DNA of 64,000 nucleotides from Candidatus Naiadarchaeum limnaeum (GTDB lineage: Archaea; Undinarchaeota; Undinarchaeia; Undinarchaeales; Naiadarchaeaceae): assembly GCA_014189685.1 (NCBI GenBank), contig DVAB01000023.1:1-64000 (forward strand), written 5' to 3'. The notes beneath the pieces are model-generated. The model was not told where the DNA came from. It saw only the letters and a list, made by a program, of their open reading frames with translations, and ran no database searches. Positions 1 through 64,000 of this stretch are shown in pieces. Position 1 is the first letter of the stretch; each line of letters begins with the position of its first letter. Made by a program: the position numbers and the translations under genes.

Positions 1-82
1 AAATAAAAACCTGCGCTGAAAATCTACCGCGCTCCCATTCTGATAAATTTTTTAGTTCTGAAAATCTTTCTTTTAAATCCAT
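1..82 (-). CDS. 5' end of an unidentified leftward gene (partial)
   Basis: An ATG at 80-82 on the minus strand opens a frame that stays open for 27 codons to the window edge, beginning MDLKERFSELKNLSEWERG. TATA-like sequence lies just upstream, as expected for an archaeal gene with a very short leader. The fragment is rich in charged residues and too short to assign to a family. The call rests on the open frame and promoter only. Confidence 0.45.
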   Translation of the reverse strand, partial: MDLKERFSELKNLSEWERGRFSAQVFI

Positions 83-98
83 GCTCCCACACAACCCA

Positions 99-122
99 TT
101 ATATAATAAATTAATTATATAC
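99..122 (-). promoter_or_regulatory. TATA-like promoter of the leftward edge gene
   Basis: The region reads as overlapping TATATAATTAA and TTATATAAT elements on the minus strand. The outer one would place a start site roughly 25 nt downstream, a few bases before the ATG at 82, giving an almost leaderless transcript. Confidence 0.35.
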
Positions 123-134
123 TATTGCTCAGAC

Positions 135-208
135 GGGGGAGTGGTCTAACTTGGTATGATGCCAGCCTCGGGCGCTGGTGGTTCCAGGTTCAAATCCTGG
201 CTCCCCCA
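135..208 (+). tRNA. tRNA-Pro (anticodon CGG)
   Basis: Cloverleaf read directly: acceptor GGGGGAG (135-141) pairs with CTCCCCC (201-207), discriminator A208. The anticodon arm CCAGC/GCTGG encloses the loop CTCGGGC, giving anticodon CGG for codon CCG. The T arm is CCAGG-TTCAAAT-CCTGG. No intron is present and CCA is not encoded. It converges on the tyrS gene ten bases downstream. Confidence 0.95.
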
Positions 209-218
209 CTAAAATTTT

Positions 219-1280
219 TTATCGCGTAATTTCCGCCCTTTTTACAATCTCGTACAATTCCTTTGCCTTACCTTTCTCAAAATGTTTTCTCGCAGGCGCC
301 AAAATCTCATCAAGCGCTTCTATTGTTCCTTTTTTCAAATCCATCGGGTGCAATTTCCCTTCCTTGTAAATATTTTCTAATTCTCCATAGCTCTGCAACT
401 CCAAATTTCCGCCGAATTTCTGTGGTCGCTCAATTGTTCTTGAATCAAACTTTCTAAATACAATATATCTCCAGATTTCCAAAAGCGGATTTCCCTCTAC
501 AACCTTTTCTGGGCAGAAAGCAGAATTAATTTTTTCTTCGATTTCTTTTTTTGAATCATGAATATAGATTGTGCCTTTTGGAACTGACTTGCTCATTTTT
601 ACATCTGCGGTCATTCTGCCTGCTTCAGCTCCTTGCAATCCAATTAGTAAATGGTGTGCGCAAATTACAGGCGGAGTTCTTTTTAACTTTGGTGCAATTT
701 CACGGCTCAAAACCATTACTTTTCTCTGGTCCATGCCCAATTGCAAAATGTCAGCATTAAAGTAAAAAGGATCGTAAGCTTGCATGCACGGGTAGAAAAT
801 TTGCGCATCGTATAACATTTCTTTCTCTTCTCTTCCCATAATTGTGCCAGCCCTTATCGTTCTCTGAATAGTTGTTTGTTTCGCAACTTCCAGAACCCCT
901 TTCCAGTATTCCTTATCATCAGCGGCATCTGAAGTCCACAAAACTTTTAGCTTTTTAGTATCAACCCCGCAGGCTTTCCAGCCCTCAATCATGTACTCGC
1001 CCGCTTTCTGGATTAAATTCAAGTCTCCGCCCATCTTGTTGTTAATCCAAGCAAACCAGTCCGCAATCCACAGAATAAATCCGAGTTTTGCATCCAGCAA
1101 ATCCTGTATTTTAATTGCGCGCAAAATTCCAGAGCCCAAATGCAAAAGCCCAGATGGCTCAAAGCCATCGTATGCCCAAGGTTTGTCTTTTGTTTGTAAT
1201 AATTTTCTCAAGTCCTCTTGTGTAATAACTTCCTCAATAGGCTCTCTTGTAATGAGTTCAATGCGCTTTTCAATATCCAT
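219..1280 (-). CDS. tyrS: Tyrosyl-tRNA synthetase
   Basis: This 353-aa class I synthetase charges tRNA-Tyr. The HIGH-like motif is in GFEPSGLLHLGSG near the N-terminus, and the KMSKS loop is in ADVKMSKSVPKGTI near residue 230. Length and layout match the archaeal/eukaryotic TyrRS core, without the bacterial S4-type C-terminal domain. An in-frame ATG lies 78 bases further upstream, but MDIEKRIELI at 1280 is where family similarity begins, so that start was chosen. TrpRS shares this fold; the GFEPSG form and overall size favour TyrRS. Confidence 0.9.
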   Translation of the reverse strand: MDIEKRIELITREPIEEVITQEDLRKLLQTKDKPWAYDGFEPSGLLHLGSGILRAIKIQDLLDAKLGFILWIADWFAWINNKMGGDLNLIQKAGEYMIEGWKACGVDTKKLKVLWTSDAADDKEYWKGVLEVAKQTTIQRTIRAGTIMGREEKEMLYDAQIFYPCMQAYDPFYFNADILQLGMDQRKVMVLSREIAPKLKRTPPVICAHHLLIGLQGAEAGRMTADVKMSKSVPKGTIYIHDSKKEIEEKINSAFCPEKVVEGNPLLEIWRYIVFRKFDSRTIERPQKFGGNLELQSYGELENIYKEGKLHPMDLKKGTIEALDEILAPARKHFEKGKAKELYEIVKRAEITR

Positions 1281-1404
1281 ACATACTAAAAAGAGGAGTG
1301 TGTTATTAAAAGTTATCTTTTCTTTGGGCTTTTGTTTAGCTGTGTTACTTAGGTACAAATAAAGGGAAGTTAGTTATTTAAGTAAAAAGATATTGTATAT
1401 TACT

Positions 1405-2271
1405 ATGGGTTTCTTTGATGATCTGAAAGGTTTTGCAAGTAAGGCCGTAGATAAGACTGGTAAGGTTGTGAAATCTGCAGCCGCAGAATATCAGAAAGTA
1501 AAAAACATACAAGATGCGAAGAAAGCAGTTCTTCTCGATCTATCACTAGATGACCTGAAGAAATTAGCATCACTATGCAATCTTGATGCATCTGGCTATA
1601 GGGAAGTTGAACGTCAAAGCTTTGGCACAGCAAAGCCAAAGAAGATCAAAATGAACCGGTTAGACTGGGTCGAGCATATAGCAAAAGTATCTACAACTAA
1701 ACTTATCTATGCTTTGAAAGTTATAAAAAGAGGAACTCAGGCAACAGAACTAGAACGTAGCATAAATCAGATAGACGGTGCTCATGATAGAAAATTGAAA
1801 GAAATACAAGAGGGAGTGTCTCTTAGCCCAGAAGCTCCAGATATGCTTAATTCTATATTAAACATTGTTAAAAACTCTGTCATAGGTTTTTCTCCAGATA
1901 GGTATCATAATAACGAATCAAAATATCAGACCGAACTATTAGGTTATCTTAAAGGAAATCTACCACAGAGATTTGGTAAAGCCAAGGTTGATACAACTAA
2001 AGAATATAAGTTCAAAGATGGTAGAAGGGTTGACTTGGTTATAAACACTCAGGGATATAATGTTGGTCTTGAACTCAAATACAGTCTTAAGAATTCAGGG
2101 CAACTACACAGATTAATTGGTCAGATTTATGATTACTCTTCATTGGGTTTAGATGCTCTGTTAGTAGTAGACTACAATATTCTAGATGATTCTAATGCTA
2201 CTAAATTAAGGGACCTTAAAAGTAAATCTGATATACCTTTAATTATTATTGCAGGTGGCGTGGAAGTATAA
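1405..2271 (+). CDS. Probable PD-(D/E)XK nuclease-like protein
   Basis: 288 aa. The N-terminal third is helical and lysine-rich, starting [19 protein letters not shown], and may bind nucleic acid or membranes. The C-terminal part carries the pattern expected of a PD-(D/E)XK fold: a basic strand with RRVDLVI (Asp) followed by VGLELKYSL (Glu-x-Lys), then a helix with hydrophobic strands. The ATG at 1405 is preferred over a TTG four codons upstream. The gene is monocistronic. I saw no GCGC tetramer in it, although GCGC is frequent in neighbouring genes, which hints at a different origin. The substrate is unknown. Confidence 0.6.
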
Positions 2272-2310
2272 ACTTACCAAAATCTTTTATAACAACTTAT
2301 TTTCACAACC

Positions 2311-2318
2311 CTTATAAA
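2311..2318 (+). promoter_or_regulatory. TATA box for the mevalonate operon
   Basis: CTTATAAA lies about 37-44 bases upstream of the HMG-CoA synthase ATG, leaving room for a short leader. No other strong TATA element lies closer to the start, although TTATTATAAT immediately before the ATG is a weaker alternative. Confidence 0.4.
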
Positions 2319-2354
2319 ACCCCTGATTCAACTTATAGAACACTTATTATAATC

Positions 2355-3410
2355 ATGGATGTCGGGATAGTCGGCTATGGCGCCTATGTGCCAATGTACC
2401 GCATAAAAGCGGAAGAAATAGCAAAAGTGTGGGGCGCTGATGCCAATTCAATAAAAAGAGGGCTTGCAATTGAGGAAAAAAGCGTTCCGGGCCCGGATGA
2501 AGATACTGCTACTATTACTGTGGAGGCTGCGCGCCACGCTTTGAAAATGGCACAAATCGACCCGCAGGAGATAGGAGCGATTTATATTGGCTCAGAAAGC
2601 CATCCGTATGCAGTAAAGCCAACAGCGACTATTGTTGCAGAAGCAATTGGCGCAACTCCCAATTTAACAGCTGCTGATTTAGAGTTCGCATGCAAAGCAG
2701 GTACAGCAGGAATTCAAATTTGTATGGGTTTAGTACAATCTGGAATGATAAAATATGGGTTAGCAGGCGGAGCAGACACTTCTCAAGGAGCCCCTGGAGA
2801 TCCTTTAGAATATACAGCTTCCGCAGGAGGAGCAGTTTTTATAATTGGAAAGAACTCTGGCAAAGTTGTTGCAGAAATTGAATCCACACTTTCATTTACA
2901 ACAGACACACCTGATTTTTGGAGAAGAGAAGGAGCAGATTATCCACGCCACGGAGGCAGATTTACAGGTGAGCCTGCTTACTTTAAGCATATTATTGCTT
3001 GCACAGAAAAAATGATGGAAACGGTAAAAGCAAAACCATCTGATTTTGACTATGTTGTTTTCCACCAGCCAAATGGAAAATTCCCAATGGAGGCTGGAAA
3101 ACAACTCGGATTTAAGCCAGAGCAAATTCTTCCCGGACTTTTAGTTCCAAAAATTGGTAACACATATTCAGGCGCTTCTTTGCTCGGACTCGCGGCTGTT
3201 TTGGATATTGCAAAGGCAGATCAAAGAATTCTTGTTACTTCTTACGGAAGCGGTGCTGGCTCTGATTCCTTTGTTTTGCGAACAACAAAAGAACTTCCAA
3301 GGGCGCGCGAGAAAGGATATCCTGTTCAAAAATATATTGATAATAAGAAATACCTTGATTATGGAACTTATGCAAAGTATAGGGGAAAAATTACAATGGC
3401 GGTTGGATAA
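2355..3410 (+). CDS. hmgS: Hydroxymethylglutaryl-CoA synthase
   Basis: 351 aa, the usual length of the archaeal enzyme. It condenses acetyl-CoA with acetoacetyl-CoA to HMG-CoA, the second step of the mevalonate route to archaeal lipids. The catalytic Cys is in [13 protein letters not shown] near residue 114, and the His is in [11 protein letters not shown] near residue 237. The thiolase and DUF35 genes follow directly. In archaea these three proteins are known to form one complex that channels acetoacetyl-CoA, so they probably act together here. Confidence 0.93.
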
Positions 3411-3411
3411 A

Positions 3412-3462
3412 TGCTTCGGAAGCAAAGCTTCCTCGCATTTTCTCGCTAAAGCTCGAAAATGG
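3412..3462 (+). repeat. Hairpin element between HMG-CoA synthase and thiolase genes
   Basis: Two bases after the hmgS stop comes TGCTTCGGAAGCA, a 5-bp stem with a CGG loop. It is followed by a second hairpin, CATTTTC (3436-3442) pairing with GAAAATG (3455-3461). The 3' arm of the second hairpin contains the ATG of the thiolase gene. A shortened copy of the whole element lies at 17501-17526, and a related one on the minus strand at 43711-43749. Confidence 0.55.
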
Positions 3463-4628
3463 CAAACTTTAAAAAAGAAGTTGCAATCATTGGAATTGGA
3501 TTAACACAATTTGGAGAACTATGGGACAAATCATTCCGTTCCCTAATAGCCGAGGCAGGAAATAAAGCAATAATTGACGCTGAAATAAAACCAGATCAAA
3601 TTGATGGACTTTTTGGTGGAAATATGAGTGGCGGGCTTTTCATAAAACAAGAGCATCTCGCCTCTTTAGCAATGGACCATGGCGCACTACTACCAATGCC
3701 TGCTATGCGTATAGAATCTGCTTGCAGTTCTGGTGGCCAAGCATTGCGCGCAGGATACATGGCAATCAAATCAGGCTTGCATGAAGTTGTTGTTGCAGGC
3801 GGGGTTGAAAAAATGACAGATGTTTTAACAGGTCCGACAACAGAGGCCCTTGCAACTGCAGCTGATCAAGAATGGGAAGCTTTCTATGGAGTAACTTTTC
3901 CAGGAGAATATGCTCTAATTGCACGCAGGCACATGAATGATTATGGGACAACAGAGGAACAAATGGCGCAAGTTGCTGTTAAGAATCATTACAACGGCGC
4001 GCGCAATCCAAACGCACAGTATCAAAAAGAAATAACTCTTGAAACTGTAATGAAATCAACAAAAGTTGCCGATCCTTTAAAATTGTTTGACTGCTCCCCA
4101 ATAACAGACGGAGCAGCTGCTGTTATTCTTGCAAGTGCTGAAAACGCAAAAGAGTTCTGTGATAATCCAATCTGGCTTGTTGGAAGCGGCGCAGCAACTG
4201 ATACACTTGCTCTGCACGACAGAGATGATTTAACAACATTAAAAGCAACTGTTGTTGCTGCCCAATCAGCGTATAAACATGCTGGAGTCACTCAAAAAGA
4301 TATTGATATGGCAGAAGTTCATGATTGCTTCACAATTGCAGAAATCTGTGCAATTGAGGATTTAGGATTCTGCAAAAAAGGCGAAGGCGGAAAGTTTACA
4401 GAGCAAGGGCATACTTCTCTAACAGGAGATATTCCAATCAATACTTCTGGCGGATTAAAGAGCAAAGGTCATCCAGTTGGAGCAACAGGAATTGCACAGG
4501 CAGTTGAAATTGTTTTGCAATTGCGCGGAGATGCTGGAAAAAGACAGGTAAAGAATGCTGAAATTGGTTTAACACATAATGTCGGCGGCTCAGGAGGGAG
4601 CTGCGCGGTGCATATATTTTCACGATAA
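3459..4628 (+). CDS. Acetyl-CoA C-acetyltransferase (archaeal SCP-x type thiolase)
   Basis: 389 aa. It makes acetoacetyl-CoA from two acetyl-CoA, the first step of the mevalonate pathway. Thiolase landmarks are visible: nucleophilic Cys in [14 protein letters not shown] near residue 89, His in [14 protein letters not shown] near residue 340, and the C-terminal Cys in [14 protein letters not shown]. Its stop and the next start overlap as TAATG. Sequence and partners point to the biosynthetic thiolase of the thiolase/HMGS/DUF35 complex rather than a beta-oxidation enzyme. The start codon sits in the 3' arm of a hairpin. Confidence 0.92.
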
Positions 4629-5050
4629 TGAGCGTAGCAAGATTTTGGAGAAAACAACCAAGCAGGTATAATTTAATTGGAACACAATGCTCTAAATGCA
4701 AGTCTCTTTATTTCCCGCCGCGCGAGTTGTGCAGAAAATGCAAGAGCTCAAAATTAGCTCCTCATCAATTTAAGGGAGCTGGAAAAATTGTCTCATATAC
4801 GGTTATTAGAGTTCCACCAACCGGGTTTGAACTTTTAACTCCATATGTAATTGCAATTGTTCAATTGGAGGAGGGTCCACGCTTGACAACGCAGATTGCA
4901 GACTGTGACATTGAAAAAGTTTCTATTGGAGATAAAGTACAATTAGCCTTTAGAAAAATTTCAGAGGATGGAAAAACAGGCGCAATTTATTATGGATATA
5001 AGTTTAAATGTGTTCATCCACATTTGAAAGAAATGCAAAAAAAGAGCTAA
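4628..5050 (+). CDS. DUF35 OB-fold protein of the thiolase-HMGS complex
   Basis: 140 aa. An N-terminal helix is followed by a rubredoxin-like zinc ribbon (CSKCKSLYFPPRELCRKC, Cys-x2-Cys and Cys-x2-Cys) and then an OB-fold. This is the archaeal DUF35/DUF35_N architecture. In methanogens the homologue bridges thiolase and HMG-CoA synthase and supplies a shared CoA site. Overlap by one base with the thiolase gene indicates tight co-translation. Confidence 0.88.
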   Translation: MSVARFWRKQPSRYNLIGTQCSKCKSLYFPPRELCRKCKSSKLAPHQFKGAGKIVSYTVIRVPPTGFELLTPYVIAIVQLEEGPRLTTQIADCDIEKVSIGDKVQLAFRKISEDGKTGAIYYGYKFKCVHPHLKEMQKKS

Positions 5051-5054
5051 CTTC

Positions 5055-5459
5055 ATGGCAGATAGAAGACTTCTTGGAATTTTAAAAGGAATTTTGCAGC
5101 GCTGGGCAGATGATTGGCCAACTCCTGAGAAAATGAAGACGAAATTGCCACCACCATATTCTTATTTAACTGAACCATCGCTCTCTAGGTATTTTCTTAG
5201 GCTTGTGGATGATCCACTAGTTGGAAAGCGCGCATTCAGAGCTGCTAACATGACATTGAATGATAAAGCAGTTTTGTTTGCGATCCGAGAAGGTAAGAGG
5301 GGCGGTGAATTAACTTCGCGGTCAAATGATTTACTTGTAGAATGGTCCCCCAAAGCTCGTTTTCAGCCAATGTTTGATACGAGGTTAAAGAAGTTAAAAA
5401 AACTAGCAACAAAGGACGAAGAAATAAAAGCAATACTAGAAAAAGGTGGTTATTTATAA
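5055..5459 (+). CDS. Unrecognised small protein inside the mevalonate operon
   Basis: 134 aa, starting MADRRLLGILKGIL. It lies 4 bases after the DUF35 gene and 2 bases before HMG-CoA reductase, so it is certainly part of the operon. It is basic, with a predicted helical C-terminus (RLKKLKKLATKDEEIKAIL). No signal peptide, membrane segment, Cys cluster or known motif was seen. A role in regulating or scaffolding the mevalonate enzymes would be a guess from position only. Confidence 0.75.
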   Translation: MADRRLLGILKGILQRWADDWPTPEKMKTKLPPPYSYLTEPSLSRYFLRLVDDPLVGKRAFRAANMTLNDKAVLFAIREGKRGGELTSRSNDLLVEWSPKARFQPMFDTRLKKLKKLATKDEEIKAILEKGGYL

Positions 5460-5461
5460 AA

Positions 5462-6724
5462 ATGGTGAAATCTTCACAAATTTCTGGTTTTTACAAACTT
5501 CCAATTGAAAAAAGGCTTGAGTTAGTAAAAGAATTTGCCAATTTATCCGAAGAGGAAGTAGAACTTTTGAAGAAACAATCAGCCCTTGATTTTTCCCTTG
5601 CTGATAAAATGGTGGAAAACGCAATTGGCACTTTTCCACTTCCTCTTGGAGTTGCTGTTAATTTTTTGGTAAATGGGAAAGATTACTTAGTCCCAATGGC
5701 TATTGAGGAGCCGTCTGTTATTGCAGCTGCAAGCAATGCTGCAAAAATTGCCCGAGTAAAAGGAGGATTTAAATCAAATTGCACAGATCCTATAATGATC
5801 GGGCAAATTCAGGTTGTAAAATTAAAAAATTTGCAAAAGGCCCGCAAGCAAATTCTCTCAAACAAAAAGAAAATAATTGAGCTCTGCAATAAACAGGATT
5901 CAACTTTGATAAAATTCGGCGGTGGCTGCAAGAATATTGAAGTCCGTGTTTTAAATAAACCTGAAAAAATGCTTGTTGTTCATCTTTTGGTTGATTGCAG
6001 AGATGCAATGGGCGCAAATGCTGTTAATACAATGTGCGAAGCTGTTGCTCCATTTATTGAAAATTTAACAGGCGGTCATGTTTATTTGCGCATAATTTCA
6101 AATCTAGCAGTGCACAGATTAGTAAAAGCAGAAGCTGTTTTTGATAAAAAATCTTTGGGGGGAGAATTAGCTGTTGCTGGTGTTATACATGCATATAATT
6201 TCGCAGTTGCAGATCCATTCCGCGCAGCCACTCATAACAAAGGAATCATGAATGCCGTTTCAAGCATAGCAATAGCAACTGGAAATGATTTTCGTGCATT
6301 GGAAGCTGGAGCGCATGCATATGCTTCTGTGAAAAATAAAAAATACTCGCCCCTAACAAAATTTGAGAAAACAAAGTCAGGCGATTTAAAAGGAACACTT
6401 GAAATGCCTATGGCAGTTGGTTTAGTTGGAGGTGCAACAAAAGTCCATCCTGTTGCAAAAGTAAATATCAAGATTCTTGGAGTTCAAACAGCGAGAGAAT
6501 TAGCAGAAGTTATTGGCGCAGTTGGGTTAGCGCAGAATTTAGCAGCATTACGCGCTTTAGCAACTGAAGGAATCCAGCGCGGCCACATGGAGCTGCATGC
6601 AAGAAATATTGCAGTAACAGCTGGCGCGCCGCAAAATCTTGCTGAAAAAATTGCAGCTCAAATGATAAAAGAAAAGAATATCTCCGTCTCGCGGGCTAAG
6701 GAAATTTTGGAACAATTAAAGTAG
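5462..6724 (+). CDS. mvaA: HMG-CoA reductase, class II (bacterial) type
   Basis: 420 aa. It reduces HMG-CoA to mevalonate. Catalytic residues can be placed: Glu83 in EEPSVIAAAS, Lys in THNKGIMN near residue 260, Asp276 in GNDFRALEAGAHAYA, His375 in QRGHMELHARN. The phrases MVENAIGTFPLPLGVAVNF, DAMGANAVNTM and GLAQNLAALRALATEGIQRGHM are those of the class II enzymes of Pseudomonas mevalonii, Archaeoglobus and Thermoplasmatales, not of the class I form usual in archaea. This suggests an old acquisition by transfer. It is the last gene of the operon; cofactor preference cannot be read safely. Confidence 0.94.
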   Translation: MVKSSQISGFYKLPIEKRLELVKEFANLSEEEVELLKKQSALDFSLADKMVENAIGTFPLPLGVAVNFLVNGKDYLVPMAIEEPSVIAAASNAAKIARVKGGFKSNCTDPIMIGQIQVVKLKNLQKARKQILSNKKKIIELCNKQDSTLIKFGGGCKNIEVRVLNKPEKMLVVHLLVDCRDAMGANAVNTMCEAVAPFIENLTGGHVYLRIISNLAVHRLVKAEAVFDKKSLGGELAVAGVIHAYNFAVADPFRAATHNKGIMNAVSSIAIATGNDFRALEAGAHAYASVKNKKYSPLTKFEKTKSGDLKGTLEMPMAVGLVGGATKVHPVAKVNIKILGVQTARELAEVIGAVGLAQNLAALRALATEGIQRGHMELHARNIAVTAGAPQNLAEKIAAQMIKEKNISVSRAKEILEQLK

Positions 6725-6756
6725 TTTTAAATACTCTTTTCAACACTTATTTAATT

Positions 6757-7164
6757 ATGGCACCGCCTGTAGAAGCATTACAGATTTTTTATGCACAATT
6801 TCTACCCAGAGGTTTGGAAGCGCCGCTTTTAATACTGATTCTCTATGGGGCTTACTTATTTATTTCAGCAGGAATTCTTTTGGTTGCATTAAAAACAGTC
6901 GGAGCAAAGGTAAGCCTTGTTATTGATTTGCCGAGGGGAGTTTTAACAATACTAATTCGCGATTTAATAGCAATTCCCTTAATTGCAATAATACTTGTTA
7001 CTCCAATAATCGGAATAATAATTGCTTTTGCTGCGTGGTTTGGAATTCTAAAATACTTTTATGATATTACTTGGTATCAGGCAGTTCTAACTTGGATCGT
7101 GGGGAGCATAGTTCAGCTTGTTTTAATAATTCTAATCATAATTCCGCTATTTTTGCTTCTCTGA
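6757..7164 (+). CDS. Small integral membrane protein
   Basis: 135 aa and very hydrophobic. About four membrane segments can be placed near residues 20-45, 65-85, 85-103 and 112-135, with a short polar loop (VGAKVSLVIDLPRG). No family recognised. The 3' end overlaps the convergent phosphatase gene by 29 bp, so the two transcripts share complementary tails. Confidence 0.7.
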   Translation: MAPPVEALQIFYAQFLPRGLEAPLLILILYGAYLFISAGILLVALKTVGAKVSLVIDLPRGVLTILIRDLIAIPLIAIILVTPIIGIIIAFAAWFGILKYFYDITWYQAVLTWIVGSIVQLVLIILIIIPLFLLL

Positions 7165-7852
7165 TTTTTTTATTAAATCTTAAAATGTAATTAACAGCTT
7201 CCATGACTCCTGCGCCGTGCGACTTTTTAGTTACATATTTCGCAACATCTTTCACTTCCCGGCGTGCGTTTGCAACTGCTATCCCCAATCCACTATCTCT
7301 TACCATTTCAATATCATTTCTTGAGTCTCCGATTGCTGCGCATTCTTCCATTTTGTATCCAAGTTTTTGTAATAATTTTTTCAAAGCGTTTCCTTTATTC
7401 ACTCTGGGCATAGTTAGATGTATTGCGAATCCTGTTGCAACAACTCTTAAACTGTATTTGCCTGCAACTTTTTCTATCTCTTTAATATCTGGCCCTAACC
7501 TTAAACAAACCTCGCTCAATCTCATATCCGCTTTTGAATAAATTTCAATTCCTTTAATTCCACTTTTTTTTAATTCCTCAAAACATTTTTTAGCACTTTC
7601 CGGATTTGATAGAATTTCCAAATTTTCACCATCAAAAATCACTCCGCCGTTTTCTCCAATCAAATATTTAGATGCGCCCATTAAACCAGCAATTGGCCTC
7701 AGCCCTTGCACAGGAATTCCTGAAGTTAAAATTACAATTAATCCTGCTTTGCCTGCTTTTTGAATTGCTTTGTATCCTTCTATATCCAAAAGTTTATTGT
7801 GAAAAGTTATTGTCCCGTCTACGTCCAGCGCGATAACTTTAATTTTGGCCAT
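7136..7852 (-). CDS. HAD-family phosphatase, probably archaeal phosphoglycolate phosphatase
   Basis: 238 aa. HAD motifs appear in order: I, IALDVDGTI with both Asp; II, LTSG; III, Lys in the NKGNALKKL region; IV, GDSRNDIEM. The cap between motifs II and III is of the type IIB size seen in archaeal phosphoglycolate phosphatases (about 225-235 aa). The likely role is clearing 2-phosphoglycolate or another sugar phosphate; specificity is inferred from length and cap only. The start lies ten bases from pyrI on the same strand. Confidence 0.8.
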   Translation of the reverse strand: MAKIKVIALDVDGTITFHNKLLDIEGYKAIQKAGKAGLIVILTSGIPVQGLRPIAGLMGASKYLIGENGGVIFDGENLEILSNPESAKKCFEELKKSGIKGIEIYSKADMRLSEVCLRLGPDIKEIEKVAGKYSLRVVATGFAIHLTMPRVNKGNALKKLLQKLGYKMEECAAIGDSRNDIEMVRDSGLGIAVANARREVKDVAKYVTKKSHGAGVMEAVNYILRFNKKIREAKIAEL

Positions 7853-7861
7853 AATTAAAAC

Positions 7862-8335
7862 TTATAATTGTGCCTCAATCGAATCTCTTTCCATTATTCT
7901 TTCGCAAAATTTGCAGCGCAAAACAATCGGTTTGTTTTTTTCAACAGAAAAAACAGGGGTAATTGGCTCGCGCTTGTTTGTTATACAAGATGGGTTTCCA
8001 CACTTTAAGACTCCAGTAATATCATTTGGAATCGTAACCTTGTTTTTTCCAGAAACTTTGTAATCGCGGATTATGTTTATTGTGGCTTCTGGCGCGATTA
8101 AAGAAAGTTTGTCAGTTTCTTCAGGTCGCAAAATTCGGTCCTCAACTTTTACAACATCCTTCATCCCCCATCTTTTGCTTGGAACGTTTATTGCAATTGA
8201 AACCGCATTTTTATAGCCTTTATCTATTCCAAGAATATGCAACACCGTCAAACCCGAGCCAGCTGGCAGATGATCTATAACCGTCCCGTTTTTTATCTTC
8301 TGAATTTTCAGTTCGCGCTCAACTTCTCTTTCCAT
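7862..8335 (-). CDS. pyrI: Aspartate carbamoyltransferase regulatory chain
   Basis: 157 aa. The N-terminal nucleotide-binding domain begins [19 protein letters not shown], and the C-terminal zinc domain has its four Cys in CGNPSC and LRCKFC. It binds CTP/ATP and holds the catalytic trimers together. The [10 protein letters not shown] start at 8335 is chosen over an ATG eight codons upstream because it lies one base after the pyrB stop. CTP feedback on pyrimidine synthesis is expected from the family. Confidence 0.93.
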
Positions 8336-8336
8336 T

Positions 8337-9266
8337 TTATTTCCCCAAAACACTTGCAAGTATTGCCATTCTCACTGGGATCCCATAATAAGCTTGCTTG
8401 AAATATTTTGCAAATTTTGTATTGTCTAATTCTGGGTCAATTTCATAAACCCTTGGAAGCGGATGCAAAACAATTAAGTCTTTTTTTGCGTTTTCTAACA
8501 CATTTAAATCAATTTTGTATGCGCCCTTAACTTTCTCATACTCTCCTGGATCTGGAAAACGCTCTTTTTGAATTCTTGTAATGTAGAGCACGTCCGCGTC
8601 CTTAACTATGTTTTCCAATTTTGTGTATTCTTTTATTTCAATTTCAAACTTATCCTTTAGTTCAGTCGTAACATCTTTTGGCATGCTCAAACTTTCCGGA
8701 GAAACAAAAATCATGTCAGCTCCAAAAAGCGCAAGGGCGTATGCGAGTGTATGAGCAGTTCTCCCATATTTTAAATCTCCAACAAGCGCAACTTTTTGCC
8801 CGTTGATCTTTCCTTTTTCTTTTCTAATCGTGTATAAATCCAACAAAGTCTGAGTTGGATGTGCATGGCTACCATCTCCGCAATTTATTATTGGCCTGGT
8901 TGAGAGTTGTGCGGCCAATTTTGCTGATCCCTCTTCTGGATGCCTTATCGCAATAACGTCCGCGTAATTATCGATTGTTCTAATTGTGTCTGAAAGATTT
9001 TCCCCTTTCACAGCAGATGTGCCCTCTGGTCCGCTAAATCCTATTACATTCCCCCCAAGTCTGTGCATTGCAGTTACAAAACTCAATCTAGTTCTAGTTG
9101 ATGGCTCGTAAAAAAGTGTTGCCAAAATTTTTCCTTCCAGAATATTCGTGTAACCCTCTTTTTGCAAAATTTTTTCAAAATCAGCAGCGCGGGAAAGCAA
9201 GTATTCTATCTCATCTTTTTTTAGTTCTCTGAGTGAGATAATATCTTTGCCCTTTAGATTGACCAT
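8337..9266 (-). CDS. pyrB: Aspartate carbamoyltransferase catalytic chain
   Basis: 309 aa, the family's normal length. It makes N-carbamoyl-aspartate from carbamoyl phosphate and aspartate. Motifs: STRTRLSF for carbamoyl phosphate, HPTQTLLDL, and HPLPRVYEID for aspartate. An ATG 105 bases upstream would add 35 residues unlike the family, so MVNLKGKDI at 9266 was taken. pyrI follows after one base. With the carbamate kinase at 57 kb, carbamoyl phosphate is a shared metabolite in this genome. Confidence 0.95.
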   Translation of the reverse strand: MVNLKGKDIISLRELKKDEIEYLLSRAADFEKILQKEGYTNILEGKILATLFYEPSTRTRLSFVTAMHRLGGNVIGFSGPEGTSAVKGENLSDTIRTIDNYADVIAIRHPEEGSAKLAAQLSTRPIINCGDGSHAHPTQTLLDLYTIRKEKGKINGQKVALVGDLKYGRTAHTLAYALALFGADMIFVSPESLSMPKDVTTELKDKFEIEIKEYTKLENIVKDADVLYITRIQKERFPDPGEYEKVKGAYKIDLNVLENAKKDLIVLHPLPRVYEIDPELDNTKFAKYFKQAYYGIPVRMAILASVLGK

Positions 9267-9393
9267 CGCTCCCACTGCCTCTGAATATATAGCACAGTGT
9301 ATATAAACCCTTCCTAAATTTTTCTCGCAAAAGTTAAAAACCAAGCTAAATTCTCTTTGTTGCCGTTGCAATTTCGCTAGTTTTCAACTTTCC

Positions 9394-10146
9394 CTATATC
9401 TTTCGTGCGAAAGTTAAAAATCCAGTATGGGCCAAAAAATTTCCGCTTGGTCTGCTTTTATCAGGTGGTTCTATCTGCCACGGTCTAAGAATGCACTCGT
9501 AAGTTTCAACATTTGCAAAGTGTTTTTCATCCAAAAAATTCCTAAATCTTGATACTTGCTCAATAACTGGCGCAAAAACAACCAGATATCCTCCAACCTT
9601 CAAAGCTTTGTGTGCAACCTTGAAAGCTTTTTCAGGAAATTCCATGTCTAAAGCAACTAAATCTATACTGCCCTCATCAATTCCTTTTGTAATATCCTTA
9701 TTTTTTGTTGTAATATTTTTTATTCCAAGCTTTTCAAAATTCGTGCGCGCGATATCATAAAAATCCTTTCTAATTTCATATGTGTAGATATGCTTTGCAA
9801 TTCCTGCCAAATAAACTGTTAGTGCCCCTGAGCCTGTTCCTGCTTCAACAACCATATCATCTTTGCTTAATCCTGTTAAAGCGGCAATAATTCCAGCGTC
9901 TTTCAAAGTTATAATTTGCGGCGCTCTTTTTAACTTTTTCATTAAATCAGGCAATCGAGGTGGTACAACAATAAACTCATATCCTAAATGGGTTTTAACT
10001 TTTGTCCCCCACGCTTTTCCAACCAGCGCCCCAAGATTAAAATCTCCGAATTCTGTTGTGAATTTATTCTGGTCTAATCTAATCAAATATTTCTTTTTCC
10101 CAATAAACAACAAATTATCCTCGTGTTTAATTTTTTGTTCCATCAT
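9394..10146 (-). CDS. trmI: tRNA (adenine-N1)-methyltransferase, TrmI family
   Basis: 250 aa. A short N-terminal beta domain is followed by a Rossmann methyltransferase with SAM motif I EAGTGSGALT near residue 100 and motif IV LDMEFPEKAF. Archaeal TrmI methylates A57/A58 in the T loop of tRNA. The start overlaps the stop of the upstream membrane-protein gene as ATGA; a second ATG directly follows the first, so the exact start is uncertain by one codon. Confidence 0.88.
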   Translation of the reverse strand: MMEQKIKHEDNLLFIGKKKYLIRLDQNKFTTEFGDFNLGALVGKAWGTKVKTHLGYEFIVVPPRLPDLMKKLKRAPQIITLKDAGIIAALTGLSKDDMVVEAGTGSGALTVYLAGIAKHIYTYEIRKDFYDIARTNFEKLGIKNITTKNKDITKGIDEGSIDLVALDMEFPEKAFKVAHKALKVGGYLVVFAPVIEQVSRFRNFLDEKHFANVETYECILRPWQIEPPDKSRPSGNFLAHTGFLTFARKI

Positions 10147-10385
10147 TTGAAGTATCTAGTAATCAAAGGCACTATTAAAAATAGTGCAAAGAAGGTTATT
10201 GTTATAATCATAATAACCTTTAGCATTTTTGGATCATTTGCAAATCCAAACGGAATCGGTCCAATAAAACCCCCAACAGCCACTTTTGTGTTTTTTGCCC
10301 CACCACTTAAAAGTGCGCCTGCTATAATTAGAATGAATCCTATTAGCACAACTGCAAATCCGATTGCTACTAAATCTTGGCCCAT
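10143..10385 (-). CDS. DUF131-type small membrane protein
   Basis: 80 aa with two membrane segments (about residues 5-27 and 53-76). Between them lies the conserved-looking VGGFIGPIPFGFANDPK. This matches the archaeal DUF131 (TIGR00304) family, function unknown. It is translationally coupled to trmI by an ATGA overlap. Confidence 0.75.
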   Translation of the reverse strand: MGQDLVAIGFAVVLIGFILIIAGALLSGGAKNTKVAVGGFIGPIPFGFANDPKMLKVIMIITITFFALFLIVPLITRYFK

Positions 10386-10426
10386 GATTAAATATTAATA
10401 TATAGATAATTTTATATCTCTATCCC

Positions 10427-11296
10427 ATGGAGCTTAAATACAATTACAGTCTAGCAAAAAAACTATTCATTATTCCAGTTGTAATTTTTGTTATAGCAAT
10501 ATTTTTCCTAGTACAGAATTATATGCAGACAGGAAGCTTTTTGAAAAAAGGCCTGGATTTTCAGGGAGGCGTTCAAATATCTCTACCGCAAAAAGAAAGA
10601 ATCGATACGGAAAGTTTTGTATCTTTTTTAAGTTCACAGCTCGGAACTAAAGAAATTGATGTTTCAACAACTGTGAATCCAACAACGCGGCAGCAGGAGC
10701 GCGTAATCGTTTCAGTCTCTGGATTAAAAGACCAAGAAAAACTAGTGAATGCTGTTTCTGAATTTTTGAAAAAAGAATTAAAGCCAACAGATTATTCAAT
10801 CAGTGTAATTGCTCCCGCGCTTGCAGGAACTTTTTGGCGAGAGGCGCAGACAGCTTTTATAGTTGCGTTTATTTTAATGATGATAGTAGTTGGATTTGCT
10901 TATCGCGCAGTTGCACCTTCAGTGGCAATTCTGGTTTCAACTGTTTATGATTTAGTGGCAATTTTAGGATTCATGGTATTCTTTGATATCAAATTAAGCT
11001 TGGCAACTTTTGCTGCACTCTTAATGGTAATTGGATATGGAGTTGATACAAACATAATTCTAACTGAGAAAATCCTTAAAGAAAAGGAAGGGGATGTTTT
11101 TGATAGAGTTGGAAAAGCGATGCGCACTGGATTAACTATGAGCGCGGCTACAATTGTTTCTCTAGTTGCCTTGTTCTTTTTTGCAGAATCGCTTGTTATA
11201 AAGCAAATTGCAATTGCACTTTTGATGGGTGCACTTGCAGATATTCCAAACACATGGATACTGAATGCATTATTATTGTTGAGGTTTAGGAAATAA
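10427..11296 (+). CDS. secF: Protein translocase subunit SecF
   Basis: 289 aa. One N-terminal membrane helix (residues 13-30) is followed by an external P1 domain with the family signature KKGLDFQGGVQI, then five membrane helices to the C-terminus. SecF and SecD assist protein export through SecY using the ion gradient. As in other archaea, secF precedes secD and the two overlap by one base. A TATA-like stretch (TTAATATATA) lies upstream in the gap shared with the divergent DUF131 gene. Confidence 0.93.
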   Translation: MELKYNYSLAKKLFIIPVVIFVIAIFFLVQNYMQTGSFLKKGLDFQGGVQISLPQKERIDTESFVSFLSSQLGTKEIDVSTTVNPTTRQQERVIVSVSGLKDQEKLVNAVSEFLKKELKPTDYSISVIAPALAGTFWREAQTAFIVAFILMMIVVGFAYRAVAPSVAILVSTVYDLVAILGFMVFFDIKLSLATFAALLMVIGYGVDTNIILTEKILKEKEGDVFDRVGKAMRTGLTMSAATIVSLVALFFFAESLVIKQIAIALLMGALADIPNTWILNALLLLRFRK

Positions 11297-12891
11297 TGGG
11301 AAAAGCAAAAATGTTTTTCACAGAAAAAAGAATCATCCTTTTGATTGCTTTAGTTGCAATTAGTATTCTTCTTCTCCCCAGTTACAAAAAAGGCGGCGCA
11401 GAAATCTCTTTCGTGTTTAAGGATTCTCCTTTTTATGGCAAGGTTGCAGAAGGCGATATAATCAAATCAATAAATAGCGTGCAAATTAACGTTGTTGATG
11501 ATTATACAACTGCAATTTCAAAAATTCAACAAAACCAGACCGTAAAGATAGAAACACAGCATGGAACTTTCCCTACGCAAATAGGGAATACAACATATAT
11601 TGGATTAAATGTGAAGCGCGTTTCTCCCACAAGACTTAGACTTGGGCTAGAATTACAGGGAGGTGCCCGAGTTACAGTTCTTCCAAAGACAGCTGAAGGT
11701 GTAAATCTTTCTGAGCAACTCTATACAACAACTGCAGCTGTTCTTACGAAAAGGTTGGATGCCTATGGTTTGAGCGGAGTTGTTCCAAAGCGCATAGAGG
11801 ATTTTCAGGGAAATAAATACATCGTTGTTGAAATGGCAGGCGAAGGATCTGAAAGATTGGTTGATTTGGTTAAGTCAATTGGAAAATTCGAACTGAACGT
11901 TTTGAACGAAACAATTTTTGGCGGCGAAGTTATAATCCCGCCAATTGGTGAGCCTGCTAGAAACTCAAGAAGTGGCGCATGGCAAGTAGGCCTTAATATT
12001 AGGGAACAAGCTGCAAACGATCTTCGCGACTCTTATCTAAGATTAGCCCCTTCGCAATCAGGAAGCTGTACACAGGATGAGCAATGCGGAGAGCAGTTTG
12101 CTTGTTCGCTCCCAGAAATAGGTATTGGGGCAGGTCAGTGTATTCCAAAAATCGCAATGCTTTTAGATGGAAAAGAAGAATTTTCAGCCCCACCTGCGCA
12201 ATCCTTATTCCAAAGTTGGAAACAGGGCGAAACCACATCAAACTTAGTCATTCAAACAAGAACTTTTGAGGATGCTAAAAGAGTAAAAGTTGTTCTTGAG
12301 GCAGGAAGGTTGCCCTCAGAAATTGAATCAATGGAAATAATTTCCCAGGATTATGTTGATCCAAAACTGGGGAGGAGCTTTTTTAGAAGTGCTGGAATTG
12401 CAGGAGTTTTTGCAATAATTTTAGTGGGCGGAGTTATCTTTGCGCGATATAGAAGACTAAAAATTGCGATTCCAATAATATTTACAGGCACCTCTGAAAT
12501 AGTATTGCTTCTGGGAGTAGCAGCGCTACTTAGCAATTCATGGGTAATAGATTTGCCTGCAATTGCAGGAATTATAGCAAGTGTTGGGATGGGAGTGGAG
12601 CAGCAAATAATAATAACAGACGAACTTTTATCCGGAAGTTTGCGCGATTCATGGGATTTGAGAAGAAGGACAAAAACTGCTTTTGGAATTATCTTAGTTG
12701 CCCTTGCAACAGTTGTCGCAGCAATGTTCCCACTTTTATTTGAAAACTTTTTCCCCGGTTTATTTGCATTGAAAGGATTTGCAATTTCAACAATACTCGG
12801 ATTTCTAATTGGTTACTTTATAACTCGGCCTGCATATGCAAAAATGGCAGAGATTTTGCTTTTGGAAGAACAAGCTCCTACTTCGTCTTAG
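11296..12891 (+). CDS. secD: Protein translocase subunit SecD
   Basis: 531 aa. Order: signal-anchor helix (13-30), a PDZ-like segment near residues 48-90 (KVAEGDIIKSINSVQINVVDD), the P1 domain with LRLGLELQGGARVTV, and five C-terminal helices. An extra cysteine-bearing insert at about residues 256-285 (Cys258, 264, 270, 283) lies in the extracytoplasmic part and is not usual in SecD. It could form two disulfides outside the cell. The stop overlaps the convergent prepilin peptidase by 4 bp. Confidence 0.93.
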   Translation: MGKAKMFFTEKRIILLIALVAISILLLPSYKKGGAEISFVFKDSPFYGKVAEGDIIKSINSVQINVVDDYTTAISKIQQNQTVKIETQHGTFPTQIGNTTYIGLNVKRVSPTRLRLGLELQGGARVTVLPKTAEGVNLSEQLYTTTAAVLTKRLDAYGLSGVVPKRIEDFQGNKYIVVEMAGEGSERLVDLVKSIGKFELNVLNETIFGGEVIIPPIGEPARNSRSGAWQVGLNIREQAANDLRDSYLRLAPSQSGSCTQDEQCGEQFACSLPEIGIGAGQCIPKIAMLLDGKEEFSAPPAQSLFQSWKQGETTSNLVIQTRTFEDAKRVKVVLEAGRLPSEIESMEIISQDYVDPKLGRSFFRSAGIAGVFAIILVGGVIFARYRRLKIAIPIIFTGTSEIVLLLGVAALLSNSWVIDLPAIAGIIASVGMGVEQQIIITDELLSGSLRDSWDLRRRTKTAFGIILVALATVVAAMFPLLFENFFPGLFALKGFAISTILGFLIGYFITRPAYAKMAEILLLEEQAPTSS

Positions 12892-13778
12892 AAAATTATC
12901 CTCCCAAAAACAATCCACCTAACAAGTGCAAAGTAAATATCTCCGAAATAAAGGCTCGCTACTAATGTGATCGGGAAAACAGGAATTAGCGGGATTCCCC
13001 ATTTCACGTTGAATTCGTTTTTTAATTTTCCCGCGCGAACATATTTCTTAAGCTGGGCAATTTGCTCCAAAGTAATTCCATTTGGATCTTTAGAATTGAC
13101 AATAATCTTTTTTCCAGATTTTATATCGTGCTCAGGAACATCAAATTCTACCAGCTTATCAACTTTTGTTTTTTTATACATACAATTTTTATCAACTGAG
13201 CGCAAAAATTTTGTTAAAAACCAAAAAACAGGCGCTGCCAAAAGCGCATATAAAATCTTTTCGTATCTTCCGAGAATAAAAATTGTTATCATCAAAAGAA
13301 TTCCAAAAAGCAATTCGTATCTGTTTAAAGAGGCTTTGAAATCAGGGAAAACCCTTTTGTTTGAGACTGCTAGAATCAGAGAATAAACTATTGAATATGC
13401 AACTGCAATAAAAAAGAAATTCATTAAGATTGTTATAAAGAAAGGCCAGCTCACCGGCAAAATTGGCCTAAACTCCGGATAGATAGTTGCAAACCCAATT
13501 CCCAAAACTGCTAAAAGTTTCACATCCGCCCCACCCCATTGCTGTGCATAAAAAAATAATAACCCCATTCCAAAAAAAGCTGCGCCTATTCCAAGCGAAA
13601 GCCACAGATAAAATAAATTATTTTCTTGCAAAGCATAAATTGCGCGCAGAATTATCATCGCTGCAATTAGTCCGAAAGAAATTTTATTCGGAACTTCTCG
13701 CTTTTGCACATCAGTATAACTAGCTATACTCATTCCTGCGAGTGCGACTGCAAAAGCAAGTAATCCCGGGCTGACCAT
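12888..13778 (-). CDS. Type IV prepilin peptidase, A24 family
   Basis: 296 aa, multispanning. The two aspartates of this membrane protease family are in SYTDVQKREVPN (near residue 23) and WGGADVKLL (near residue 84). The enzyme cleaves class III signal peptides of archaellins and pilins. A large cytoplasmic loop (about residues 195-270, with KKTKVDKLVEFDVPEHD) precedes the last helix. No pilin or archaellin gene is in the window. Confidence 0.88.
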   Translation of the reverse strand: MVSPGLLAFAVALAGMSIASYTDVQKREVPNKISFGLIAAMIILRAIYALQENNLFYLWLSLGIGAAFFGMGLLFFYAQQWGGADVKLLAVLGIGFATIYPEFRPILPVSWPFFITILMNFFFIAVAYSIVYSLILAVSNKRVFPDFKASLNRYELLFGILLMITIFILGRYEKILYALLAAPVFWFLTKFLRSVDKNCMYKKTKVDKLVEFDVPEHDIKSGKKIIVNSKDPNGITLEQIAQLKKYVRAGKLKNEFNVKWGIPLIPVFPITLVASLYFGDIYFALVRWIVFGRIIF

Positions 13779-13831
13779 ATTTCAAAAATTATTTTTGTAT
13801 CTAATTAACCTTTCTATTGAAAATCTGTTAA

Positions 13832-13850
13832 AACCGAAAACTATTTATAA
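13832..13850 (+). promoter_or_regulatory. BRE/TATA promoter of the histone gene
   Basis: ACCGAAAACTATTTATAA combines a purine-rich BRE with a TATA box centred near 13846. This gives a start site near 13872 and a leader of about 20 nt that carries the ribosome site AGAGGTG. It is one of the clearest promoters in the window. Confidence 0.6.
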
Positions 13851-13892
13851 TTCGTTTTATACATCCTTTATTCCCAAAAAAGAGGTGTTAGA

Positions 13893-14108
13893 ATGTCAGA
13901 AATTCCATTAGCTCCTATGGAAAGGCTTATTAAAAAAGCCGGAGCTGCGCGTGTTGCAGAGGATGCAAAATCAAGAATGAGTGAGGTTTTAGAGGATTAT
14001 GCAATTTCAGTTGCCGCGCGCGCAAATCAATTAGCAAAGCATGCAAACAGAAAAACAGTAACAGCAGCGGATATCTCGCTTGCTGTGAAAGAAGTGGTTA
14101 GGAAATAA
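13893..14108 (+). CDS. Archaeal histone
   Basis: 71 aa, a single histone fold. It starts MSEIPLAPMERLIKKAGA and ends with TVTAADISLAVKEVVRK, the standard archaeal histone boundaries, with no tail. It should dimerise and wrap DNA. AGAGGTG lies 7 bases upstream of the ATG. The genome also encodes MC1 at 21.0 kb, so two unrelated chromatin proteins are present. Confidence 0.97.
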   Translation: MSEIPLAPMERLIKKAGAARVAEDAKSRMSEVLEDYAISVAARANQLAKHANRKTVTAADISLAVKEVVRK

Positions 14109-14110
14109 TT

Positions 14111-14599
14111 CTAAGTTACCTTTCCGCCCTGATATTTTCCTTTATACGCCTTAGTTTTTCCTTTTACTAACTCGAAAATAATCTGCGCAATTTTTGTCCC
14201 TTTCTCAAACTCAAAATCAAATTTTCCAAGATTTTTCATTCCAAAAGTTAACGTTCCTGAATATCCTGGATCTATAAAGGCATGAAACTGGTAAACTCCT
14301 GAGCGCTGGATTGTTGACCTTGGAAGCATGCGCGCGCAAATGTTCAAAGGCATGTTTACTTTCTCCATCGTTTGAATTAGAACATAGTGATCTGGCTTTA
14401 AAACAAAATGCCTTCCATTTATTTCCTCAATCTCTGGCAAAACCCTTTCAGAAGTTGTCAGCTTTGCTCCGCTTTTTAGATGAAAAATTTTTCCAACTCT
14501 CAAATCAACTCCTGCGCCCTCTATATTTTCCTCTAAGTAATTCTCTAATAACTTTTTCTTTTGAATTAATTTATCAATCTCTGTGCTCCCGAGTATCAT
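14111..14599 (-). CDS. dCTP deaminase / dUTPase family protein
   Basis: 162 aa. Family motifs are clear: PRSTIQRSGV (residues 93-102) and FIDPGYSGTLTF (108-119), ending with KGKYQGG. In dCTP deaminases the segment after GxSG carries the catalytic Glu (Glu138 in E. coli, in VLEFYN); aligned here it is Gly120 in LTFGMKN. Loss of that Glu argues against deamination, so a dUTPase or other nucleotide-hydrolysing role is more likely. The start is ATG at 14599, divergent from nadM. Confidence 0.8.
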   Translation of the reverse strand: MILGSTEIDKLIQKKKLLENYLEENIEGAGVDLRVGKIFHLKSGAKLTTSERVLPEIEEINGRHFVLKPDHYVLIQTMEKVNMPLNICARMLPRSTIQRSGVYQFHAFIDPGYSGTLTFGMKNLGKFDFEFEKGTKIAQIIFELVKGKTKAYKGKYQGGKVT

Positions 14600-14641
14600 A
14601 GCGAGTAGGATATAAAGTTCGGCTTAATAAATATAGCTGCT

Positions 14642-15154
14642 ATGAGCACAGCACTCTATGTTGGCAGATTTCAGCCATTTCACAATGGCCACTTGAAAGT
14701 GATCAAAGAGATTTTGAAGTCGCATAGTAATATTATTATCGGAATTGGAAGCTCTCAGGAAAAAAGCACAAAAGAAAATCCATTCTCAGTTGCTGAAAGG
14801 ATTAAAATGACAAAACTTGTTTTAGAAGAGGCAGGTCTTGATTTGAAAACTTTTACTTTTATAAAAATTCCCGATGCTTTTAATGATGTTAAGTGGGTTG
14901 AAAGTGTGCTAAAACTAGCAGGAAACTTTGATGTTGCGTACACAAATAATGACTGGGCAAAATATTGCTTTCAATTTAAAGGAATTAAAACGCATGGCAC
15001 ACCATATTTTCCCCCATATAAAGGCGAATTGATTAGAAAAAAAATTGCAAAAGGAAAGCCATGGGATGATTTTGTGCCAAAAGCAGTTTATGATTATATT
15101 TTAAAAATAAAAGGTGATGCTAGAATAAGAAAACTTTCAAAGAAGAAATCATAG
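14642..15154 (+). CDS. nadM: Nicotinamide-nucleotide adenylyltransferase
   Basis: 170 aa. It joins NMN and ATP to form NAD. It begins ALYVGRFQPFHNGHLKVI with the HxGH-type nucleotidyltransferase motif, and the C-terminal region KGKPWDDFVPKAVYDYI fits archaeal NadM. It lies divergent from the dCTP deaminase-like gene with 42 bases between them. Confidence 0.9.
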   Translation: MSTALYVGRFQPFHNGHLKVIKEILKSHSNIIIGIGSSQEKSTKENPFSVAERIKMTKLVLEEAGLDLKTFTFIKIPDAFNDVKWVESVLKLAGNFDVAYTNNDWAKYCFQFKGIKTHGTPYFPPYKGELIRKKIAKGKPWDDFVPKAVYDYILKIKGDARIRKLSKKKS

Positions 15155-15161
15155 TTAAAGA

Positions 15162-15197
15162 TTTATATAGGGATTCATTAATCCAATTTGGTGTGGA
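15162..15197 (+). promoter_or_regulatory. TATA box and ribosome site for the CBS gene series
   Basis: TTTATATA at 15162-15169 lies 32-39 bases before the ATG at 15201, and GGTGTGG sits just upstream of the start. All three CBS genes that follow could be read from this promoter. Confidence 0.5.
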
Positions 15198-15200
15198 AGA

Positions 15201-15800
15201 ATGGATATAAAAAGCAAAATTCCAGTTCAGGATGCAATGACATCTAGAGTTATCACTGCATCTCCTGATGCAACCCTTGAGGATATTGCAAAACTCATGC
15301 TTAAACACGATATTGGTGGAGTTGTTATTGAGAAGAAAGGCGAGCCACTGGGAATTGTTACTGAAAAGGATTTCACAAATGTTATTTCTAAGGGTAAAAA
15401 TCCTCTTGCGGTGAAAGCCGGGGATGCGATGTCCTCTCCGCTTATAACAATAGATCCCGAGCAGAGCATTCTTGATGCTGCTCGTTTGATGACAAAGAAA
15501 AAAGTTAGAAAGCTTCCTGTTAAGAGCAAGGGGAAACTAATTGGCATAATTACAGCAGAAGATATTGTTCGCGTTGCCCCAAAAGAAATTGAATTGCTAT
15601 TGGAGCTTGCCTCAATAAAAGCTCAGGATGTTATGGAATCAGCTGGCGTCCCAGAGGAGTTTGCAGAGAAGGGAAGCGAGGGCGAATGCGAAATTTGCGG
15701 AAATTATTCTGATTATTTGTATCACTTAGAAGACGGAACATATGTATGCGGCGAATGCCGCGAGACTGAGGAAGGAAAAGAAGAGGAAGAAGAACTTTAA
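15201..15800 (+). CDS. CBS-pair protein with C-terminal zinc ribbon
   Basis: 199 aa. Two CBS motifs (about residues 1-60 and 68-130; VTEKDFTNVI and ITAEDIVRV are the typical ends) form one Bateman module. A rubredoxin-like knuckle follows (CEICGNYSDYLYH...YVCGEC; two Cys-x2-Cys pairs), then an acidic tail. CBS pairs sense adenine nucleotides or SAM, so the protein is probably a ligand-responsive switch. Its target is unknown. Confidence 0.88.
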   Translation: MDIKSKIPVQDAMTSRVITASPDATLEDIAKLMLKHDIGGVVIEKKGEPLGIVTEKDFTNVISKGKNPLAVKAGDAMSSPLITIDPEQSILDAARLMTKKKVRKLPVKSKGKLIGIITAEDIVRVAPKEIELLLELASIKAQDVMESAGVPEEFAEKGSEGECEICGNYSDYLYHLEDGTYVCGECRETEEGKEEEEEL

Positions 15801-15809
15801 GTCCTAATA

Positions 15810-16583
15810 ATGAAAGTTAAAGATATTGTATTTACTAAAACCCCCGCTGTTTCTAAAAGTGATTTAGCTTTGAGAGCACGTGCGCTTATGCGACAATACA
15901 ACGTTCGTGCACTTCCAGTTTTTGACAATTCAAAATTAATTGGCGTTATTACAAGAAGCGATTTGGTCAAAATTACATCTACTAAATCAAGCATAACTGT
16001 TGGTGGGCTTCTCTGGAAGCCTCTCATAGTTTTAGATCCAAACGAGGATATGCTAAAAGCTGCAAAAATTTTGCTCCATGAAGATTTAAAGCAGATCCCT
16101 GTTCTTGAAAATGGGAAATATGTCGGAATGATAAGGGATATTGATATTCTTAAGGCAATTCTTGATTTAAAAATTAAATCCAGAAAAAAAACTGTGAGCG
16201 AGGTTATGACCTCTCGCGTGAGATCTTTTTCAGTTGATGATGAAATTGAAAAAGTTTGGGGCGCTGTCAAGGAACACTCTGGATTTCCTGTTACACAAAA
16301 GGGAAAAATTGTTGGAATTATTTCAACAAGAGAACTGCTAGAGTCAAAACGCGCTAGAATTGAGCGCGAATCTCGAGCAATTAAGACGCCTGCAAAAATC
16401 GGGCATGTTATGCGAATAATAATCGGAGAAGAGGATAAGTTTTTAATTCGTCCTTCTGATGGGATTGAGACGGCCATTAAAAAAATGCTTGATTTAGAAC
16501 TAAGCGTTTTGCCAGTCGCTGTGAATCATGATAAACTTGTTGGAATTGTGACAAGAAAGGATTTATTAAAGGCTTATCTCTAA
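15810..16583 (+). CDS. Protein of four CBS motifs
   Basis: 257 aa, made of two Bateman modules with no other domain. Repeat ends such as VITRSDLVKI, MIRDIDILKAI, IISTRELLES and IVTRKDLLKAYL mark four CBS motifs. It lies 10 bases after the previous CBS gene. Likely a stand-alone nucleotide-sensing regulator; the partner is unknown. Confidence 0.88.
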   Translation: MKVKDIVFTKTPAVSKSDLALRARALMRQYNVRALPVFDNSKLIGVITRSDLVKITSTKSSITVGGLLWKPLIVLDPNEDMLKAAKILLHEDLKQIPVLENGKYVGMIRDIDILKAILDLKIKSRKKTVSEVMTSRVRSFSVDDEIEKVWGAVKEHSGFPVTQKGKIVGIISTRELLESKRARIERESRAIKTPAKIGHVMRIIIGEEDKFLIRPSDGIETAIKKMLDLELSVLPVAVNHDKLVGIVTRKDLLKAYL

Positions 16584-16600
16584 AGTTTTCCTATACTAAA

Positions 16601-17494
16601 ATGAAAAATTTACCGCAAAAATTCAGGACATTCCGCGATAAAGTGAGAAATCTCGATTTAAGTCCGAGAGAGTTTGTGCAGGCAAAGGGAAAGAGAGATG
16701 GAACAATAATGAGTATTGCCCATCGCCAAATAATTTCTCTTAATAAAACTGCTACTATTAAGCAAACTGCTGATAAAATGTCTGTTAATCGCGTAAGAAG
16801 ACTTTTTATTACTGACATAAAGCAAAACTTAGAAGGAATGGTAAGTGCAACAGATATTGTTAATTTTTTGAGTGGTGGCGATTTTTACAAAATCGTAAAA
16901 AACAAGCATAATGGGGTTTTAGAAGCTGCTGCGAATGAACACATTCGTTTGTTGATGACAGAAAATCCAAAGACAATTAAATATTCTGAAAATATTGAAG
17001 ATGCCTTAATAAAAATGCACGAAGATAATGTCGGATCGTTGCCGATAATCGATGGGAATAAAGTAATTGGAATAGTGACAGAAAGAGATTTTGTGAATCT
17101 GCTCTCAAAATATTATACGAATGAAAAAGTTTCTGCATATATGACAAAGGACCCCATAATTGGAACTCCTGGAATGGTGCTGGGTGATATTGCAAAAGTA
17201 ATGATTAGAAATGGATTCAGGCGTCTTCCCATAGTTCAGGAAGATACATTGATTGGAGTTGTTTCAACAATTGATATTGTAAGCACTTTTTCCCATTATC
17301 CGAAAACTGAAATTCTGGAATGGGCGGTTTCAAAAATAATGAATCGCCCGATAACAATTCCCTCTGAAGCAACACTACCAGACGCCGCAGAGGTTATGCG
17401 CAAAAACAGCATTGGCGGACTTTCGGTCCTAAATGGCAATAAGATGGTTGGAGTTATAACAGAGCGCGATTTGCTAAAAGTTCTCAGCGCATAG
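16601..17494 (+). CDS. Four-CBS protein with a basic N-terminal segment
   Basis: 297 aa. A short basic stretch (FRTFRDKVRNLDLSPREF) precedes four CBS motifs ending at residues near 88, 171, 230 and 294 (VSATDIVNFL, VTERDFVNLL, VSTIDIVSTF, ITERDLLKVL). It starts 17 bases after the preceding CBS gene. The N-terminal segment distinguishes it from its neighbour and may be a nucleic acid or protein contact. A CGG-loop hairpin follows the stop within seven bases. Confidence 0.85.
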   Translation: MKNLPQKFRTFRDKVRNLDLSPREFVQAKGKRDGTIMSIAHRQIISLNKTATIKQTADKMSVNRVRRLFITDIKQNLEGMVSATDIVNFLSGGDFYKIVKNKHNGVLEAAANEHIRLLMTENPKTIKYSENIEDALIKMHEDNVGSLPIIDGNKVIGIVTERDFVNLLSKYYTNEKVSAYMTKDPIIGTPGMVLGDIAKVMIRNGFRRLPIVQEDTLIGVVSTIDIVSTFSHYPKTEILEWAVSKIMNRPITIPSEATLPDAAEVMRKNSIGGLSVLNGNKMVGVITERDLLKVLSA

Positions 17495-17500
17495 CGATTT

Positions 17501-17526
17501 TGCTTCGGAAGCAAAGCTCGAAAATG
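17501..17526 (+). repeat. Short copy of the 3412 hairpin element
   Basis: TGCTTCGGAAGCAAAGCT is identical to 3412-3429, and CGAAAATGG is identical to 3454-3462, with the 24 bases between missing. Both endpoints of the missing part are AAAGCT, so it looks like a deletion between short direct repeats, or the longer copy is a duplication. It lies six bases after the CBS stop; the TTTGCTT-CGG-AAGCAAA stem may also act as a terminator. Confidence 0.5.
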
Positions 17527-17536
17527 GAACAAAACC

Positions 17537-17544
17537 TTTTTATA
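17537..17544 (+). promoter_or_regulatory. TATA box upstream of a candidate small RNA
   Basis: TTTTATAC, preceded by purine-rich AACAAAACC, predicts a start near 17565-17570. That is where the structured segment begins and long before any start codon. Confidence 0.4.
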
Positions 17545-17564
17545 CCCATTTATCTATATATTCA

Positions 17565-17653
17565 GAAGTCCTGCTCAATACAGGGTTACCCGGCAGAGGA
17601 CGAGCTTTCTCAGCCATTGAAAACCGGGGGTTAGTACTGAGCTAAGGACATTC
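17565..17653 (+). ncRNA. Candidate structured small RNA, possibly H/ACA-like guide
   Basis: No protein frame covers this G+C-richer segment. Two hairpins can be drawn. In the first, GTCCTGC pairs with GC-AG-AGGAC, with an upper GGG/CCC stem. In the second, CTCAG pairs with CTGAG around an internal loop and an AACC/GGTT stem. Between them AGAGGA fits the H-box pattern ANANNA, and the second ends with an ACA triplet a few bases from CTAAGG. That is the outline of a double-hairpin H/ACA RNA, but pairing is partial and no target was identified. A structured mRNA leader for the Toprim gene is the main alternative. Confidence 0.35.
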
Positions 17654-17769
17654 ATTAACAAATCACACCTCAAAAATCACAAAATCAGAACTCACAGGTC
17701 ATCTGAAATAAAGTATAAATGCATCAATATCACAACTCACAAACTTACAACTCACATATCAACTTTGAC
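17654..17769 (+). other. Low-complexity leader before the Toprim gene
   Basis: About 110 bases that are nearly free of G and repeat units like AATCACAA and AACTCACA. It would be unstructured RNA between the candidate small RNA and the Toprim start. A weak in-frame ATG occurs at 17719, but its codons (His, Gln, Asn, Thr, Ser rich) look like translation of the low-complexity tract. Nothing else was recognised. Confidence 0.4.
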
Positions 17770-18231
17770 ATGCTCATTAGTGAGTTAAGTTTGCTAAGGG
17801 AATTAGCAAGCTCTTCCGCAGTTGTTGTGGAAGGGAAGCGGGACGCAGAAGCTCTGCGCTCTCTTGGAATTGATGCTGAGTTTTACTTTATTTCTGGGTC
17901 AGTGAGTTCTGTAAATCAGCTAGCCGAATCACTTTCCAAACTCGGAAAGGAAGTTATCGTGCTAACTGACTTTGATAAAAAGGGCCGCGAACTTGCCTCG
18001 CGCTTAATTCGCGAATTGCAAAGTTGTGGTGTAAAAGTAAAAATCAACACAGAAGTGCGCAAAAATTTGATGCGTGCTTTCAATGGTATAAAAATCGGAG
18101 AGATCGAAGATTTAGCATCTCTCTTTGAAAAATTCAATATTGGTGATCAAAATGGGAAAAATTGGAATAGCAGCGACAAAATACGTAATAAAAGCAAAGC
18201 TTACCGCAACAGGAGTGGTAGAAAAGCCTGA
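17770..18231 (+). CDS. Toprim-domain protein (UPF0292 type)
   Basis: 153 aa from MLISELSLL. A single small Toprim domain is visible: VVVEGKRDAEAL (catalytic Glu) and VIVLTDFDKKGREL (DxD). This is the archaeal UPF0292 architecture, related to primase and M5-like nucleases; the function is unknown. The family fold should end near LFEKFN, yet the frame runs on for about 33 more codons, overlapping the start of dnaG by 80 bases. The tail is low-complexity (Asn, Ser, Lys, Arg), so either an overlap is tolerated or a stop has been lost. Confidence 0.75.
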   Translation: MLISELSLLRELASSSAVVVEGKRDAEALRSLGIDAEFYFISGSVSSVNQLAESLSKLGKEVIVLTDFDKKGRELASRLIRELQSCGVKVKINTEVRKNLMRAFNGIKIGEIEDLASLFEKFNIGDQNGKNWNSSDKIRNKSKAYRNRSGRKA

Positions 18232-19450
18232 TATAATTGGTGCTATTTTTGGGCAAACAGAAGGTTTGCTTGGAGAAGAATTAGAACTCCGCGAATTACA
18301 AAAATCAGGAAGAATCGGAAGAATTGAAGTTGAGGTAACTTCTACTGAGGGGAAATCTGAAGGAACTATCGAAATACCAACTTCTCTCAATAAAGAGGAT
18401 ACGGCACTGATAGCAGCCGCCCTTGAAACAATAGAGCGAATAGGACCATGCGATGCAAAAGTTGAGGTGCTAAGTGTTGATGATGTTCGCTCAACTAAGC
18501 GCGATTATGTTATTGAGCGCGCAAAATCAATTCTTGGAGTTATGACAAAAGAAACTCCTGAATCCCAGGAATTGACTGAGATGGTAAAAGAAAAAGTAAG
18601 AGTTGGCGAAATTTCAGAATATGGGGTGGACAAGCTTCCTGCTGGCCCAGATCTAGAAAGTTCAGAAGAAATTATTTTAGTAGAGGGTAGAGCTGACGTT
18701 GTTAATCTCTTAAAACATAATATTACAAATGTCATCGGTTTGGGGGGTACATCAATTCCACATAGCATAAAGGAGCTATGCTCACAAAAGACAGTGACTG
18801 TGTTCTTAGACGGAGATAGAGGCGGAGATTTAATCCTAAAAGAACTATTGCAGATAATTGACGTAGACTTTGTTGCGCACGCTCCGCCTGGAAGGGAGGT
18901 TGAGGAACTAACAAGCAAGGAAATCCTAAAGGCACTGCGCACAAAAATCACAAAAGAGGATGCAGTTAAAGCTTTTGAGCAGCAAAAAATTGCGTATGAG
19001 CAGTCTCAATCCCGGACTCAACAATTGCCAGCTCGTCGCGTATATAGGACTTCTGGAGAAACTTATGGTGGAAGGAGCCACGCTACAACTAAGAGTGCAC
19101 GTATTGAAGTCAAGCCCGAACTTGAGGAGCTTTCAAAAATTTCAACAGGCCTGATTGGAACAGGGCAGGCAGCTCTTTTGGCACAATCAGGGACAACTTT
19201 CAAAGAAGTTGGCCGTGTTCCGAAATCAGATATCTCAAGTGTTTTGAAAAATTTGCAAGAAGGAAAGGCTCAGGCATTAATTGTTGATGGCGAAATCGAT
19301 CAGAGTTTAGTAAATGTGACAACTGCAAAAGGAATTACATATGTCATAGGCTCAAAAAAGCCACGCTTTCTTAAAAGGAAACCAGGAATTTATGTTTTGG
19401 ATTCAACCTTTTTAAGAAAAATAGTTTCAGAGCAGGGTAGAAGCAAATGA
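18152..19450 (+). CDS. dnaG: Archaeal DnaG (primase-like, exosome-associated)
   Basis: 432 aa. The N-terminal domain begins MGKIGIAATKYVIKAKLTATG, and the central Toprim has EEIILVEGRADVVNLLKHN and TVTVFLDGDRGGD. Both match archaeal DnaG, a subunit of the RNA exosome with primase activity in vitro. The start at 18152 follows GGTGATC, a perfect ribosome site, and matches the family N-terminus better than an ATG nine codons upstream. The stop overlaps the NAC start as ATGA. Confidence 0.93.
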   Translation: MGKIGIAATKYVIKAKLTATGVVEKPDIIGAIFGQTEGLLGEELELRELQKSGRIGRIEVEVTSTEGKSEGTIEIPTSLNKEDTALIAAALETIERIGPCDAKVEVLSVDDVRSTKRDYVIERAKSILGVMTKETPESQELTEMVKEKVRVGEISEYGVDKLPAGPDLESSEEIILVEGRADVVNLLKHNITNVIGLGGTSIPHSIKELCSQKTVTVFLDGDRGGDLILKELLQIIDVDFVAHAPPGREVEELTSKEILKALRTKITKEDAVKAFEQQKIAYEQSQSRTQQLPARRVYRTSGETYGGRSHATTKSARIEVKPELEELSKISTGLIGTGQAALLAQSGTTFKEVGRVPKSDISSVLKNLQEGKAQALIVDGEIDQSLVNVTTAKGITYVIGSKKPRFLKRKPGIYVLDSTFLRKIVSEQGRSK

Positions 19451-19785
19451 TGCCAGGGCTTGATCCACGAGCTTTAAAGAAGATGATGAAGCAAATGGGA
19501 ATGGATATGCAAGATATTCCTGCTAGTGAAGTTATAATTAAGAAGCCAGAGGGTGGACAGATTGTAATTAAAAATCCGCAGGTACAAAAGATGAAAGTTC
19601 CGGGGCAAGGGGAGAGCTTTCAAGTCATGGGCAATGCTACTGAGAGCTCTGAAATTGAAATTTCTCAAGATGATATTAACTTAGTTGCAGAGCAGGCAAA
19701 AGTTCCTATGGAAAAGGCAAAAGAAGCTCTTGAAAAAGCAGGCGGAGATATAGCAAAAGCTATATTAAGCCTTGAGCGCAAATAA
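19447..19785 (+). CDS. nac: Nascent polypeptide-associated complex protein
   Basis: 112 aa. The N-terminal methionine-rich segment (PRALKKMMKQMGMDMQDI) and NAC beta-barrel are followed by a C-terminal UBA domain (DDINLVAEQAKVPMEKAKEAL). The archaeal protein homodimerises and binds nascent chains at the ribosome exit. Translationally coupled to dnaG. Confidence 0.94.
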   Translation: MMPGLDPRALKKMMKQMGMDMQDIPASEVIIKKPEGGQIVIKNPQVQKMKVPGQGESFQVMGNATESSEIEISQDDINLVAEQAKVPMEKAKEALEKAGGDIAKAILSLERK

Positions 19786-19846
19786 AAAAGGCATATAAAC
19801 TATTTTTCAATAATTTTTTCATTAGCGGGAGCGTGGCTAAAAAATT

Positions 19847-21028
19847 ATGACGGGAATCGTAATCGTTGGAGCACAATTTGGGGATGAAGGAAAAGGAAAA
19901 ATTGTTGATTATTTAGTTGACAGACTAAAGATTGACTATGTTGTTCGTTTCCAAGGCGGAAATAACGCCGGGCACACAGTTGTAGTTGGAAATGAAAAGT
20001 TCAAACTTCATCATGTTCCAAGCGGAGTTGTTCAGGGCAAGCAATGTTTTCTTGGAAATGGGATGGTAATTGATCCAAAAGTTTTGATTGATGAAATCAA
20101 TAATTTAAAAGAGCGCGGTATTAATCCAAAATTAACAATAAGTCCTCTTGCGCATGTAATAACAGAAAAGCACAAGGAATTAGATGCAGCCGATTCCAAA
20201 ATCGGCACAACTAAAAGAGGAATCGGGCCTGCGTATTCTGACAAAATTTCCCGCAGCGGCACGCGTTTTTCTGAACTGAATTCTGTTTATCCCAACTATT
20301 ATTCTGAGCTCTCAAAATATATTGGAGACGTTTCTCTTAAAGTAAATCAAGCTCTTGAGAAAAAGAAAAAAGTTTTATTTGAAGGCGCACAGGGAACTCT
20401 CTTAGACATCGATTTCGGAACATATCCATTTGTGACAAGCAGCAACACAATTGCAGGCGGTGCTTGCGTGGGCGCAGGAGTTTCTCCAAAGAAAATCTCT
20501 TTAATTATTGGAGTTTCAAAAGCATATACAACTCGCGTTGGAAGTGGGCCATTTCCAACAGAATTAAAAAATGAGGTCGGTGAACAAATTAGAAATAAAG
20601 GCGCAGAATTTGGCACAACAACTGGCCGGCCGAGAAGATGCGGGTGGCTAGATGCGGTTATGCTTAATTATGCAATTCGTCTGAATGGCATTGATAGCAT
20701 TGCTCTGACTAAGCTGGATATTCTTTCCGGATTAAAAGAATTAAAAATTTGCACTGCCTATGGATATAATGGAAAAATCTTGCGAACATTCCCTTTTGAT
20801 GCAAAAATTCTTGAAAAATGCGAACCCATCTATGAAACTTTACACGGTTGGCCAGAATTCAGTCACGAAGAATGGCAAAAATTTGCAAAATTGAAATTTG
20901 AAAGGTTGCCAAAAGAAATACGCAACTATATTTTGCTAATTGAAAGGCTTACCAAAACTCCAATATCACTCGTGAGCTTCGGCCCAGACAGGAACGATAC
21001 TTTTATAAGGCACAAAATTTTAGTTTGA
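19847..21028 (+). CDS. purA: Adenylosuccinate synthetase
   Basis: 393 aa. It joins IMP and aspartate using GTP on the way to AMP. The P-loop FGDEGKGKIVDYL is at the N-terminus, and the conserved GGNNAGHTVV, GTTKRGIGPAYSDK, GAQGTLLDIDFGTYPFVTSS and TGRPRRCGW follow. The length lies between short archaeal (about 340) and bacterial (about 430) forms. The MC1 gene follows immediately. Confidence 0.95.
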   Translation: MTGIVIVGAQFGDEGKGKIVDYLVDRLKIDYVVRFQGGNNAGHTVVVGNEKFKLHHVPSGVVQGKQCFLGNGMVIDPKVLIDEINNLKERGINPKLTISPLAHVITEKHKELDAADSKIGTTKRGIGPAYSDKISRSGTRFSELNSVYPNYYSELSKYIGDVSLKVNQALEKKKKVLFEGAQGTLLDIDFGTYPFVTSSNTIAGGACVGAGVSPKKISLIIGVSKAYTTRVGSGPFPTELKNEVGEQIRNKGAEFGTTTGRPRRCGWLDAVMLNYAIRLNGIDSIALTKLDILSGLKELKICTAYGYNGKILRTFPFDAKILEKCEPIYETLHGWPEFSHEEWQKFAKLKFERLPKEIRNYILLIERLTKTPISLVSFGPDRNDTFIRHKILV

Positions 21029-21040
21029 GCTGTGGGACTC

Positions 21041-21346
21041 ATGGTAAAAAAATTTTATATAATTCGTTCAGGAAAAAATCCAAAAAATTCTAAGGATACT
21101 GAACATGTTTTTACAGGAGCGAGCCCGAGACAGGCTGCTCTAAAAGCAGCAAAGCGCGGCTATACTAATTTTATGTTCCGTGAAAGAGGAAGGAGAAATT
21201 CTGATGGCACAGTTACAATCCATGTTTTTAAGGGAAGCTGGAAATTGGTTAAATATCCGCGTGAAAATAAACCTTCATGGTTGCCTGATAAAATAAGAAT
21301 GCCAGTTGTGAAGAAAGTGCAGACTGCAAGGGTTGAGGAAATCTAA
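21041..21346 (+). CDS. MC1-type chromosomal DNA-bending protein
   Basis: 101 aa, basic. The family pattern is unmistakable: KKFYIIRSG, then ASPRQAALKAAKRGYTNFMFRERG and HVFKGSWKLV, then KPSWLPDKIRMPVVKK. MC1 binds as a monomer and bends DNA; it was described in Methanosarcina and haloarchaea. A GTG three codons upstream is possible, but ATG at 21041 fits best. It probably shares a transcript with purA (12-base gap). Confidence 0.92.
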   Translation: MVKKFYIIRSGKNPKNSKDTEHVFTGASPRQAALKAAKRGYTNFMFRERGRRNSDGTVTIHVFKGSWKLVKYPRENKPSWLPDKIRMPVVKKVQTARVEEI

Positions 21347-21348
21347 TT

Positions 21349-21924
21349 TTATATCCCAAGCAATTTCGCACCCAAATAAATTATTATCAAATAATTTGCA
21401 ATTATATGCACCACTGAAAATCTCACAACGCTTACGATTCCATATCCCATAAAGAAATAGAAAAATCCTGTAAAAACATCATAACCAACTGTTAAAGCAA
21501 TCGCAGTTAATCCTAAATTTTGCGCAAAGAATGCATAAGAAAGCGGCGCAAAATAAGCTATCCCAATAAATCCTAGAGCCGCAACCAAAACATCCTGCGG
21601 CCTCTCAATTGTGAAATATCCTGATAGTGTAAAAGCAGCTGCTCCAACTATTGCCCCGACTAAACTTCCATATCTTATTGAGGAAACAATTGTGAAAACA
21701 CTAATCAATTCAATTCCAAGCGCAACTGGCATAAATCGTTCTGGAAAACGCGCAGCCGCACCTATTAAAATAAATCCGACAACAATTCCAAAGTCGCGCA
21801 GCGTGAATCTTGTAGTTGTAATTATATATGCAATAAAAATTAGCGCCGCAACTGTAACCGCGAGATATTTCAGCGTATCTTTTGTTAGTGGTAGTTGCGC
21901 CTTGTATCTTTTTGCTTTTGCCAT
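21349..21924 (-). CDS. Multispanning membrane protein, unknown
   Basis: 191 aa with a short basic N-terminus (MAKAKRYKAQ) and about six hydrophobic segments. The last region has aromatic-rich GYDVFTGFFYFFMGYGIVSVVRF. No transporter signature was recognised. The start overlaps the stop of the Mrr-like nuclease gene by one base, so the two are co-translated. Confidence 0.7.
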   Translation of the reverse strand: MAKAKRYKAQLPLTKDTLKYLAVTVAALIFIAYIITTTRFTLRDFGIVVGFILIGAAARFPERFMPVALGIELISVFTIVSSIRYGSLVGAIVGAAAFTLSGYFTIERPQDVLVAALGFIGIAYFAPLSYAFFAQNLGLTAIALTVGYDVFTGFFYFFMGYGIVSVVRFSVVHIIANYLIIIYLGAKLLGI

Positions 21925-22388
21925 TAAATTTTTTTCAACTCCTTTTGGTATTCAGGAAATTCAAGCATGAATTCATTTAGTCTCCATATTGGAACTATTG
22001 GAATTTTGTCCGCAAACACAATATTTTCCTCAAGAAAAGTTACAATTAACGGGTAAATAGCCTTTTTCTTTAACTTTTTAAATTTTTTATAATTTTTTGC
22101 GCGCGCAGTTTGATCCTGTGCGGCCTTTTTGAGCGCAGTTGTTTTTCCAGGTCTCATATTCCACTTTTTGCAATCAATGCAAAGAATTTCATTAAAGCGC
22201 GCAGCAATGATATCAACCTCATGCCTTTTTTTATTTAAAGTAAAGCGCATATTTCTCTGAACCTCGAACCCATGCTCTTCCAAAATGCGCGCAACTATTT
22301 GTTCAAATTCCTGCCAAGCGTGCTCCTTTAAAATTTCTTCAATATCTTTTCCGCTTGCAATCAAATTTTGAAGTTCTTGGAGGTCCAT
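21924..22388 (-). CDS. Mrr-like restriction endonuclease-fold protein
   Basis: 154 aa. WQEFEQIVARILEEHGFEV followed by HEVDIIAARFNEILCIDCKKW is the Mrr/PD-(D/E)XK layout, with the Asp in VDI and the Cys-Lys pair in place of the usual E/Q-x-K. Such archaeal solo proteins are often nucleases of repair or defence, but no methyltransferase or other defence gene is nearby. The membrane-protein gene is downstream in the same transcript. Confidence 0.75.
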   Translation of the reverse strand: MDLQELQNLIASGKDIEEILKEHAWQEFEQIVARILEEHGFEVQRNMRFTLNKKRHEVDIIAARFNEILCIDCKKWNMRPGKTTALKKAAQDQTARAKNYKKFKKLKKKAIYPLIVTFLEENIVFADKIPIVPIWRLNEFMLEFPEYQKELKKI

Positions 22389-22430
22389 AGAGAACTCTTA
22401 TATAATCAATAGGTTATTAAAAATATCCGC

Positions 22431-22530
22431 AGCGAGGTAGGGCAGCCTGGAGTGCCCGTCGGGCTCATAGACACACCTTAAAGGGTGTTGAGGGACCCGA
22501 AGGTCGTTGGTTCAAATCCAACCCTCGCTA
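22431..22530 (+). tRNA. Initiator tRNA-Met (anticodon CAT) with intron
   Basis: Acceptor AGCGAGG (22431-22437) pairs with CCTCGCT (22523-22529), discriminator A22530. T arm GTTGG-TTCAAAT-CCAAC. The anticodon stem TCGGG/CCCGA carries the three consecutive G-C pairs of initiators, and the first pair is A-U, also an archaeal initiator mark. Anticodon CAT at 22466-22468. A 25-nt intron follows position 37. The 3' end overlaps the stop codon of the facing amidotransferase gene. Confidence 0.92.
22470..22494 (+). other. Intron of the initiator tRNA-Met gene
   Basis: The precursor forms a canonical bulge-helix-bulge: central helix CTCA (22464-22467) with TGAG (22489-22492), 3-nt bulges TA|G and GG|A with the cuts after the second base, and an intron hairpin ACACACC/GGGTGT. 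This is the archaeal splicing endonuclease substrate at position 37/38. Confidence 0.9.
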
Positions 22531-23199
22531 CTTTTTTACTACATCCAAAAAATTCTTAAAAATCTGCCACTCCACATATTCTTTTGGCTTTAACTTCACT
22601 GCCTCGTGGAAATCTGTGCAGTGCGGATCGTATTCCAGATAAGCAGTTCCGCTTTTTGGACTTTCCTCTGCATGGAATTGAACTCCATAAGTTATATCAT
22701 TATAGCGCACAGCCTGAATGCAGTCTGGCGTTTTTGCTAAGACATGGTATGACGTTTCTCCGTTGAAGCGCACAGCTTTTGTATGGTACTGGAAAACTAT
22801 GAATGGGTTTGGTAAACCGAAAAATAGTTTATCATTTTTTCCAGAAGGCGTTATCTCAACTTGCCTCCATCCTATTTCAGCGTTTTCAAGCTTGTAAACT
22901 TCTGCGCCAAAAACTTCTCCAACAATCTGAGAGCCAAAACAAATTCCAAGCAGCGGCTTTTTTGCCTGAATTATTTGTTCTATCTGCTCTCTTAATTGCC
23001 TTGCATATGCGTGCCTTTCAGAGCTTGTATCTGCACCGCTTATTGCAAAAATATCATACTCATCTATACTTGGAAATTCAAACTTGCGCGCCTCAACAAT
23101 ACTCACTTTCAATGTTTTGTCAGCTAGGAGAAAAGCATCCCTAATCTTTTCTGATTCCACAATTTTATTTTTATGGCAGTCGTAAATTAAAACGTTCAT
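22528..23199 (-). CDS. Class I glutamine amidotransferase-like hydrolase, last gene of the lysine operon
   Basis: 223 aa, a lone GATase1 domain. The nucleophile is in LLGICFGSQIVGE (Cys near residue 83) and the His-Glu pair in YGVQFHAEES (near 171). No synthetase domain is attached and none lies beside it. Its ATG overlaps the lysJ stop by 4 bases, so it belongs to the LysW operon. The step with no gene in the window is release of lysine from LysW, a gamma-glutamyl amide hydrolysis, chemistry that GATase1 enzymes such as PuuD perform. That role is an inference; a GMP-synthase-like or nonspecific amidotransferase is the alternative. The TAG stop lies in the last three bases of the tRNA gene. 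Confidence 0.8.
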   Translation of the reverse strand: MNVLIYDCHKNKIVESEKIRDAFLLADKTLKVSIVEARKFEFPSIDEYDIFAISGADTSSERHAYARQLREQIEQIIQAKKPLLGICFGSQIVGEVFGAEVYKLENAEIGWRQVEITPSGKNDKLFFGLPNPFIVFQYHTKAVRFNGETSYHVLAKTPDCIQAVRYNDITYGVQFHAEESPKSGTAYLEYDPHCTDFHEAVKLKPKEYVEWQIFKNFLDVVKK

Positions 23200-24359
23200 T
23201 TTGCAAAAGAATTTATAATAACTTTACTCACAGTTTCAACTTCTTTCTCGTTTATTATGAGAGGCGGCAAAAGTCTAATTGTGCTCATCCCAGATGTTTG
23301 CGCCAAAACTCCATTTTTCAAAGAAAATCCTAATTGTTCCTTAACAGGAAACCTTGACTCAACAGCGATCATTGCTCCAATTCCACGCACTTCGCGGATT
23401 TTTTCATTTCCATTCAACTGCTCAAGATTTTTTCTCAGCTTTTCTCCCATCTTTGCGCCTTTCTGTACTAATTTTTCTTTTTCTAGAACATCTAAACATG
23501 CAGTTCCTGCTGCACAAGCAAGTGCATTTCCTCCAAAAGTCGAAGCATGCTCACCAACTTCTAATTTATCAAAAATTTCTGTTCGCGCAGCGCAAAGTCC
23601 TATTGGAACTCCGCCTGCCAAACCTTTTGCAACTGTTAAAATATCAGGCTCAATTCCGAAAGTTTGTGCTGCAAAATAATTTCCGGTTCTTCCAAAAGTT
23701 TGTATCTCGTCCAGAATCATTAAAACTCCTTTTTCATCGCAAAGTTCGCGAACTTCTTTCAAATAGTTTCTGTCTGCGAGTACTACTCCTGCTTCTCCCT
23801 GAACAGCTTCTAAAATTACTCCTGCGGTTCTTTCTGTAATTGCATTTCTTAGCTCATCAATATTGTTAAAGCTAACGTGGGTAAACCCCGGAACTAAAGG
23901 CTCAAAAGGCTTTCTATATTTTGGCCGAAATGTTGCGCTCAGCGCTCCGAGTGTGCGGCCATGAAACCCATTTTTCATTGCAATAAAGTCTGTTTTGCCA
24001 GTTGCTTTTCTTGCAAGTTTTATTGTGCACTCAACAGCCTCTGTTCCGCTATTTCCAAGAAATATTTTTGAATTTTTAATTGGCAAAATTTTTGTAATCT
24101 TTTCAGCAAAGTTTGCCCGCGCCTCTGAATAAAAAATTCCAGGGGTTGTTATAATTTTTTGCGCTTGCTCTGAAACAGCTTTTGCAATATCTTTATTTCC
24201 GTGCCCAAGCAGTGCAACCCCATTTCCTGTTACGCAATCGATGTACTCTTTTCCATTTTTATCATAAACAATCGCACCGCTGCCGCGAACAATTTCAACA
24301 TCCCTCTTTGCGTATGTGTTCGCAATTAAATTATCCTCAATTTCTTTGAAAGATTTCAT
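23196..24359 (-). CDS. lysJ: LysW-aminoadipate semialdehyde aminotransferase (LysJ/ArgD family)
   Basis: 387 aa, class III PLP enzyme. Seen: GNSGTEAVECTIKLARKATG for cofactor binding, LDEIQTFGRTG with the PLP Asp, and the Schiff-base Lys in LTVAKGLAGGVPIG. In the carrier pathway it converts LysW-gamma-aminoadipate semialdehyde to LysW-gamma-lysine, and in some archaea also acts on the glutamate branch. The operon context favours LysJ over a free acetylornithine aminotransferase. It overlaps lysZ and the amidotransferase gene by 4 bases each. Confidence 0.88.
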   Translation of the reverse strand: MKSFKEIEDNLIANTYAKRDVEIVRGSGAIVYDKNGKEYIDCVTGNGVALLGHGNKDIAKAVSEQAQKIITTPGIFYSEARANFAEKITKILPIKNSKIFLGNSGTEAVECTIKLARKATGKTDFIAMKNGFHGRTLGALSATFRPKYRKPFEPLVPGFTHVSFNNIDELRNAITERTAGVILEAVQGEAGVVLADRNYLKEVRELCDEKGVLMILDEIQTFGRTGNYFAAQTFGIEPDILTVAKGLAGGVPIGLCAARTEIFDKLEVGEHASTFGGNALACAAGTACLDVLEKEKLVQKGAKMGEKLRKNLEQLNGNEKIREVRGIGAMIAVESRFPVKEQLGFSLKNGVLAQTSGMSTIRLLPPLIINEKEVETVSKVIINSFAK

Positions 24360-25132
24360 TGTTCCACTACTGTTCCCTCTCCATCCAGAGCTTTTGCAAT
24401 TGGATTTTCAACCACTCCACTTGCTATTACAAATCTTTTCACTCCAAATTCCATTGCTTCTTTTGCTGCAAGCAATTTCATTACCATTCCCCCTGAGACT
24501 TCTTTCATTTTCTGCTCCAACTGCTGAGCAGGAATGCGCCTTATTACTTTTTTGTTTGAATCATAAACTCCTGGAACATCGCTAAAGTTCAAAACAATTT
24601 CAGCCCCAAGCTCTTTTGCAATAAAAGCAGCTGCTCTATCAGCATTTACATTTACAATTTCATTTTGTTCAGTAAGAGCCATCGGCCCTATAACTGGAAC
24701 AAACTTTCTTTCAATCAAATCAGCAAACCTTTTTTTATCAATGCCTGTAATCTTTCCAGTATAGTCTCCTTCAAGTATCATTTTTCTTCCACTCTCAATT
24801 ATTTTTATTCTGTCTTTTCTCTGAGCGTAAATTGCATTGCTTAAACCAATCGCAGTAATCCCTTCTTTTTTAAAAGTTGAAACAATTTCATTGTTCAAAT
24901 CATTTGCAGCTCTGTTAAATATTTCAACAGTTTCTTTGTCAGTATATCTGCTTCTTATTCCCTGAACAGATATGACCCATCTAGGTTCTTTTCCTAATTT
25001 TCTTGTCAATTCATCAGCCTGGGGGCCAACTCCATGCACCAAAACGCATGGCTCATTCAAACTCTTTAAATCCCTTGCAATATTTTCAATGCCGTCTGCA
25101 ATGCTTCCCCCAACTTTAATAACAATAGTCAT
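24356..25132 (-). CDS. lysZ: LysW-aminoadipate/glutamate kinase
   Basis: 258 aa amino acid kinase fold. The N-terminus TIVIKVGGSIADG and the ATP region NFSDVPGVYDSNK are those of the ArgB/LysZ family. It phosphorylates the side-chain carboxylate of the carrier-bound substrate. MTIVIKVGG at 25132 was chosen; the frame extends 13 codons upstream into the end of lysY without family similarity. Placement between lysY and lysJ supports LysZ. Confidence 0.88.
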   Translation of the reverse strand: MTIVIKVGGSIADGIENIARDLKSLNEPCVLVHGVGPQADELTRKLGKEPRWVISVQGIRSRYTDKETVEIFNRAANDLNNEIVSTFKKEGITAIGLSNAIYAQRKDRIKIIESGRKMILEGDYTGKITGIDKKRFADLIERKFVPVIGPMALTEQNEIVNVNADRAAAFIAKELGAEIVLNFSDVPGVYDSNKKVIRRIPAQQLEQKMKEVSGGMVMKLLAAKEAMEFGVKRFVIASGVVENPIAKALDGEGTVVEQ

Positions 25133-25142
25133 TTTCAGAAAA

Positions 25143-26189
25143 TTAAATCGGGTGCAACCCAAAAAATTCAAGCCCTTCTGTTTCTTTAAATCCAGAAATT
25201 ATGTTCATTGCCTGAACTGCTTGTCCAGATGCGCCCTTCATTAAATTATCAAGTGCGCTCATGACAACAAGCCTGTTTGAATTTTCATCGCGCTCAAAAC
25301 CAACATCGCAATAATTTGTTCCGGTTAATAATTTTGGCTCAGGATATCTATAAATTCCATCTTTCTCTTTTACAATTCTTACAAAAGGCTCTCCTGAGTA
25401 ATATTTTCTGTAAACTTGCCATATATCTTTTTCAGTTAAATTTTTATTTAAGAAAACATGGCAAGTGCTTAAAATACCTCGGACTAAATCAACAGCATGT
25501 GGACTAAAAGAAATTACTGGCCTATTTCCATTAAAGTTTAGCTCCTGCTCCATTTCGCCCGTGTGCCTGTGGAAACTTGGCTTGTAAGCTCGAACAACAT
25601 TTGCGCGCTCAGCATGCATATCTGCTAGGTCTGCTTTGCTCCCGCTTGCAGAACTTCCAACTTTTGAATCAACAACAATATGTTCTGTTTCAATTAAACC
25701 CTCTTTTGCTAATGGATATAGAGCAAGAATTGCACTTGTTGCTAAACATCCTGCTCCTGAAATATAATTTGCCTTTTTCATCTCTTCCCTGTGTAATTCT
25801 GGAATTCCATAAACAAATTTTTCAATTAATTCAGGGCATTCGTGCTTGTGTCCATACCACTTCTCATATTCTTTTGGATTTTTTAATCTGAAATCTGCGC
25901 TCAAATCAACAATTTTCTCAGCATGCTTTATGTAAGTTCTCATATTTTTCATTGCAACACCATGCGGAACTGCTGAAAAAATTAAATCGTAATTTCCAAG
26001 CTCTGAATTTTTTATGAATTTTAATTCAGTTTTTTTTCTTAGATTTGGATGCACCTTTGAAACAGAATGGCCCGCATTTGAATCAGAAGTTACAGCTTTA
26101 ATATCAAATTCTGGCTGATTTAATCTTTTCCCCATTAAATTTCTGCCAGTATATCCACTTGCCCCGACAATTGCCACTTCAATGCTCAT
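25143..26189 (-). CDS. lysY: LysW-aminoadipyl/glutamyl phosphate reductase
   Basis: 348 aa. A Rossmann N-terminus ([19 protein letters not shown]) precedes the catalytic Cys in [19 protein letters not shown] near residue 148. [35 protein letters not shown] is typical of LysY/ArgC of the carrier pathway. NADPH-dependent reduction gives the semialdehyde. The 5' end overlaps lysX by 4 bases. Confidence 0.9.
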
Positions 26190-27037
26190 CTTTTTGCTAC
26201 CCTCAAAACATAATCGATAATTAATTTTGGAAGCTCAGGATTGCTCTTTATAGTATTTCTGAATTCAGGAGTGTGGTTTATTTCATGGACTAAAAATTCC
26301 CCTTCCTTTGCATTTTCCATTAAATCAACAGCTAGAACTCCCCCTCCAACAGCTTCTGAGGCTTTTGCACAAATTTCTTTTAACTCATTAGTTATTGGGC
26401 ATGGCTCTGCTCCCCCTCCTCGAGCTGTATTTGTAATCCAGTGCTTAGAGATTCTGTAAATCGCTGCAACTACTTCATTGTCAATTACAAATGCTCTTAT
26501 ATCGCGGCCCGGTTTTTTTATATACTCCTGTATGTAGAAAACTGAGTGCACAAATTCCCCAAGGCTCTGCTTGTGTTCTAAGAGAGCTTCTGCTGCCTCT
26601 CTATCAGACGCTTTTGCAATCAATCTTCCCCAGCTTCCAGAAACCGGCTTTAGCACAACAGGATATCCAAACTCTTCAATTGCTTTTAGTGCGCTTTCTT
26701 GAGAAAACGCAATCACTGTTTTTGGAGTTGGTACGCCAGCTTTTTTTAAGAGTAAAGAGGTCCATGCTTTATCTCCACATATAGACGAAACTTTAAAGTT
26801 ATTCACAGTTGGAACATTGCACTGCTCATAGCATGCGACTGAATACAATCCGCGAATAAAAGAAATACTTCTGTTTAAAACAACATCAAACTGAATATTG
26901 CAAACTGCAGGATCAATATCGAAAGAACATTCTCTATCGTCCACCATTGTAACTTTTGCATTTCTTTTTGCCAGTTCCTCAAGTAGCATTTTCTCTTCTT
27001 CTCTTATCCTCGAATATAGGAAGCCAACCTTTGTCAT
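26186..27037 (-). CDS. lysX: LysW-aminoadipate ligase (LysX/ArgX family)
   Basis: 283 aa, ATP-grasp RimK-like fold. It attaches alpha-aminoadipate (or glutamate) through its amino group to the C-terminal Glu of LysW. Visible: [29 protein letters not shown], the ATP loop [12 protein letters not shown], and metal ligands in [22 protein letters not shown]. Only one LysX is in the window, so whether the same enzyme also serves arginine cannot be read here. It overlaps its neighbours on both sides. Confidence 0.9.
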
Positions 27038-27522
27038 AATTTGAATCCTTTGTTTTTCTTTATGTGCGCAATCAAACCGCCATCATTTAGAATTTCAAGC
27101 ATTACAGGCGGAAGTGCAAACGCTTTTAATTTATTTCCTCTTGTTTGATTATTAATTATCCCATTTTCTAAATAAACTTCTAATTCGTCTCCGTCGTTTA
27201 TTTGAGAAGTATCAGCTTCTAAAATTGGCAATCCGATATTTATTGCATTTCTATAGAAAATTCTTGCAAAACTTTGTGCTATCACAGCTTTTACTCCTAA
27301 ATGTTTTAGAACAATTGCAGCATATTCCCTACTAGAGCCTGTTCCAAAACCAATTCCTCCTGCAACGAAATCTCCCTGCTTTACATTTTTTGCAAAATCA
27401 GGATTAACATCGATTAAAGTGTATTTAGCAAGCTCATCCAAATTGTTTCTTAAGTGATAAACTCTGCCAGGGCAGAGCAAATCTGTGCTTATATTATCTC
27501 CAAATTTCCAAACTCTTCCCAT
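27034..27522 (-). CDS. lysU: Homoaconitase small subunit (LeuD family)
   Basis: 162 aa swivelling domain. It begins [19 protein letters not shown] and has the conserved [15 protein letters not shown]. The substrate loop reads [11 protein letters not shown]; the methanogen homoaconitase has YLRT here, with the Arg used for longer substrates, while isopropylmalate isomerases differ. The retained Leu-Arg supports homoaconitase. It lies one base after the large subunit. Confidence 0.83.
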
Positions 27523-27523
27523 T

Positions 27524-28780
27524 TTACAAATACTCCCGCGGGTCTGTTATTATTCCCTCAATTATTGTTGCAGCTGCTGTTGCAGGACTGCCAAGATAAA
27601 CTGAAGCATTTGGATTTCCCATTCTTCCCTTATAATTTCTATTCTGCGTTGAAAGACAAACCTCTCCATCCCCTAAAATTCCTGCATGAATTCCAGGGCA
27701 GGCTCCGCATCCTGGCGCTGTAACAACTCCACCTGTTTCCATGAATATATTCACTAAGCCTTCTTTTGCAGCTTGCATGTAAACCTCTGCAGATGCAGGG
27801 CAAACAATAAATCTAGTTCCTTTTGCTCTTTGTTCGCCTTTTAAAATTTTTGCAGCTATTCTTAAATCTTCAATTCTTCCGTTTGTGCAAGTCCCAATAT
27901 AAACTTGATTTACTTTCACTTCTCCAATTTCTGAAATTTTTTTAACATTTGCAACTGAATGCGGAGCCGCAACAACTGGTTCTAACCCACTTGCATTTAT
28001 TTCAATTACTCTTTCATAATTTGCATTTTCATCAGCTCTAATTTCCCTGAACTGATTTTCACGGTCGTGTGCTTTCAAATAAGTTCTTGCAGTTTTATCT
28101 GTTTCAATCAATCCAACTTTTCCTCCTGCCTCAACCGCCATGTTGCTCAGTGTAAATCGAGATTCCATTGAAAGATTTTTAATCGTGCTTCCTCTGTATT
28201 CAAGAGATTTGTAATTCGCTCCATCCTCCCCAAGCATTCCAATCAAAGTTAGTATGATATCTTTTGAGTAAACACCTTTTGATAATTTTCCATCAACTTG
28301 TACTCTAATTGTTTCTGGAACCCTAAGCCAAGTTTTTCCCAAATGCATTGCAACTGCAACATCTGTACTCCCCATTCCTGTTGCAAAGCAAGAAAGTGCT
28401 CCTGCTGTAACTGTGTGTGAATCTCCTCCAATTAAAACAGTTCCAGGCATAGCATAATTCTCAACTAAAACCTGATGGCAAATTCCGCTTCCAGCCTCGT
28501 GGAATTTTGACCCTGTTTTTTCTGTGAATTGTCTTAGAACAACCTGAGCATTTGCCAATTCAGCCCGTGCTGCCGGAGCGCTATGGTCAACAAAGAAAAT
28601 TGTATTTTTCGGGTTTGAGAGATTAAACTGATTGTCCTCTATTCTTTTTATTGCCAAAGGCCCGCTTCCATCATGGGCCATGGTTGTTCTAATTTTAGCT
28701 ATTACTATGTCTCCTGCTCTCGCATTCTTTTTTGTGAGAGAGTTTGCACTGAGTATTTTTTCAGCTAATGTTTGTTCCAT
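27524..28780 (-). CDS. lysT: Homoaconitase large subunit (LeuC family)
   Basis: 418 aa, the length of archaeal LeuC/HacA. Cys ligands of the [4Fe-4S] cluster are in YIGTCTNGRIEDL and APGCGACPG. It isomerises homocitrate to homoisocitrate with the small subunit. The operon with LysW argues for lysine rather than leucine. No homoisocitrate dehydrogenase gene is in the window; it must be elsewhere or shared with a leucine enzyme. Confidence 0.87.
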   Translation of the reverse strand: MEQTLAEKILSANSLTKKNARAGDIVIAKIRTTMAHDGSGPLAIKRIEDNQFNLSNPKNTIFFVDHSAPAARAELANAQVVLRQFTEKTGSKFHEAGSGICHQVLVENYAMPGTVLIGGDSHTVTAGALSCFATGMGSTDVAVAMHLGKTWLRVPETIRVQVDGKLSKGVYSKDIILTLIGMLGEDGANYKSLEYRGSTIKNLSMESRFTLSNMAVEAGGKVGLIETDKTARTYLKAHDRENQFREIRADENANYERVIEINASGLEPVVAAPHSVANVKKISEIGEVKVNQVYIGTCTNGRIEDLRIAAKILKGEQRAKGTRFIVCPASAEVYMQAAKEGLVNIFMETGGVVTAPGCGACPGIHAGILGDGEVCLSTQNRNYKGRMGNPNASVYLGSPATAAATIIEGIITDPREYL

Positions 28781-28795
28781 AATCTATAATGAAAA

Positions 28796-28960
28796 TTATT
28801 CTCCCCAATCTTCTCCAGCAACTTCTGCAACTCTTAATTCTCCTGATTGCGGATTCACAACTTCAAGCTCCACCCCACATTCTGGGCAATCAATTATTTC
28901 ACCCTTCATTGCTCCGTTTGGAATATTTATTTGAGCTCCGCATTCAATGCATTCTGTCAA
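28796..28960 (-). CDS. lysW: LysW amino-group carrier protein
   Basis: 54 aa, beginning with a TTG start. Two zinc knuckles are present (CIEC at Cys4/Cys7 and CPEC at Cys25/Cys28), followed by an acidic tail ending EDWGE, the LysW signature. The terminal Glu54 is the attachment site for aminoadipate or glutamate. GAGGTGAT lies just upstream, inside the end of the homocitrate synthase gene, whose stop is one base before the TTG. No in-frame ATG or GTG exists before an upstream stop, so TTG is well supported. Confidence 0.93.
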   Translation of the reverse strand: MTECIECGAQINIPNGAMKGEIIDCPECGVELEVVNPQSGELRVAEVAGEDWGE

Positions 28961-28961
28961 C

Positions 28962-30083
28962 TCAAATCACCTCATCCTTTCTTATTTTTTCAACTAACAA
29001 AACTAGTTCTGAATCTCCAATCTCCCCGCTTGTTTCTGCAGCCTCTCTAACACTTTCCGCAAGCATAGATATTTGCTCTTCCTGCAATTTTATCCCTAAT
29101 TCGTTAAGCTTATGCCTTATTAAGTTTTTGCCACTAAATTTTCCCAATACCAATCTCCTCTTATTTCCAACAGATTCTGGGGGAACTGGCTCATAAGCGT
29201 GCGGATTTTTTAGAACAGCTGCTGTGTGAATTCCTGCTGTATGAGTAAAAGCATGTCTTCCAACTATTGGAGATCGGTTGCTTAAAGGAATTCCACTTGC
29301 TTCTGCAACATATTCTGAAATTTCCTTTAGCATTTCTGTTTTCACATCTAATTGAACATTGTAAGCATATTTCAAAGCCATCACAGTCTCTGCTAACGGG
29401 CATATTCCAACTCTCTCCCCAAGCCCGTTAACTGTACACTGAATCTGGTCAGCGCCTGCCTGCACTCCTGCAATTGCATTTGCAATCGCTAATCCAAAAT
29501 CATTGTGGCAGTGCAAGTCTATTCCAACTTTTAAGTATTGCAGACTTTCAACCAGTTGTACTATTTTTTGCGGAGTTGCAATTCCAACAGTATCTGTAAT
29601 GCTTATTCTGTCGGCCCCGGCGTTTACAGCTTTTTCAATTATTCTTCTCCAGACATCGTTTGGTGTTCTTGAAGAATCCTCTGGGGTAAATCTAACTTTC
29701 AGGCCCCTGTTTAGTGCATAAGATATTGAGTTAACTAAAATTTCCTCTAGATATTCTCTAGTTACGTTTAATTTGCTCTCAATCTGGATATCGGATGTTG
29801 GCATGTTAATTACAACGCGATCGCAGCCAGCTTCTGCAACAGCATCTATATCCTCAGTCTTTGCTCTTGCATATCCAAGTGTCTCAAAATCATATCCCAA
29901 TTCGCAAATGGCTTTTGAGGCTTCCATAGCACCCTTAGAACTTGATGGAAATCCAACTTCTATTGAATTAACTCCAAACCCTCCAAGCAAGCTTGCAATT
30001 TTTATTTTCTGCTCTATGCTGAAAGCTACCCCGGGTGTTTGCTCTCCCTCGCGCAGTGTAGTATCCAATATCATAACCTTCAT
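28962..30083 (-). CDS. Homocitrate synthase (LeuA-like family)
   Basis: 373 aa. TIM-barrel synthase with DTTLREGEQTPGVAF at the N-terminus, metal ligands in LHCHNDFG, and GLGERVGICPL. It lacks the C-terminal LeuA dimer domain of feedback-regulated isopropylmalate synthases and matches the length of Thermus homocitrate synthase. It condenses 2-oxoglutarate and acetyl-CoA, the first step of the aminoadipate pathway. First gene of the operon, with a very short leader. Isopropylmalate or citramalate synthase activity cannot be excluded from sequence alone. Confidence 0.85.
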   Translation of the reverse strand: MKVMILDTTLREGEQTPGVAFSIEQKIKIASLLGGFGVNSIEVGFPSSSKGAMEASKAICELGYDFETLGYARAKTEDIDAVAEAGCDRVVINMPTSDIQIESKLNVTREYLEEILVNSISYALNRGLKVRFTPEDSSRTPNDVWRRIIEKAVNAGADRISITDTVGIATPQKIVQLVESLQYLKVGIDLHCHNDFGLAIANAIAGVQAGADQIQCTVNGLGERVGICPLAETVMALKYAYNVQLDVKTEMLKEISEYVAEASGIPLSNRSPIVGRHAFTHTAGIHTAAVLKNPHAYEPVPPESVGNKRRLVLGKFSGKNLIRHKLNELGIKLQEEQISMLAESVREAAETSGEIGDSELVLLVEKIRKDEVI

Positions 30084-30107
30084 AGAACTCTAAAATGTGG
30101 GCAAAAA

Positions 30108-30160
30108 GCTATATATAAGTATTGTACAAAATCTATATAAATAAGACAATATTGTTAAAA
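30108..30160. promoter_or_regulatory. Divergent promoter with two palindromic operator candidates
   Basis: The 96-base gap holds a leftward TATA box (ACTTATATATAG, 30109-30120) for the lysine operon and a rightward one (CTATATAA, 30133-30140) for the HTH-ACT gene. Two palindromes, TTGTACAA (30122-30129) and ACAATATTGT (30146-30155), flank the rightward TATA box. The first also abuts the leftward one. A protein bound there could control both directions. Confidence 0.5.
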
Positions 30161-30179
30161 ATTAATATATTTTGTTAAA

Positions 30180-30857
30180 ATGACTGAAAAAAAAAGCATT
30201 TCGCGCGCAGTGGAGAAATTTATTCTAGACGAACCACTGCTGGAGGATTTTCTTGCACGTAATTTAATTAACCAGAGTGCTCTTGCTCGAACTTTAATCC
30301 CTCGCGTAGAGAAAGAAATTGGGCAGAAAGTAAAGCCACAAGCTGTTATAATGGCAGTCAAAAGATTTGCAGCAGACTCGAAGGAACATATTCAAACTAA
30401 AAAAATGCGCGAAGTTCTTGGAAAAAGCACGATTAATTTGAAGAGTGGAATAGCAGATATCGCAGTTGAGAAAACAGATGGGCTTTTTAGTTTGCTTGAG
30501 GACTTAACAAGGAAAGTAAAAACACACCGAGGCGAAGTTTTGAGTGTTGTTGAAGGCCAAACAGAAGCAGCAATTATAACTGAAGAAAAATATGTTGACG
30601 ATATAATCAAAAAATTGCCGAAAAAGTCTGTTCTAAAAGTCGAGCGAAACATTGTGGATTTGCATCTCCTTTGCCCCCCGGACTTTTGGAACGCTCCTGG
30701 AATAATTTATTTTGTCACAAAAAGACTTGCGCTTTCAAATATAAACATAATTGATCTGCTCACAACTCCAACTGAATTTTCAATTTTAGTTAGAAAGGAA
30801 GATGCTTCAAGAGCATTTGAATCAATTAGTAATTTGATTGAGGAGTGCAAAGCATGA
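30180..30857 (+). CDS. HTH-ACT domain protein, candidate lysine regulator
   Basis: 225 aa. The N-terminal half reads like a winged helix (SALARTLIPRVEKEIGQKV, then PQAVIMAVKRFAAD). The C-terminal part contains two ACT-like repeats (LLEDLTRKVKTHRGEVLSVV and YFVTKRLALSNINIIDLLTT). ACT domains usually bind amino acids. It lies divergent from the lysine operon with palindromes in between, so an amino-acid-responsive regulator of that operon is plausible. It differs from the Lrp-type LysM regulator of Sulfolobus. Function is inferred. Confidence 0.75.
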   Translation: MTEKKSISRAVEKFILDEPLLEDFLARNLINQSALARTLIPRVEKEIGQKVKPQAVIMAVKRFAADSKEHIQTKKMREVLGKSTINLKSGIADIAVEKTDGLFSLLEDLTRKVKTHRGEVLSVVEGQTEAAIITEEKYVDDIIKKLPKKSVLKVERNIVDLHLLCPPDFWNAPGIIYFVTKRLALSNINIIDLLTTPTEFSILVRKEDASRAFESISNLIEECKA

Positions 30858-31522
30858 AAATATTGGGTATAGATGAAGCCGGCCGCGGAGCAGTAATTGG
30901 ACCGCTTGTGATTTGCGGCGCTTTAATTGATGAAAATAAGTTGAGCGAATTAGTTAAGCTCAAAGTCAAGGATTCTAAACTGCTCACAGAAAACCAGCGT
31001 GATATATTAGCTCCTCAAATCCGTATAGTTTTGCATGCCTATGAGATAGTTAAGATAAGTCCAAAAGAAATCGATTCGCAAAGAAATAGTGGAATTTCTC
31101 TAAACGATATTGAAGCTGAAAAAATGGCGCATCTGATAAATGAGTACAAGCCAGACATTGTTTATGTCGATGCAATAGATTCTGACTTGAAAACTTTTCG
31201 CGCGCGCATGAACAAATTTTTGCGTTTCACTCCAAAAAAATCTATTTTTGAGCACAAAGCAGATGTAAAATACCCAATAGTTTCTGCTGCAAGCATTTTA
31301 GCGAAAGTTGAAAGAGACGAAGATGTAAAAGCTCTCGAGTTGAATTACGGAACAATTGGCTCAGGGTATCCTTCTGATCCGATCACAGTAAGCTTTTTAA
31401 AGGACTGGCTAGAAGAACATGGAAAGCTTCCTGTTGAAATTATAAGAGAAACTTGGAGCACAGCCGAAGCATTTAAAACAAAGGGAAAACAAAAAAGCCT
31501 GCAAGATTGGCTTTCAAAATAA
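30854..31522 (+). CDS. rnhB: Ribonuclease HII
   Basis: 222 aa. It begins MKILGIDEAGRGAVIGPLVIC, with the first catalytic Asp-Glu, and has further acidic residues in KVKDSKLL and VYVDAIDSD. It removes RNA primers and single ribonucleotides from DNA. The ATG at 30854 overlaps the upstream TGA, and the stop overlaps the next ATG (TAATG), so three genes are coupled. Confidence 0.93.
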   Translation: MKILGIDEAGRGAVIGPLVICGALIDENKLSELVKLKVKDSKLLTENQRDILAPQIRIVLHAYEIVKISPKEIDSQRNSGISLNDIEAEKMAHLINEYKPDIVYVDAIDSDLKTFRARMNKFLRFTPKKSIFEHKADVKYPIVSAASILAKVERDEDVKALELNYGTIGSGYPSDPITVSFLKDWLEEHGKLPVEIIRETWSTAEAFKTKGKQKSLQDWLSK

Positions 31523-31815
31523 TGGATATCACACTTGAGCAAAAATCAACCGCAGTTCATGTTGTAATTGGAATTGTAATTGGCTTAGTCTCAGGATTTA
31601 TGACAAAGGATCCCTATCAAATTGGGAACGGAGGAATTTTGTTGTTTATGCTAGGAATTTTAGCACTTGTTTATTTTGTTTCGCAAAGAATTTTCAACCT
31701 GCGCGGCCAGGAAACCACAGATAAAAAATACGGCGCAAAGTGGTATTTATCAAACGGAGTTTATCCATATGCAATTTTTTGGCTGCTCGCGTGGTTAATA
31801 ATTTATAATATTTGA
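31522..31815 (+). CDS. Small membrane protein with three helices
   Basis: 97 aa from MDITLEQKS. Three membrane segments near residues 12-32, 38-55 and 78-96 are separated by a polar loop (NLRGQETTDKKYGAKWYLSNG). Resembles small EMC6-like archaeal membrane proteins in size and topology only. Coupled to rnhB. Confidence 0.7.
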   Translation: MDITLEQKSTAVHVVIGIVIGLVSGFMTKDPYQIGNGGILLFMLGILALVYFVSQRIFNLRGQETTDKKYGAKWYLSNGVYPYAIFWLLAWLIIYNI

Positions 31816-31818
31816 GAA

Positions 31819-32271
31819 TTATTTCTTTTCTTCATCCTGAGTTCTAATATTTATCAATCCCTCTGGCGGCTTGCTCTCATCAACCGTTTCAACTTTTTTC
31901 ACAATTGTTGCCGCGGCCAATTTTGGCGGCGGGAAATATTTTTCAACAGCCTCGTTCCTTTCGCCCCACGGATCAAGAATAAAAAATTCAGTTCCAGGTG
32001 TTTCGACTTGCAATTTTGCCTTTTGAATTTTTTCCAAATCTTTTCCTGTTATTCCAACTACGCGTGCCTTAAATTTTTCAAAAAGTTTCCTAACATCGTG
32101 CTCAAACTTTTCTCCGTACTTCCAGCTGCGTTTTGCGAGAAAACCTTTTTGAGCCTCTTTCTGATATTGCAAAACCTCAGTAAGGCTCATTAACTGCAAT
32201 CTTATGCCTAATTTTTTTACCTCTCCTGTGAAAGTGTAGCCTGCGTTGAAGATTAAGAGATATTTTTCCAT
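31819..32271 (-). CDS. Unrecognised cytoplasmic protein
   Basis: 150 aa from MEKYLLIFNAGYTFTGEV. A longer frame runs 60 codons upstream, but that part covers the opposite gene's promoter and looks noncoding. The middle is helical and charged (SWKYGEKFEHDVRKLFEKFKARVVGI). The C-terminus is proline- and acid-rich. No motif recognised. Confidence 0.65.
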   Translation of the reverse strand: MEKYLLIFNAGYTFTGEVKKLGIRLQLMSLTEVLQYQKEAQKGFLAKRSWKYGEKFEHDVRKLFEKFKARVVGITGKDLEKIQKAKLQVETPGTEFFILDPWGERNEAVEKYFPPPKLAAATIVKKVETVDESKPPEGLINIRTQDEEKK

Positions 32272-32436
32272 ATTGAGCGGCATATAATAAATTGCGGGGT
32301 ATATTAAGGTTTTGAAAAAGAATTTATATTTATGAATAGTAATATGGTTATTATGAACAAGAGGGCAGAGGGAAAGTTCAATAATTTGTTTGTTTTTTTT
32401 CAGCGCGTTTGCTACTTCTGGACTCGCGAATTCGAA

Positions 32437-32904
32437 ATGACACCGGCACATTTAGTGACTGCTGCGGAAAAGGCATTCAGCAAATCTGGAAAAATAAAAG
32501 AAGCTTCCGTTCGAATATCAGAATTAGATAGAGCAGTTGGTTTCTACTTACTTGCATCTTTTAAGATAGCTTTCGAGGAAAAGCTAGATATAAAAAAGCT
32601 CAAAGAAATTCTTTTGGCCACATTTACAATTGTTAATAATGAGTCAATTCCAACTATTGAAGTTGTGATAAATCAAGTAGCTGGAATAGATATACGCCGC
32701 TATACTCCAAAAACCGACGAAGAATTGTTACTTGAGGAGTTAAGAAAAGAAGATGACAAAAAAAGAAATGCAAAAGAACTGCGCGAAGAACTTATTCAAT
32801 TAGACAACCTAAAAATTGCTCTGAAATTCTTTTTGCGCAATCTGTCTCAATTTGTTGCTCTTGCTAAACAGCGCAGAATAAAAATTCTCCAATCTGGTTA
32901 TTAG
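32437..32904 (+). CDS. Unrecognised helical protein
   Basis: 155 aa from MTPAHLVTAAEKAF. Largely helical, with an acidic-basic segment (EELRKEDDKKRNAKELREEL) that could be coiled coil, ending in a basic patch (AKQRRIKILQ). A TATA-like TTTATATTT at 32324-32332 suggests transcription starts near 32350, so an ATG at 32353 adding 28 residues is an alternative start. No family recognised. Confidence 0.65.
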   Translation: MTPAHLVTAAEKAFSKSGKIKEASVRISELDRAVGFYLLASFKIAFEEKLDIKKLKEILLATFTIVNNESIPTIEVVINQVAGIDIRRYTPKTDEELLLEELRKEDDKKRNAKELREELIQLDNLKIALKFFLRNLSQFVALAKQRRIKILQSGY

Positions 32905-32949
32905 CTAACGAAGTAATTAATAAATACCTTAACTTGTTACTATCCTTCT

Positions 32950-34266
32950 ATGGAACTCGACAATCTAGAGAACTGGCGCAAATCCCACTATGCTAATGAA
33001 ATTACCCCAAAATCAGACGGAAAAAAAGTTGTTCTAATGGGTTGGATGCGCGAAATTCGTTTGCACGGGAAGCTTGCTTTTATAGTTTTAGCAGACCGAA
33101 GCGGAGATTGCCAAATAACTATAAAAGAGGAAGAAAATTCAAAATTTTTTGAAAAAATCCGCTCCCTAAATAGAGAAGATGTTATCGCAGTAAAAGGAAC
33201 TGTTAAAAAAACAAAGCAAACTGTCCGCGGAGTTGAAGTTTTGCTTTCTGATTTTAAGCTTTTAAACCGTGCGCAAACACCTCTGCCCTTGGATGTTGCT
33301 GAAAAAACCCCAGCGCTTTTTGATACTCGTTTAGATAATCGTGTCTTGGATTTAAGAAAGCCAAAAGTTCTTGTGATTTTTAAAATTCGCGGCGAGATTT
33401 TGCGCGCAGCACGCGAATATTTTGCAAAAAACAATTTTATGGAAATCGAAACCCCAAAAATTATTGCAACTGCAACCGAGGGAGGCGCAGAACTATTTCC
33501 AGTTTCATATTTTGACAAAGCCGCGTTTTTGAGACAAAGCCCGCAATTATACAAAGAATTGATGACAGCCTGTTTTGAAAAAGTTTTTGAAATCGGGCCG
33601 ATTTTTAGAGCAGAGCCTTCTGAAACCACGCGCCATATAGCAGAAGTAACCCAAATGGATATTGAAATAGGCTTTGCAACAGAAGAAGATACTTGGGAAG
33701 TTTTTGATGATTTAATTCCTTATATTTACAGCAGTGTGAAAAAAAATTGCGCAGACGAACTAAAAATTTTGAGCGCTGATTTAAAAGTTCCAAAAGCTCC
33801 TTTCAAGCGGGTTTCATATACAGAAGTTTTAGAAGCACTTTCTAAAAAAGGCTTAAAATTAAAATGGGGTGAGGATACTCCACCGCATGGAGAAAAACTA
33901 ATCACAGAAATTTACAAAGGACCAGTAATTGTTTATGGCTACCCATCCGAGCTTAAGCCGTTTTATATTGCTATCCATGAAAAAGACTCAAAAATCTCGC
34001 ATGGTTTTGATTTAATTATGGAAGGGCTCGAGATTGCTTCAGGCGGCCGCAGAATTCACGATCCAAAAATTTATGAGTCTCGATTAAAAGCAAAAGGTTT
34101 GAATCCAGATAATTTTAAAGAGATCACAAAATTCTATCATTTGGGGATGCCACCGCACTCTGGATGGGCTATTGGGGTTGATAGATTAGTTCAAGTTATT
34201 TGCGGATTGCAAAATGTGCGCGAGGCTGTTCTATTTCCAAGGGATGTGAAAAGGTTGACGCCTTAA
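32950..34266 (+). CDS. aspS: Aspartyl-tRNA synthetase, archaeal type
   Basis: 438 aa. The N-terminal OB anticodon-binding domain (GWMREIRLHGKLAFIVLADRSG) is followed by a class II core with motif 2 FEIGPIFRAEPSETTRH and motif 3 GWAIGVDRLVQVICG. Length and lack of the bacterial insertion show the archaeal/eukaryotic form. Whether it is discriminating or also charges tRNA-Asn cannot be decided by eye. The stop overlaps the convergent gene by 4 bases. Confidence 0.94.
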   Translation: MELDNLENWRKSHYANEITPKSDGKKVVLMGWMREIRLHGKLAFIVLADRSGDCQITIKEEENSKFFEKIRSLNREDVIAVKGTVKKTKQTVRGVEVLLSDFKLLNRAQTPLPLDVAEKTPALFDTRLDNRVLDLRKPKVLVIFKIRGEILRAAREYFAKNNFMEIETPKIIATATEGGAELFPVSYFDKAAFLRQSPQLYKELMTACFEKVFEIGPIFRAEPSETTRHIAEVTQMDIEIGFATEEDTWEVFDDLIPYIYSSVKKNCADELKILSADLKVPKAPFKRVSYTEVLEALSKKGLKLKWGEDTPPHGEKLITEIYKGPVIVYGYPSELKPFYIAIHEKDSKISHGFDLIMEGLEIASGGRRIHDPKIYESRLKAKGLNPDNFKEITKFYHLGMPPHSGWAIGVDRLVQVICGLQNVREAVLFPRDVKRLTP

Positions 34267-35306
34267 ATTAAAACCCCAAAGCTCTGCTCTGCATTCCCAA
34301 TCCCAACCCCTAAGTCTTTTTCTGTTATTTTTTTGCCTGTTTTTTTATCAATAAATTCGAATTCTTTAATTGTTGCAGGATACTCATGCCAAGTGAAAGT
34401 TGATTTTGCTGGCAATACTCCTTTTATTTTTTTCCTGAACTTCCACCACGAATCTGAATAAGTCTCAACTGTAAAGCTAATTTTTTCAGTTTTATTTTCC
34501 CCCGAAACAAGGAAAAAAGGATGATCCTCTCTTTCTATTCTCTTTATTTTTATATCAAAAATTCTATGTATTTTTCCTTTAAAATAAAATTCAATGTCTT
34601 TTTTCAAGGGCAGCTCTCCTGTTATCCTCCCCATATGAATTTTAAAATAAGTTAATGCTGCGCTTTTTTTGAAGTGGAAAATTCCCCAATACCATGGTAA
34701 AGCTGGCGCATTGAGGAAAACTCTCTGGAAATAAGCAGAGCCTTTTACTCTTTTTCCATGAACAACTCCCGTGAGGTTTAATTTGTTCATTCTCAAAAGC
34801 TTGTAATTAAAGCCAAACATTTCCTTGCTATTATGCGTGGGCATTGTAAACTGATTTAATTCCTTTAAGCTAAGTGCAAAATTAATGCCTTTCAACACCT
34901 TTACAAAGAGTTTTTTTCCTTTCAGCGAAAGCTCAGTATCGGGATTTTCTGTTTTCAATCCATGTTTGGAAAAGCATAATGGAGTGTGATGCCTTAAAAA
35001 ATTATGGTGCATTTTTTCTCCATCATAATACCACGCGGCAACTGCACCATCTCTAATTTTTCCTCCACTAGTTCTTTCCAAATCGTGGTTTAAAACAATA
35101 TTCAGGTCATTGCATTCAATTTCGACGTCTTTTTTTGTGCTCCAGAGTATCATCAATTGCCGCGGTTTTTCAGGATTTTTAGGGTTATTGAACATAAAGA
35201 GGAAAAACCACCACCACCAACTACCTTTTCTAGGCGTGGTTTTGCTCATATCAAAAACCTCTTTCTGTATTTCAAAAGCCCTTTTTGAATTAAATCTGTG
35301 TTCCAT
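34263..35306 (-). CDS. Tryptophan-rich protein of unknown function
   Basis: 347 aa from MEHRFNSKRAFEIQ. Near the N-terminus there is GSWWWWFFLFMFN, then PRQLMILWSTKKDVEI and a beta-rich body with AAWYYDGEKMHHNFL. It is soluble-looking and rich in Trp, Tyr, His and Lys. The W-W-x-F opening and beta pattern recall CrtC/AttH lipocalin-like proteins that act on isoprenoids, and the divergent neighbour is a geranylgeranyl reductase. That is a weak resemblance. Treat the function as unknown. Confidence 0.6.
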   Translation of the reverse strand: MEHRFNSKRAFEIQKEVFDMSKTTPRKGSWWWWFFLFMFNNPKNPEKPRQLMILWSTKKDVEIECNDLNIVLNHDLERTSGGKIRDGAVAAWYYDGEKMHHNFLRHHTPLCFSKHGLKTENPDTELSLKGKKLFVKVLKGINFALSLKELNQFTMPTHNSKEMFGFNYKLLRMNKLNLTGVVHGKRVKGSAYFQRVFLNAPALPWYWGIFHFKKSAALTYFKIHMGRITGELPLKKDIEFYFKGKIHRIFDIKIKRIEREDHPFFLVSGENKTEKISFTVETYSDSWWKFRKKIKGVLPAKSTFTWHEYPATIKEFEFIDKKTGKKITEKDLGVGIGNAEQSFGVLI

Positions 35307-35398
35307 TGTGAGGAGATAGGTAGGATTGTTTTTAATACTTTTGAACAAATTTAAATACCCAAACTCTTAAATACTTTGAATTCTACATTTTCCGAAAC

Positions 35399-36643
35399 AT
35401 GGTAACAGAATATGATGCGATTATTGTTGGAGCAGGCCCTGCAGGCGCAACAGCAGCCATGTACTTAGGAAGAGCAGGCAAGAATGTTCTTCTTGTTGAT
35501 ATGGCAAAGTTCCCAAGAGACAAAGTATGTGGGGATGCTCAAGGAAGAAGAGCTGCTTCAATAATGAGGGAGCTTGGAATTTACGAGGGCTATACACAGC
35601 TCCCTGGAAAAGGAATTTATGGAATGACGTTGAGCTCCCCAAAAGGGTTTGTTGTTCACTTAGATGTTGAAGATCGCAATAACCCGCCACAGGGATATAT
35701 ACACAGGAGAGTTGATTTTGATAACTATCTTTTTGAAAATGCAGTTAGAATGTGCCCCAACTTTAAAATTTTTAAAGTGACTGATCTTATTATTGAGAAC
35801 AATTTTGTAAAAGGAATTATTGGAGTTAATGAACAAGGGCAAACTGAAGAGATACGATCAAAAGTCGTTCTTGCTGCTGATGGGGCAAACAGTGTTGTTG
35901 CTGCAAAGTTTGGCTTGAACAAAAATCCACTTGCCCACTTTATTGTTGCAATTCGTGCTTATTACAAGAACGTCGAAGGAATGTCAGACCGCATTGAGAT
36001 ACATCTTGTCGAGCGAGTCATTCCTGGCTATTTCTGGATTTTCCCAATGCCAAATAAGGAGGCAAATGTTGGAATTGGAATGGTAGTTGAGGATATGAAC
36101 AAGAAAAAACTTAACTTACAGGAAGCAATGCTCCGCGAAATAAAAGAGAATCCACTCTTCAAGGATAGATTTAAAGACGCATTTATAGAAACCCCTCCTG
36201 GAATAAGAGGGTGGAGCTTGCCCGTTGGAAGCCACCACAGGAAATGCTATGGGAATGGATTCATGCTGCTTGGAGATGCGGCTTCTCTGATTGATCCCTT
36301 GAGCGGAGAAGGAATTGGAAATGCACTGATTTCTGGAAAAATTTCAGCTCAAATTACAATGGAGGCTCTTGAGAAAAACGACTTCAGCGAGAAATTCCTA
36401 AAGAAATACGATACTGAACTCTGGAAGATAGTTGAACCAGAAATGAAATTAAATTACAAGCTACAGAAAATTGCAAAGAGGTTCCCTGGCCTAATAGACA
36501 AGCTTTTGGAAAAGGCAAATAAAGATGATAAGTTCAAAAAGAAGCTGGAAAAGCACGTGCCTTACACAAGCAACCGTGATGAGCTTCTAAAGAAAGATTT
36601 CTTAAGTGAACTTGGATTAGCTGCGACTTTTCTTGGAATATAA
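35399..36643 (+). CDS. Geranylgeranyl reductase family flavoprotein
   Basis: 414 aa. FAD-binding GAGPAGATAAMYLGRAGKNVLLVD at the N-terminus, the PxxxxCG-like FPRDKVCGDAQGR, and GFMLLGDAASLIDPLSGEGIGNAL near residue 295. This is the archaeal digeranylgeranylglycerophospholipid reductase family, which saturates membrane lipid chains. It fits with the mevalonate operon of the same window. The promoter is short and AT-rich; single-gene transcript. Confidence 0.88.
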   Translation: MVTEYDAIIVGAGPAGATAAMYLGRAGKNVLLVDMAKFPRDKVCGDAQGRRAASIMRELGIYEGYTQLPGKGIYGMTLSSPKGFVVHLDVEDRNNPPQGYIHRRVDFDNYLFENAVRMCPNFKIFKVTDLIIENNFVKGIIGVNEQGQTEEIRSKVVLAADGANSVVAAKFGLNKNPLAHFIVAIRAYYKNVEGMSDRIEIHLVERVIPGYFWIFPMPNKEANVGIGMVVEDMNKKKLNLQEAMLREIKENPLFKDRFKDAFIETPPGIRGWSLPVGSHHRKCYGNGFMLLGDAASLIDPLSGEGIGNALISGKISAQITMEALEKNDFSEKFLKKYDTELWKIVEPEMKLNYKLQKIAKRFPGLIDKLLEKANKDDKFKKKLEKHVPYTSNRDELLKKDFLSELGLAATFLGI

Positions 36644-36701
36644 AACTAGGCTCCTTTTAGGCTGAAAAGTTAAATAACTGCAAGCCTTATTCATATTTAA
36701 A

Positions 36702-39197
36702 ATGATTAAGAGCATAGAACTTCAGGGCTTCAAAAGTTTTGATAGACGAATCTCAATTCCCTTATCCAAGGGCATAACTGCTATTGTGGGCCCCAACGGC
36801 AGTGGAAAATCAAACATAGTTGATGCTTTTTGTTTTGTTCTCGGTCGAACTTCAGCAAAATCTATGCGTGCTGACCGCTTAACTCACCTGATTAACAATG
36901 GCGGAACGAAAAAGCAGCCTGCTCCATTCTTAGAAGTTGCACTTGGCTTTGATAATTCTGATGGTAAATTTGCAGTTGATTCTGAGGAAGTTAAGATTAC
37001 TCGCCGTTTAACAAGAAACGGAACAATGACTTATAAAATTAATGATGACAAATGCACCCGTTCACAATTAATAGACATATTATCGCTTTCTCGTTTGAAT
37101 CCAGAAGGCTATAACATAATTTTGCAAGGCGATATCACAGCTTTTATTGATATGGATCCAGTACAGCGCCGTGGGATCATAGATGAGATCTGTGGAATTG
37201 CAGAATACGATGCAAAAAAGATTGAGGCACAAAAAGATCTTACTCGTGTTGAAGAAAATATTAAGGAAATTGTAATAATGATGAGCGAGCGCAAGAAACG
37301 CATTGATGATCTTGCAAAAGAAAAAGAAGATGCTGAAAGATATCAGCTATACAAAACAGATCTATCAAGAGTTGAGGCAAATCTAGCATACTCAAAAACA
37401 AAGAAAATTGAAGCAGAAAGTTTGCAAATCTCAAGCGAGCTCAAAGTAAGGGAAGATGAAGAAAAAGAAGTTCTAAAAAATCTGCGCGCAGTTGAAAGCG
37501 GGATTTCCAAAAAAGAGCGCGAATTAAATGAATTAGATAAACGCTTAATTCGTGAAGGTGGGGAAGAACAATTTAATATTCGCGCTGAAATTGAAAATTT
37601 AAAGACACGCGTTCAAGTGGCCGAAAGCAAAATTGCTTCCAAAAAAGCCGAGATTTCTGGCATAGATTCAATTATCTCAAGATTGCAGAGCATTGCTGAG
37701 GAGGAAGAGGATACAAAAGTTCTTACTCTGAAACAAAATGTTAAAGGAATACATGGAACTGTTTCAAACTTGTACAAAGTTGATGCAAAATATGCAGCGG
37801 CAATCGATTCTTCTGTTGGAGGTCGCGCGAACTACATTGTTGTTGAAAATGAAAATGTCGCTCTTGAATGCATTGAGTTTTTAAAAAAGAATCAAATCGG
37901 CCGCGCAACATTCTTGCCCCTAAGTTTAATTAGGGGGCAGGAATTGGAGCATGCTAAGGAAAAGGGAATTTTAGGACTAGCGATTAATTATGTAAAATTT
38001 GATTCAAAATATAAAAAGATTTTTGAGTATGTTTTTGGAAACACATACGTTGTTGAAGATTTAAGAAAAATCAAACCTTTGCTTGGAAAATATAGATTGG
38101 TTTCTTTAGACGGGGATCTTGCAGATAAAAGCGGTGCAATTTCTGGCGGATACAAACGATTGCAACAATCAAAGGCAAGTACTGAGATTGAAAATTACAT
38201 ACAAAAAAGAGATTCACTTCTAGATGAGATTGAAGCGCTTAAAATTGAAATTAATGATTTGAATGGGCGTTTAAAAACTTCCAATGAAAAAGAAACAAAA
38301 TTTGGAACTGAATTTCAGGGATTAAGAACAATGCGCGATTTAATCGAGGGCGAACTTGAAAAGATGCGCAGTGAAAGAGAAAATATTTCAAATGAGCATG
38401 ATGCGGTTGTTAGAAAAGTTGGCGATTTGCGAGTGATAAAAGCAACCGTAGATCAAAGATTGGATGATGCAAGAATAAATCTGAAAAGATTTGCTCAGCA
38501 AAAGTTTGAAGAAATAGAAGTCGGGCAAGCTGAAAGACAGGTCGATGAGTTTATGCGCAAAATTACTGCTCTAGAGCCAGTGAATATGAAGGCAATGCAG
38601 GAGTACGAACTAGAAGTACAGAGCTTTAAGGAGTTTGAGGGGAAGTTTAACAAATTACAGGAGGAGCGAAAATCTGTTCTGAACTTCATAGATGAGATTG
38701 AGGGCCGCAAAAAAGAGGTTTTTTTTGGAACATTTAACAAAGTTGCGGAGGAATTCTCAAAAATATTTCCAAAATTAAGTCCAAGTGGGGAGGCAAAGCT
38801 AATTCTCGAAAAGCCAGAAGATCCATTGAATGGAGGGATGCTTGTTGAATCGCGGCCGGCAGGAAAAAAATTCCAATCTCTCGAACTTCTGAGCGGCGGT
38901 GAGAAAGTTTTAACAGCACTTGCATTCCTCTTTGCCCTTCAGAGATTTAAACCAGCACCGCTGTACATTCTTGATGAAGTAGATGCAGCTCTAGATCAAC
39001 ACAATTCACTAAGATTTGTTGAGCTTTTGCGCGAAAATATTGGAAATGGGCAAATGCTAATTATTTCCCATAATCCTGCAGTTATCAAAAAAGTTGATAG
39101 GTTATTTGGAATATCAATGACAGCGGAAGGAGCCTCAAGATTAATTGGATTGGATTTGACTGAGTATCAAGCTGCTCCAATTCCAAGGGCTGAATAA
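36702..39197 (+). CDS. smc: SMC-family chromosome condensation ATPase with short arms
   Basis: 831 aa against about 1150-1200 in typical SMC. Walker A GPNGSGKSNIVDAF is near residue 31, the hinge about 345-480 (GIHGTVSNLYKVDAKYAAAID and LADKSGAISGGY), the signature LLSGGEKVLTALAFLFAL near 730, and Walker B LYILDEVDAALDQHN near 755. All head and hinge motifs are intact, so the shortfall is in the coiled-coil arms, about 160-170 residues each side. No frameshift was seen. scpA follows after one base. Confidence 0.93.
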   Translation: MIKSIELQGFKSFDRRISIPLSKGITAIVGPNGSGKSNIVDAFCFVLGRTSAKSMRADRLTHLINNGGTKKQPAPFLEVALGFDNSDGKFAVDSEEVKITRRLTRNGTMTYKINDDKCTRSQLIDILSLSRLNPEGYNIILQGDITAFIDMDPVQRRGIIDEICGIAEYDAKKIEAQKDLTRVEENIKEIVIMMSERKKRIDDLAKEKEDAERYQLYKTDLSRVEANLAYSKTKKIEAESLQISSELKVREDEEKEVLKNLRAVESGISKKERELNELDKRLIREGGEEQFNIRAEIENLKTRVQVAESKIASKKAEISGIDSIISRLQSIAEEEEDTKVLTLKQNVKGIHGTVSNLYKVDAKYAAAIDSSVGGRANYIVVENENVALECIEFLKKNQIGRATFLPLSLIRGQELEHAKEKGILGLAINYVKFDSKYKKIFEYVFGNTYVVEDLRKIKPLLGKYRLVSLDGDLADKSGAISGGYKRLQQSKASTEIENYIQKRDSLLDEIEALKIEINDLNGRLKTSNEKETKFGTEFQGLRTMRDLIEGELEKMRSERENISNEHDAVVRKVGDLRVIKATVDQRLDDARINLKRFAQQKFEEIEVGQAERQVDEFMRKITALEPVNMKAMQEYELEVQSFKEFEGKFNKLQEERKSVLNFIDEIEGRKKEVFFGTFNKVAEEFSKIFPKLSPSGEAKLILEKPEDPLNGGMLVESRPAGKKFQSLELLSGGEKVLTALAFLFALQRFKPAPLYILDEVDAALDQHNSLRFVELLRENIGNGQMLIISHNPAVIKKVDRLFGISMTAEGASRLIGLDLTEYQAAPIPRAE

Positions 39198-39198
39198 A

Positions 39199-39918
39199 AT
39201 GGAAGAAGATAAAATTGAAGAAGAATTTGTTGCTGAGAAGCCAACGTTCAATATAGAACAGATTTTGCAGAGTGAGCGCGCTTGGGAATATATTTTGCTT
39301 GATATTGTAAAATCTGAAGAGCTTGACCCTTGGGATATTGACATTACAAAATTAACACAAATTTATCTTGATAGGATTCAAAAAATGAAGGAACTAGATT
39401 TAAGAATTCCTGCCAGAATTATTTTAGCAGCAGCAATTCTTTTGCGGTTAAAATCTGAAACTCTTTCACTAACCAAATCAGAAGAGGGTATGTTTGAGGA
39501 ATTATTTGGGCAAGAAGAGGAAATTCCAGCAGAAGAGCCAGAGCCTGTTCCTCTTTTAGATTTAAGATTGACACGAAAGCCATTGCGCAAAATTACGCTT
39601 GCAGATTTGATCGAAACGCTTGAAAAAGCAATGGAAAAATCACATCGTGAAAGAGCTCTGCCATACCAAGTTGCACTAAATTTGCCAGAGGTTGATATTT
39701 CTGAAATGATTGAAACTTTATACAGAAAAATTTATAACATGCGCGAGGAAAAAATTCCTTTCAGGGCATTGTTGCCACAAAATACCACAAGCCATGCTGT
39801 TGATACTTTTCTCCCTCTACTGCATTTGGCAAATGAACAAAGGATTGATTTAGAACAGGAAGGAATTTTTTCAGAGCTTTTTATTTTAAAGCAGAAGATA
39901 AAGGCTAACGCTTCATAG
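39199..39918 (+). CDS. scpA: Segregation and condensation protein A (kleisin)
   Basis: 239 aa. ScpA pattern: LLDIVKSEELDPWDIDITKLTQIYL near residue 36, LRIPARIILAAAILLRLKSETL, and a C-terminal winged-helix segment. It bridges the SMC heads. Located one base after smc, as in bacteria. No ScpB gene follows in the window. The 3' end overlaps the facing unknown gene by 14 bp. Confidence 0.9.
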   Translation: MEEDKIEEEFVAEKPTFNIEQILQSERAWEYILLDIVKSEELDPWDIDITKLTQIYLDRIQKMKELDLRIPARIILAAAILLRLKSETLSLTKSEEGMFEELFGQEEEIPAEEPEPVPLLDLRLTRKPLRKITLADLIETLEKAMEKSHRERALPYQVALNLPEVDISEMIETLYRKIYNMREEKIPFRALLPQNTTSHAVDTFLPLLHLANEQRIDLEQEGIFSELFILKQKIKANAS

Positions 39919-41209
39919 CTTCGCTTTGTAGATTTCTTGGCACCCTGATACGGTATTTGTCAATAATGTACGCACATCTTCCTAGGGGGCTACCAAAGAT
40001 GAATTTTTCCTTTTCTTCTTCTGGAAACTTTATTTGTTGTATTTTTCTTTTAGAATCTTTGTTATAAGCGGCACATACGCTCCTTAATTCTCTTGGTGCT
40101 CTAAAAACATTGATAATTATTGGAATTCTATAGTGTGTATCCATTTTCTGCCGGAACGTTTCTATTATATCCCTATCAAAATTGTACATCTCATCTCTAA
40201 AAACTTCAAATAGCCCATTTAATTTGTCAAAATGTGGTTTGTCCGTTACTATAAATGTCTTAGAAGGTCTCCCATGAAACAAACTTTGAACAGCCTCCTT
40301 AGGAGTTCTTGGTCCGAATGCAACAACTAACCTCTTTTTAATTTCTTGTATGAACCCTATCTTTGCTAGTTCATCAACAGCTCTTGATGCATCTCCATCC
40401 ATTCTTTCTGCAATATCTTTCACCTGTGCAGCCGCTTCTAATGGTTTTGTGGTAAATCTGTAGACTACAAGCCCCTCGCTTGAGGCGTACATCCCACGAA
40501 GACTTGCTTTTAAAAATCTGCTCATCCATTTATTTCTCATCTCACCAACATTTGGCGCACTTTCATAAAGCCTTTCATATACATGAGCAAAAACTCCTTC
40601 GGGATTTGAAAGCATTCTTTTGAAATCTTTCGAACTCTTCTTTGTGCATTCTTCAAAAACAAACTTTAGTAGTAGTTTTGCGGCTGCAATTGCACAGTAA
40701 ATATTTTTCTTACTTGGGTTTTCGGGATAGATGTTCTTTTCAAATACATTACAAATATCTGCAATTGTTCCACCTCTAAAGTGACTGGGCTCTACTCCAC
40801 CTTTTAGCAATATACAAATCTCTTCTATTTTTTTCTTTGGTATTCTCGCATTTCCATAGTAGTGATTTATTTCAAAAAATGGTAAAAAACCATAGACACC
40901 TATGTCTCTGGCGCCATTGTAGTTTAATTCATTCCCAAAAACAAAGCCGAAATCTTTAAGGGCATCTGCATCCTTAAGATAATCGTACATTTTTTTGCGC
41001 TCATCTTTTGATTCATCCTTTTCGTCTTCATGGATATGATAGAGGTATTCTATTTTTCCTGTCCACAAAGGGATGACTACAAAATTAGTCTTTAACCATT
41101 TAGCGAATTTTTTAAGAGGTGTTTTTGTTATAGAATAAATTTGATAAATAAGTTTAAGAAGTTCTATTATGGACATCTGTCCTGTCCTATCGCTTCTGAG
41201 ACTTGGCAT
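39905..41209 (-). CDS. Unrecognised 434-aa protein
   Basis: Starts MPSLRSDRTGQMSII; the second Met (41176) is an equally possible start. The middle has RGGTIADICNVFEKN and a helical stretch, the later part KDIAERMDGDASRAVDELAKIGFI, which reads like a winged helix, and a Lys/Arg-rich C-terminus. No known catalytic motif seen. It is a stand-alone gene between two housekeeping blocks. Could be a regulatory or mobile accessory gene. Confidence 0.7.
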   Translation of the reverse strand: MPSLRSDRTGQMSIIELLKLIYQIYSITKTPLKKFAKWLKTNFVVIPLWTGKIEYLYHIHEDEKDESKDERKKMYDYLKDADALKDFGFVFGNELNYNGARDIGVYGFLPFFEINHYYGNARIPKKKIEEICILLKGGVEPSHFRGGTIADICNVFEKNIYPENPSKKNIYCAIAAAKLLLKFVFEECTKKSSKDFKRMLSNPEGVFAHVYERLYESAPNVGEMRNKWMSRFLKASLRGMYASSEGLVVYRFTTKPLEAAAQVKDIAERMDGDASRAVDELAKIGFIQEIKKRLVVAFGPRTPKEAVQSLFHGRPSKTFIVTDKPHFDKLNGLFEVFRDEMYNFDRDIIETFRQKMDTHYRIPIIINVFRAPRELRSVCAAYNKDSKRKIQQIKFPEEEKEKFIFGSPLGRCAYIIDKYRIRVPRNLQSEAMKR

Positions 41210-41245
41210 GAGAATATCTGTAACTTATTTAATTAAAATATCTTC

Positions 41246-42334
41246 CTATACTCCTATGTCCGCAATTTGAACTCGCCCAAGTTGAAATTTTCCAATTAAA
41301 CCTTTTTTAAACCTTCCTAAACAAATCACTAAATCCGTATTTACAACTACATTTTTTTCTTCTCCAGAATCTGGATTTAATCCAGACGGAACATCAATTG
41401 CAACTTTTATTTCAAATTCATTTAATTTTCTAATTGCAGATGCAAATGGCTCTCCAATCTCTCCTCTAACACCTGTCCCAAAAATTCCATCAACTACAAT
41501 TTCACCACTTGTGCTTTCTAAATCTTTTATTTCAATTCCATCATTTTGTGCGCGCTTGAGATTCATTTTTGCTTCCCAAGTCTGCGGCTGTACAAGCAAG
41601 ACAATTGAAACTTTTGCTCCCAAACTTTTGAAATAGCGCGCAGCAACTAATGCATCGCCGCCATTATTTCCAGGGCCTGCAAAACAAACAACGTTTCTTC
41701 TTATTACAGGAAAGAATTCATTTGTTATTCGTGCGATTTCTTTCCCTGCGTTTTCCATTAATTTTTCAATAGACAATCCTTTTTCAATTGCTTTTTTCTC
41801 TAATTCGTGCATTTCATCTCTTGTAACAAAACTTTCTAACTCCCTATGCTCTAGTTTTAATCGTTCAACAGTACCACTTTTTAAACCGAATTTTTGCTCA
41901 AACGCATGCAAAGTTTCCTGAAAAGAAAGAATTTTTTGGCCAGCAACTAAATTATCTCCGTATGAAACAATTTTTTCCTCGACTGTTACTGGAAGCAAAT
42001 CCTGCACAGGCTCAATTTTTAATGCAAGCGTTTCCTCTTTTGTTATTCCAGCGCCAACATGATACTTTGCAATTTTTCTAATTTCCTCTGGCACTGAATA
42101 ATTTTGCAAAATTTCATATCCAGTTATTCCCTGCCTTACTGAATGATCGCGCGCTCGGCCGATATCGTGCAGAAGCGCTCCATATTTTACAAAATCTAAA
42201 TTAACTTTTACTCCTTTTTGAGTCAATCTATTTGCTAACTCAAGCGCGGCCTTTTCAACAGTTCTACAGTGCTCTCTAATGTTTTCAGCTAAGCCTTCTT
42301 TTTGCCAAATTTTCTGAACTAATTCTTCATTCAT
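41246..42334 (-). CDS. HD-domain hydrolase fused to NAD(P)H-hydrate epimerase
   Basis: 362 aa in two parts. Residues 1-155 form an HD domain: His in IREHCRTVEKAA, HD in YGALLHDIGRARDHS, and later His in IAKYHVGAG. Residues 165-362 form the YjeF_N/NnrE epimerase, with CFAGPGNNGGDALVAARYF, VDGIFGTGVRGEIGEP and AIDVPSGLNPDSG. The epimerase repairs damaged NAD(P)H hydrates and is often fused to the dehydratase NnrD; here that half is missing and an HD domain takes the other end. The HD substrate is unknown. Confidence 0.85.
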   Translation of the reverse strand: MNEELVQKIWQKEGLAENIREHCRTVEKAALELANRLTQKGVKVNLDFVKYGALLHDIGRARDHSVRQGITGYEILQNYSVPEEIRKIAKYHVGAGITKEETLALKIEPVQDLLPVTVEEKIVSYGDNLVAGQKILSFQETLHAFEQKFGLKSGTVERLKLEHRELESFVTRDEMHELEKKAIEKGLSIEKLMENAGKEIARITNEFFPVIRRNVVCFAGPGNNGGDALVAARYFKSLGAKVSIVLLVQPQTWEAKMNLKRAQNDGIEIKDLESTSGEIVVDGIFGTGVRGEIGEPFASAIRKLNEFEIKVAIDVPSGLNPDSGEEKNVVVNTDLVICLGRFKKGLIGKFQLGRVQIADIGV

Positions 42335-42343
42335 TTTGAAAAA

Positions 42344-42438
42344 TAGCCCCGAGCAGATTCGAACTGCTGTCTCAGGCTTTCTCTCTCAATCTTTTTGAGA
42401 CCAGAGGCCCGTATCCTTGGCCGCTAGACGACGGGGCT
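42344..42438 (-). tRNA. tRNA-Gln (anticodon CTG) with intron
   Basis: On the minus strand: acceptor AGCCCCG (42438-42432) with CGGGGCT (42351-42345), discriminator A42344. T arm AGCAG-TTCGAAT-CTGCT. Anticodon stem CGGGC/GCCTG, loop C-T-CTG-G, anticodon CTG for CAG codons. A 22-nt intron follows position 37. Confidence 0.9.
42379..42400 (-). other. Intron of the tRNA-Gln gene
   Basis: The precursor folds as a perfect bulge-helix-bulge: exon CTCT pairs with intron AGAG, 3-nt bulges GG|T and AA|A are cut after the second base, and the intron hairpin is CTCAA/TTGAG. This is the canonical archaeal site at 37/38. Confidence 0.9.
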
Positions 42439-42471
42439 AATATTATATTTAGCGGGACTTATTTTATAATC

Positions 42472-42744
42472 ATGCAGCTTAAAGACATTTTCTCATTATA
42501 CCGATTTGGAAGAGGGAAGAAACTTTCTAATTTGAGAGTTACAATTATCCACCGCGGCGCGCCGCAGGATAAAAAAACAATTAATTTTGCGAGAACTGAA
42601 GTAAAAATTTTCCGCAGCCATTTTGAATATTTTGATAGGGCGGAAAATGATTTTATTTATATCCCCTTTCATAGAATTCTTGAAATTAGAGCAAAAGCAA
42701 AAATTATTTACAGAAAGCGTATGCCTATGCAGCGCGGTCAATGA
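42472..42744 (+). CDS. UPF0248/DUF504 family protein
   Basis: 90 aa, basic. The sequence RVTIIHRGAPQDKKTINF and DFIYIPFHRILEIRAKAKIIYRK is the DUF504 pattern, a small archaeal family thought to act in RNA metabolism. The 3' end overlaps the facing PhoU-like gene by 20 bp. Confidence 0.8.
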   Translation: MQLKDIFSLYRFGRGKKLSNLRVTIIHRGAPQDKKTINFARTEVKIFRSHFEYFDRAENDFIYIPFHRILEIRAKAKIIYRKRMPMQRGQ

Positions 42745-43714
42745 CAACTTCTGCAATTTCTCCACTGTATTCAATAATTCTTAATCCACTATCAAGAGCT
42801 AGAGCAATATTCAAAGCTGCCTCTCCCTTCAATCTAAGCGCGCTCTGAGCCATTTCTTTCAGTTCTTCTCTTATCGACTCAGAGTTCTCAATGACAGAGT
42901 TCGCCATCACTGGATCGTTTTTAAAGAAGGCGCGCATTGATGTGTCAAATAGCTCATTAATTCTCAAATTAACTTTTTTAATGTTCTCAACAAGATTTTT
43001 TGGGAGCTTTCTCTGATCAACTCTGCTTAAATATTTAGCGATCCCCTTTGCATGATCTGCTACTCCTTCAAGTTTTTTAGTTGTCGATTGATAAAATAGG
43101 CATTCCTTTGCGGAAATATCAATATCAGAAGACGCTCCCGGAGTTGTTGCAAGATTTAGATAGCGCATTGATAAATAATGCAATCGATTTATTGTCGAAT
43201 CTCTCTCAATAACAGTTTTTGCAAGAATTTTATCGCGCTGGAACAAAACATCAACAGCGTCCTTGTGCATATCCTTTGCAAGCAAATACATTCTGCGAAT
43301 TATTTTATCAATGGGAAGTTCCCCTGGTTTTACAAGGCATTCAATCGAAATACGTTTCATCCCTTCCTCAACAACCTCCAAACCAATAAGTGAACTTGAT
43401 ACCCTTGAAATTTCCTCTCGTAGTTTTGGAGAAAGAATTTCCTTGCCTTCAATATCAATGCGCTCGAACCCTGTAAGATATTTGCTGACAAGTATTCTTT
43501 GCAAATAATCAAAATCTATTTTATTGTCAAGCTGTAGGGTTACCGTTCGCATCTGTGGTGCAGAGTTTTCAGAGCGCAGCAAAAGCCCGCCATTTGAAAA
43601 ATCATCTATGTAAACATTGTTCCCTGGTTTTAATTTTGTAGAATCAATCCATTTTTTCGGCAGCGAAACAACACAGCTGCTCTTTCCCATCTTAATTAGC
43701 TTTCGGACTTCCAT
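42725..43714 (-). CDS. AbrB-PhoU family regulator
   Basis: 329 aa. The N-terminal AbrB/SpoVT swapped-hairpin domain (MEVRKLIKMGKSSCVVSLPKKWI) is followed by two PhoU-like helical bundles (about residues 115-215 and 220-325). This is the archaeal phosphate-uptake regulator architecture: DNA-binding head, phosphate-signalling body. No pst transporter genes are in the window. Its ATG is at the 3' arm of a hairpin element. Confidence 0.88.
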   Translation of the reverse strand: MEVRKLIKMGKSSCVVSLPKKWIDSTKLKPGNNVYIDDFSNGGLLLRSENSAPQMRTVTLQLDNKIDFDYLQRILVSKYLTGFERIDIEGKEILSPKLREEISRVSSSLIGLEVVEEGMKRISIECLVKPGELPIDKIIRRMYLLAKDMHKDAVDVLFQRDKILAKTVIERDSTINRLHYLSMRYLNLATTPGASSDIDISAKECLFYQSTTKKLEGVADHAKGIAKYLSRVDQRKLPKNLVENIKKVNLRINELFDTSMRAFFKNDPVMANSVIENSESIREELKEMAQSALRLKGEAALNIALALDSGLRIIEYSGEIAEVVIDRAA

Positions 43715-43749
43715 TTTCTCGAGCCTCGCGAGAGAAAATAAGCGAGCTT
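43711..43749 (-). repeat. Hairpin element at the start of the AbrB-PhoU gene
   Basis: On the minus strand ATTTTCTC pairs with GAGAAAAT, whose last two bases are the A and T of the start codon. Flanking bases AAGCTCGC and GGCTCGAG resemble the element at 3430-3462. The right arm therefore places the start codon in a stem, as at the thiolase gene. Confidence 0.45.
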
Positions 43750-43824
43750 AATTTACTTCTTCCACTTCGCGCATTTTCCCACTAAATATATACACAAATT
43801 CAGAAGTATATATTCCTTGTCTTT

Positions 43825-44607
43825 TTATAGGTCAGATGTTGTTAAGTATGGAACGTTTAGTTTTTCTAGGACAGAAAGTACTTTATTTCTGGCGTCGCTT
43901 TTTATTCCTTTCCAATCGATAACAGCTTTTTTTGCAAAATTTTTTTCAACTGCCTGCCTTACTGTATTTTCATTCAAAAATTCAGAGGCATATCTAGCTG
44001 CGACATGCCCAATGGCGGCTTTTTCATTTTCAATTTGGATTCTATTAAAGGAAGCGCAGTAATGTGTCCCTCCAAAAGCTGCATATTTTTCAAATTTTGC
44101 GGAAGGCGCTTTTTCGTAAATCTCTTTGATTGCGCGCGCAACTATCTCCCCGAGGTCTTTTCTTGACCATTCTTTTTCTGTGCTTCCAATTTCAATAAAA
44201 ATTAATGGCTTTTCCCAGTTTGTTGGGCCGTGATGAGTGGCTTCCATTGTAATATCAAATCCCTCCGGAGCATTTTGTGAAAAATATTGCAGGCCGATTT
44301 TTAATGCAGCTGGCCACGTATATGAAAGAGCATTTGGCGCTCCGCCCAGATCTGCGCTTCCAAAATTACCTGTTGAATGAACAGTTAAAGCAGGTTTTTT
44401 TGTTTCGCTTCTGTGTGTTGAAGCGACTATTAAATAATCGGTATCATTTACTTCTTGGAACATTTTTTCCAATTCTTTTTGAGTTGTGAACAAAAGAGAT
44501 TTTGGGGATTGAACTAATAAATTACCTAATCCAATTTCGCGCAGATTGTTTGCAATGTTTGTTGCCGCTGGATCATCTCTCCAATAAAGGACTTTTACAG
44601 AACTCAT
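43825..44607 (-). CDS. dtdA: D-aminoacyl-tRNA deacylase, archaeal type
   Basis: 260 aa. The DtdA/GEK1 family pattern is clear: YLIVASTHRSETKKPALTVHSTGNFG and ITMEATHHGPTNWEKPLIFIEIGSTEKEW, with conserved His residues for zinc. It removes D-amino acids from tRNA. MSSVKVLYWRDD at 44607 is the start, one base after the upstream CBS gene's stop. Confidence 0.93.
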   Translation of the reverse strand: MSSVKVLYWRDDPAATNIANNLREIGLGNLLVQSPKSLLFTTQKELEKMFQEVNDTDYLIVASTHRSETKKPALTVHSTGNFGSADLGGAPNALSYTWPAALKIGLQYFSQNAPEGFDITMEATHHGPTNWEKPLIFIEIGSTEKEWSRKDLGEIVARAIKEIYEKAPSAKFEKYAAFGGTHYCASFNRIQIENEKAAIGHVAARYASEFLNENTVRQAVEKNFAKKAVIDWKGIKSDARNKVLSVLEKLNVPYLTTSDL

Positions 44608-44608
44608 T

Positions 44609-45394
44609 TTATACAAGCCTTTTTACAACTCCATTCTCCAAAATTAAAGGAAGTGTATAAGGTGATAAGCCATCTAAAATTTCTATATCATCCAAAGTTT
44701 TCAGCCCCATTTTTTCAGCCGTTTTTTCTAGTCCAAGCTCAACCTCATGATCAAGTTTTAAAATATAGCAGTGCATTTTCTCCACACCCTGCCGCAGCGC
44801 GCCTAATGCTCTGTGGTGGCCATCAACCAAAACATATCGCTGGCCGTTTTGGACAACAAGCAGCGGCTCTGCAAGCCCAAGCGTTATTTCATATTCTCTC
44901 GCAGAGAGTTCATCTTTGTAGATTTTCCCTTGGGTAGGGATGAGATTTCTCAGCAGCAGATTGTCCTCTAAAAAAGTAACTTTAACATTGTGCAAGCTCT
45001 CAAGAGTTTTCTTCAGAGTCTCAACTTTCAAAGGAGTAACTCTTTCAATATGGGCCCGGATAACATCTGAGTTAGTAACTAATCCCAACAAATTTCCTTT
45101 ATCATCAACAACAGGGAATCGTGAGTGTCCAGATCTGAACATTAAACGGGCAATTGCTTCCATATCCATTTCAGGCGGAATTGCAACAACACGGCGTTCC
45201 ATAACTTCTTCAACTTTTTTATCAAGCGGTTGCAATATTATATCCTCATATGCAATAATACCAAAAACCTTTCCACCCTCAATAACAGGAAACCCGTCGT
45301 GAGCAGTTTCTTTCATTATTTTTATCACTTGCTCAACAGTCATAGCCTTAGTTACAGTTGTTGGATGCGAATTCATAAATTCATGCGCCTTCAT
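44609..45394 (-). CDS. CBS-pair protein with ParB/SerK-like domain
   Basis: 261 aa. Residues 1-125 are a CBS pair (IIAYEDIILQPL and LVTNSDVIRAHI). Residues 140-250 hold a ParB/sulfiredoxin-like fold with ELSAREYEITLGLAEPLLVV and YVLVDGHHRALGALRQG. The DGHHR motif also occurs in the Thermococcus free serine kinase SerK, so a small-molecule kinase is as likely as a DNA-partition role. Co-transcribed with dtdA. Confidence 0.82.
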   Translation of the reverse strand: MKAHEFMNSHPTTVTKAMTVEQVIKIMKETAHDGFPVIEGGKVFGIIAYEDIILQPLDKKVEEVMERRVVAIPPEMDMEAIARLMFRSGHSRFPVVDDKGNLLGLVTNSDVIRAHIERVTPLKVETLKKTLESLHNVKVTFLEDNLLLRNLIPTQGKIYKDELSAREYEITLGLAEPLLVVQNGQRYVLVDGHHRALGALRQGVEKMHCYILKLDHEVELGLEKTAEKMGLKTLDDIEILDGLSPYTLPLILENGVVKRLV

Positions 45395-45436
45395 AATACA
45401 AATAAATGTAACACACTTATTATAAGGTTTATTAAA

Positions 45437-45784
45437 ATGGCCATTAAGTATTATTCAGCCCCTGACATAAAGCGAAAAATTTCCGAGCTTATTCAGAATA
45501 ACGGCTTTCATAATGTGAGTGCTGAAAGAATTTACTGTTTCAGAAGCAAGGGTTCAAGTTCAAGAAGAATTTTGGCGCGCATTTGGAGCTTTCCAAAAAT
45601 ATGGCAGCAGGCTTTGTACATGGAGCCGCGGTATGTGATTGAGGTTTTGTCTGAAAGATTTGATAAACTAAGTCCTGAAAAACAGGAGGAAGTTTTGATT
45701 CACGAACTAAAACATATTCCAAAAAAATTTTCAGGCGGATTGCGAAAACACGATCATAAAAATCCGAGGTCGATAAGATTATAG
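45437..45784 (+). CDS. Putative zinc metallopeptidase (HELKH)
   Basis: 115 aa from MAIKYYSAPDIK. The motif VLIHELKHIPKKFSGGLRKHDH contains HExxH plus downstream His that may complete the metal site. The small size and the conserved RIYCFRSKGSSSRRILARIW agree with archaeal stand-alone minimal metallopeptidases related to phage families. Substrate unknown. Transcribed divergently from the CBS-ParB gene. Confidence 0.75.
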   Translation: MAIKYYSAPDIKRKISELIQNNGFHNVSAERIYCFRSKGSSSRRILARIWSFPKIWQQALYMEPRYVIEVLSERFDKLSPEKQEEVLIHELKHIPKKFSGGLRKHDHKNPRSIRL

Positions 45785-45809
45785 CCTTAACTTATCACGA
45801 ATACTAACG

Positions 45810-46487
45810 ATGACATTAAATTATTCAGATAAAAATGTTGTAATTGATGATTTTGTCGGAGGGAAAAAAGGAACTCAATTGATAAAAGAGCTGAGAGCTG
45901 TTGGTGCATTAATGTACGTCGATTCAGTTCAACTAACACTTGATGAAATTAGAAGAAGCATTATAGAACAAATAGTCAATAAGCAATATGGTTTAATGAT
46001 TTTTATTGAAAGCGGCGGACTGCTAATCCTAGGAACCACAGAGATAGTGTCCCATGCTAGGAGAACGGCTGTGCTTCCAGCCAGCAGCCATGTCATAGAC
46101 TCTTATAAGGAGATAGAAACCTTTCTAAGCTTAGCAAAGCAGATTATTAAATCAAGCAAAAGAATTGCGATAGTTGAAGGTGATGTAGGTGAGGCTAGTC
46201 ACTCTTATAATAGATTGAAGGATTTGAAGAACAGAATTATTGGCCTTAATAGGAAAGCATCTGTAGAAATTATTGTTGGAGTTGTTGCGCGAAAATTTGC
46301 GAATAGAAGACTTTTTAATGTTATAGGAGTTATTGTGAAAAATATAGATAAATTATCTGATATTGTTCATGAAATTCGTGATGTCAACTATCGCTCTGCT
46401 CCTATGCGAAAGCTTCGGGCTCTCTGGAAGCACAGAAAAAGAAGAAAACCTACTTCATTTCTTCAATCTGTTTCAGGGCGTCCTTAA
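45810..46487 (+). CDS. Unrecognised alpha/beta protein
   Basis: 225 aa starting MTLNYSDKNVVIDDFVGG. Hydrophobic strands (ALMYVDSVQL, YGLMIFIESGGLLILG, RIAIVEGD, EIIVGVVARKF) alternate with helices. The C-terminus is strongly basic (LRALWKHRKRRKP). No motif recognised; a nucleotide or RNA-binding role would be a guess. The 3' end overlaps thrS by 38 bp. Confidence 0.7.
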   Translation: MTLNYSDKNVVIDDFVGGKKGTQLIKELRAVGALMYVDSVQLTLDEIRRSIIEQIVNKQYGLMIFIESGGLLILGTTEIVSHARRTAVLPASSHVIDSYKEIETFLSLAKQIIKSSKRIAIVEGDVGEASHSYNRLKDLKNRIIGLNRKASVEIIVGVVARKFANRRLFNVIGVIVKNIDKLSDIVHEIRDVNYRSAPMRKLRALWKHRKRRKPTSFLQSVSGRP

Positions 46488-48138
46488 CAAATTCCTCGAT
46501 CTTTACTCCGTACTGAACTTTTCCCTCTTTGTGCGAGCGCACAGCAATTGTTTTCTTTTCCTCTTCTTTTTCCCCGCAAACTAAAATGTAATTTATTTTT
46601 TGTAACTCTGCATTTCTTACCTTGTAATCAATTGTGTTCGGCTCAAAATCAGAAATAACTTTCAATCCAGCTTCTTCCAATTTTTTTCTAACTCCTTCTG
46701 CGTACTTTACATTTTTATCACTCATAGATAAAACAGTAACTTGGGCAGGAGCAAGCCATAAAGGAAATGCTCCTTTGTAATGCTCAACTAAAATTCCAAT
46801 AAAACGCTCAATGCTTCCATAAATAACTCTGTGAATAATAACGGGCATTTTTTGCTTTCCATCTCTATCCACATAGCTTAGATCAAATCTCTGCGGCTGC
46901 TGGAAGTCAACTTGGACAGTTGCGCACTGCCAGTTTCTTCCAAGAGAATCTTTTATGTGAAAATCAATTTTCGGGCCGTAAAATGCGCCCTCGCCTTTAT
47001 TTACTTTATACTTTAGTTTTAAGTTTTTCAAAGCATCTTCCAACCCTTTCTCAGCCTTTTTCCACTGCTCATCTGTTCCCATTGATTTTTCAGGCCGAGT
47101 GGAAAGTTCAACATAATATTCAAACCCAAATTTTTTGTAGAAATAGTCCGTTAGCTTTACAACCCTTTCAATTTCTCCCTCAACTTGCTCCTCTGTTGCA
47201 AAAATGTGAGCATCATCTTGCGTAAAGCTTCTCAATCTGAACAATCCTGCAAGAACTCCACTCAATTCATTTCTGTTTACTAATCCAAGTTCCGCTAATC
47301 TCAAAGGCAATTCCCTATAACTTCTGTACGAAGACTTATAAACTAAAATCGCGCCAGGGCAGTTCATCGGCTTTAATGCAAATTCCCTGTCCTCATCTTT
47401 TGTGAAAAACATTAAATCTTTGTAATGCTCCCAATGACCAGAGACTTGCCATAAACTTTTATCAAGGATGATTGGAGTGTTAATTTCCTGGTAATCTGCT
47501 TTTTTATGCTCTGCGCGCCAAAATTCGATTAACTTATTTCTAATTATCATTCCCTTATTATGGAAAAAAACAGTTCCAGGCCCAACTTCCTGAAAACTAA
47601 ATAGTCCTAATTTCGGCCCCAAAATTCTGTGGTCGTTTTCAGATAATTTTTCTTTATCAATTCGCGCTGTTTGTTTTGCAAGTTTCTTTGTAATTGGGTT
47701 TTCCTCTTTTCCTGCTGTGATTACTCTACTAAGTTCGCTCAGCGGATGGCCCTTACATTTCATCTCAAACATTTTATAATATCCAAAAGGAGCGTGTTCA
47801 ACTTCGATATCTTCTTTTTTTAATTGTTCCTCAAGCATGTCCATAATTTTCAGAGCTGTTTGCGGGCTCGAGGGCTCAGTTCCATACAAAAGGTGCACAT
47901 ACGGATAGAGAAAAACCTTTTTGCAATTAATTTGCTTTAGAACATCTTTTAAATCTGCGATAGTTTTTTCAACAATTTCCTTTTCATTGCCTTCATCCGA
48001 TTTTTCACTTGCAAAACGAACAAACAAACATTCCTCCATCGCACCTTTTTTTTCTTTTTCAGAAATTTTCTGCGCTAATTTTGTCTCTCGAGTTACCTCA
48101 TATCGAATGTAATCAACATGCTGGAGCAGAGTTTTCAT
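46450..48138 (-). CDS. thrS: Threonyl-tRNA synthetase, archaeal type
   Basis: 562 aa from MKTLLQHVDYIRYEV. The N-terminus is the archaeal editing domain (DTD-like fold, about residues 1-140, with YPYVHLLYG), not the bacterial N1/N2 pair. The class II core has MNCPGAILVYKSSYRSYRELPLRLAELG, RLRSFTQDDAHIF and HRVIYGSIERFIGIL, followed by the anticodon domain. It deacylates Ser-tRNA-Thr in its editing site. Confidence 0.94.
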   Translation of the reverse strand: MKTLLQHVDYIRYEVTRETKLAQKISEKEKKGAMEECLFVRFASEKSDEGNEKEIVEKTIADLKDVLKQINCKKVFLYPYVHLLYGTEPSSPQTALKIMDMLEEQLKKEDIEVEHAPFGYYKMFEMKCKGHPLSELSRVITAGKEENPITKKLAKQTARIDKEKLSENDHRILGPKLGLFSFQEVGPGTVFFHNKGMIIRNKLIEFWRAEHKKADYQEINTPIILDKSLWQVSGHWEHYKDLMFFTKDEDREFALKPMNCPGAILVYKSSYRSYRELPLRLAELGLVNRNELSGVLAGLFRLRSFTQDDAHIFATEEQVEGEIERVVKLTDYFYKKFGFEYYVELSTRPEKSMGTDEQWKKAEKGLEDALKNLKLKYKVNKGEGAFYGPKIDFHIKDSLGRNWQCATVQVDFQQPQRFDLSYVDRDGKQKMPVIIHRVIYGSIERFIGILVEHYKGAFPLWLAPAQVTVLSMSDKNVKYAEGVRKKLEEAGLKVISDFEPNTIDYKVRNAELQKINYILVCGEKEEEKKTIAVRSHKEGKVQYGVKIEEFVKDALKQIEEMK

Positions 48139-48194
48139 ATTAGCTTTCAATAACGTGCTTTAATTTATATTTCTTTGTGATTGTCACAGAATAC

Positions 48195-48203
48195 TTTATA
48201 AAT
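48195..48203 (+). promoter_or_regulatory. TATA box of the lipoprotein gene
   Basis: TTTATAAAT centred about 27 bases before the ATG at 48226 predicts a transcript that starts at or next to the start codon. No ribosome site precedes it, so leaderless translation is likely. Confidence 0.5.
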
Positions 48204-48225
48204 AACCAACAAAAATGTCATAACT

Positions 48226-48735
48226 ATGAAACTGCTGATATCACTTCTGTTGCTTTCTGCGATTCTTATAAGCGGCTGTATCCAGCCTCAGCAAAATGGG
48301 ACTGCTGGAGCCACTGAACCAGGAAAAGAACTAACTACAACTATTTCGCCTGCAAGAGATTTAACTGGAATTTGGGAAGGGCCAGCACAGTGGCGCAATA
48401 ATGTTGGCAATCCTGCTTGTTCTTATGAAGGAAGATTGAGATTAAATTTCCAGCAGAATGGCAATAATTTGGCAGGGACAATGCAGGCTACAATAACAAA
48501 AAATAATCAGCTAATAGCAGATGTACCCTGCAGCCAGCCAGGAACTTTCCCTCCAGCTGCTGGTGTTGGTACAGTGAGCAGCTCCTCTTTCAAATTTATA
48601 GTAGGGGTTATAGAATACTCTGGGACTTTTACAAGCGATTTAATGCAGGGCACCTTTGAGAGCTGCCCCAATCAGGTTTGCAATGATGGCTCTGGTGCTG
48701 TAGGCGCTATAGGAAGTTTTAGCTTAATGAGGTAA
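48226..48735 (+). CDS. Secreted lipoprotein, unknown
   Basis: 169 aa. Signal peptide MKLLISLLLLSAILISGC ends in a lipobox with Cys18. The mature part has a Thr/Pro linker and a beta-rich domain with several Cys (NPACSYEG, ADVPCSQPG, FESCPNQVC), likely disulfide-bonded outside the cell. No family identified. Confidence 0.8.
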   Translation: MKLLISLLLLSAILISGCIQPQQNGTAGATEPGKELTTTISPARDLTGIWEGPAQWRNNVGNPACSYEGRLRLNFQQNGNNLAGTMQATITKNNQLIADVPCSQPGTFPPAAGVGTVSSSSFKFIVGVIEYSGTFTSDLMQGTFESCPNQVCNDGSGAVGAIGSFSLMR

Positions 48736-48740
48736 TAAAA

Positions 48741-49187
48741 TTATTTTCTCTTTACTTTCCCCTCTTCCTCATCCATTTGTATTATTTTAAAGTCCTCAAC
48801 TATCGTTTCGTGATCAAAAGCAAGCTCAAGATTTTCAATTTCTTTTAAAGTTTTATAGCCAACATCCTCTGTCTCTGTTGAGCCACTTATCTTGCCTTTT
48901 TTTGGCGTTGCAAAGAAAACTAGTGACACCGTGTGGCCGCGCGGATCTCTGTCCGAATCTGAATAAACTCCCAAAATTCCTTCAAGCTCAACATCCAAAC
49001 CAGTTTCCTCTTTCACTTCCCTTACTGCAGCCTTCTCAACGGTTTCTCCATACTCCACCATTCCGCCTGGCAATGCATACCTTCCCTTAAAGGGCTCTGT
49101 TTTTCTCTTTACTAATAGGATTCCCTTTGTTTCATCAGCAATCAGGACATCAACTGCAAGTTTTGGATATTTTTCAGACATTTTCAA
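48741..49187 (-). CDS. Nudix hydrolase
   Basis: 148 aa. The Nudix box GGMVEYGETVEKAAVREVKEETG is complete, with the metal-binding REVKEE. VYSDSDRDPRGHTVSLVFFA following it is as in ADP-ribose pyrophosphatase-like members. Substrate unproven. Confidence 0.9.
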   Translation of the reverse strand: MKMSEKYPKLAVDVLIADETKGILLVKRKTEPFKGRYALPGGMVEYGETVEKAAVREVKEETGLDVELEGILGVYSDSDRDPRGHTVSLVFFATPKKGKISGSTETEDVGYKTLKEIENLELAFDHETIVEDFKIIQMDEEEGKVKRK

Positions 49188-49204
49188 ATCGCCTCATTTA
49201 TTTC

Positions 49205-49645
49205 TTATTTGAAAATCAAGCGACTTTTAGTCGCGCAGATTTTAATCAGCTTCTTCCTTTGGGGCGGGGCCTTGCCATGAATTATATGCCAGATTTTTTC
49301 CTTTGGCAATCTAAATTTTAATGCGAGCGAATCCAAATTGTGATCGCCGCGTGCATATAATTTTTTTATCGCATCTGCAATTTTTGGCGGAACTCCGTGA
49401 TGCGTGAACTCCCCCTCGATTGCAATATGATAAATTTCGGCATTTAAATAATCTCTCACTTCTCTTTCAGTCAGATTAAAAGCGTTCCCAGAGAAAATAA
49501 TTTTATCTAATTCTCTGCATCTTAGAACAATTTCTTTTGCAGCATGCATTGCCAATCCACAATCAATTCTTAGAACTTTTGTCTCGGGAGGAATTTTCCA
49601 AATATCTTCTCTGTTCTCTATGGTAAACTCTATTAGCTCTTGCAT
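49205..49645 (-). CDS. Paralogue family member A (unrecognised)
   Basis: 146 aa from MQELIEFTIENRED. Its first 70 residues align with the gene at 49912-50142: FTIENREDIWKIPPETKVLRI against FVIKNRTELNKVSSRARVLRI, then CRELDKIIFSGNAFNLTE against CRTLEEVVFERKAFERTD. The C-terminal half, absent in the partner, looks like a helix-turn-helix (LDSLALKFRLPKEKIWHIIHG). It may therefore be a two-domain regulator. Confidence 0.7.
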   Translation of the reverse strand: MQELIEFTIENREDIWKIPPETKVLRIDCGLAMHAAKEIVLRCRELDKIIFSGNAFNLTEREVRDYLNAEIYHIAIEGEFTHHGVPPKIADAIKKLYARGDHNLDSLALKFRLPKEKIWHIIHGKAPPQRKKLIKICATKSRLIFK

Positions 49646-49683
49646 AAATAATTTTAAGCACTGGTTATTAATATAGTTCAACC

Positions 49684-49821
49684 ATGGACTTGTTCAAAAA
49701 GAAGTGTTCGCGCTGCGAAAAAAGAGGCCAGGCTAGATATATGGAAAAAGTGGTTTCTACTGAAGGAAAAAAAGAGTGGCGCTGCACCGTGTGCAACTAT
49801 TTTGAAGACAGAATTTTCTAA
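49684..49821 (+). CDS. 45-aa zinc-ribbon protein
   Basis: Starts MDLFKKKCSRCEKRG and contains CSRC and CTVC, 27 residues apart. This is a minimal zinc ribbon with a basic N-terminus and an aromatic C-terminus (NYFEDRIF). It lies on the opposite strand between the two paralogues A and B. Similar tiny zinc ribbons occur in many archaea; role unknown. Confidence 0.65.
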   Translation: MDLFKKKCSRCEKRGQARYMEKVVSTEGKKEWRCTVCNYFEDRIF

Positions 49822-49911
49822 GCTATTTTCGTTCAACCCAGTGTCTGTCAATCTCTTCTTTTACAGTTTCAACTACCCAAAACACCAATGGAAATGCCTT
49901 CTTTATTCTTT

Positions 49912-50142
49912 TCATTCTGTTTCAACAAAAACCCATTTATCAAGATACTGCTTTGCCTCAGGGTCAGTTCGCTCAAAAGCCTTGCGTTCAAAAACAACCT
50001 CTTCAAGGGTTCTGCACTGTCTCATTATGTTTACAGCATCCTGAACATTAATCGGATAATGAATTCTCAGAACTCTCGCTCTACTTGAGACTTTATTCAA
50101 TTCTGTCCTATTTTTAATGACAAACTCATCAAACCCTTCCAT
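49912..50142 (-). CDS. Paralogue family member B (unrecognised)
   Basis: 76 aa, the single-domain version of the family of 49205-49645. Conserved pattern: ARVLRI, a helix with MRQCRTLEEVVF, then AFERTDPEAKQYL. The domain appears alpha/beta and about 65 residues long. No known family recognised. Confidence 0.65.
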   Translation of the reverse strand: MEGFDEFVIKNRTELNKVSSRARVLRIHYPINVQDAVNIMRQCRTLEEVVFERKAFERTDPEAKQYLDKWVFVETE

Positions 50143-50188
50143 ATTTTCAACTACCTCTGCTCACTTCAGCACTGCATCGTGTAGCAAG

Positions 50189-51034
50189 TTACTTTTTCCC
50201 TACAACGCTCTCCAAAAGCTGCTCAAGCCTTTCTTTTGGCATATTTCCGCCAAGTCCGCTTGCTAATTTTTCAGCAACTCTTGTGAGCTCCATCGGGAAT
50301 ATGATTTTTGTTGCTTTTCCATCTGCAACATCTTTCAATGCTTTCAAGTAAAGATATGCGATTGTTGAATTGCTCAATCCACCTGCAGCTTCCTCAAGTG
50401 CGCGGATTCTGATTTTTGTTGATTCTGCTTCCTGAACAGCTGCGTTCTTATACAACAGCGCAACTTCCTCTGCTTTCATTGCTTCTACAACATCTTCAGG
50501 CGGAGTAACTCTTTGCAATTCAATGGTAATTATATCAACTCCCCACTCTGCTGTAAGTTTTTGAGTCTCATCTTTTAACTGCTTGTTTATCTCTGTAATT
50601 CGTGCATACAAATCCTGCAATTCTAAGTTTCCAACAACGTTTCTTATTCTGCTCTTTACATGCTCCTCAACCGCTTTTCTGTAATCCTCTTCAACAACCA
50701 ACTCAGCTTTTACAGCGTCTTCAACTTTCAAATAAATAACAGCATCAATCGTTAACTTTACAGCATCTTTTGTAATAACTTCCTGAGGCGCAACATCTAT
50801 TGTCTCAACCCTCAAATCATACTTCGCAAAAGTCTCGATTATTGGGATTATAAAAACCCACCCCGGGCCAACTAATCTATGATACTTTCCAAATCTAAAC
50901 ACAACTCCGCGCTCGTACTGTTTAAACTCAAAAATAATCTTCCCAAGGACCCAATGCCTTGGGTTCTTAATTAGCAAACCGAGTCCTGCAAATATCAAAA
51001 TTACTGGAATTGCTACTACAAGGAATAATACCAT
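50189..51034 (-). CDS. Stomatin/prohibitin-like SPFH protein
   Basis: 281 aa. One N-terminal membrane hairpin or helix (residues 2-22) and an SPFH domain (YERGVVFRFGKYHRLVGPGWVFIIP, VDVAPQEVITKDAVKLTIDAVIYLKV) are followed by a coiled-coil (EVALLYKNAAVQEAESTKIRIRALEE). It scaffolds membrane microdomains and often partners an NfeD-type protein, which is not present here. Confidence 0.92.
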   Translation of the reverse strand: MVLFLVVAIPVILIFAGLGLLIKNPRHWVLGKIIFEFKQYERGVVFRFGKYHRLVGPGWVFIIPIIETFAKYDLRVETIDVAPQEVITKDAVKLTIDAVIYLKVEDAVKAELVVEEDYRKAVEEHVKSRIRNVVGNLELQDLYARITEINKQLKDETQKLTAEWGVDIITIELQRVTPPEDVVEAMKAEEVALLYKNAAVQEAESTKIRIRALEEAAGGLSNSTIAYLYLKALKDVADGKATKIIFPMELTRVAEKLASGLGGNMPKERLEQLLESVVGKK

Positions 51035-51092
51035 TACCTCTCCCTATGTTACCACTATATAATGGTAAAAAGTAGTATATAAAGATTTTGGG

Positions 51093-51416
51093 CTATAGCG
51101 CTTCGCACTCGTGATTCTCAGGAAGCCTGTGCTCCCCACAGAAAAGTTCAGTACAGAATCTGCACCTAAACGGCAAAGCAACTGCTTTTTTACAATGAAT
51201 GCACAGTGCTTTTAGAGGGGTTCCTGTTTTGGCTTTTGGAGGCTGCTGTTCTATTTTCTCCTTTCCACCAAAAGCTTTTGGAAGCGCAACAGGAATCTCA
51301 AAATTCTCAGCTTCGCGGCGCTCAGCTGTTTTTGCACTTCTAAAAAAAGCATGATAAGTAAGAGCCCCTACAGCTGCTCCGATTCCAATCAAAGCTATTA
51401 TTTGCTCAGCACCCAT
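51093..51416 (-). CDS. Membrane-anchored AN1-like zinc-finger protein
   Basis: 107 aa. An N-terminal membrane segment (residues 5-24) and linker lead to a C-terminal zinc module CIHCKKAVALPFRCRFCTELFCGEHRLPENHEC, with an AN1-like Cys/His pattern. Known AN1 fingers are tied to ubiquitin or stress systems in eukaryotes; the archaeal role is unknown. It shares a transcript with the secreted-protein gene just upstream (1-base gap). Confidence 0.78.
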   Translation of the reverse strand: MGAEQIIALIGIGAAVGALTYHAFFRSAKTAERREAENFEIPVALPKAFGGKEKIEQQPPKAKTGTPLKALCIHCKKAVALPFRCRFCTELFCGEHRLPENHECEAL

Positions 51417-52202
51417 TTACTTGCCTTTTACAAGCTTAGCTAAACTACTTCCTATTCCTTTAAATACATTTGTAAGACCAGGCAACAAATTCCCGATGTT
51501 TTGCCTTATTTTACCAAAAAGTCCGCTCCCGCCTGCTGGTTTTGACCACCTTATCTCAAGCGCGTTAAAAACTGTTTGGTTTAAATTTTGGCAGCTTATC
51601 TGGCCGCCGCTTAAAGAACATCCAGATGTTAATGTTTGTACACTTGCATCCGAGGGAAGTTTAAGCTCATAATTAACTCTCTCAACAGGATAGATTGTCT
51701 CAGTTACTCCTCCTGTAACAATTGTAACCTTTGGACTTGATAGCTGCTTTCCAGGCATGATTGAAAAAGTGCCATTCTCCCCTGCACTAACTAAAGTAAA
51801 AGAATCAAATTCTGTTATTATAAAATAAGAGATATCTTCGTCTGTTAGAAAAATAGGTTTTCTAAATATAACCCCTAGAGTACTTTCTCTTTCCCCTGTT
51901 GATGCAGTTGCATAAGCAGGCCCTTCAAGCACTTTCATAGTTCCAAGATTATCACTTGCTTCAAAATTGCCAACATCAGTTAAAGGTATGTTATACACCA
52001 TCTTAGTCATCTGTCCAAAGTTTTTAGTTATGTTATGGCAGGAAAAATACCACGTTGCTTTGCTATGCGTTTTCATGTCAGGGCCAACATCATTTACAAC
52101 ACCAACCGGTCCAAGTGTGCATCTCACTACTTGCGCATTTGCTGGCTTTGCTAAAAAAATCACCATGCTTAAAATCAGAACAAGAAACAACATTTTTTTC
52201 AT
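51417..52202 (-). CDS. Secreted protein, unknown
   Basis: 261 aa. A signal peptide (MKKMLFLVLILSMVIFLAKPANA) precedes a beta-rich exported domain with two Cys pairs (RCTLGPVG/SCHNITKN and GCSLSGG/SCQNLNQ). The C-terminal segment GKIRQNIGNLLPGLTNVFKG is amphipathic. No family identified. Confidence 0.75.
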   Translation of the reverse strand: MKKMLFLVLILSMVIFLAKPANAQVVRCTLGPVGVVNDVGPDMKTHSKATWYFSCHNITKNFGQMTKMVYNIPLTDVGNFEASDNLGTMKVLEGPAYATASTGERESTLGVIFRKPIFLTDEDISYFIITEFDSFTLVSAGENGTFSIMPGKQLSSPKVTIVTGGVTETIYPVERVNYELKLPSDASVQTLTSGCSLSGGQISCQNLNQTVFNALEIRWSKPAGGSGLFGKIRQNIGNLLPGLTNVFKGIGSSLAKLVKGK

Positions 52203-52283
52203 ATTTTTTAGCAGGAGTTTAGTGAATCTGCCGATATATAAGCATTAGTAAAGTATTTAAAAAGCCAAACTTTATCTGCTCAC

Positions 52284-52523
52284 ATGGCAAAAATGCCAAT
52301 GCGAGCAAGTGAGGAAAAGAAAATAAAGTTTGCTGTCGAGGAAATTGTACTGAGTTTTATCGGCGCACTCATACTTTCTTTTGGGGTATTAGTGCTAATG
52401 ATTTCGCACACACAGGGACTTATTGTTGATTGGCCATCTTTTATTCTAGTGATTTTCATAGTGTGGCTTGGATTGCTATTGTTCACAGTTCCAATAGTGC
52501 GCAAGATTGAACAGTTAATGTAA
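52284..52523 (+). CDS. Small two-helix membrane protein
   Basis: 79 aa. A charged N-terminus (MRASEEKKIKF) precedes two membrane segments (about residues 22-44 and 50-69). No motif seen. It starts 24 bases after the leader of the divergent secreted-protein gene. Confidence 0.65.
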   Translation: MAKMPMRASEEKKIKFAVEEIVLSFIGALILSFGVLVLMISHTQGLIVDWPSFILVIFIVWLGLLLFTVPIVRKIEQLM

Positions 52524-52567
52524 TTTTCCCACTTAATAAATAGCAGAATTTTCAGCGATTTTCTTAG

Positions 52568-53200
52568 TTAGTATAACCCATGTTTTTTTAGTAATCTTCT
52601 GAATTTTCCATATGTAAGTATCCACGGCGGAGTCCAGTTTGCTTTATGTATTTTTAATTTTCCTGAGCTGAAATCATTCAAACCTTTTACATAAACAGTT
52701 CCATATCCAACTTCCTCAATTGCGTGTGCATCAGATGCTGCTGTTATTTTCAAGCCCAATTCTTTTGCAACTTTTTGGGCCTTCCAATTATCTGGCAAAA
52801 ACGGCGCCCGAGTGTTATAAACCTCAATATAGTCAAACTTAACTTTTCTAACTAAATCTTTAACGCTCTCTCTAAAATGATCATAGGGATGAGCAGCAAT
52901 TGCTATTCCCCCTTGCTCATGAATGCGCTCAACAGTTTCTTCTGCAGAAAGACATTTTGGGATATTCTCTGTTATAAACAGTCCCAAAACATGCCCTTCC
53001 AAAGAACTTACCTCGATTCCGGGGACAAAAGTAAGTTTTAATTTTTTTGCAGCCTCTCTAGCGATTTTTTGCCCTTTAACAGTATTGTGGTCAGTAATTG
53101 CAAAGCCATCTATTTTTAGCCTTTTTACTTGCGCTGCCATTTCAGCTGGCGTGTTTATCCCATCTGAGAAAATTGTATGGAGATGTACATCCAAAATCAT
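52568..53200 (-). CDS. PHP-domain phosphoesterase
   Basis: 210 aa. Metal motifs DVHLHTIFSDG, GFAITDHNT, PGIEVSS, IAAHPYDH and AASDAHAIEEVG form the trinuclear PHP site. Related enzymes hydrolyse phosphoesters such as 3',5'-nucleotides. The ATG at 53200 (MILDVHLHTIF) is preferred over one seven codons upstream because the family starts here. The start codon lies at the end of a 10-bp stem. Confidence 0.87.
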   Translation of the reverse strand: MILDVHLHTIFSDGINTPAEMAAQVKRLKIDGFAITDHNTVKGQKIAREAAKKLKLTFVPGIEVSSLEGHVLGLFITENIPKCLSAEETVERIHEQGGIAIAAHPYDHFRESVKDLVRKVKFDYIEVYNTRAPFLPDNWKAQKVAKELGLKITAASDAHAIEEVGYGTVYVKGLNDFSSGKLKIHKANWTPPWILTYGKFRRLLKKHGLY

Positions 53201-53270
53201 GTGAAAATCACCTTTAAGCACTTCCGATTTTCACATATGCGAAAAGGGAAGTACCTTAAGTCTTTTCGCA
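53200..53270. promoter_or_regulatory. Two tandem hairpins at the PHP start
   Basis: Stem 1: TGTGAAAATC (53200-53209) with GATTTTCACA (53226-53235), loop 16. Stem 2: TGCGAAAAG (53238-53246) with CTTTTCGCA (53262-53270), loop 15. The loop of stem 2 (GGAAGTACCTTAAGT) resembles the reverse complement of the loop of stem 1, so they look like two inverted copies of one unit. Stem 1 on the minus strand ends on the A of the PHP ATG and covers half of the GGTGAT ribosome site. Confidence 0.55.
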
Positions 53271-53328
53271 TCATAGCTGCTCTATTTCTTTGAGAACTTT
53301 TAAATACTTTCCGAACCATAAATCAAAT

Positions 53329-53715
53329 ATGCCAAGAAGAAAAAGCCCTGCCCAAGATACGCTTTCATTGAGACCAGAGTTTACAACTATTTTTCAAAAT
53401 ATAGCCGATCTTAACTTTTTTGATAGGCACTCATATGTTGCTTATCCAAGTCCATATATTGCCATAGTCTATGGTATAGCTGGAAGGATTCCTTCAAATA
53501 TAGAGGAAGCTTTTAGAGGTATTGCAGCCTTTAAGAATAAAGCACATGTTGAAGTTAGAGAAGTAAATTTAGTTTTACTTTTTAAAAATATAAGAGTTAG
53601 AGATGCGTGGCTTAAGCTTTTTCGAAAAATAAAAGATGAACGGTCAGAATTTGAGGGCGTTTTGAAGAGCGGGCGTAGATTTAAGAGTACTCTAAGTAGA
53701 TATAAAATAGTTTAG
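53329..53715 (+). CDS. Unrecognised basic protein
   Basis: 128 aa from MPRRKSPAQDTLSL. Hydrophobic middle (YVAYPSPYIAIVYGIAG) and basic C-terminus (LKLFRKIKDERSEFEG, RRFKSTLSRYKIV). A longer frame adds 13 residues upstream, but the ATG at 53329 is the better start. The last codons overlap the convergent aminotransferase gene by 4 bases. No motif. Confidence 0.65.
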   Translation: MPRRKSPAQDTLSLRPEFTTIFQNIADLNFFDRHSYVAYPSPYIAIVYGIAGRIPSNIEEAFRGIAAFKNKAHVEVREVNLVLLFKNIRVRDAWLKLFRKIKDERSEFEGVLKSGRRFKSTLSRYKIV

Positions 53716-54920
53716 TACTTCTTAATCAGCTTTTCAATCATCTCAATCCCTTTATCAGCTGTTTCCCCATCTATGATTAAAGGCGGTGCAATTCTGATTG
53801 TTTTTTCGCCGCAACCAAGCAAAAGTAAACCATTCTTAAACGCTCCATCAATAATTTTCTTTCTTCTTTTTACACTATCTATTTCAACTCCAATCATCAA
53901 TCCTTTTCCGCGTACATCAATAATTTTTCTTGGATATTTTAATTGAATTTCTTTAAAGTGCTTAAGCATATAATCTCCCATCCGCTCTGCATTTTTAACT
54001 AAATTTTTCTTTTCAATAATCTCAATTACTTTTGCTCCAACTGCTAAATCAATCACATGCCCACCACCCCAAGTTGATCCAAGTGCGCCGCGCTCTTGTT
54101 TTGCCATATCATATTTTTTGCCTGCAATTGTTGCTCCAACTTGCAAACTTTTTCCAGTGGCCATTATATCAGGGACAACATTGTAATGCTCAAATGCCCA
54201 CCATTTTCCAGTCCTACCCATTCCCGCCTGAACTTCATCAATAATGAAAGCGATGTCATGCTCTTTTGTAATTTTTCGCAGATATTTTACAAACTCTTTG
54301 CTCAAAGGGCGATAGCCACCTTCTCCCTGGACACATTCAATAATTACAAAAGCAGGCGTGAGTTCTCGAGAAATCAAATCCTCAAGCTCGCGGAAATTAC
54401 AATACCCCTTTTCTCCACAAAAATCAAGTTCATGATGCGGAAGAACAGGGAAAAATTTTTTCTGAATTGCCTTACTTGAGGTATAGCTTAAAACCCCTAT
54501 AGTCCTCCCGTGAAAAGCTCCTTTAACAGAGACCCCGCCAAGAGGGCCTTTTTTTAAATAGGCAAGTTTCATTGCATTTTCAACAGCTTCAGCCCCACTA
54601 TTTACAAAAAAAGATTTTCTCAAGTTCTTTGGCAAATGTTTAGAAAGTTTTTTTGCCAGAACTAAAGCTTCTTCCAAAATTGTAAGCGTTCCATCAACTT
54701 TGTAAATACCCTTTTTTGAATACTCACGAACAACTTCTTTAACTTCAGGGTTCCCATAGCCTATGTTATTTGTGCTCACATTTGAATGAAAATCCAAATA
54801 CTTTTTCCCATCCACATCTATCAAATAACAGCCCTCGCCTTTCACAGCAGCTAAATTGGATAAACCAACATCTATTCTATATTTCTTACTTTCTGATAGA
54901 ATTTTTTGCGCTTTTTTCAT
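53712..54920 (-). CDS. Class III aminotransferase, probable ornithine or other omega-amino acid type
   Basis: 402 aa. PLP-binding FVNSGAEAVENAMKLAY, Asp in FIIDEVQAGMGRTG, and Schiff-base Lys in MATGKSLQVGATIAG. It is distinct from LysJ at 23 kb (no overall similarity beyond the fold signatures). It belongs to the same leftward operon as the P-loop protein and OTC, so ornithine or a related diamine is the likely substrate. It could run catabolically to glutamate semialdehyde. Confidence 0.83.
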   Translation of the reverse strand: MKKAQKILSESKKYRIDVGLSNLAAVKGEGCYLIDVDGKKYLDFHSNVSTNNIGYGNPEVKEVVREYSKKGIYKVDGTLTILEEALVLAKKLSKHLPKNLRKSFFVNSGAEAVENAMKLAYLKKGPLGGVSVKGAFHGRTIGVLSYTSSKAIQKKFFPVLPHHELDFCGEKGYCNFRELEDLISRELTPAFVIIECVQGEGGYRPLSKEFVKYLRKITKEHDIAFIIDEVQAGMGRTGKWWAFEHYNVVPDIMATGKSLQVGATIAGKKYDMAKQERGALGSTWGGGHVIDLAVGAKVIEIIEKKNLVKNAERMGDYMLKHFKEIQLKYPRKIIDVRGKGLMIGVEIDSVKRRKKIIDGAFKNGLLLLGCGEKTIRIAPPLIIDGETADKGIEMIEKLIKKY

Positions 54921-56257
54921 AGAAATTCTTTTTCAAATTTACTAATTATTGTTTCAAGATCTGGCTTTCCAATTTCTTTGAGTTCATAATGAACTCGCAC
55001 AATGGGCTTGTTAACTCGCAATATCCTATCAAGCCTTATTGGAGTTCCAACAATCACAGAATCACATCTCGCATGATTTATAGTTTTTTGCAGTTCATCA
55101 ATTTCAACTTTGTTATAGCCCATCGCAGGAAGTATCTCTTTTAACTGCTTGTACTCCGCATAAATTTTTTTTAAAGAACCAACTGCATATGGACGTGGAT
55201 CAACAATCTCTTTTGCGCCGTGATTTTTCGCAGCAATATAACCAGCTCCGAATCTTGTCCCCCCGTGAGTTAAGGTTGGGCCATCTTCAACAACTAGAAT
55301 TCTTTTGTCATGAATTAATTCATGTTTCTCAACTTTTATCTCCGAAGTTGCATCAATAATTATGGCTTTTTTGTTAAAAGTTCTGACATTTTTCTTTACC
55401 CTTTCAATATTTTCTTTTGTTGCACTTTTTTCTTTTGCAACAACAATAACATCTGCCATAAGCAAATTTGTCATTCCGGGATAATACAAGATTTCATGCC
55501 CTGGCCTTAACGGGTCAACTAAAACTATATGTAAGTCAGTTTTATAAAAAGGGAAATCATTATTTCCTCCATCCCAAATTATTACATCTGCCTCCTTCTC
55601 AGCCTTTCTTAAAATTTTTTCATAATCAACTCCTGCATAAACAATGTTCCCGTTTTCAATATGCGGTTCATATTCCTCGCGCTCCTCAATTGTGCAATTG
55701 TATCGATTTAAATCCTCATACTTTTCAAACCTTTGTAAAATTTGTTTTCTCAAATTTCCATATGGCATTGGATGCCTTATAACAACGGCCTTGTAGCCCC
55801 TTTCTTTCAGAAGTTTTGCAACTTTTCTAGTTGTCTGGCTTTTCCCACAGCCAGTACGCACAGCGCAAATCGAGATAAATGGTTTTTTTGATTTGAGCAT
55901 TGTTGAATTTAATCCCATTAATTTAAAATCAGCTCCCGCTGCAAGCACTTGTGAAGCTTTTTCCATGACATACTGGAAGCTTAAATCAGAATAAGCCAGA
56001 ACAGCCTCATCAACTTTTAATTTTCTTATTAGCGCTAATAGTTTTTCTTCTGAATAAATCGGGATACCTTTTGGATAAAATTTTCCAGAAAGCTCTTTTG
56101 GGTATTTTCTTTGGGGGAGTTTTGAAAGCGCCCCTATATTTTGTTCAGATGCTTGTGTAAATGCAACAACATTATAATTTGAGTTATTTCTAAAGAACGC
56201 ATTAAAATTATGGAAATCACGGCCAGCAGCCCCCATGATTATAACACGTCTTTTCAT
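54917..56257 (-). CDS. Cyclic-2,3-diphosphoglycerate-synthetase-like P-loop protein
   Basis: 446 aa. The N-terminal half resembles a Rossmann domain (RVIIMGAAGRDFHNFNAFF). A Walker A CAVRTGCGKSQTT near residue 135 and DVIIWDGGNNDFPF near 235 follow. The family includes cDPG synthetase of Methanothermus, but most members are of unknown function and many sit beside carbamoyl-phosphate genes, as here. It overlaps both neighbours by 4 bases. Whether it makes cDPG or acts in the carbamoyl-phosphate route is open. Confidence 0.75.
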   Translation of the reverse strand: MKRRVIIMGAAGRDFHNFNAFFRNNSNYNVVAFTQASEQNIGALSKLPQRKYPKELSGKFYPKGIPIYSEEKLLALIRKLKVDEAVLAYSDLSFQYVMEKASQVLAAGADFKLMGLNSTMLKSKKPFISICAVRTGCGKSQTTRKVAKLLKERGYKAVVIRHPMPYGNLRKQILQRFEKYEDLNRYNCTIEEREEYEPHIENGNIVYAGVDYEKILRKAEKEADVIIWDGGNNDFPFYKTDLHIVLVDPLRPGHEILYYPGMTNLLMADVIVVAKEKSATKENIERVKKNVRTFNKKAIIIDATSEIKVEKHELIHDKRILVVEDGPTLTHGGTRFGAGYIAAKNHGAKEIVDPRPYAVGSLKKIYAEYKQLKEILPAMGYNKVEIDELQKTINHARCDSVIVGTPIRLDRILRVNKPIVRVHYELKEIGKPDLETIISKFEKEFL

Positions 56258-57177
56258 TTTAATAAAAGGGCAAGTATTCCTTTTTGAACATGCAATCTAT
56301 TCTCAGCCTCATCCAAAACAATTGAATGCGGCCCATCAATTATATCAGCTGTTACTTCATACCCTCTATATGCAGGAAGGCAGTGCATAAACAAATAATC
56401 AGGCTTTGCATTTTTTGCAAGTTTTTCATTTACCTGATACGGCTTAAAAATTTTCAATCGCTTTGTTTTTTCCTTTTCCTGCCCCATTGAAACCCATGTG
56501 TCTGTGAATATTACATCAGAATTTTTAACAGCTTCCTTTAAGTTTTCAGTCCAACTTATTTTGCTTTTTGCATAACTCCCTATGTTCTTCCAAACTTTTT
56601 CACTTGGCTTATACTTTTTGGGAGTTGCAACACTCAGCTCAATCCCTAACTTTGCACAACTATAAATTAGCGAGTTGCAAACATTATTTCCATCACCTGT
56701 CCACGCCAATTTCAAGTTTTCTAAACTTCCCTTATGCTCAATTATCGAGAAGAGATCCCCAAGTATCTGGCACGGATGCTCAAAATCAGACAATCCATTT
56801 ATAACGGGAACAGAAGAATTTTTAGCTAGTTCCAAAAGTGTTTCATGCTGGTAAGTGCGCGCCATTATAGCGTCCGCATATCTGCTTAAAACTTTTGCAG
56901 TATCGGCTATGCTCTCACCTCTTCCAAGCTGCAGGTCGTTCTGGCTTAGAAACATTGCATGCCCACCGAGTTGAGTCATTGCAATTTCAAAAGAAGCCCT
57001 TGTCCGAGTTGAGGGCTTTTCAAATATCATTGCCAAAGTTTTTCCTTTTAATTCCTCGTGAGAAATTTCTTTTTTCAACTTTTCTTTGAGCTCTTTGCTT
57101 TTCTCAAAAATTTTTTCAATATCGACTCTGCTCAAATCGTTAATTGAAATGAGATGTTTAACTGAAAGCGACCCCAT
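56254..57177 (-). CDS. argF: Ornithine carbamoyltransferase
   Basis: 307 aa. STRTRASF binds carbamoyl phosphate, HPCQILGDL follows, DTWVSMG is the ornithine loop (SMG motif), and MHCLPAYRG has the HCLP motif. The ornithine-specific residues are therefore present, unlike pyrB at 8.3 kb. It may run anabolically (citrulline for arginine) or in reverse with carbamate kinase to make ATP. Confidence 0.93.
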   Translation of the reverse strand: MGSLSVKHLISINDLSRVDIEKIFEKSKELKEKLKKEISHEELKGKTLAMIFEKPSTRTRASFEIAMTQLGGHAMFLSQNDLQLGRGESIADTAKVLSRYADAIMARTYQHETLLELAKNSSVPVINGLSDFEHPCQILGDLFSIIEHKGSLENLKLAWTGDGNNVCNSLIYSCAKLGIELSVATPKKYKPSEKVWKNIGSYAKSKISWTENLKEAVKNSDVIFTDTWVSMGQEKEKTKRLKIFKPYQVNEKLAKNAKPDYLFMHCLPAYRGYEVTADIIDGPHSIVLDEAENRLHVQKGILALLLK

Positions 57178-57220
57178 GACAAATTTATTTAAGTAATTCT
57201 TCTTTATAATTCTATGTTAA

Positions 57221-58135
57221 ATGAAAAAAATAGTTATTGCACTTGGAGGAAATGCTCTTGTAAAGACTGGCCAGCGCGGGACTTATAATGAAATGCTGCA
57301 AAATCTAAAAGCTCCAATCAAACAAATTGCCAGGCTCTCTAAAAAATATTCTGTTGTCATAACTCATGGAAACGGTCCACAGGTGGGGAACATTCTTTTA
57401 CAGCAGGAAGCAACCGGATTAGTTCCAAAGATGCCGCTACAGTTATTAGTAGCAGAAACTCAGGGGCAAATCGGATATATGATAGAATCAACTCTAGATC
57501 AAGAATTAATGAATCTTGGCATTTCTGAGAAAAAACTTTTTTTGACTGTTTTAACTTATGTCAAAGTTAATAAAAATGATCCTGCTTTTAAAAATCCAAC
57601 AAAACCAATTGGCCCTTATTTTAAAAATAAAATCAAGAATTGGAGAATGATTAAAACTCCACGTGGATGGAGAAGGGTTGTTGCATCCCCTCGCCCAATT
57701 ACAATCTACCAGAAAAGAGAGATCAGGAAATTAGTTGATTCCGGGTTTATAGTTATTGCATGCGGCGGTGGCGGGATTCCCGTGGTTAAGGAAGGAAAAA
57801 ACTTGCACGGTGTTGAAGCTGTGATCGATAAAGATTTGGCAAGCGCAAAGCTGGCCCAAGAAATAAAAGCAGATATACTGCTCATAGCGACAGATGTTGA
57901 AAATGTTTTTATCAATTTCGGAAAAAAGAATCAAATGGCTTTAAAGAAGTTAACAATGAGCAAAGCAAAGCAATATATCGATGAAGGACAGTTTGCACAG
58001 GGAAGTATGTTACCAAAGATTCAGGCAGCTATTAACTTTTCTAAATTTAGAGGAAAGCGAGCAATGATATGCTCGATTAATAAAATTATCCCTGCTTTAG
58101 AGGGTAGGGCTGGAACCCAAATTGTGAGGGGTTAA
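57221..58135 (+). CDS. arcC: Carbamate kinase
   Basis: 304 aa. KKIVIALGGNALVKTGQRG, VVITHGNGPQVGNILLQQEA and GVEAVIDKDLASAKLA are family landmarks. It forms ATP from carbamoyl phosphate and ADP, or makes carbamoyl phosphate from ammonia and bicarbonate in some hyperthermophiles. It starts 43 bases from the divergent argF. There is no carbamoyl-phosphate synthase gene in the window. Confidence 0.93.
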   Translation: MKKIVIALGGNALVKTGQRGTYNEMLQNLKAPIKQIARLSKKYSVVITHGNGPQVGNILLQQEATGLVPKMPLQLLVAETQGQIGYMIESTLDQELMNLGISEKKLFLTVLTYVKVNKNDPAFKNPTKPIGPYFKNKIKNWRMIKTPRGWRRVVASPRPITIYQKREIRKLVDSGFIVIACGGGGIPVVKEGKNLHGVEAVIDKDLASAKLAQEIKADILLIATDVENVFINFGKKNQMALKKLTMSKAKQYIDEGQFAQGSMLPKIQAAINFSKFRGKRAMICSINKIIPALEGRAGTQIVRG

Positions 58136-58167
58136 AGTATATAATATCAATTACATTAACCCAAGTT

Positions 58168-58866
58168 ATGGCGAAATCAGCCGTTCTTACTTTGTTTAAA
58201 AGAGTTAAAGCCCAGAAACGCGCAGTTCTAACAGAGGTTGAGGCAAAGCAAGTTCTAGATTCTTATGGAATACCAACTACAAAAGGAATTTTAGTTAATA
58301 AAAAAGAAGATGCAATAAAGGCTGCGCAAAAAATCGGTTTTCCTGTTGTAATGAAAGTTGTTTCTCCAGAAATTGTGCATAAAACAGAGGCAAAAGCAGT
58401 TGCTGTTGGTTTAAAAACTGTTGAAGAAGTTGCTCAGGCTTTTGAAACTCTGCAAAAAAACGCGCGTGCATATAAGAAAGGCGCAAAAATTCACGGAGTT
58501 CTAATTCAGGAAATGGCTTCTGGAAAAGAAGTAATAATTGGGGCTATTAAAGATGTTCAATTCGGGCCAACAGTCATGTTTGGAATTGGGGGGGTTTTAG
58601 TTGAGATAATGAAAGATGTTACTTTTAGAGTTGCCCCAATTTCAAAATTGGATGCACAAGAAATGTTGCACGAGCTAAAGGGATACAAAATTTTACAAGG
58701 AGTGCGCGGCCAAAAACCAATAAATGAAAGCGCTATTTTAAACATTTTATTAAAAGTTTCGCAATTGGTTTCAGAAAATCCTCAAATAAAAGAGCTTGAT
58801 ATAAATCCACTTTTTGTGAATGAAAAAGAAGCAAAAGCTGCAGATGCAAGAATAATTTTGGAATAA
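58168..58866 (+). CDS. acdB: ADP-forming acetyl/acyl-CoA synthetase, beta subunit
   Basis: 232 aa ATP-grasp domain. SYGIPTTKGILV, FPVVMKVVSPEIVHKTEAKAV and GIGGVLVEIMKDVTFRVAP are typical. It exchanges phosphate with ADP, giving ATP from acyl-CoA. The alpha subunit is at 60.5 kb, with two genes in between. Confidence 0.9.
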   Translation: MAKSAVLTLFKRVKAQKRAVLTEVEAKQVLDSYGIPTTKGILVNKKEDAIKAAQKIGFPVVMKVVSPEIVHKTEAKAVAVGLKTVEEVAQAFETLQKNARAYKKGAKIHGVLIQEMASGKEVIIGAIKDVQFGPTVMFGIGGVLVEIMKDVTFRVAPISKLDAQEMLHELKGYKILQGVRGQKPINESAILNILLKVSQLVSENPQIKELDINPLFVNEKEAKAADARIILE

Positions 58867-58867
58867 G

Positions 58868-60058
58868 ATGCCCTTGGAACTTGCAACTATCGAGCACGAA
58901 CTAAGAGAAAGTCCAATTAGAAAAATCGCTGCACTATTAGCAGAATCAAAAGCCCACAAAGATATAATTTCTTTTGGCGGCGGTGCCCCTTCTCTTCCAC
59001 CACCACACGCAGTTGTAGATGAAATTATTTCTTCTCTGAAAAAAGATCCTTTCAAATCAATGTCATACACAGCGACTAAGGGAAATCTCTCCCTGCGCGA
59101 AGAAATTTGTACTGATCTAAAAAAATATGAAAAACTTTCAATATATCCTGTGCAGATTTGTCTAACAACAGGGGCAACAGGAGCAATTGATCTTGCTCTT
59201 GAATCTATAATCAATCCAGGGGATGAAATTATTTTAGCAGATCCAACTTATGCTGGCTTTCCAGGACCTGGAATAAAAGAAAGGGCGAAATTAAAATTTA
59301 TCCCTACAAAATGGCAAGAAAATTTTGAGATTAAAACAGAATTAATTGAAAATTTAATCTCAAAAAAGACAAAAGCTCTGATTCTATTATCCCCTGATAA
59401 CCCAACAGGCCGAGTTTTGAGCAAAGAAACAGTAAGAGCAGTTGCAAATTTTGCAGAGGACCACAATTTTTGGCTCATAACAGATGAAACCTACAAAGAT
59501 ATTATTTATGAAGGAAAACACTGGCCAGCTTACACGTTTGCTCCTGAAAATACTTTATCTGTTTTCACATACTCAAAGTCCTGCTCAGCTCCGGCTTTTA
59601 GGCTTGGTTATATCTATGGTCCGCAAAAAGCAATTGAGGCAATTGCAAAGTTAAGCCAGTATGTGAATCTCTGCCCCTCAAACATTTCGCAAATTGGTGC
59701 AGAGGCATTTTATAAGGTTAAAAAACAATATCTACAAAAAACAGTTCTGCCAACCTATAGAAAGAGAATGGAAGTAATGGGCAAGATGCTGAAAAAACAC
59801 TTGCCAGATGCTGGGTTTGTAAAGCCGCATGGCGCGTTTTACTATTTTGTTGATTTCTCACTTTATTTAAGAGACCTAAAACTGAATGAAGAAAAGTTTT
59901 CTGAAAAGCTTTTGAAAGAAAAACATGTTGTTGTCATTCCGGGAAGATATTTCGGCCAGTCTGGGAGAAGGCACTGCAGGCTAACTTTTGTCTCTGAAAA
60001 GGAAAGCAGAATAAAAGAGGGAATTCAAAGAATTGCTGAATTTGTTAAAAGAAAGTAA
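58868..60058 (+). CDS. Class I/II aminotransferase
   Basis: 396 aa. ISFGGGAPSLPPP at the N-terminus, PDNPTGRVLS, and Lys in TYSKSCSAPAFRLGYIYG. Family members convert aromatic, branched or aspartate-type amino acids; LysN of Thermus is also close in length. Located one base after acdB and before acdA, so a role in amino acid fermentation (amino acid to oxo-acid to acyl-CoA to ATP) is likely, and a role as alpha-aminoadipate aminotransferase in lysine synthesis cannot be excluded. Confidence 0.85.
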   Translation: MPLELATIEHELRESPIRKIAALLAESKAHKDIISFGGGAPSLPPPHAVVDEIISSLKKDPFKSMSYTATKGNLSLREEICTDLKKYEKLSIYPVQICLTTGATGAIDLALESIINPGDEIILADPTYAGFPGPGIKERAKLKFIPTKWQENFEIKTELIENLISKKTKALILLSPDNPTGRVLSKETVRAVANFAEDHNFWLITDETYKDIIYEGKHWPAYTFAPENTLSVFTYSKSCSAPAFRLGYIYGPQKAIEAIAKLSQYVNLCPSNISQIGAEAFYKVKKQYLQKTVLPTYRKRMEVMGKMLKKHLPDAGFVKPHGAFYYFVDFSLYLRDLKLNEEKFSEKLLKEKHVVVIPGRYFGQSGRRHCRLTFVSEKESRIKEGIQRIAEFVKRK

Positions 60059-60082
60059 TAAATATCTCCCTCTCCTTAAAAA

Positions 60083-60430
60083 ATGAACATGGAAGAATTC
60101 GGTCCAGAAACTGCTAAATATCTAGACAAAAACAAAAATAACCCCAATTTTAATCTTAATGCCAACCAATTAGCAGCCATAGGAAAAGTTAATTCCGCTA
60201 TCCATAGCTTTTTTCAATCAATAAAAGGGCAAACGATAGTTTATTTGCGCCGAGGTATAACTGAGGAACAAGTACAACTTTTGAGAAGATTTACAGCTGT
60301 TCTTTATGAGTGTGATGAAGAGATAAGAAAAGCTGGCCTAAACACACTATGGTTTCAGATGTTTCTACGCCCTCTAATAATTAGAGATGCAATTAAACTT
60401 TATAATATAAAAGAGGAATTTTCAGCGTAA
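60083..60430 (+). CDS. Unrecognised small protein between the aminotransferase and acdA
   Basis: 115 aa starting MNMEEFGPETAKYL. Helical, with Asn-rich N-terminus (NKNNPNFNLNANQ) and ITEEQVQLLRRFTAVLYECDEEIRKAG. No motif recognised. A TATA-free gap of 24 bases separates it from the aminotransferase, so it may share that transcript. Confidence 0.65.
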   Translation: MNMEEFGPETAKYLDKNKNNPNFNLNANQLAAIGKVNSAIHSFFQSIKGQTIVYLRRGITEEQVQLLRRFTAVLYECDEEIRKAGLNTLWFQMFLRPLIIRDAIKLYNIKEEFSA

Positions 60431-60478
60431 AAACATTAAAATAGCCACATCGCTTATTTGTTTCAACTATTTACTCCT

Positions 60479-61864
60479 ATGACAAAAAATTTAGACCTTT
60501 TTTTCAACCCAAAATCAGTAGCAATTATAGGCGCATCTAGAAATCCCCAAAAAATTGGCCATATTGTTCTAAAAAATTTTGTTGAGGAGGGTTTTGCTGG
60601 AAAAGTTTTTCCTGTCAACCCAGACGCAGATCAGATTTTAAATTTAAAGTCCTATCCAACTGTAAAAGACATTCATGATGATGTTGACGCTGCTGTAATT
60701 TTGACCCCTGCAGATGTCATTGCAAAAATTTTGAAAGATTGCGGAGAAAAAAAGATACGAGCAGTCACAATTATCAGCTCTGGGTTTAAAGAAATCGGGT
60801 CGCGCGGCGAAAAAATAGAAAGCGAGTTGAAAAAAATTATTGAAAAATACAAAATAAATGTTATCGGCCCTAATTGTTTGGGAATTTTCGATACAACTTC
60901 GCAAGTTGATATGCTATTTTTGCCCGCTTACAGGCTTGGCCGGCCGCAAAAAGGAACAATTGCTTTTATAACCCAGAGTGGTGCATTTGGAAGTGTTATT
61001 TTAGACTGGGCTGCCCAGGAAGGTTTTGGAATTTCTAAATTTATTTCATATGGAAATGCAATTGATATTGATGAAATTGATTTTTTGGAATATTTAGGCA
61101 ATGACCAAGAGACAAAAGTAATTACTGTTTATCTTGAAGGCGCAAATCGGGCGCGCGAATTAATTGAAATCGGAAAAAAAGTTTCAAAAATCAAACCAAT
61201 TCTCTGTTTAAAAGCAGGCGGCTCTAAAAGAGGGGCGGCTGCAACCCAATCGCACACAGGAAGTTTAGCAGGAAGCGATGAAATTTATTCAGCCGCATTC
61301 AAACAAGCTGGAATTATTCGCGTGCAAACAATTGAAGAAATGTTTGATTATGCGCGCGCATTAGCAACTCAGCCACTCATGAAAGGAAATAGAATTGCAA
61401 TAATAACAGATGGCGGCGGATTTGGAGTTATGGCAACTGATTATGCAGAGCAGGAAGGTTTGATTGTTGAAGAAGTTTCTGAGCAAACAAAAAAGAAAAT
61501 GATGAAATGCACTTTGCCTTTTGCAACTCTGCACAATCCAATTGATTTGACAGGAAGTGCAAGCAGCGCAATGTACAGATGTGCGCTTGAGGCAACTATG
61601 GCGGACAAAAATATTGATGCCTTGCTTGTGATTCTGCTATTCCAACCACCAAACATAGAAAGTGATGTGATTGCTCACTTATTGGAAGTTAAGTCAAAAT
61701 ATCAAAAACCAATGTTGGTTTGCAGTGCAGGCGGGAACTACACACAGCTACATAGAGATATTTTAGAGAGAAGTGGCATTCCAACATACCCAACTCCTGA
61801 TCGTGCAATAAAATCTCTAGCAATTCTCTACAAATATACCCAAATAAAAGCGAAGCAGCACTAG
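60479..61864 (+). CDS. acdA: ADP-forming acetyl/acyl-CoA synthetase, alpha subunit
   Basis: 461 aa. CoA-binding Rossmann domain (FFNPKSVAIIGASRNPQKIGH) plus two CoA-ligase-like domains; the phosphorylated His is in ATQSHTGSLAGSDE near residue 260. The ATG at 60479 was chosen over a TTG seven codons upstream. With AcdB it converts acetyl-CoA or other acyl-CoA to acid plus ATP, the archaeal energy-conserving step of fermentation. Confidence 0.92.
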   Translation: MTKNLDLFFNPKSVAIIGASRNPQKIGHIVLKNFVEEGFAGKVFPVNPDADQILNLKSYPTVKDIHDDVDAAVILTPADVIAKILKDCGEKKIRAVTIISSGFKEIGSRGEKIESELKKIIEKYKINVIGPNCLGIFDTTSQVDMLFLPAYRLGRPQKGTIAFITQSGAFGSVILDWAAQEGFGISKFISYGNAIDIDEIDFLEYLGNDQETKVITVYLEGANRARELIEIGKKVSKIKPILCLKAGGSKRGAAATQSHTGSLAGSDEIYSAAFKQAGIIRVQTIEEMFDYARALATQPLMKGNRIAIITDGGGFGVMATDYAEQEGLIVEEVSEQTKKKMMKCTLPFATLHNPIDLTGSASSAMYRCALEATMADKNIDALLVILLFQPPNIESDVIAHLLEVKSKYQKPMLVCSAGGNYTQLHRDILERSGIPTYPTPDRAIKSLAILYKYTQIKAKQH

Positions 61865-61925
61865 GATAAGGATTTAAATATCCTTTTACTATAAGCGCAT
61901 ATCCATTTAAGTGGGAGTTGGTTGC

Positions 61926-63410
61926 ATGGAGAAAAAATTTTTGTTCATATCGATAATGCTTTTTACTTTGCTCACCCTCTCTTCTGTAAATGCTGCCACA
62001 ACAGTTGACATAAAAAGCCCAAAAACAGGTACAACTTACAATGTTGGCGATCAGTTAGTTGTTGATGGCACAATAACCCTTGACCAAACATTATTAGGGA
62101 CAACTGTTACTTTTAAAGCATATAGCCAAAAATACAATATTACAATTCCTCTTGCGCAGAAAATTTATAATTTTCAGGCAAATGTTCCTGTTACTTTTTC
62201 TCAAATAAATAAAGGAAATATTATTTGGATCCTAGCAAGGAATACTCAGGTAGGCACTGATTGGCAAATAATAATAGATATTGATAAATCTCCCGCATAT
62301 GCAACAACATTTGAATCAGGATTTTTCTTTATATCGAAAACGATTCCGCTTACAACTAGTGTAAATTCCTATATGCTTAATATCGGAGAAACATTGGAAG
62401 CAACTGGAACAGCAACTACCTTGCGTGGAACGCCTGCAAATGGAACTGGCAATATTTTGCTTGAACACTCTGAGCTTGGAACTATCTACTCAAATAATAC
62501 TTCCGTAATAGATGGCTTTATAAGCATACGATATCCGTTCGATAAAGGAGATCCTACTGGAACATACACACTTACTTTCAAAATAGTGGATAGTAATGGA
62601 AACATTGGATTTGTTATTTTGACAGGAATAGTACTTTCAGATCAATTAAAGCTTACTTGCTCAATCCCCCGAAGCGAATTTTTGCCAGGAGAGAGTTTTG
62701 CAGTCACGGGAAATCTAAAAAATATACATGATGCCCCGCTTGAAAAAATTCCTGTTGTTGCGTATCTCACAAATCCAAACGAAAACACAGCGGTAAATTT
62801 TGTTGGAACAACTAATGGAAACGGAAATTTTGAAATTATTGTGGGAACTCCAAAGCTTGCGCAGCCAGGGCAATATAACCTGCGCCTTGTTGCTGAAGAT
62901 TCTGATGGAAACGTTGGGAGATGCGAAAAGAACTTTTTCTTGAATGTGCAACGCATCTATGTTATTGATTTCAAGCTGGATAATTCATGGTTTTATAATG
63001 AAAGCGAGCTTGGAAATGAGGTTGTAATTGTTAACAAAGGAAATATTGACTTATCTGGAAAAATTGTTTTGGTTCTTGATGGTGTTGAAGTAACAAGTAC
63101 TGACTTTTTTGTCCAAAAGGGCCTTGAGGCAACTGTTCGGCCATACTGGATAGTGAGCGGGACCGAGGGAACGCACACACTAGAGGCAGTAATACGAGTA
63201 CAAAATGAGACACTTTATAGAACAGAGCCGCAATTCTTTACAATTTTCCCAAAGCCGCTGCCCAAGAAAATTCTAAGCCCCTCAGTCTGGCAGGTTTTTA
63301 TAGTTGCTGGAATTTTTGTTATTGCTATTTTACTTTATTTGAAGAAAAAGGATATAAGAGATCATTTCTGGCACTGGGAGTTAAAGCGCAAGTATGGAAT
63401 TGGGAAATAA
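61926..63410 (+). CDS. Cell-surface protein with C-terminal membrane anchor
   Basis: 494 aa. Signal peptide MEKKFLFISIMLFTLLTLSSVNA, then several Ig-like beta domains (repeat phrases such as YNVGDQLVVDGTITL, GETLEATGTATT, GESFAVTGNLKN), and one membrane helix (about residues 455-475) followed by a basic cytoplasmic tail. It is probably exposed on the surface. The ATG at 61926 is chosen over an earlier GTG. Confidence 0.82.
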   Translation: MEKKFLFISIMLFTLLTLSSVNAATTVDIKSPKTGTTYNVGDQLVVDGTITLDQTLLGTTVTFKAYSQKYNITIPLAQKIYNFQANVPVTFSQINKGNIIWILARNTQVGTDWQIIIDIDKSPAYATTFESGFFFISKTIPLTTSVNSYMLNIGETLEATGTATTLRGTPANGTGNILLEHSELGTIYSNNTSVIDGFISIRYPFDKGDPTGTYTLTFKIVDSNGNIGFVILTGIVLSDQLKLTCSIPRSEFLPGESFAVTGNLKNIHDAPLEKIPVVAYLTNPNENTAVNFVGTTNGNGNFEIIVGTPKLAQPGQYNLRLVAEDSDGNVGRCEKNFFLNVQRIYVIDFKLDNSWFYNESELGNEVVIVNKGNIDLSGKIVLVLDGVEVTSTDFFVQKGLEATVRPYWIVSGTEGTHTLEAVIRVQNETLYRTEPQFFTIFPKPLPKKILSPSVWQVFIVAGIFVIAILLYLKKKDIRDHFWHWELKRKYGIGK

Positions 63411-63412
63411 TT

Positions 63413-63577
63413 TTATTTTGCGCCCACGACCAATTTTAAAAGCCCGACAATTATTAAATATGCAGCCACTAAGTAAGCTAAAAGATCCGGCTTCCAGAGT
63501 ATGAGCGCTCCAACAACAATCATAATAATTGCTGCCGCAGTTTCACCTATGCCAAGTTTTTTAAATAGTGCTATCAT
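63413..63577 (-). CDS. DUF3096-like small membrane protein
   Basis: 54 aa, starting MIALFKKLGIGETAAAI. Two membrane segments with the pattern GALILWKPDLLAYLVAAYLIIVGLLKL, as in DUF3096 proteins of archaea and bacteria; function unknown. The stop lies two bases from the facing surface-protein stop. Confidence 0.65.
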   Translation of the reverse strand: MIALFKKLGIGETAAAIIMIVVGALILWKPDLLAYLVAAYLIIVGLLKLVVGAK

Positions 63578-63620
63578 TTCAGTAAAGACTAATAGTTGAA
63601 TATTTAAAACCTTTGCGCTT

Positions 63621-64000
63621 ATGGCTAAAAAAATAAAGTACCCATACGAGTTTAATCAAAAAGTAAGAGAGAAAGCAAAAATCTACTCCAGGGGCAGATT
63701 TTTTAACAGAATTTTTAGCGGCATTTTTTTGCCATTAGTAGTTTTGAGCGCATTCTTGCTTTCAGGAATGCATCTTGTAATAAAAAATTTTGCTTTAAAT
63801 ATAAGCGATTTTTTTCTTGTTCAAATATATATAATAGTTTTGCTTACGATCTTAAATTTAATTGAATTCCCAGTGGTCTTTTATTTTTCCTATATACGAG
63901 AACATAAATTTGGTTTGTCAAATTATAAAATGGGCGGATGGTTTAAGGATTTTTTCAAGGGACTTTTCCTTGAATATGTAATTTCTCTAATCACAATAAC
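63621..64000 (+). CDS. Ste24-like M48 membrane protease, N-terminal part (runs off window)
   Basis: 126 codons visible. A basic start MAKKIKYPYEFNQKVREKAK leads to membrane helices near residues 37-55 and 70-92. FPVVFYFSYIREHKFGLS and GGWFKDFFKGLFLEY then match the N-terminal part of CAAX protease 1 (Ste24) before the HExxH motif, which would be beyond the edge. Confidence 0.6.
   Translation, partial: MAKKIKYPYEFNQKVREKAKIYSRGRFFNRIFSGIFLPLVVLSAFLLSGMHLVIKNFALNISDFFLVQIYIIVLLTILNLIEFPVVFYFSYIREHKFGLSNYKMGGWFKDFFKGLFLEYVISLITI

Follow-up and report, generated by a model that had tools for sequence, protein, structure and literature searches.

A lone class I amidotransferase as the putative LysW-gamma-lysine hydrolase of an Undinarchaeota operon lacking LysK

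The present analysis suggests that a lone class I amidotransferase (GATase1), encoded by the last gene of a LysW operon in a 64,000-nucleotide stretch of Undinarchaeota DNA (the window), probably catalyses the final hydrolysis in LysW-mediated lysine biosynthesis, where it would stand as a non-orthologous replacement of the peptidase LysK. Genome comparison supports the exchange of LysK for a GATase as a previously unnoticed, new version of the LysW pathway, and no account of such an exchange was found in open-licence papers.

Results

The LysW operon of the window

The operon occupies positions 22528-30083 on the minus strand and contains nine genes, beginning with a gene of the homocitrate synthase type and ending with GATase1, as follows.

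28962..30083, minus strand: homocitrate/isopropylmalate synthase family enzyme, first gene (PF00682 and HCS_D2; neither the LysS nor the IPMS model reaches its cut-off)
28796..28960, minus strand: LysW carrier protein, C-terminus ...GEDWGE (PF21344, 58 bits; NF041070, 72.7 of 75)
27524..28780, minus strand: HacA/LeuC, homoaconitase large subunit type (TIGR01343, above cut-off)
27034..27522, minus strand: HacB/LeuD, homoaconitase small subunit type (TIGR02087, above cut-off)
26186..27037, minus strand: LysX, LysW-aminoadipate ligase, with GSWGR motif (TIGR02144, 331 bits, cut-off 275.6)
25143..26189, minus strand: LysY, [LysW]-aminoadipyl phosphate reductase of the ArgC family (TIGR01850, 404 bits)
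24356..25171, minus strand: LysZ, [LysW]-aminoadipate kinase (NF010662, above cut-off)
23196..24359, minus strand: LysJ, [LysW]-aminoadipate semialdehyde transaminase (TIGR00707, 438 bits, above cut-off; LysJ models among the next best)
22528..23199, minus strand: lone GATase1 of 223 aa, proposed LysW-gamma-lysine hydrolase, with Cys87 and His176-x-Glu178 (PF00117, 75 bits; no NCBIfam equivalog above cut-off)

An initial reading made from the sequence alone (the sequence-only reading) had claimed that the operon holds every carrier step from the loading of LysW to LysJ, and each of these genes was confirmed in its place. The features that mark LysW-mediated lysine biosynthesis, namely a LysW with C-terminal Glu together with LysX, LysY, LysZ and LysJ, were found in a single operon. 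The 4-base overlap said to couple the last gene to lysJ was read directly in the sequence as an ATGA shared by the lysJ stop and the GATase1 start (..GCAAAATGAACG..). No homoisocitrate dehydrogenase was found in the operon; one Iso_dh gene (isocitrate/isopropylmalate-dehydrogenase family) lies outside it, on contig C6 of the same genome. Since this genome has a single Iso_dh gene and no argininosuccinate synthase (ArgG) was found in it, lysine rather than arginine is the likely product. No relative was found among viral contigs.

The window genome comprises 984 kb in 52 contigs and is 98% complete. The sequence-only reading had noted that the operon has no LysK-type peptidase, and its proposal to look for LysK/ArgE homologues in the rest of the genome gave the same result: no LysK (TIGR01902) anywhere, and zero matches to the M20 domain (PF01546) in a search that covered these two families. 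The GATase1 protein itself has neither an M20 domain nor a TIGR01902 match.

Family and predicted structure of GATase1

The protein belongs to the class I GATase fold (PF00117, 75.4 bits against a gathering score of 22.8), and the claim that its Cys and His-Glu are intact proved correct, the triad Cys87, His176 and Glu178 being invariant in an alignment of 30 GATase1 proteins. Placement with GMP synthase subunit A (GuaAa), which would have spoken for a defined amidotransferase, was rejected: the scores were 58.9 bits against 198 for NF001975 and 61.4 against 172 for TIGR00888, and the genome's own subunit A is a separate gene on contig C35 that exceeds both cut-offs (226 and 193 bits) and falls in another clade. 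All equivalog scores for TrpG/PabA, HisH, CarA and gamma-Glu-CDP-amidate hydrolase were far below cut-off. Assignment to PuuD/Peptidase_C26 was also rejected, as PF07722 passes its gathering score with 33.5 bits and PF00117 scores far higher; PuuD stood apart from GATase1 in the tree on its own long branch (a weak placement). The nearest lone-GATase type was PRK09065, at 88 bits far below the cut-off of 205. Among the 35 GATase1 proteins of a phylogenetic tree, only two Undinarchaeota homologues joined the window protein in a clade (99/97), and this clade adjoined other lone GATases, apart from the GMP synthase clade; the deep branches and the E. coli references are long and weakly placed.

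An AlphaFold2 model built from 30 sequences reached a pLDDT of 92 and superseded a poor 3-sequence model (pLDDT 57). Its best full-length matches in the PDB were the lone GATases DnfC, TM1158 and SMU.1228c together with gamma-glutamyl peptidase 1 (GGP1), tied at Z 25-26.5. The match to GGP1, including the structure of its gamma-Glu intermediate, extended over 219-220 residues (TMq 0.79-0.83, Z ~25.8). As modelled, GATase1 shares the GGP1 fold over its whole length, and such a fold alone does not prove the substrate. The comparison with PuuD made in the sequence-only reading holds for the likeness to a gamma-glutamyl hydrolase and fails for PuuD as the nearest one, since GGP1 is the nearest characterised gamma-glutamyl hydrolase. 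There was no sign of charge attraction between GATase1 and the acidic LysW, both being negative (net charge -4 and -10, respectively).

Relatives in the order

Five genomes of the same order (G001-G005) were compared. Two of them, G004 and G005, which represent another family of the order, carry the series LysW-LysX-LysY-LysZ-LysJ-GATase1, in which GATase1 (52% identity) directly follows lysJ with the ATGA overlap kept, as the sequence-only reading had foreseen for relatives lacking lysK. The same GATase1 occurs in the named relatives UBA55 and 'Candidatus Undinarchaeales' SRR5007147.bin71. The G004 and G005 operons contain neither homocitrate synthase nor homoaconitase, and no Iso_dh or ArgG was found in their genomes (MAGs 75-83% complete). 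Both have an M20 gene away from the operon, which at 99 bits falls short of the LysK cut-off of 163 and is also present in G003, a genome without LysX; non-LysK M20 peptidases occur elsewhere in some other GATase-bearing genomes too. Neither LysX nor a close GATase1 homologue was found in G001 and G002. G003 has kept LysW and lost LysX through most of GATase1; this joint loss was rejected as independent evidence, because a single 4.3-kb deletion took the whole block.

LysK and operonic GATases across archaea

LysX loci were identified in 394 archaeal genomes, several of them incomplete MAGs, and about 55 loci were read. In the standard arrangement, LysW ended in Glu and an M20 LysK was encoded within the operon or close to it. 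LysK exceeded its curated cut-off in 34 LysX-bearing genomes (28 + 6), none of which had a GATase inside the LysW operon (0/34; a few of these loci show LysX without a visible LysW operon). Conversely, an operonic GATase was present in six of the seven LysX genomes examined that lack a LysK above the cut-off (G000, G004, G005, G331, G382, G336 and G265); none was seen in the exception, G265, whose operon ends at the contig end. This mutual exclusion gave a Fisher p of about 1.6e-6 by genome and 6e-4 by family, using genomes of the LysX survey only and scoring G265 against the hypothesis. The family-level value is the fairer figure because related genomes are not independent.

Several genes were not counted as operonic GATases. 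A GATase1 in family f7, about 8-9 kb from LysW, lies outside the operon in the other orientation in the presence of LysK; CarA beside LysW or LysX (f9, f19 and other loci) and a HisH-like gene near locus L080 are defined amidotransferases.

In G331, G382 (f126) and G336 (f127), the operonic enzyme was a class II (Ntn) GATase of 210-224 aa, starting MCR.. and encoded between LysY and LysZ. Its nearest NCBIfam model was EgtC, at a distant 24-29 bits against a cut-off of 219. A search with this protein returned four further strong matches (G449, G422, G477 and G426), all four in LysW-type operons of two gene orders with no M20 gene there, and no LysK above the cut-off was found in these genomes, of which G449 is a single contig and G477 four contigs. 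They were left out of the Fisher test because they had been found via the GATase. Among the weaker matches examined (80 bits and less), none adjoins LysW genes. In total, LysK exceeded the cut-off in none of the 10 genomes with an operonic GATase, and seven of these, in five archaeal families (f107, f126, f127, f150 and f154), had the class II type. As the class II enzyme is unrelated to the class I enzyme, these data point to a convergent replacement of LysK, that is, a repeated swap.

The C-terminal residue of LysW

The LysW family bonds its cargo via the gamma-carboxyl of the C-terminal Glu54, and the E54A mutant of haloarchaeal ArgW is an auxotroph (PMC10433800). In families f4, f126 and f150, all with an operonic GATase, LysW was found to end in EDWGQ, a C-terminal Gln of which no mention was found in the open-licence literature. 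The same ending occurred in G265 (f111) and in f7, where a second LysW has the Glu ending, LysK is present and there is no operonic GATase. The excess of the Gln form among GATase families is no more than suggestive (p about 0.06). We infer that LysX can use the gamma-carboxyl only once the C-terminal Gln has been deamidated; therefore, in the lineages with the EDWGQ terminus, a gamma-glutamyl amide must be opened at this very residue. Deamidation and release are the same type of bond cleavage at the same residue of LysW. Covariation of the GSWGR motif of LysX with the Glu or Gln ending was considered and rejected, as GSWAR was found with both and no correlation was seen.

Discussion

The reading that we consider probable is as follows. 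After LysJ has made LysW-gamma-lysine, Cys87 of GATase1 would attack the gamma-carbonyl of the C-terminal Glu54 of LysW, lysine would depart with its alpha-amino group as the leaving nitrogen, and hydrolysis of the gamma-glutamyl thioester left on LysW would regenerate the carrier for LysX. The reaction would be an ordinary glutaminase half-reaction with lysine instead of ammonia. In relatives whose LysW ends in Gln, the same enzyme would probably also deamidate LysW to the Glu form needed by LysX, as Dop does for PupQ. The substrate, the reaction and this second role as deamidase are inferred here. The non-orthologous replacement suggested in the sequence-only reading is supported by the present data, in that neither a LysK homologue elsewhere in the genome nor a family placement with a defined amidotransferase was found and the relatives are organised as predicted. 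The unrelated class II GATase in LysW operons of other archaea without LysK, which that reading had not anticipated, lends it independent support. For the wider proposal, that LysK-lacking archaea recruited unrelated glutaminase-type enzymes at least twice (class I in Undinarchaeota and class II in several lineages), each deamidating LysW ...EDWGQ and releasing the amino acid in a Pup/Dop-like cycle, we see the chances as evenly balanced.

It might be argued that the GATase serves carrier maturation only, converting the Gln form of LysW into the Glu form while some other peptidase frees lysine. The EDWGQ endings accompanied by an operonic GATase, the essential C-terminal Glu of ArgW and the precedent of Dop, which deamidates PupQ and also cleaves Pup from substrates (PMC8599861), are all consistent with this. 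However, the window (f1), f127 and f154 retain the GATase and lack LysK even though their LysW is encoded with the Glu ending, and f7 combines the Gln form with LysK and no operonic GATase, so that we regard maturation alone as improbable. Because the LysW of the window is encoded in the Glu form, the GATase there would naturally serve for release.

Equally improbable in our judgement is that GATase1 acts as a gamma-glutamyl peptidase or glutaminase of general function, engaged in peptide or glutathione-like turnover or ammonia supply and merely riding in the operon, as might be suspected from its nearest sequences, which are broad lone-GATase families of the PRK09065 type, and from fold neighbours with diverse roles. 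The ATGA coupling to lysJ is nevertheless conserved in two families, LysX and GATase1 are jointly absent from the rest of the order (the G003 loss being a single event), and in other lineages an unrelated GATase takes this place in the operon, always where LysK is missing. In addition, no gene in the operon is known to require an ammonia donor. Slightly less probable still is that LysK fell into assembly gaps among the 52 contigs, or that an unlinked peptidase of another family releases lysine and the GATase is regulatory or unrelated: LysK is indeed unlinked to the LysW operon in G116 and the peptidase search covered M20 and TIGR01902, but no M20 match was obtained at 98% completeness and LysK is absent also from the single-contig G449 and the 4-contig G477.

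LysK/ArgE peptidases are regarded as the last step of LysW-mediated lysine or ornithine synthesis, and genomes without them are read as incomplete or auxotrophic. If GATases do perform the release, the pathway is judged less complete in small archaeal genomes than it is, a function would be found for two families of so far unassigned amidotransferases, and the C-terminal gamma-glutamyl amide on a carrier protein would be a type of substrate new to glutaminases.

Compared with known systems, the step proposed for GATase1 is that of the LysK/ArgE-type hydrolase (M20, TIGR01902), which cuts the gamma-glutamyl amide joining lysine to Glu54 of LysW and whose gene, like that of GATase1, often comes next after lysJ. 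The two are unrelated in fold and chemistry, LysK being a metal-dependent M20 peptidase and GATase1 a Cys-His-Glu thiol enzyme, and they were never found together in the operons examined. Arabidopsis GGP1 (PDB 9k7i-9k7l) has the lone GATase1 fold at full length and performs gamma-glutamyl cleavage via a Cys thioester, although its identity to the window protein is about 20% and its substrates are small gamma-Glu peptides whose alpha-amino group is free; in LysW, by contrast, Glu54 is the terminal residue of a protein. PuuD, the gamma-glutamyl-GABA hydrolase of Peptidase_C26, is likewise class I GATase-like and hydrolyses a gamma-glutamyl amide, but is distant (C26 model 33 bits versus GATase 75; long separate branch). 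EgtC, a gamma-glutamyl hydrolase of the class II GATase type, is the nearest named family of the operonic class II enzyme and differs in its context, which is ergothioneine rather than LysW. Finally, although Dop has a glutamine-synthetase fold, uses ATP/phosphate and has no homology to GATases, it works in the manner proposed here, with one enzyme opening the gamma-amide of the C-terminal Gln/Glu on a small carrier for both maturation and release.

In the same-order relatives G004 and G005, neither homocitrate synthase nor homoaconitase is encoded in the LysW operon (L042 and L041, respectively), and neither Iso_dh nor ArgG was found in these two genomes, both of which are incomplete; the operon may use imported aminoadipate or, alternatively, make ornithine. 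In another same-order relative, G003 (L082:9850-10270), a 4.3-kb deletion has removed the genes from LysX to GATase1, although the LysW-Q gene is still intact. The genome of Candidatus Naiadarchaeum limnaeum itself encodes, on contig C24 and away from the LysW genes, a second LysX/RimK-like ATP-grasp ligase of 290 aa (L087:4251-5123), which shares 32% identity with LysX.

Two LysW genes were observed in each genome of the archaeal family f7 (L076, L077, L078, L134, L135, and L140). The one ending in EDWGE adjoins ArgX-type LysX/LysY/LysZ/LysJ, and the one ending in EDWGQ adjoins a homocitrate-synthase-like gene, LysX, and LysK, with a lone GATase1 lying approximately 8–9 kb away. In families f19 (L097) and f9 (L091), a LysW gene is immediately preceded by carbamoyl phosphate synthase genes (carA-like and carB-sized).

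In family f126, the class-II GATase lies immediately upstream of a single 667–669 aa protein representing a LysZ-LysJ fusion (L079:9702-14479 and L080:9313-14111). In genome G426, the class-II GATase follows LysJ, not LysY, and this LysJ, just upstream, is made up of two open frames (L200:2064-3080).
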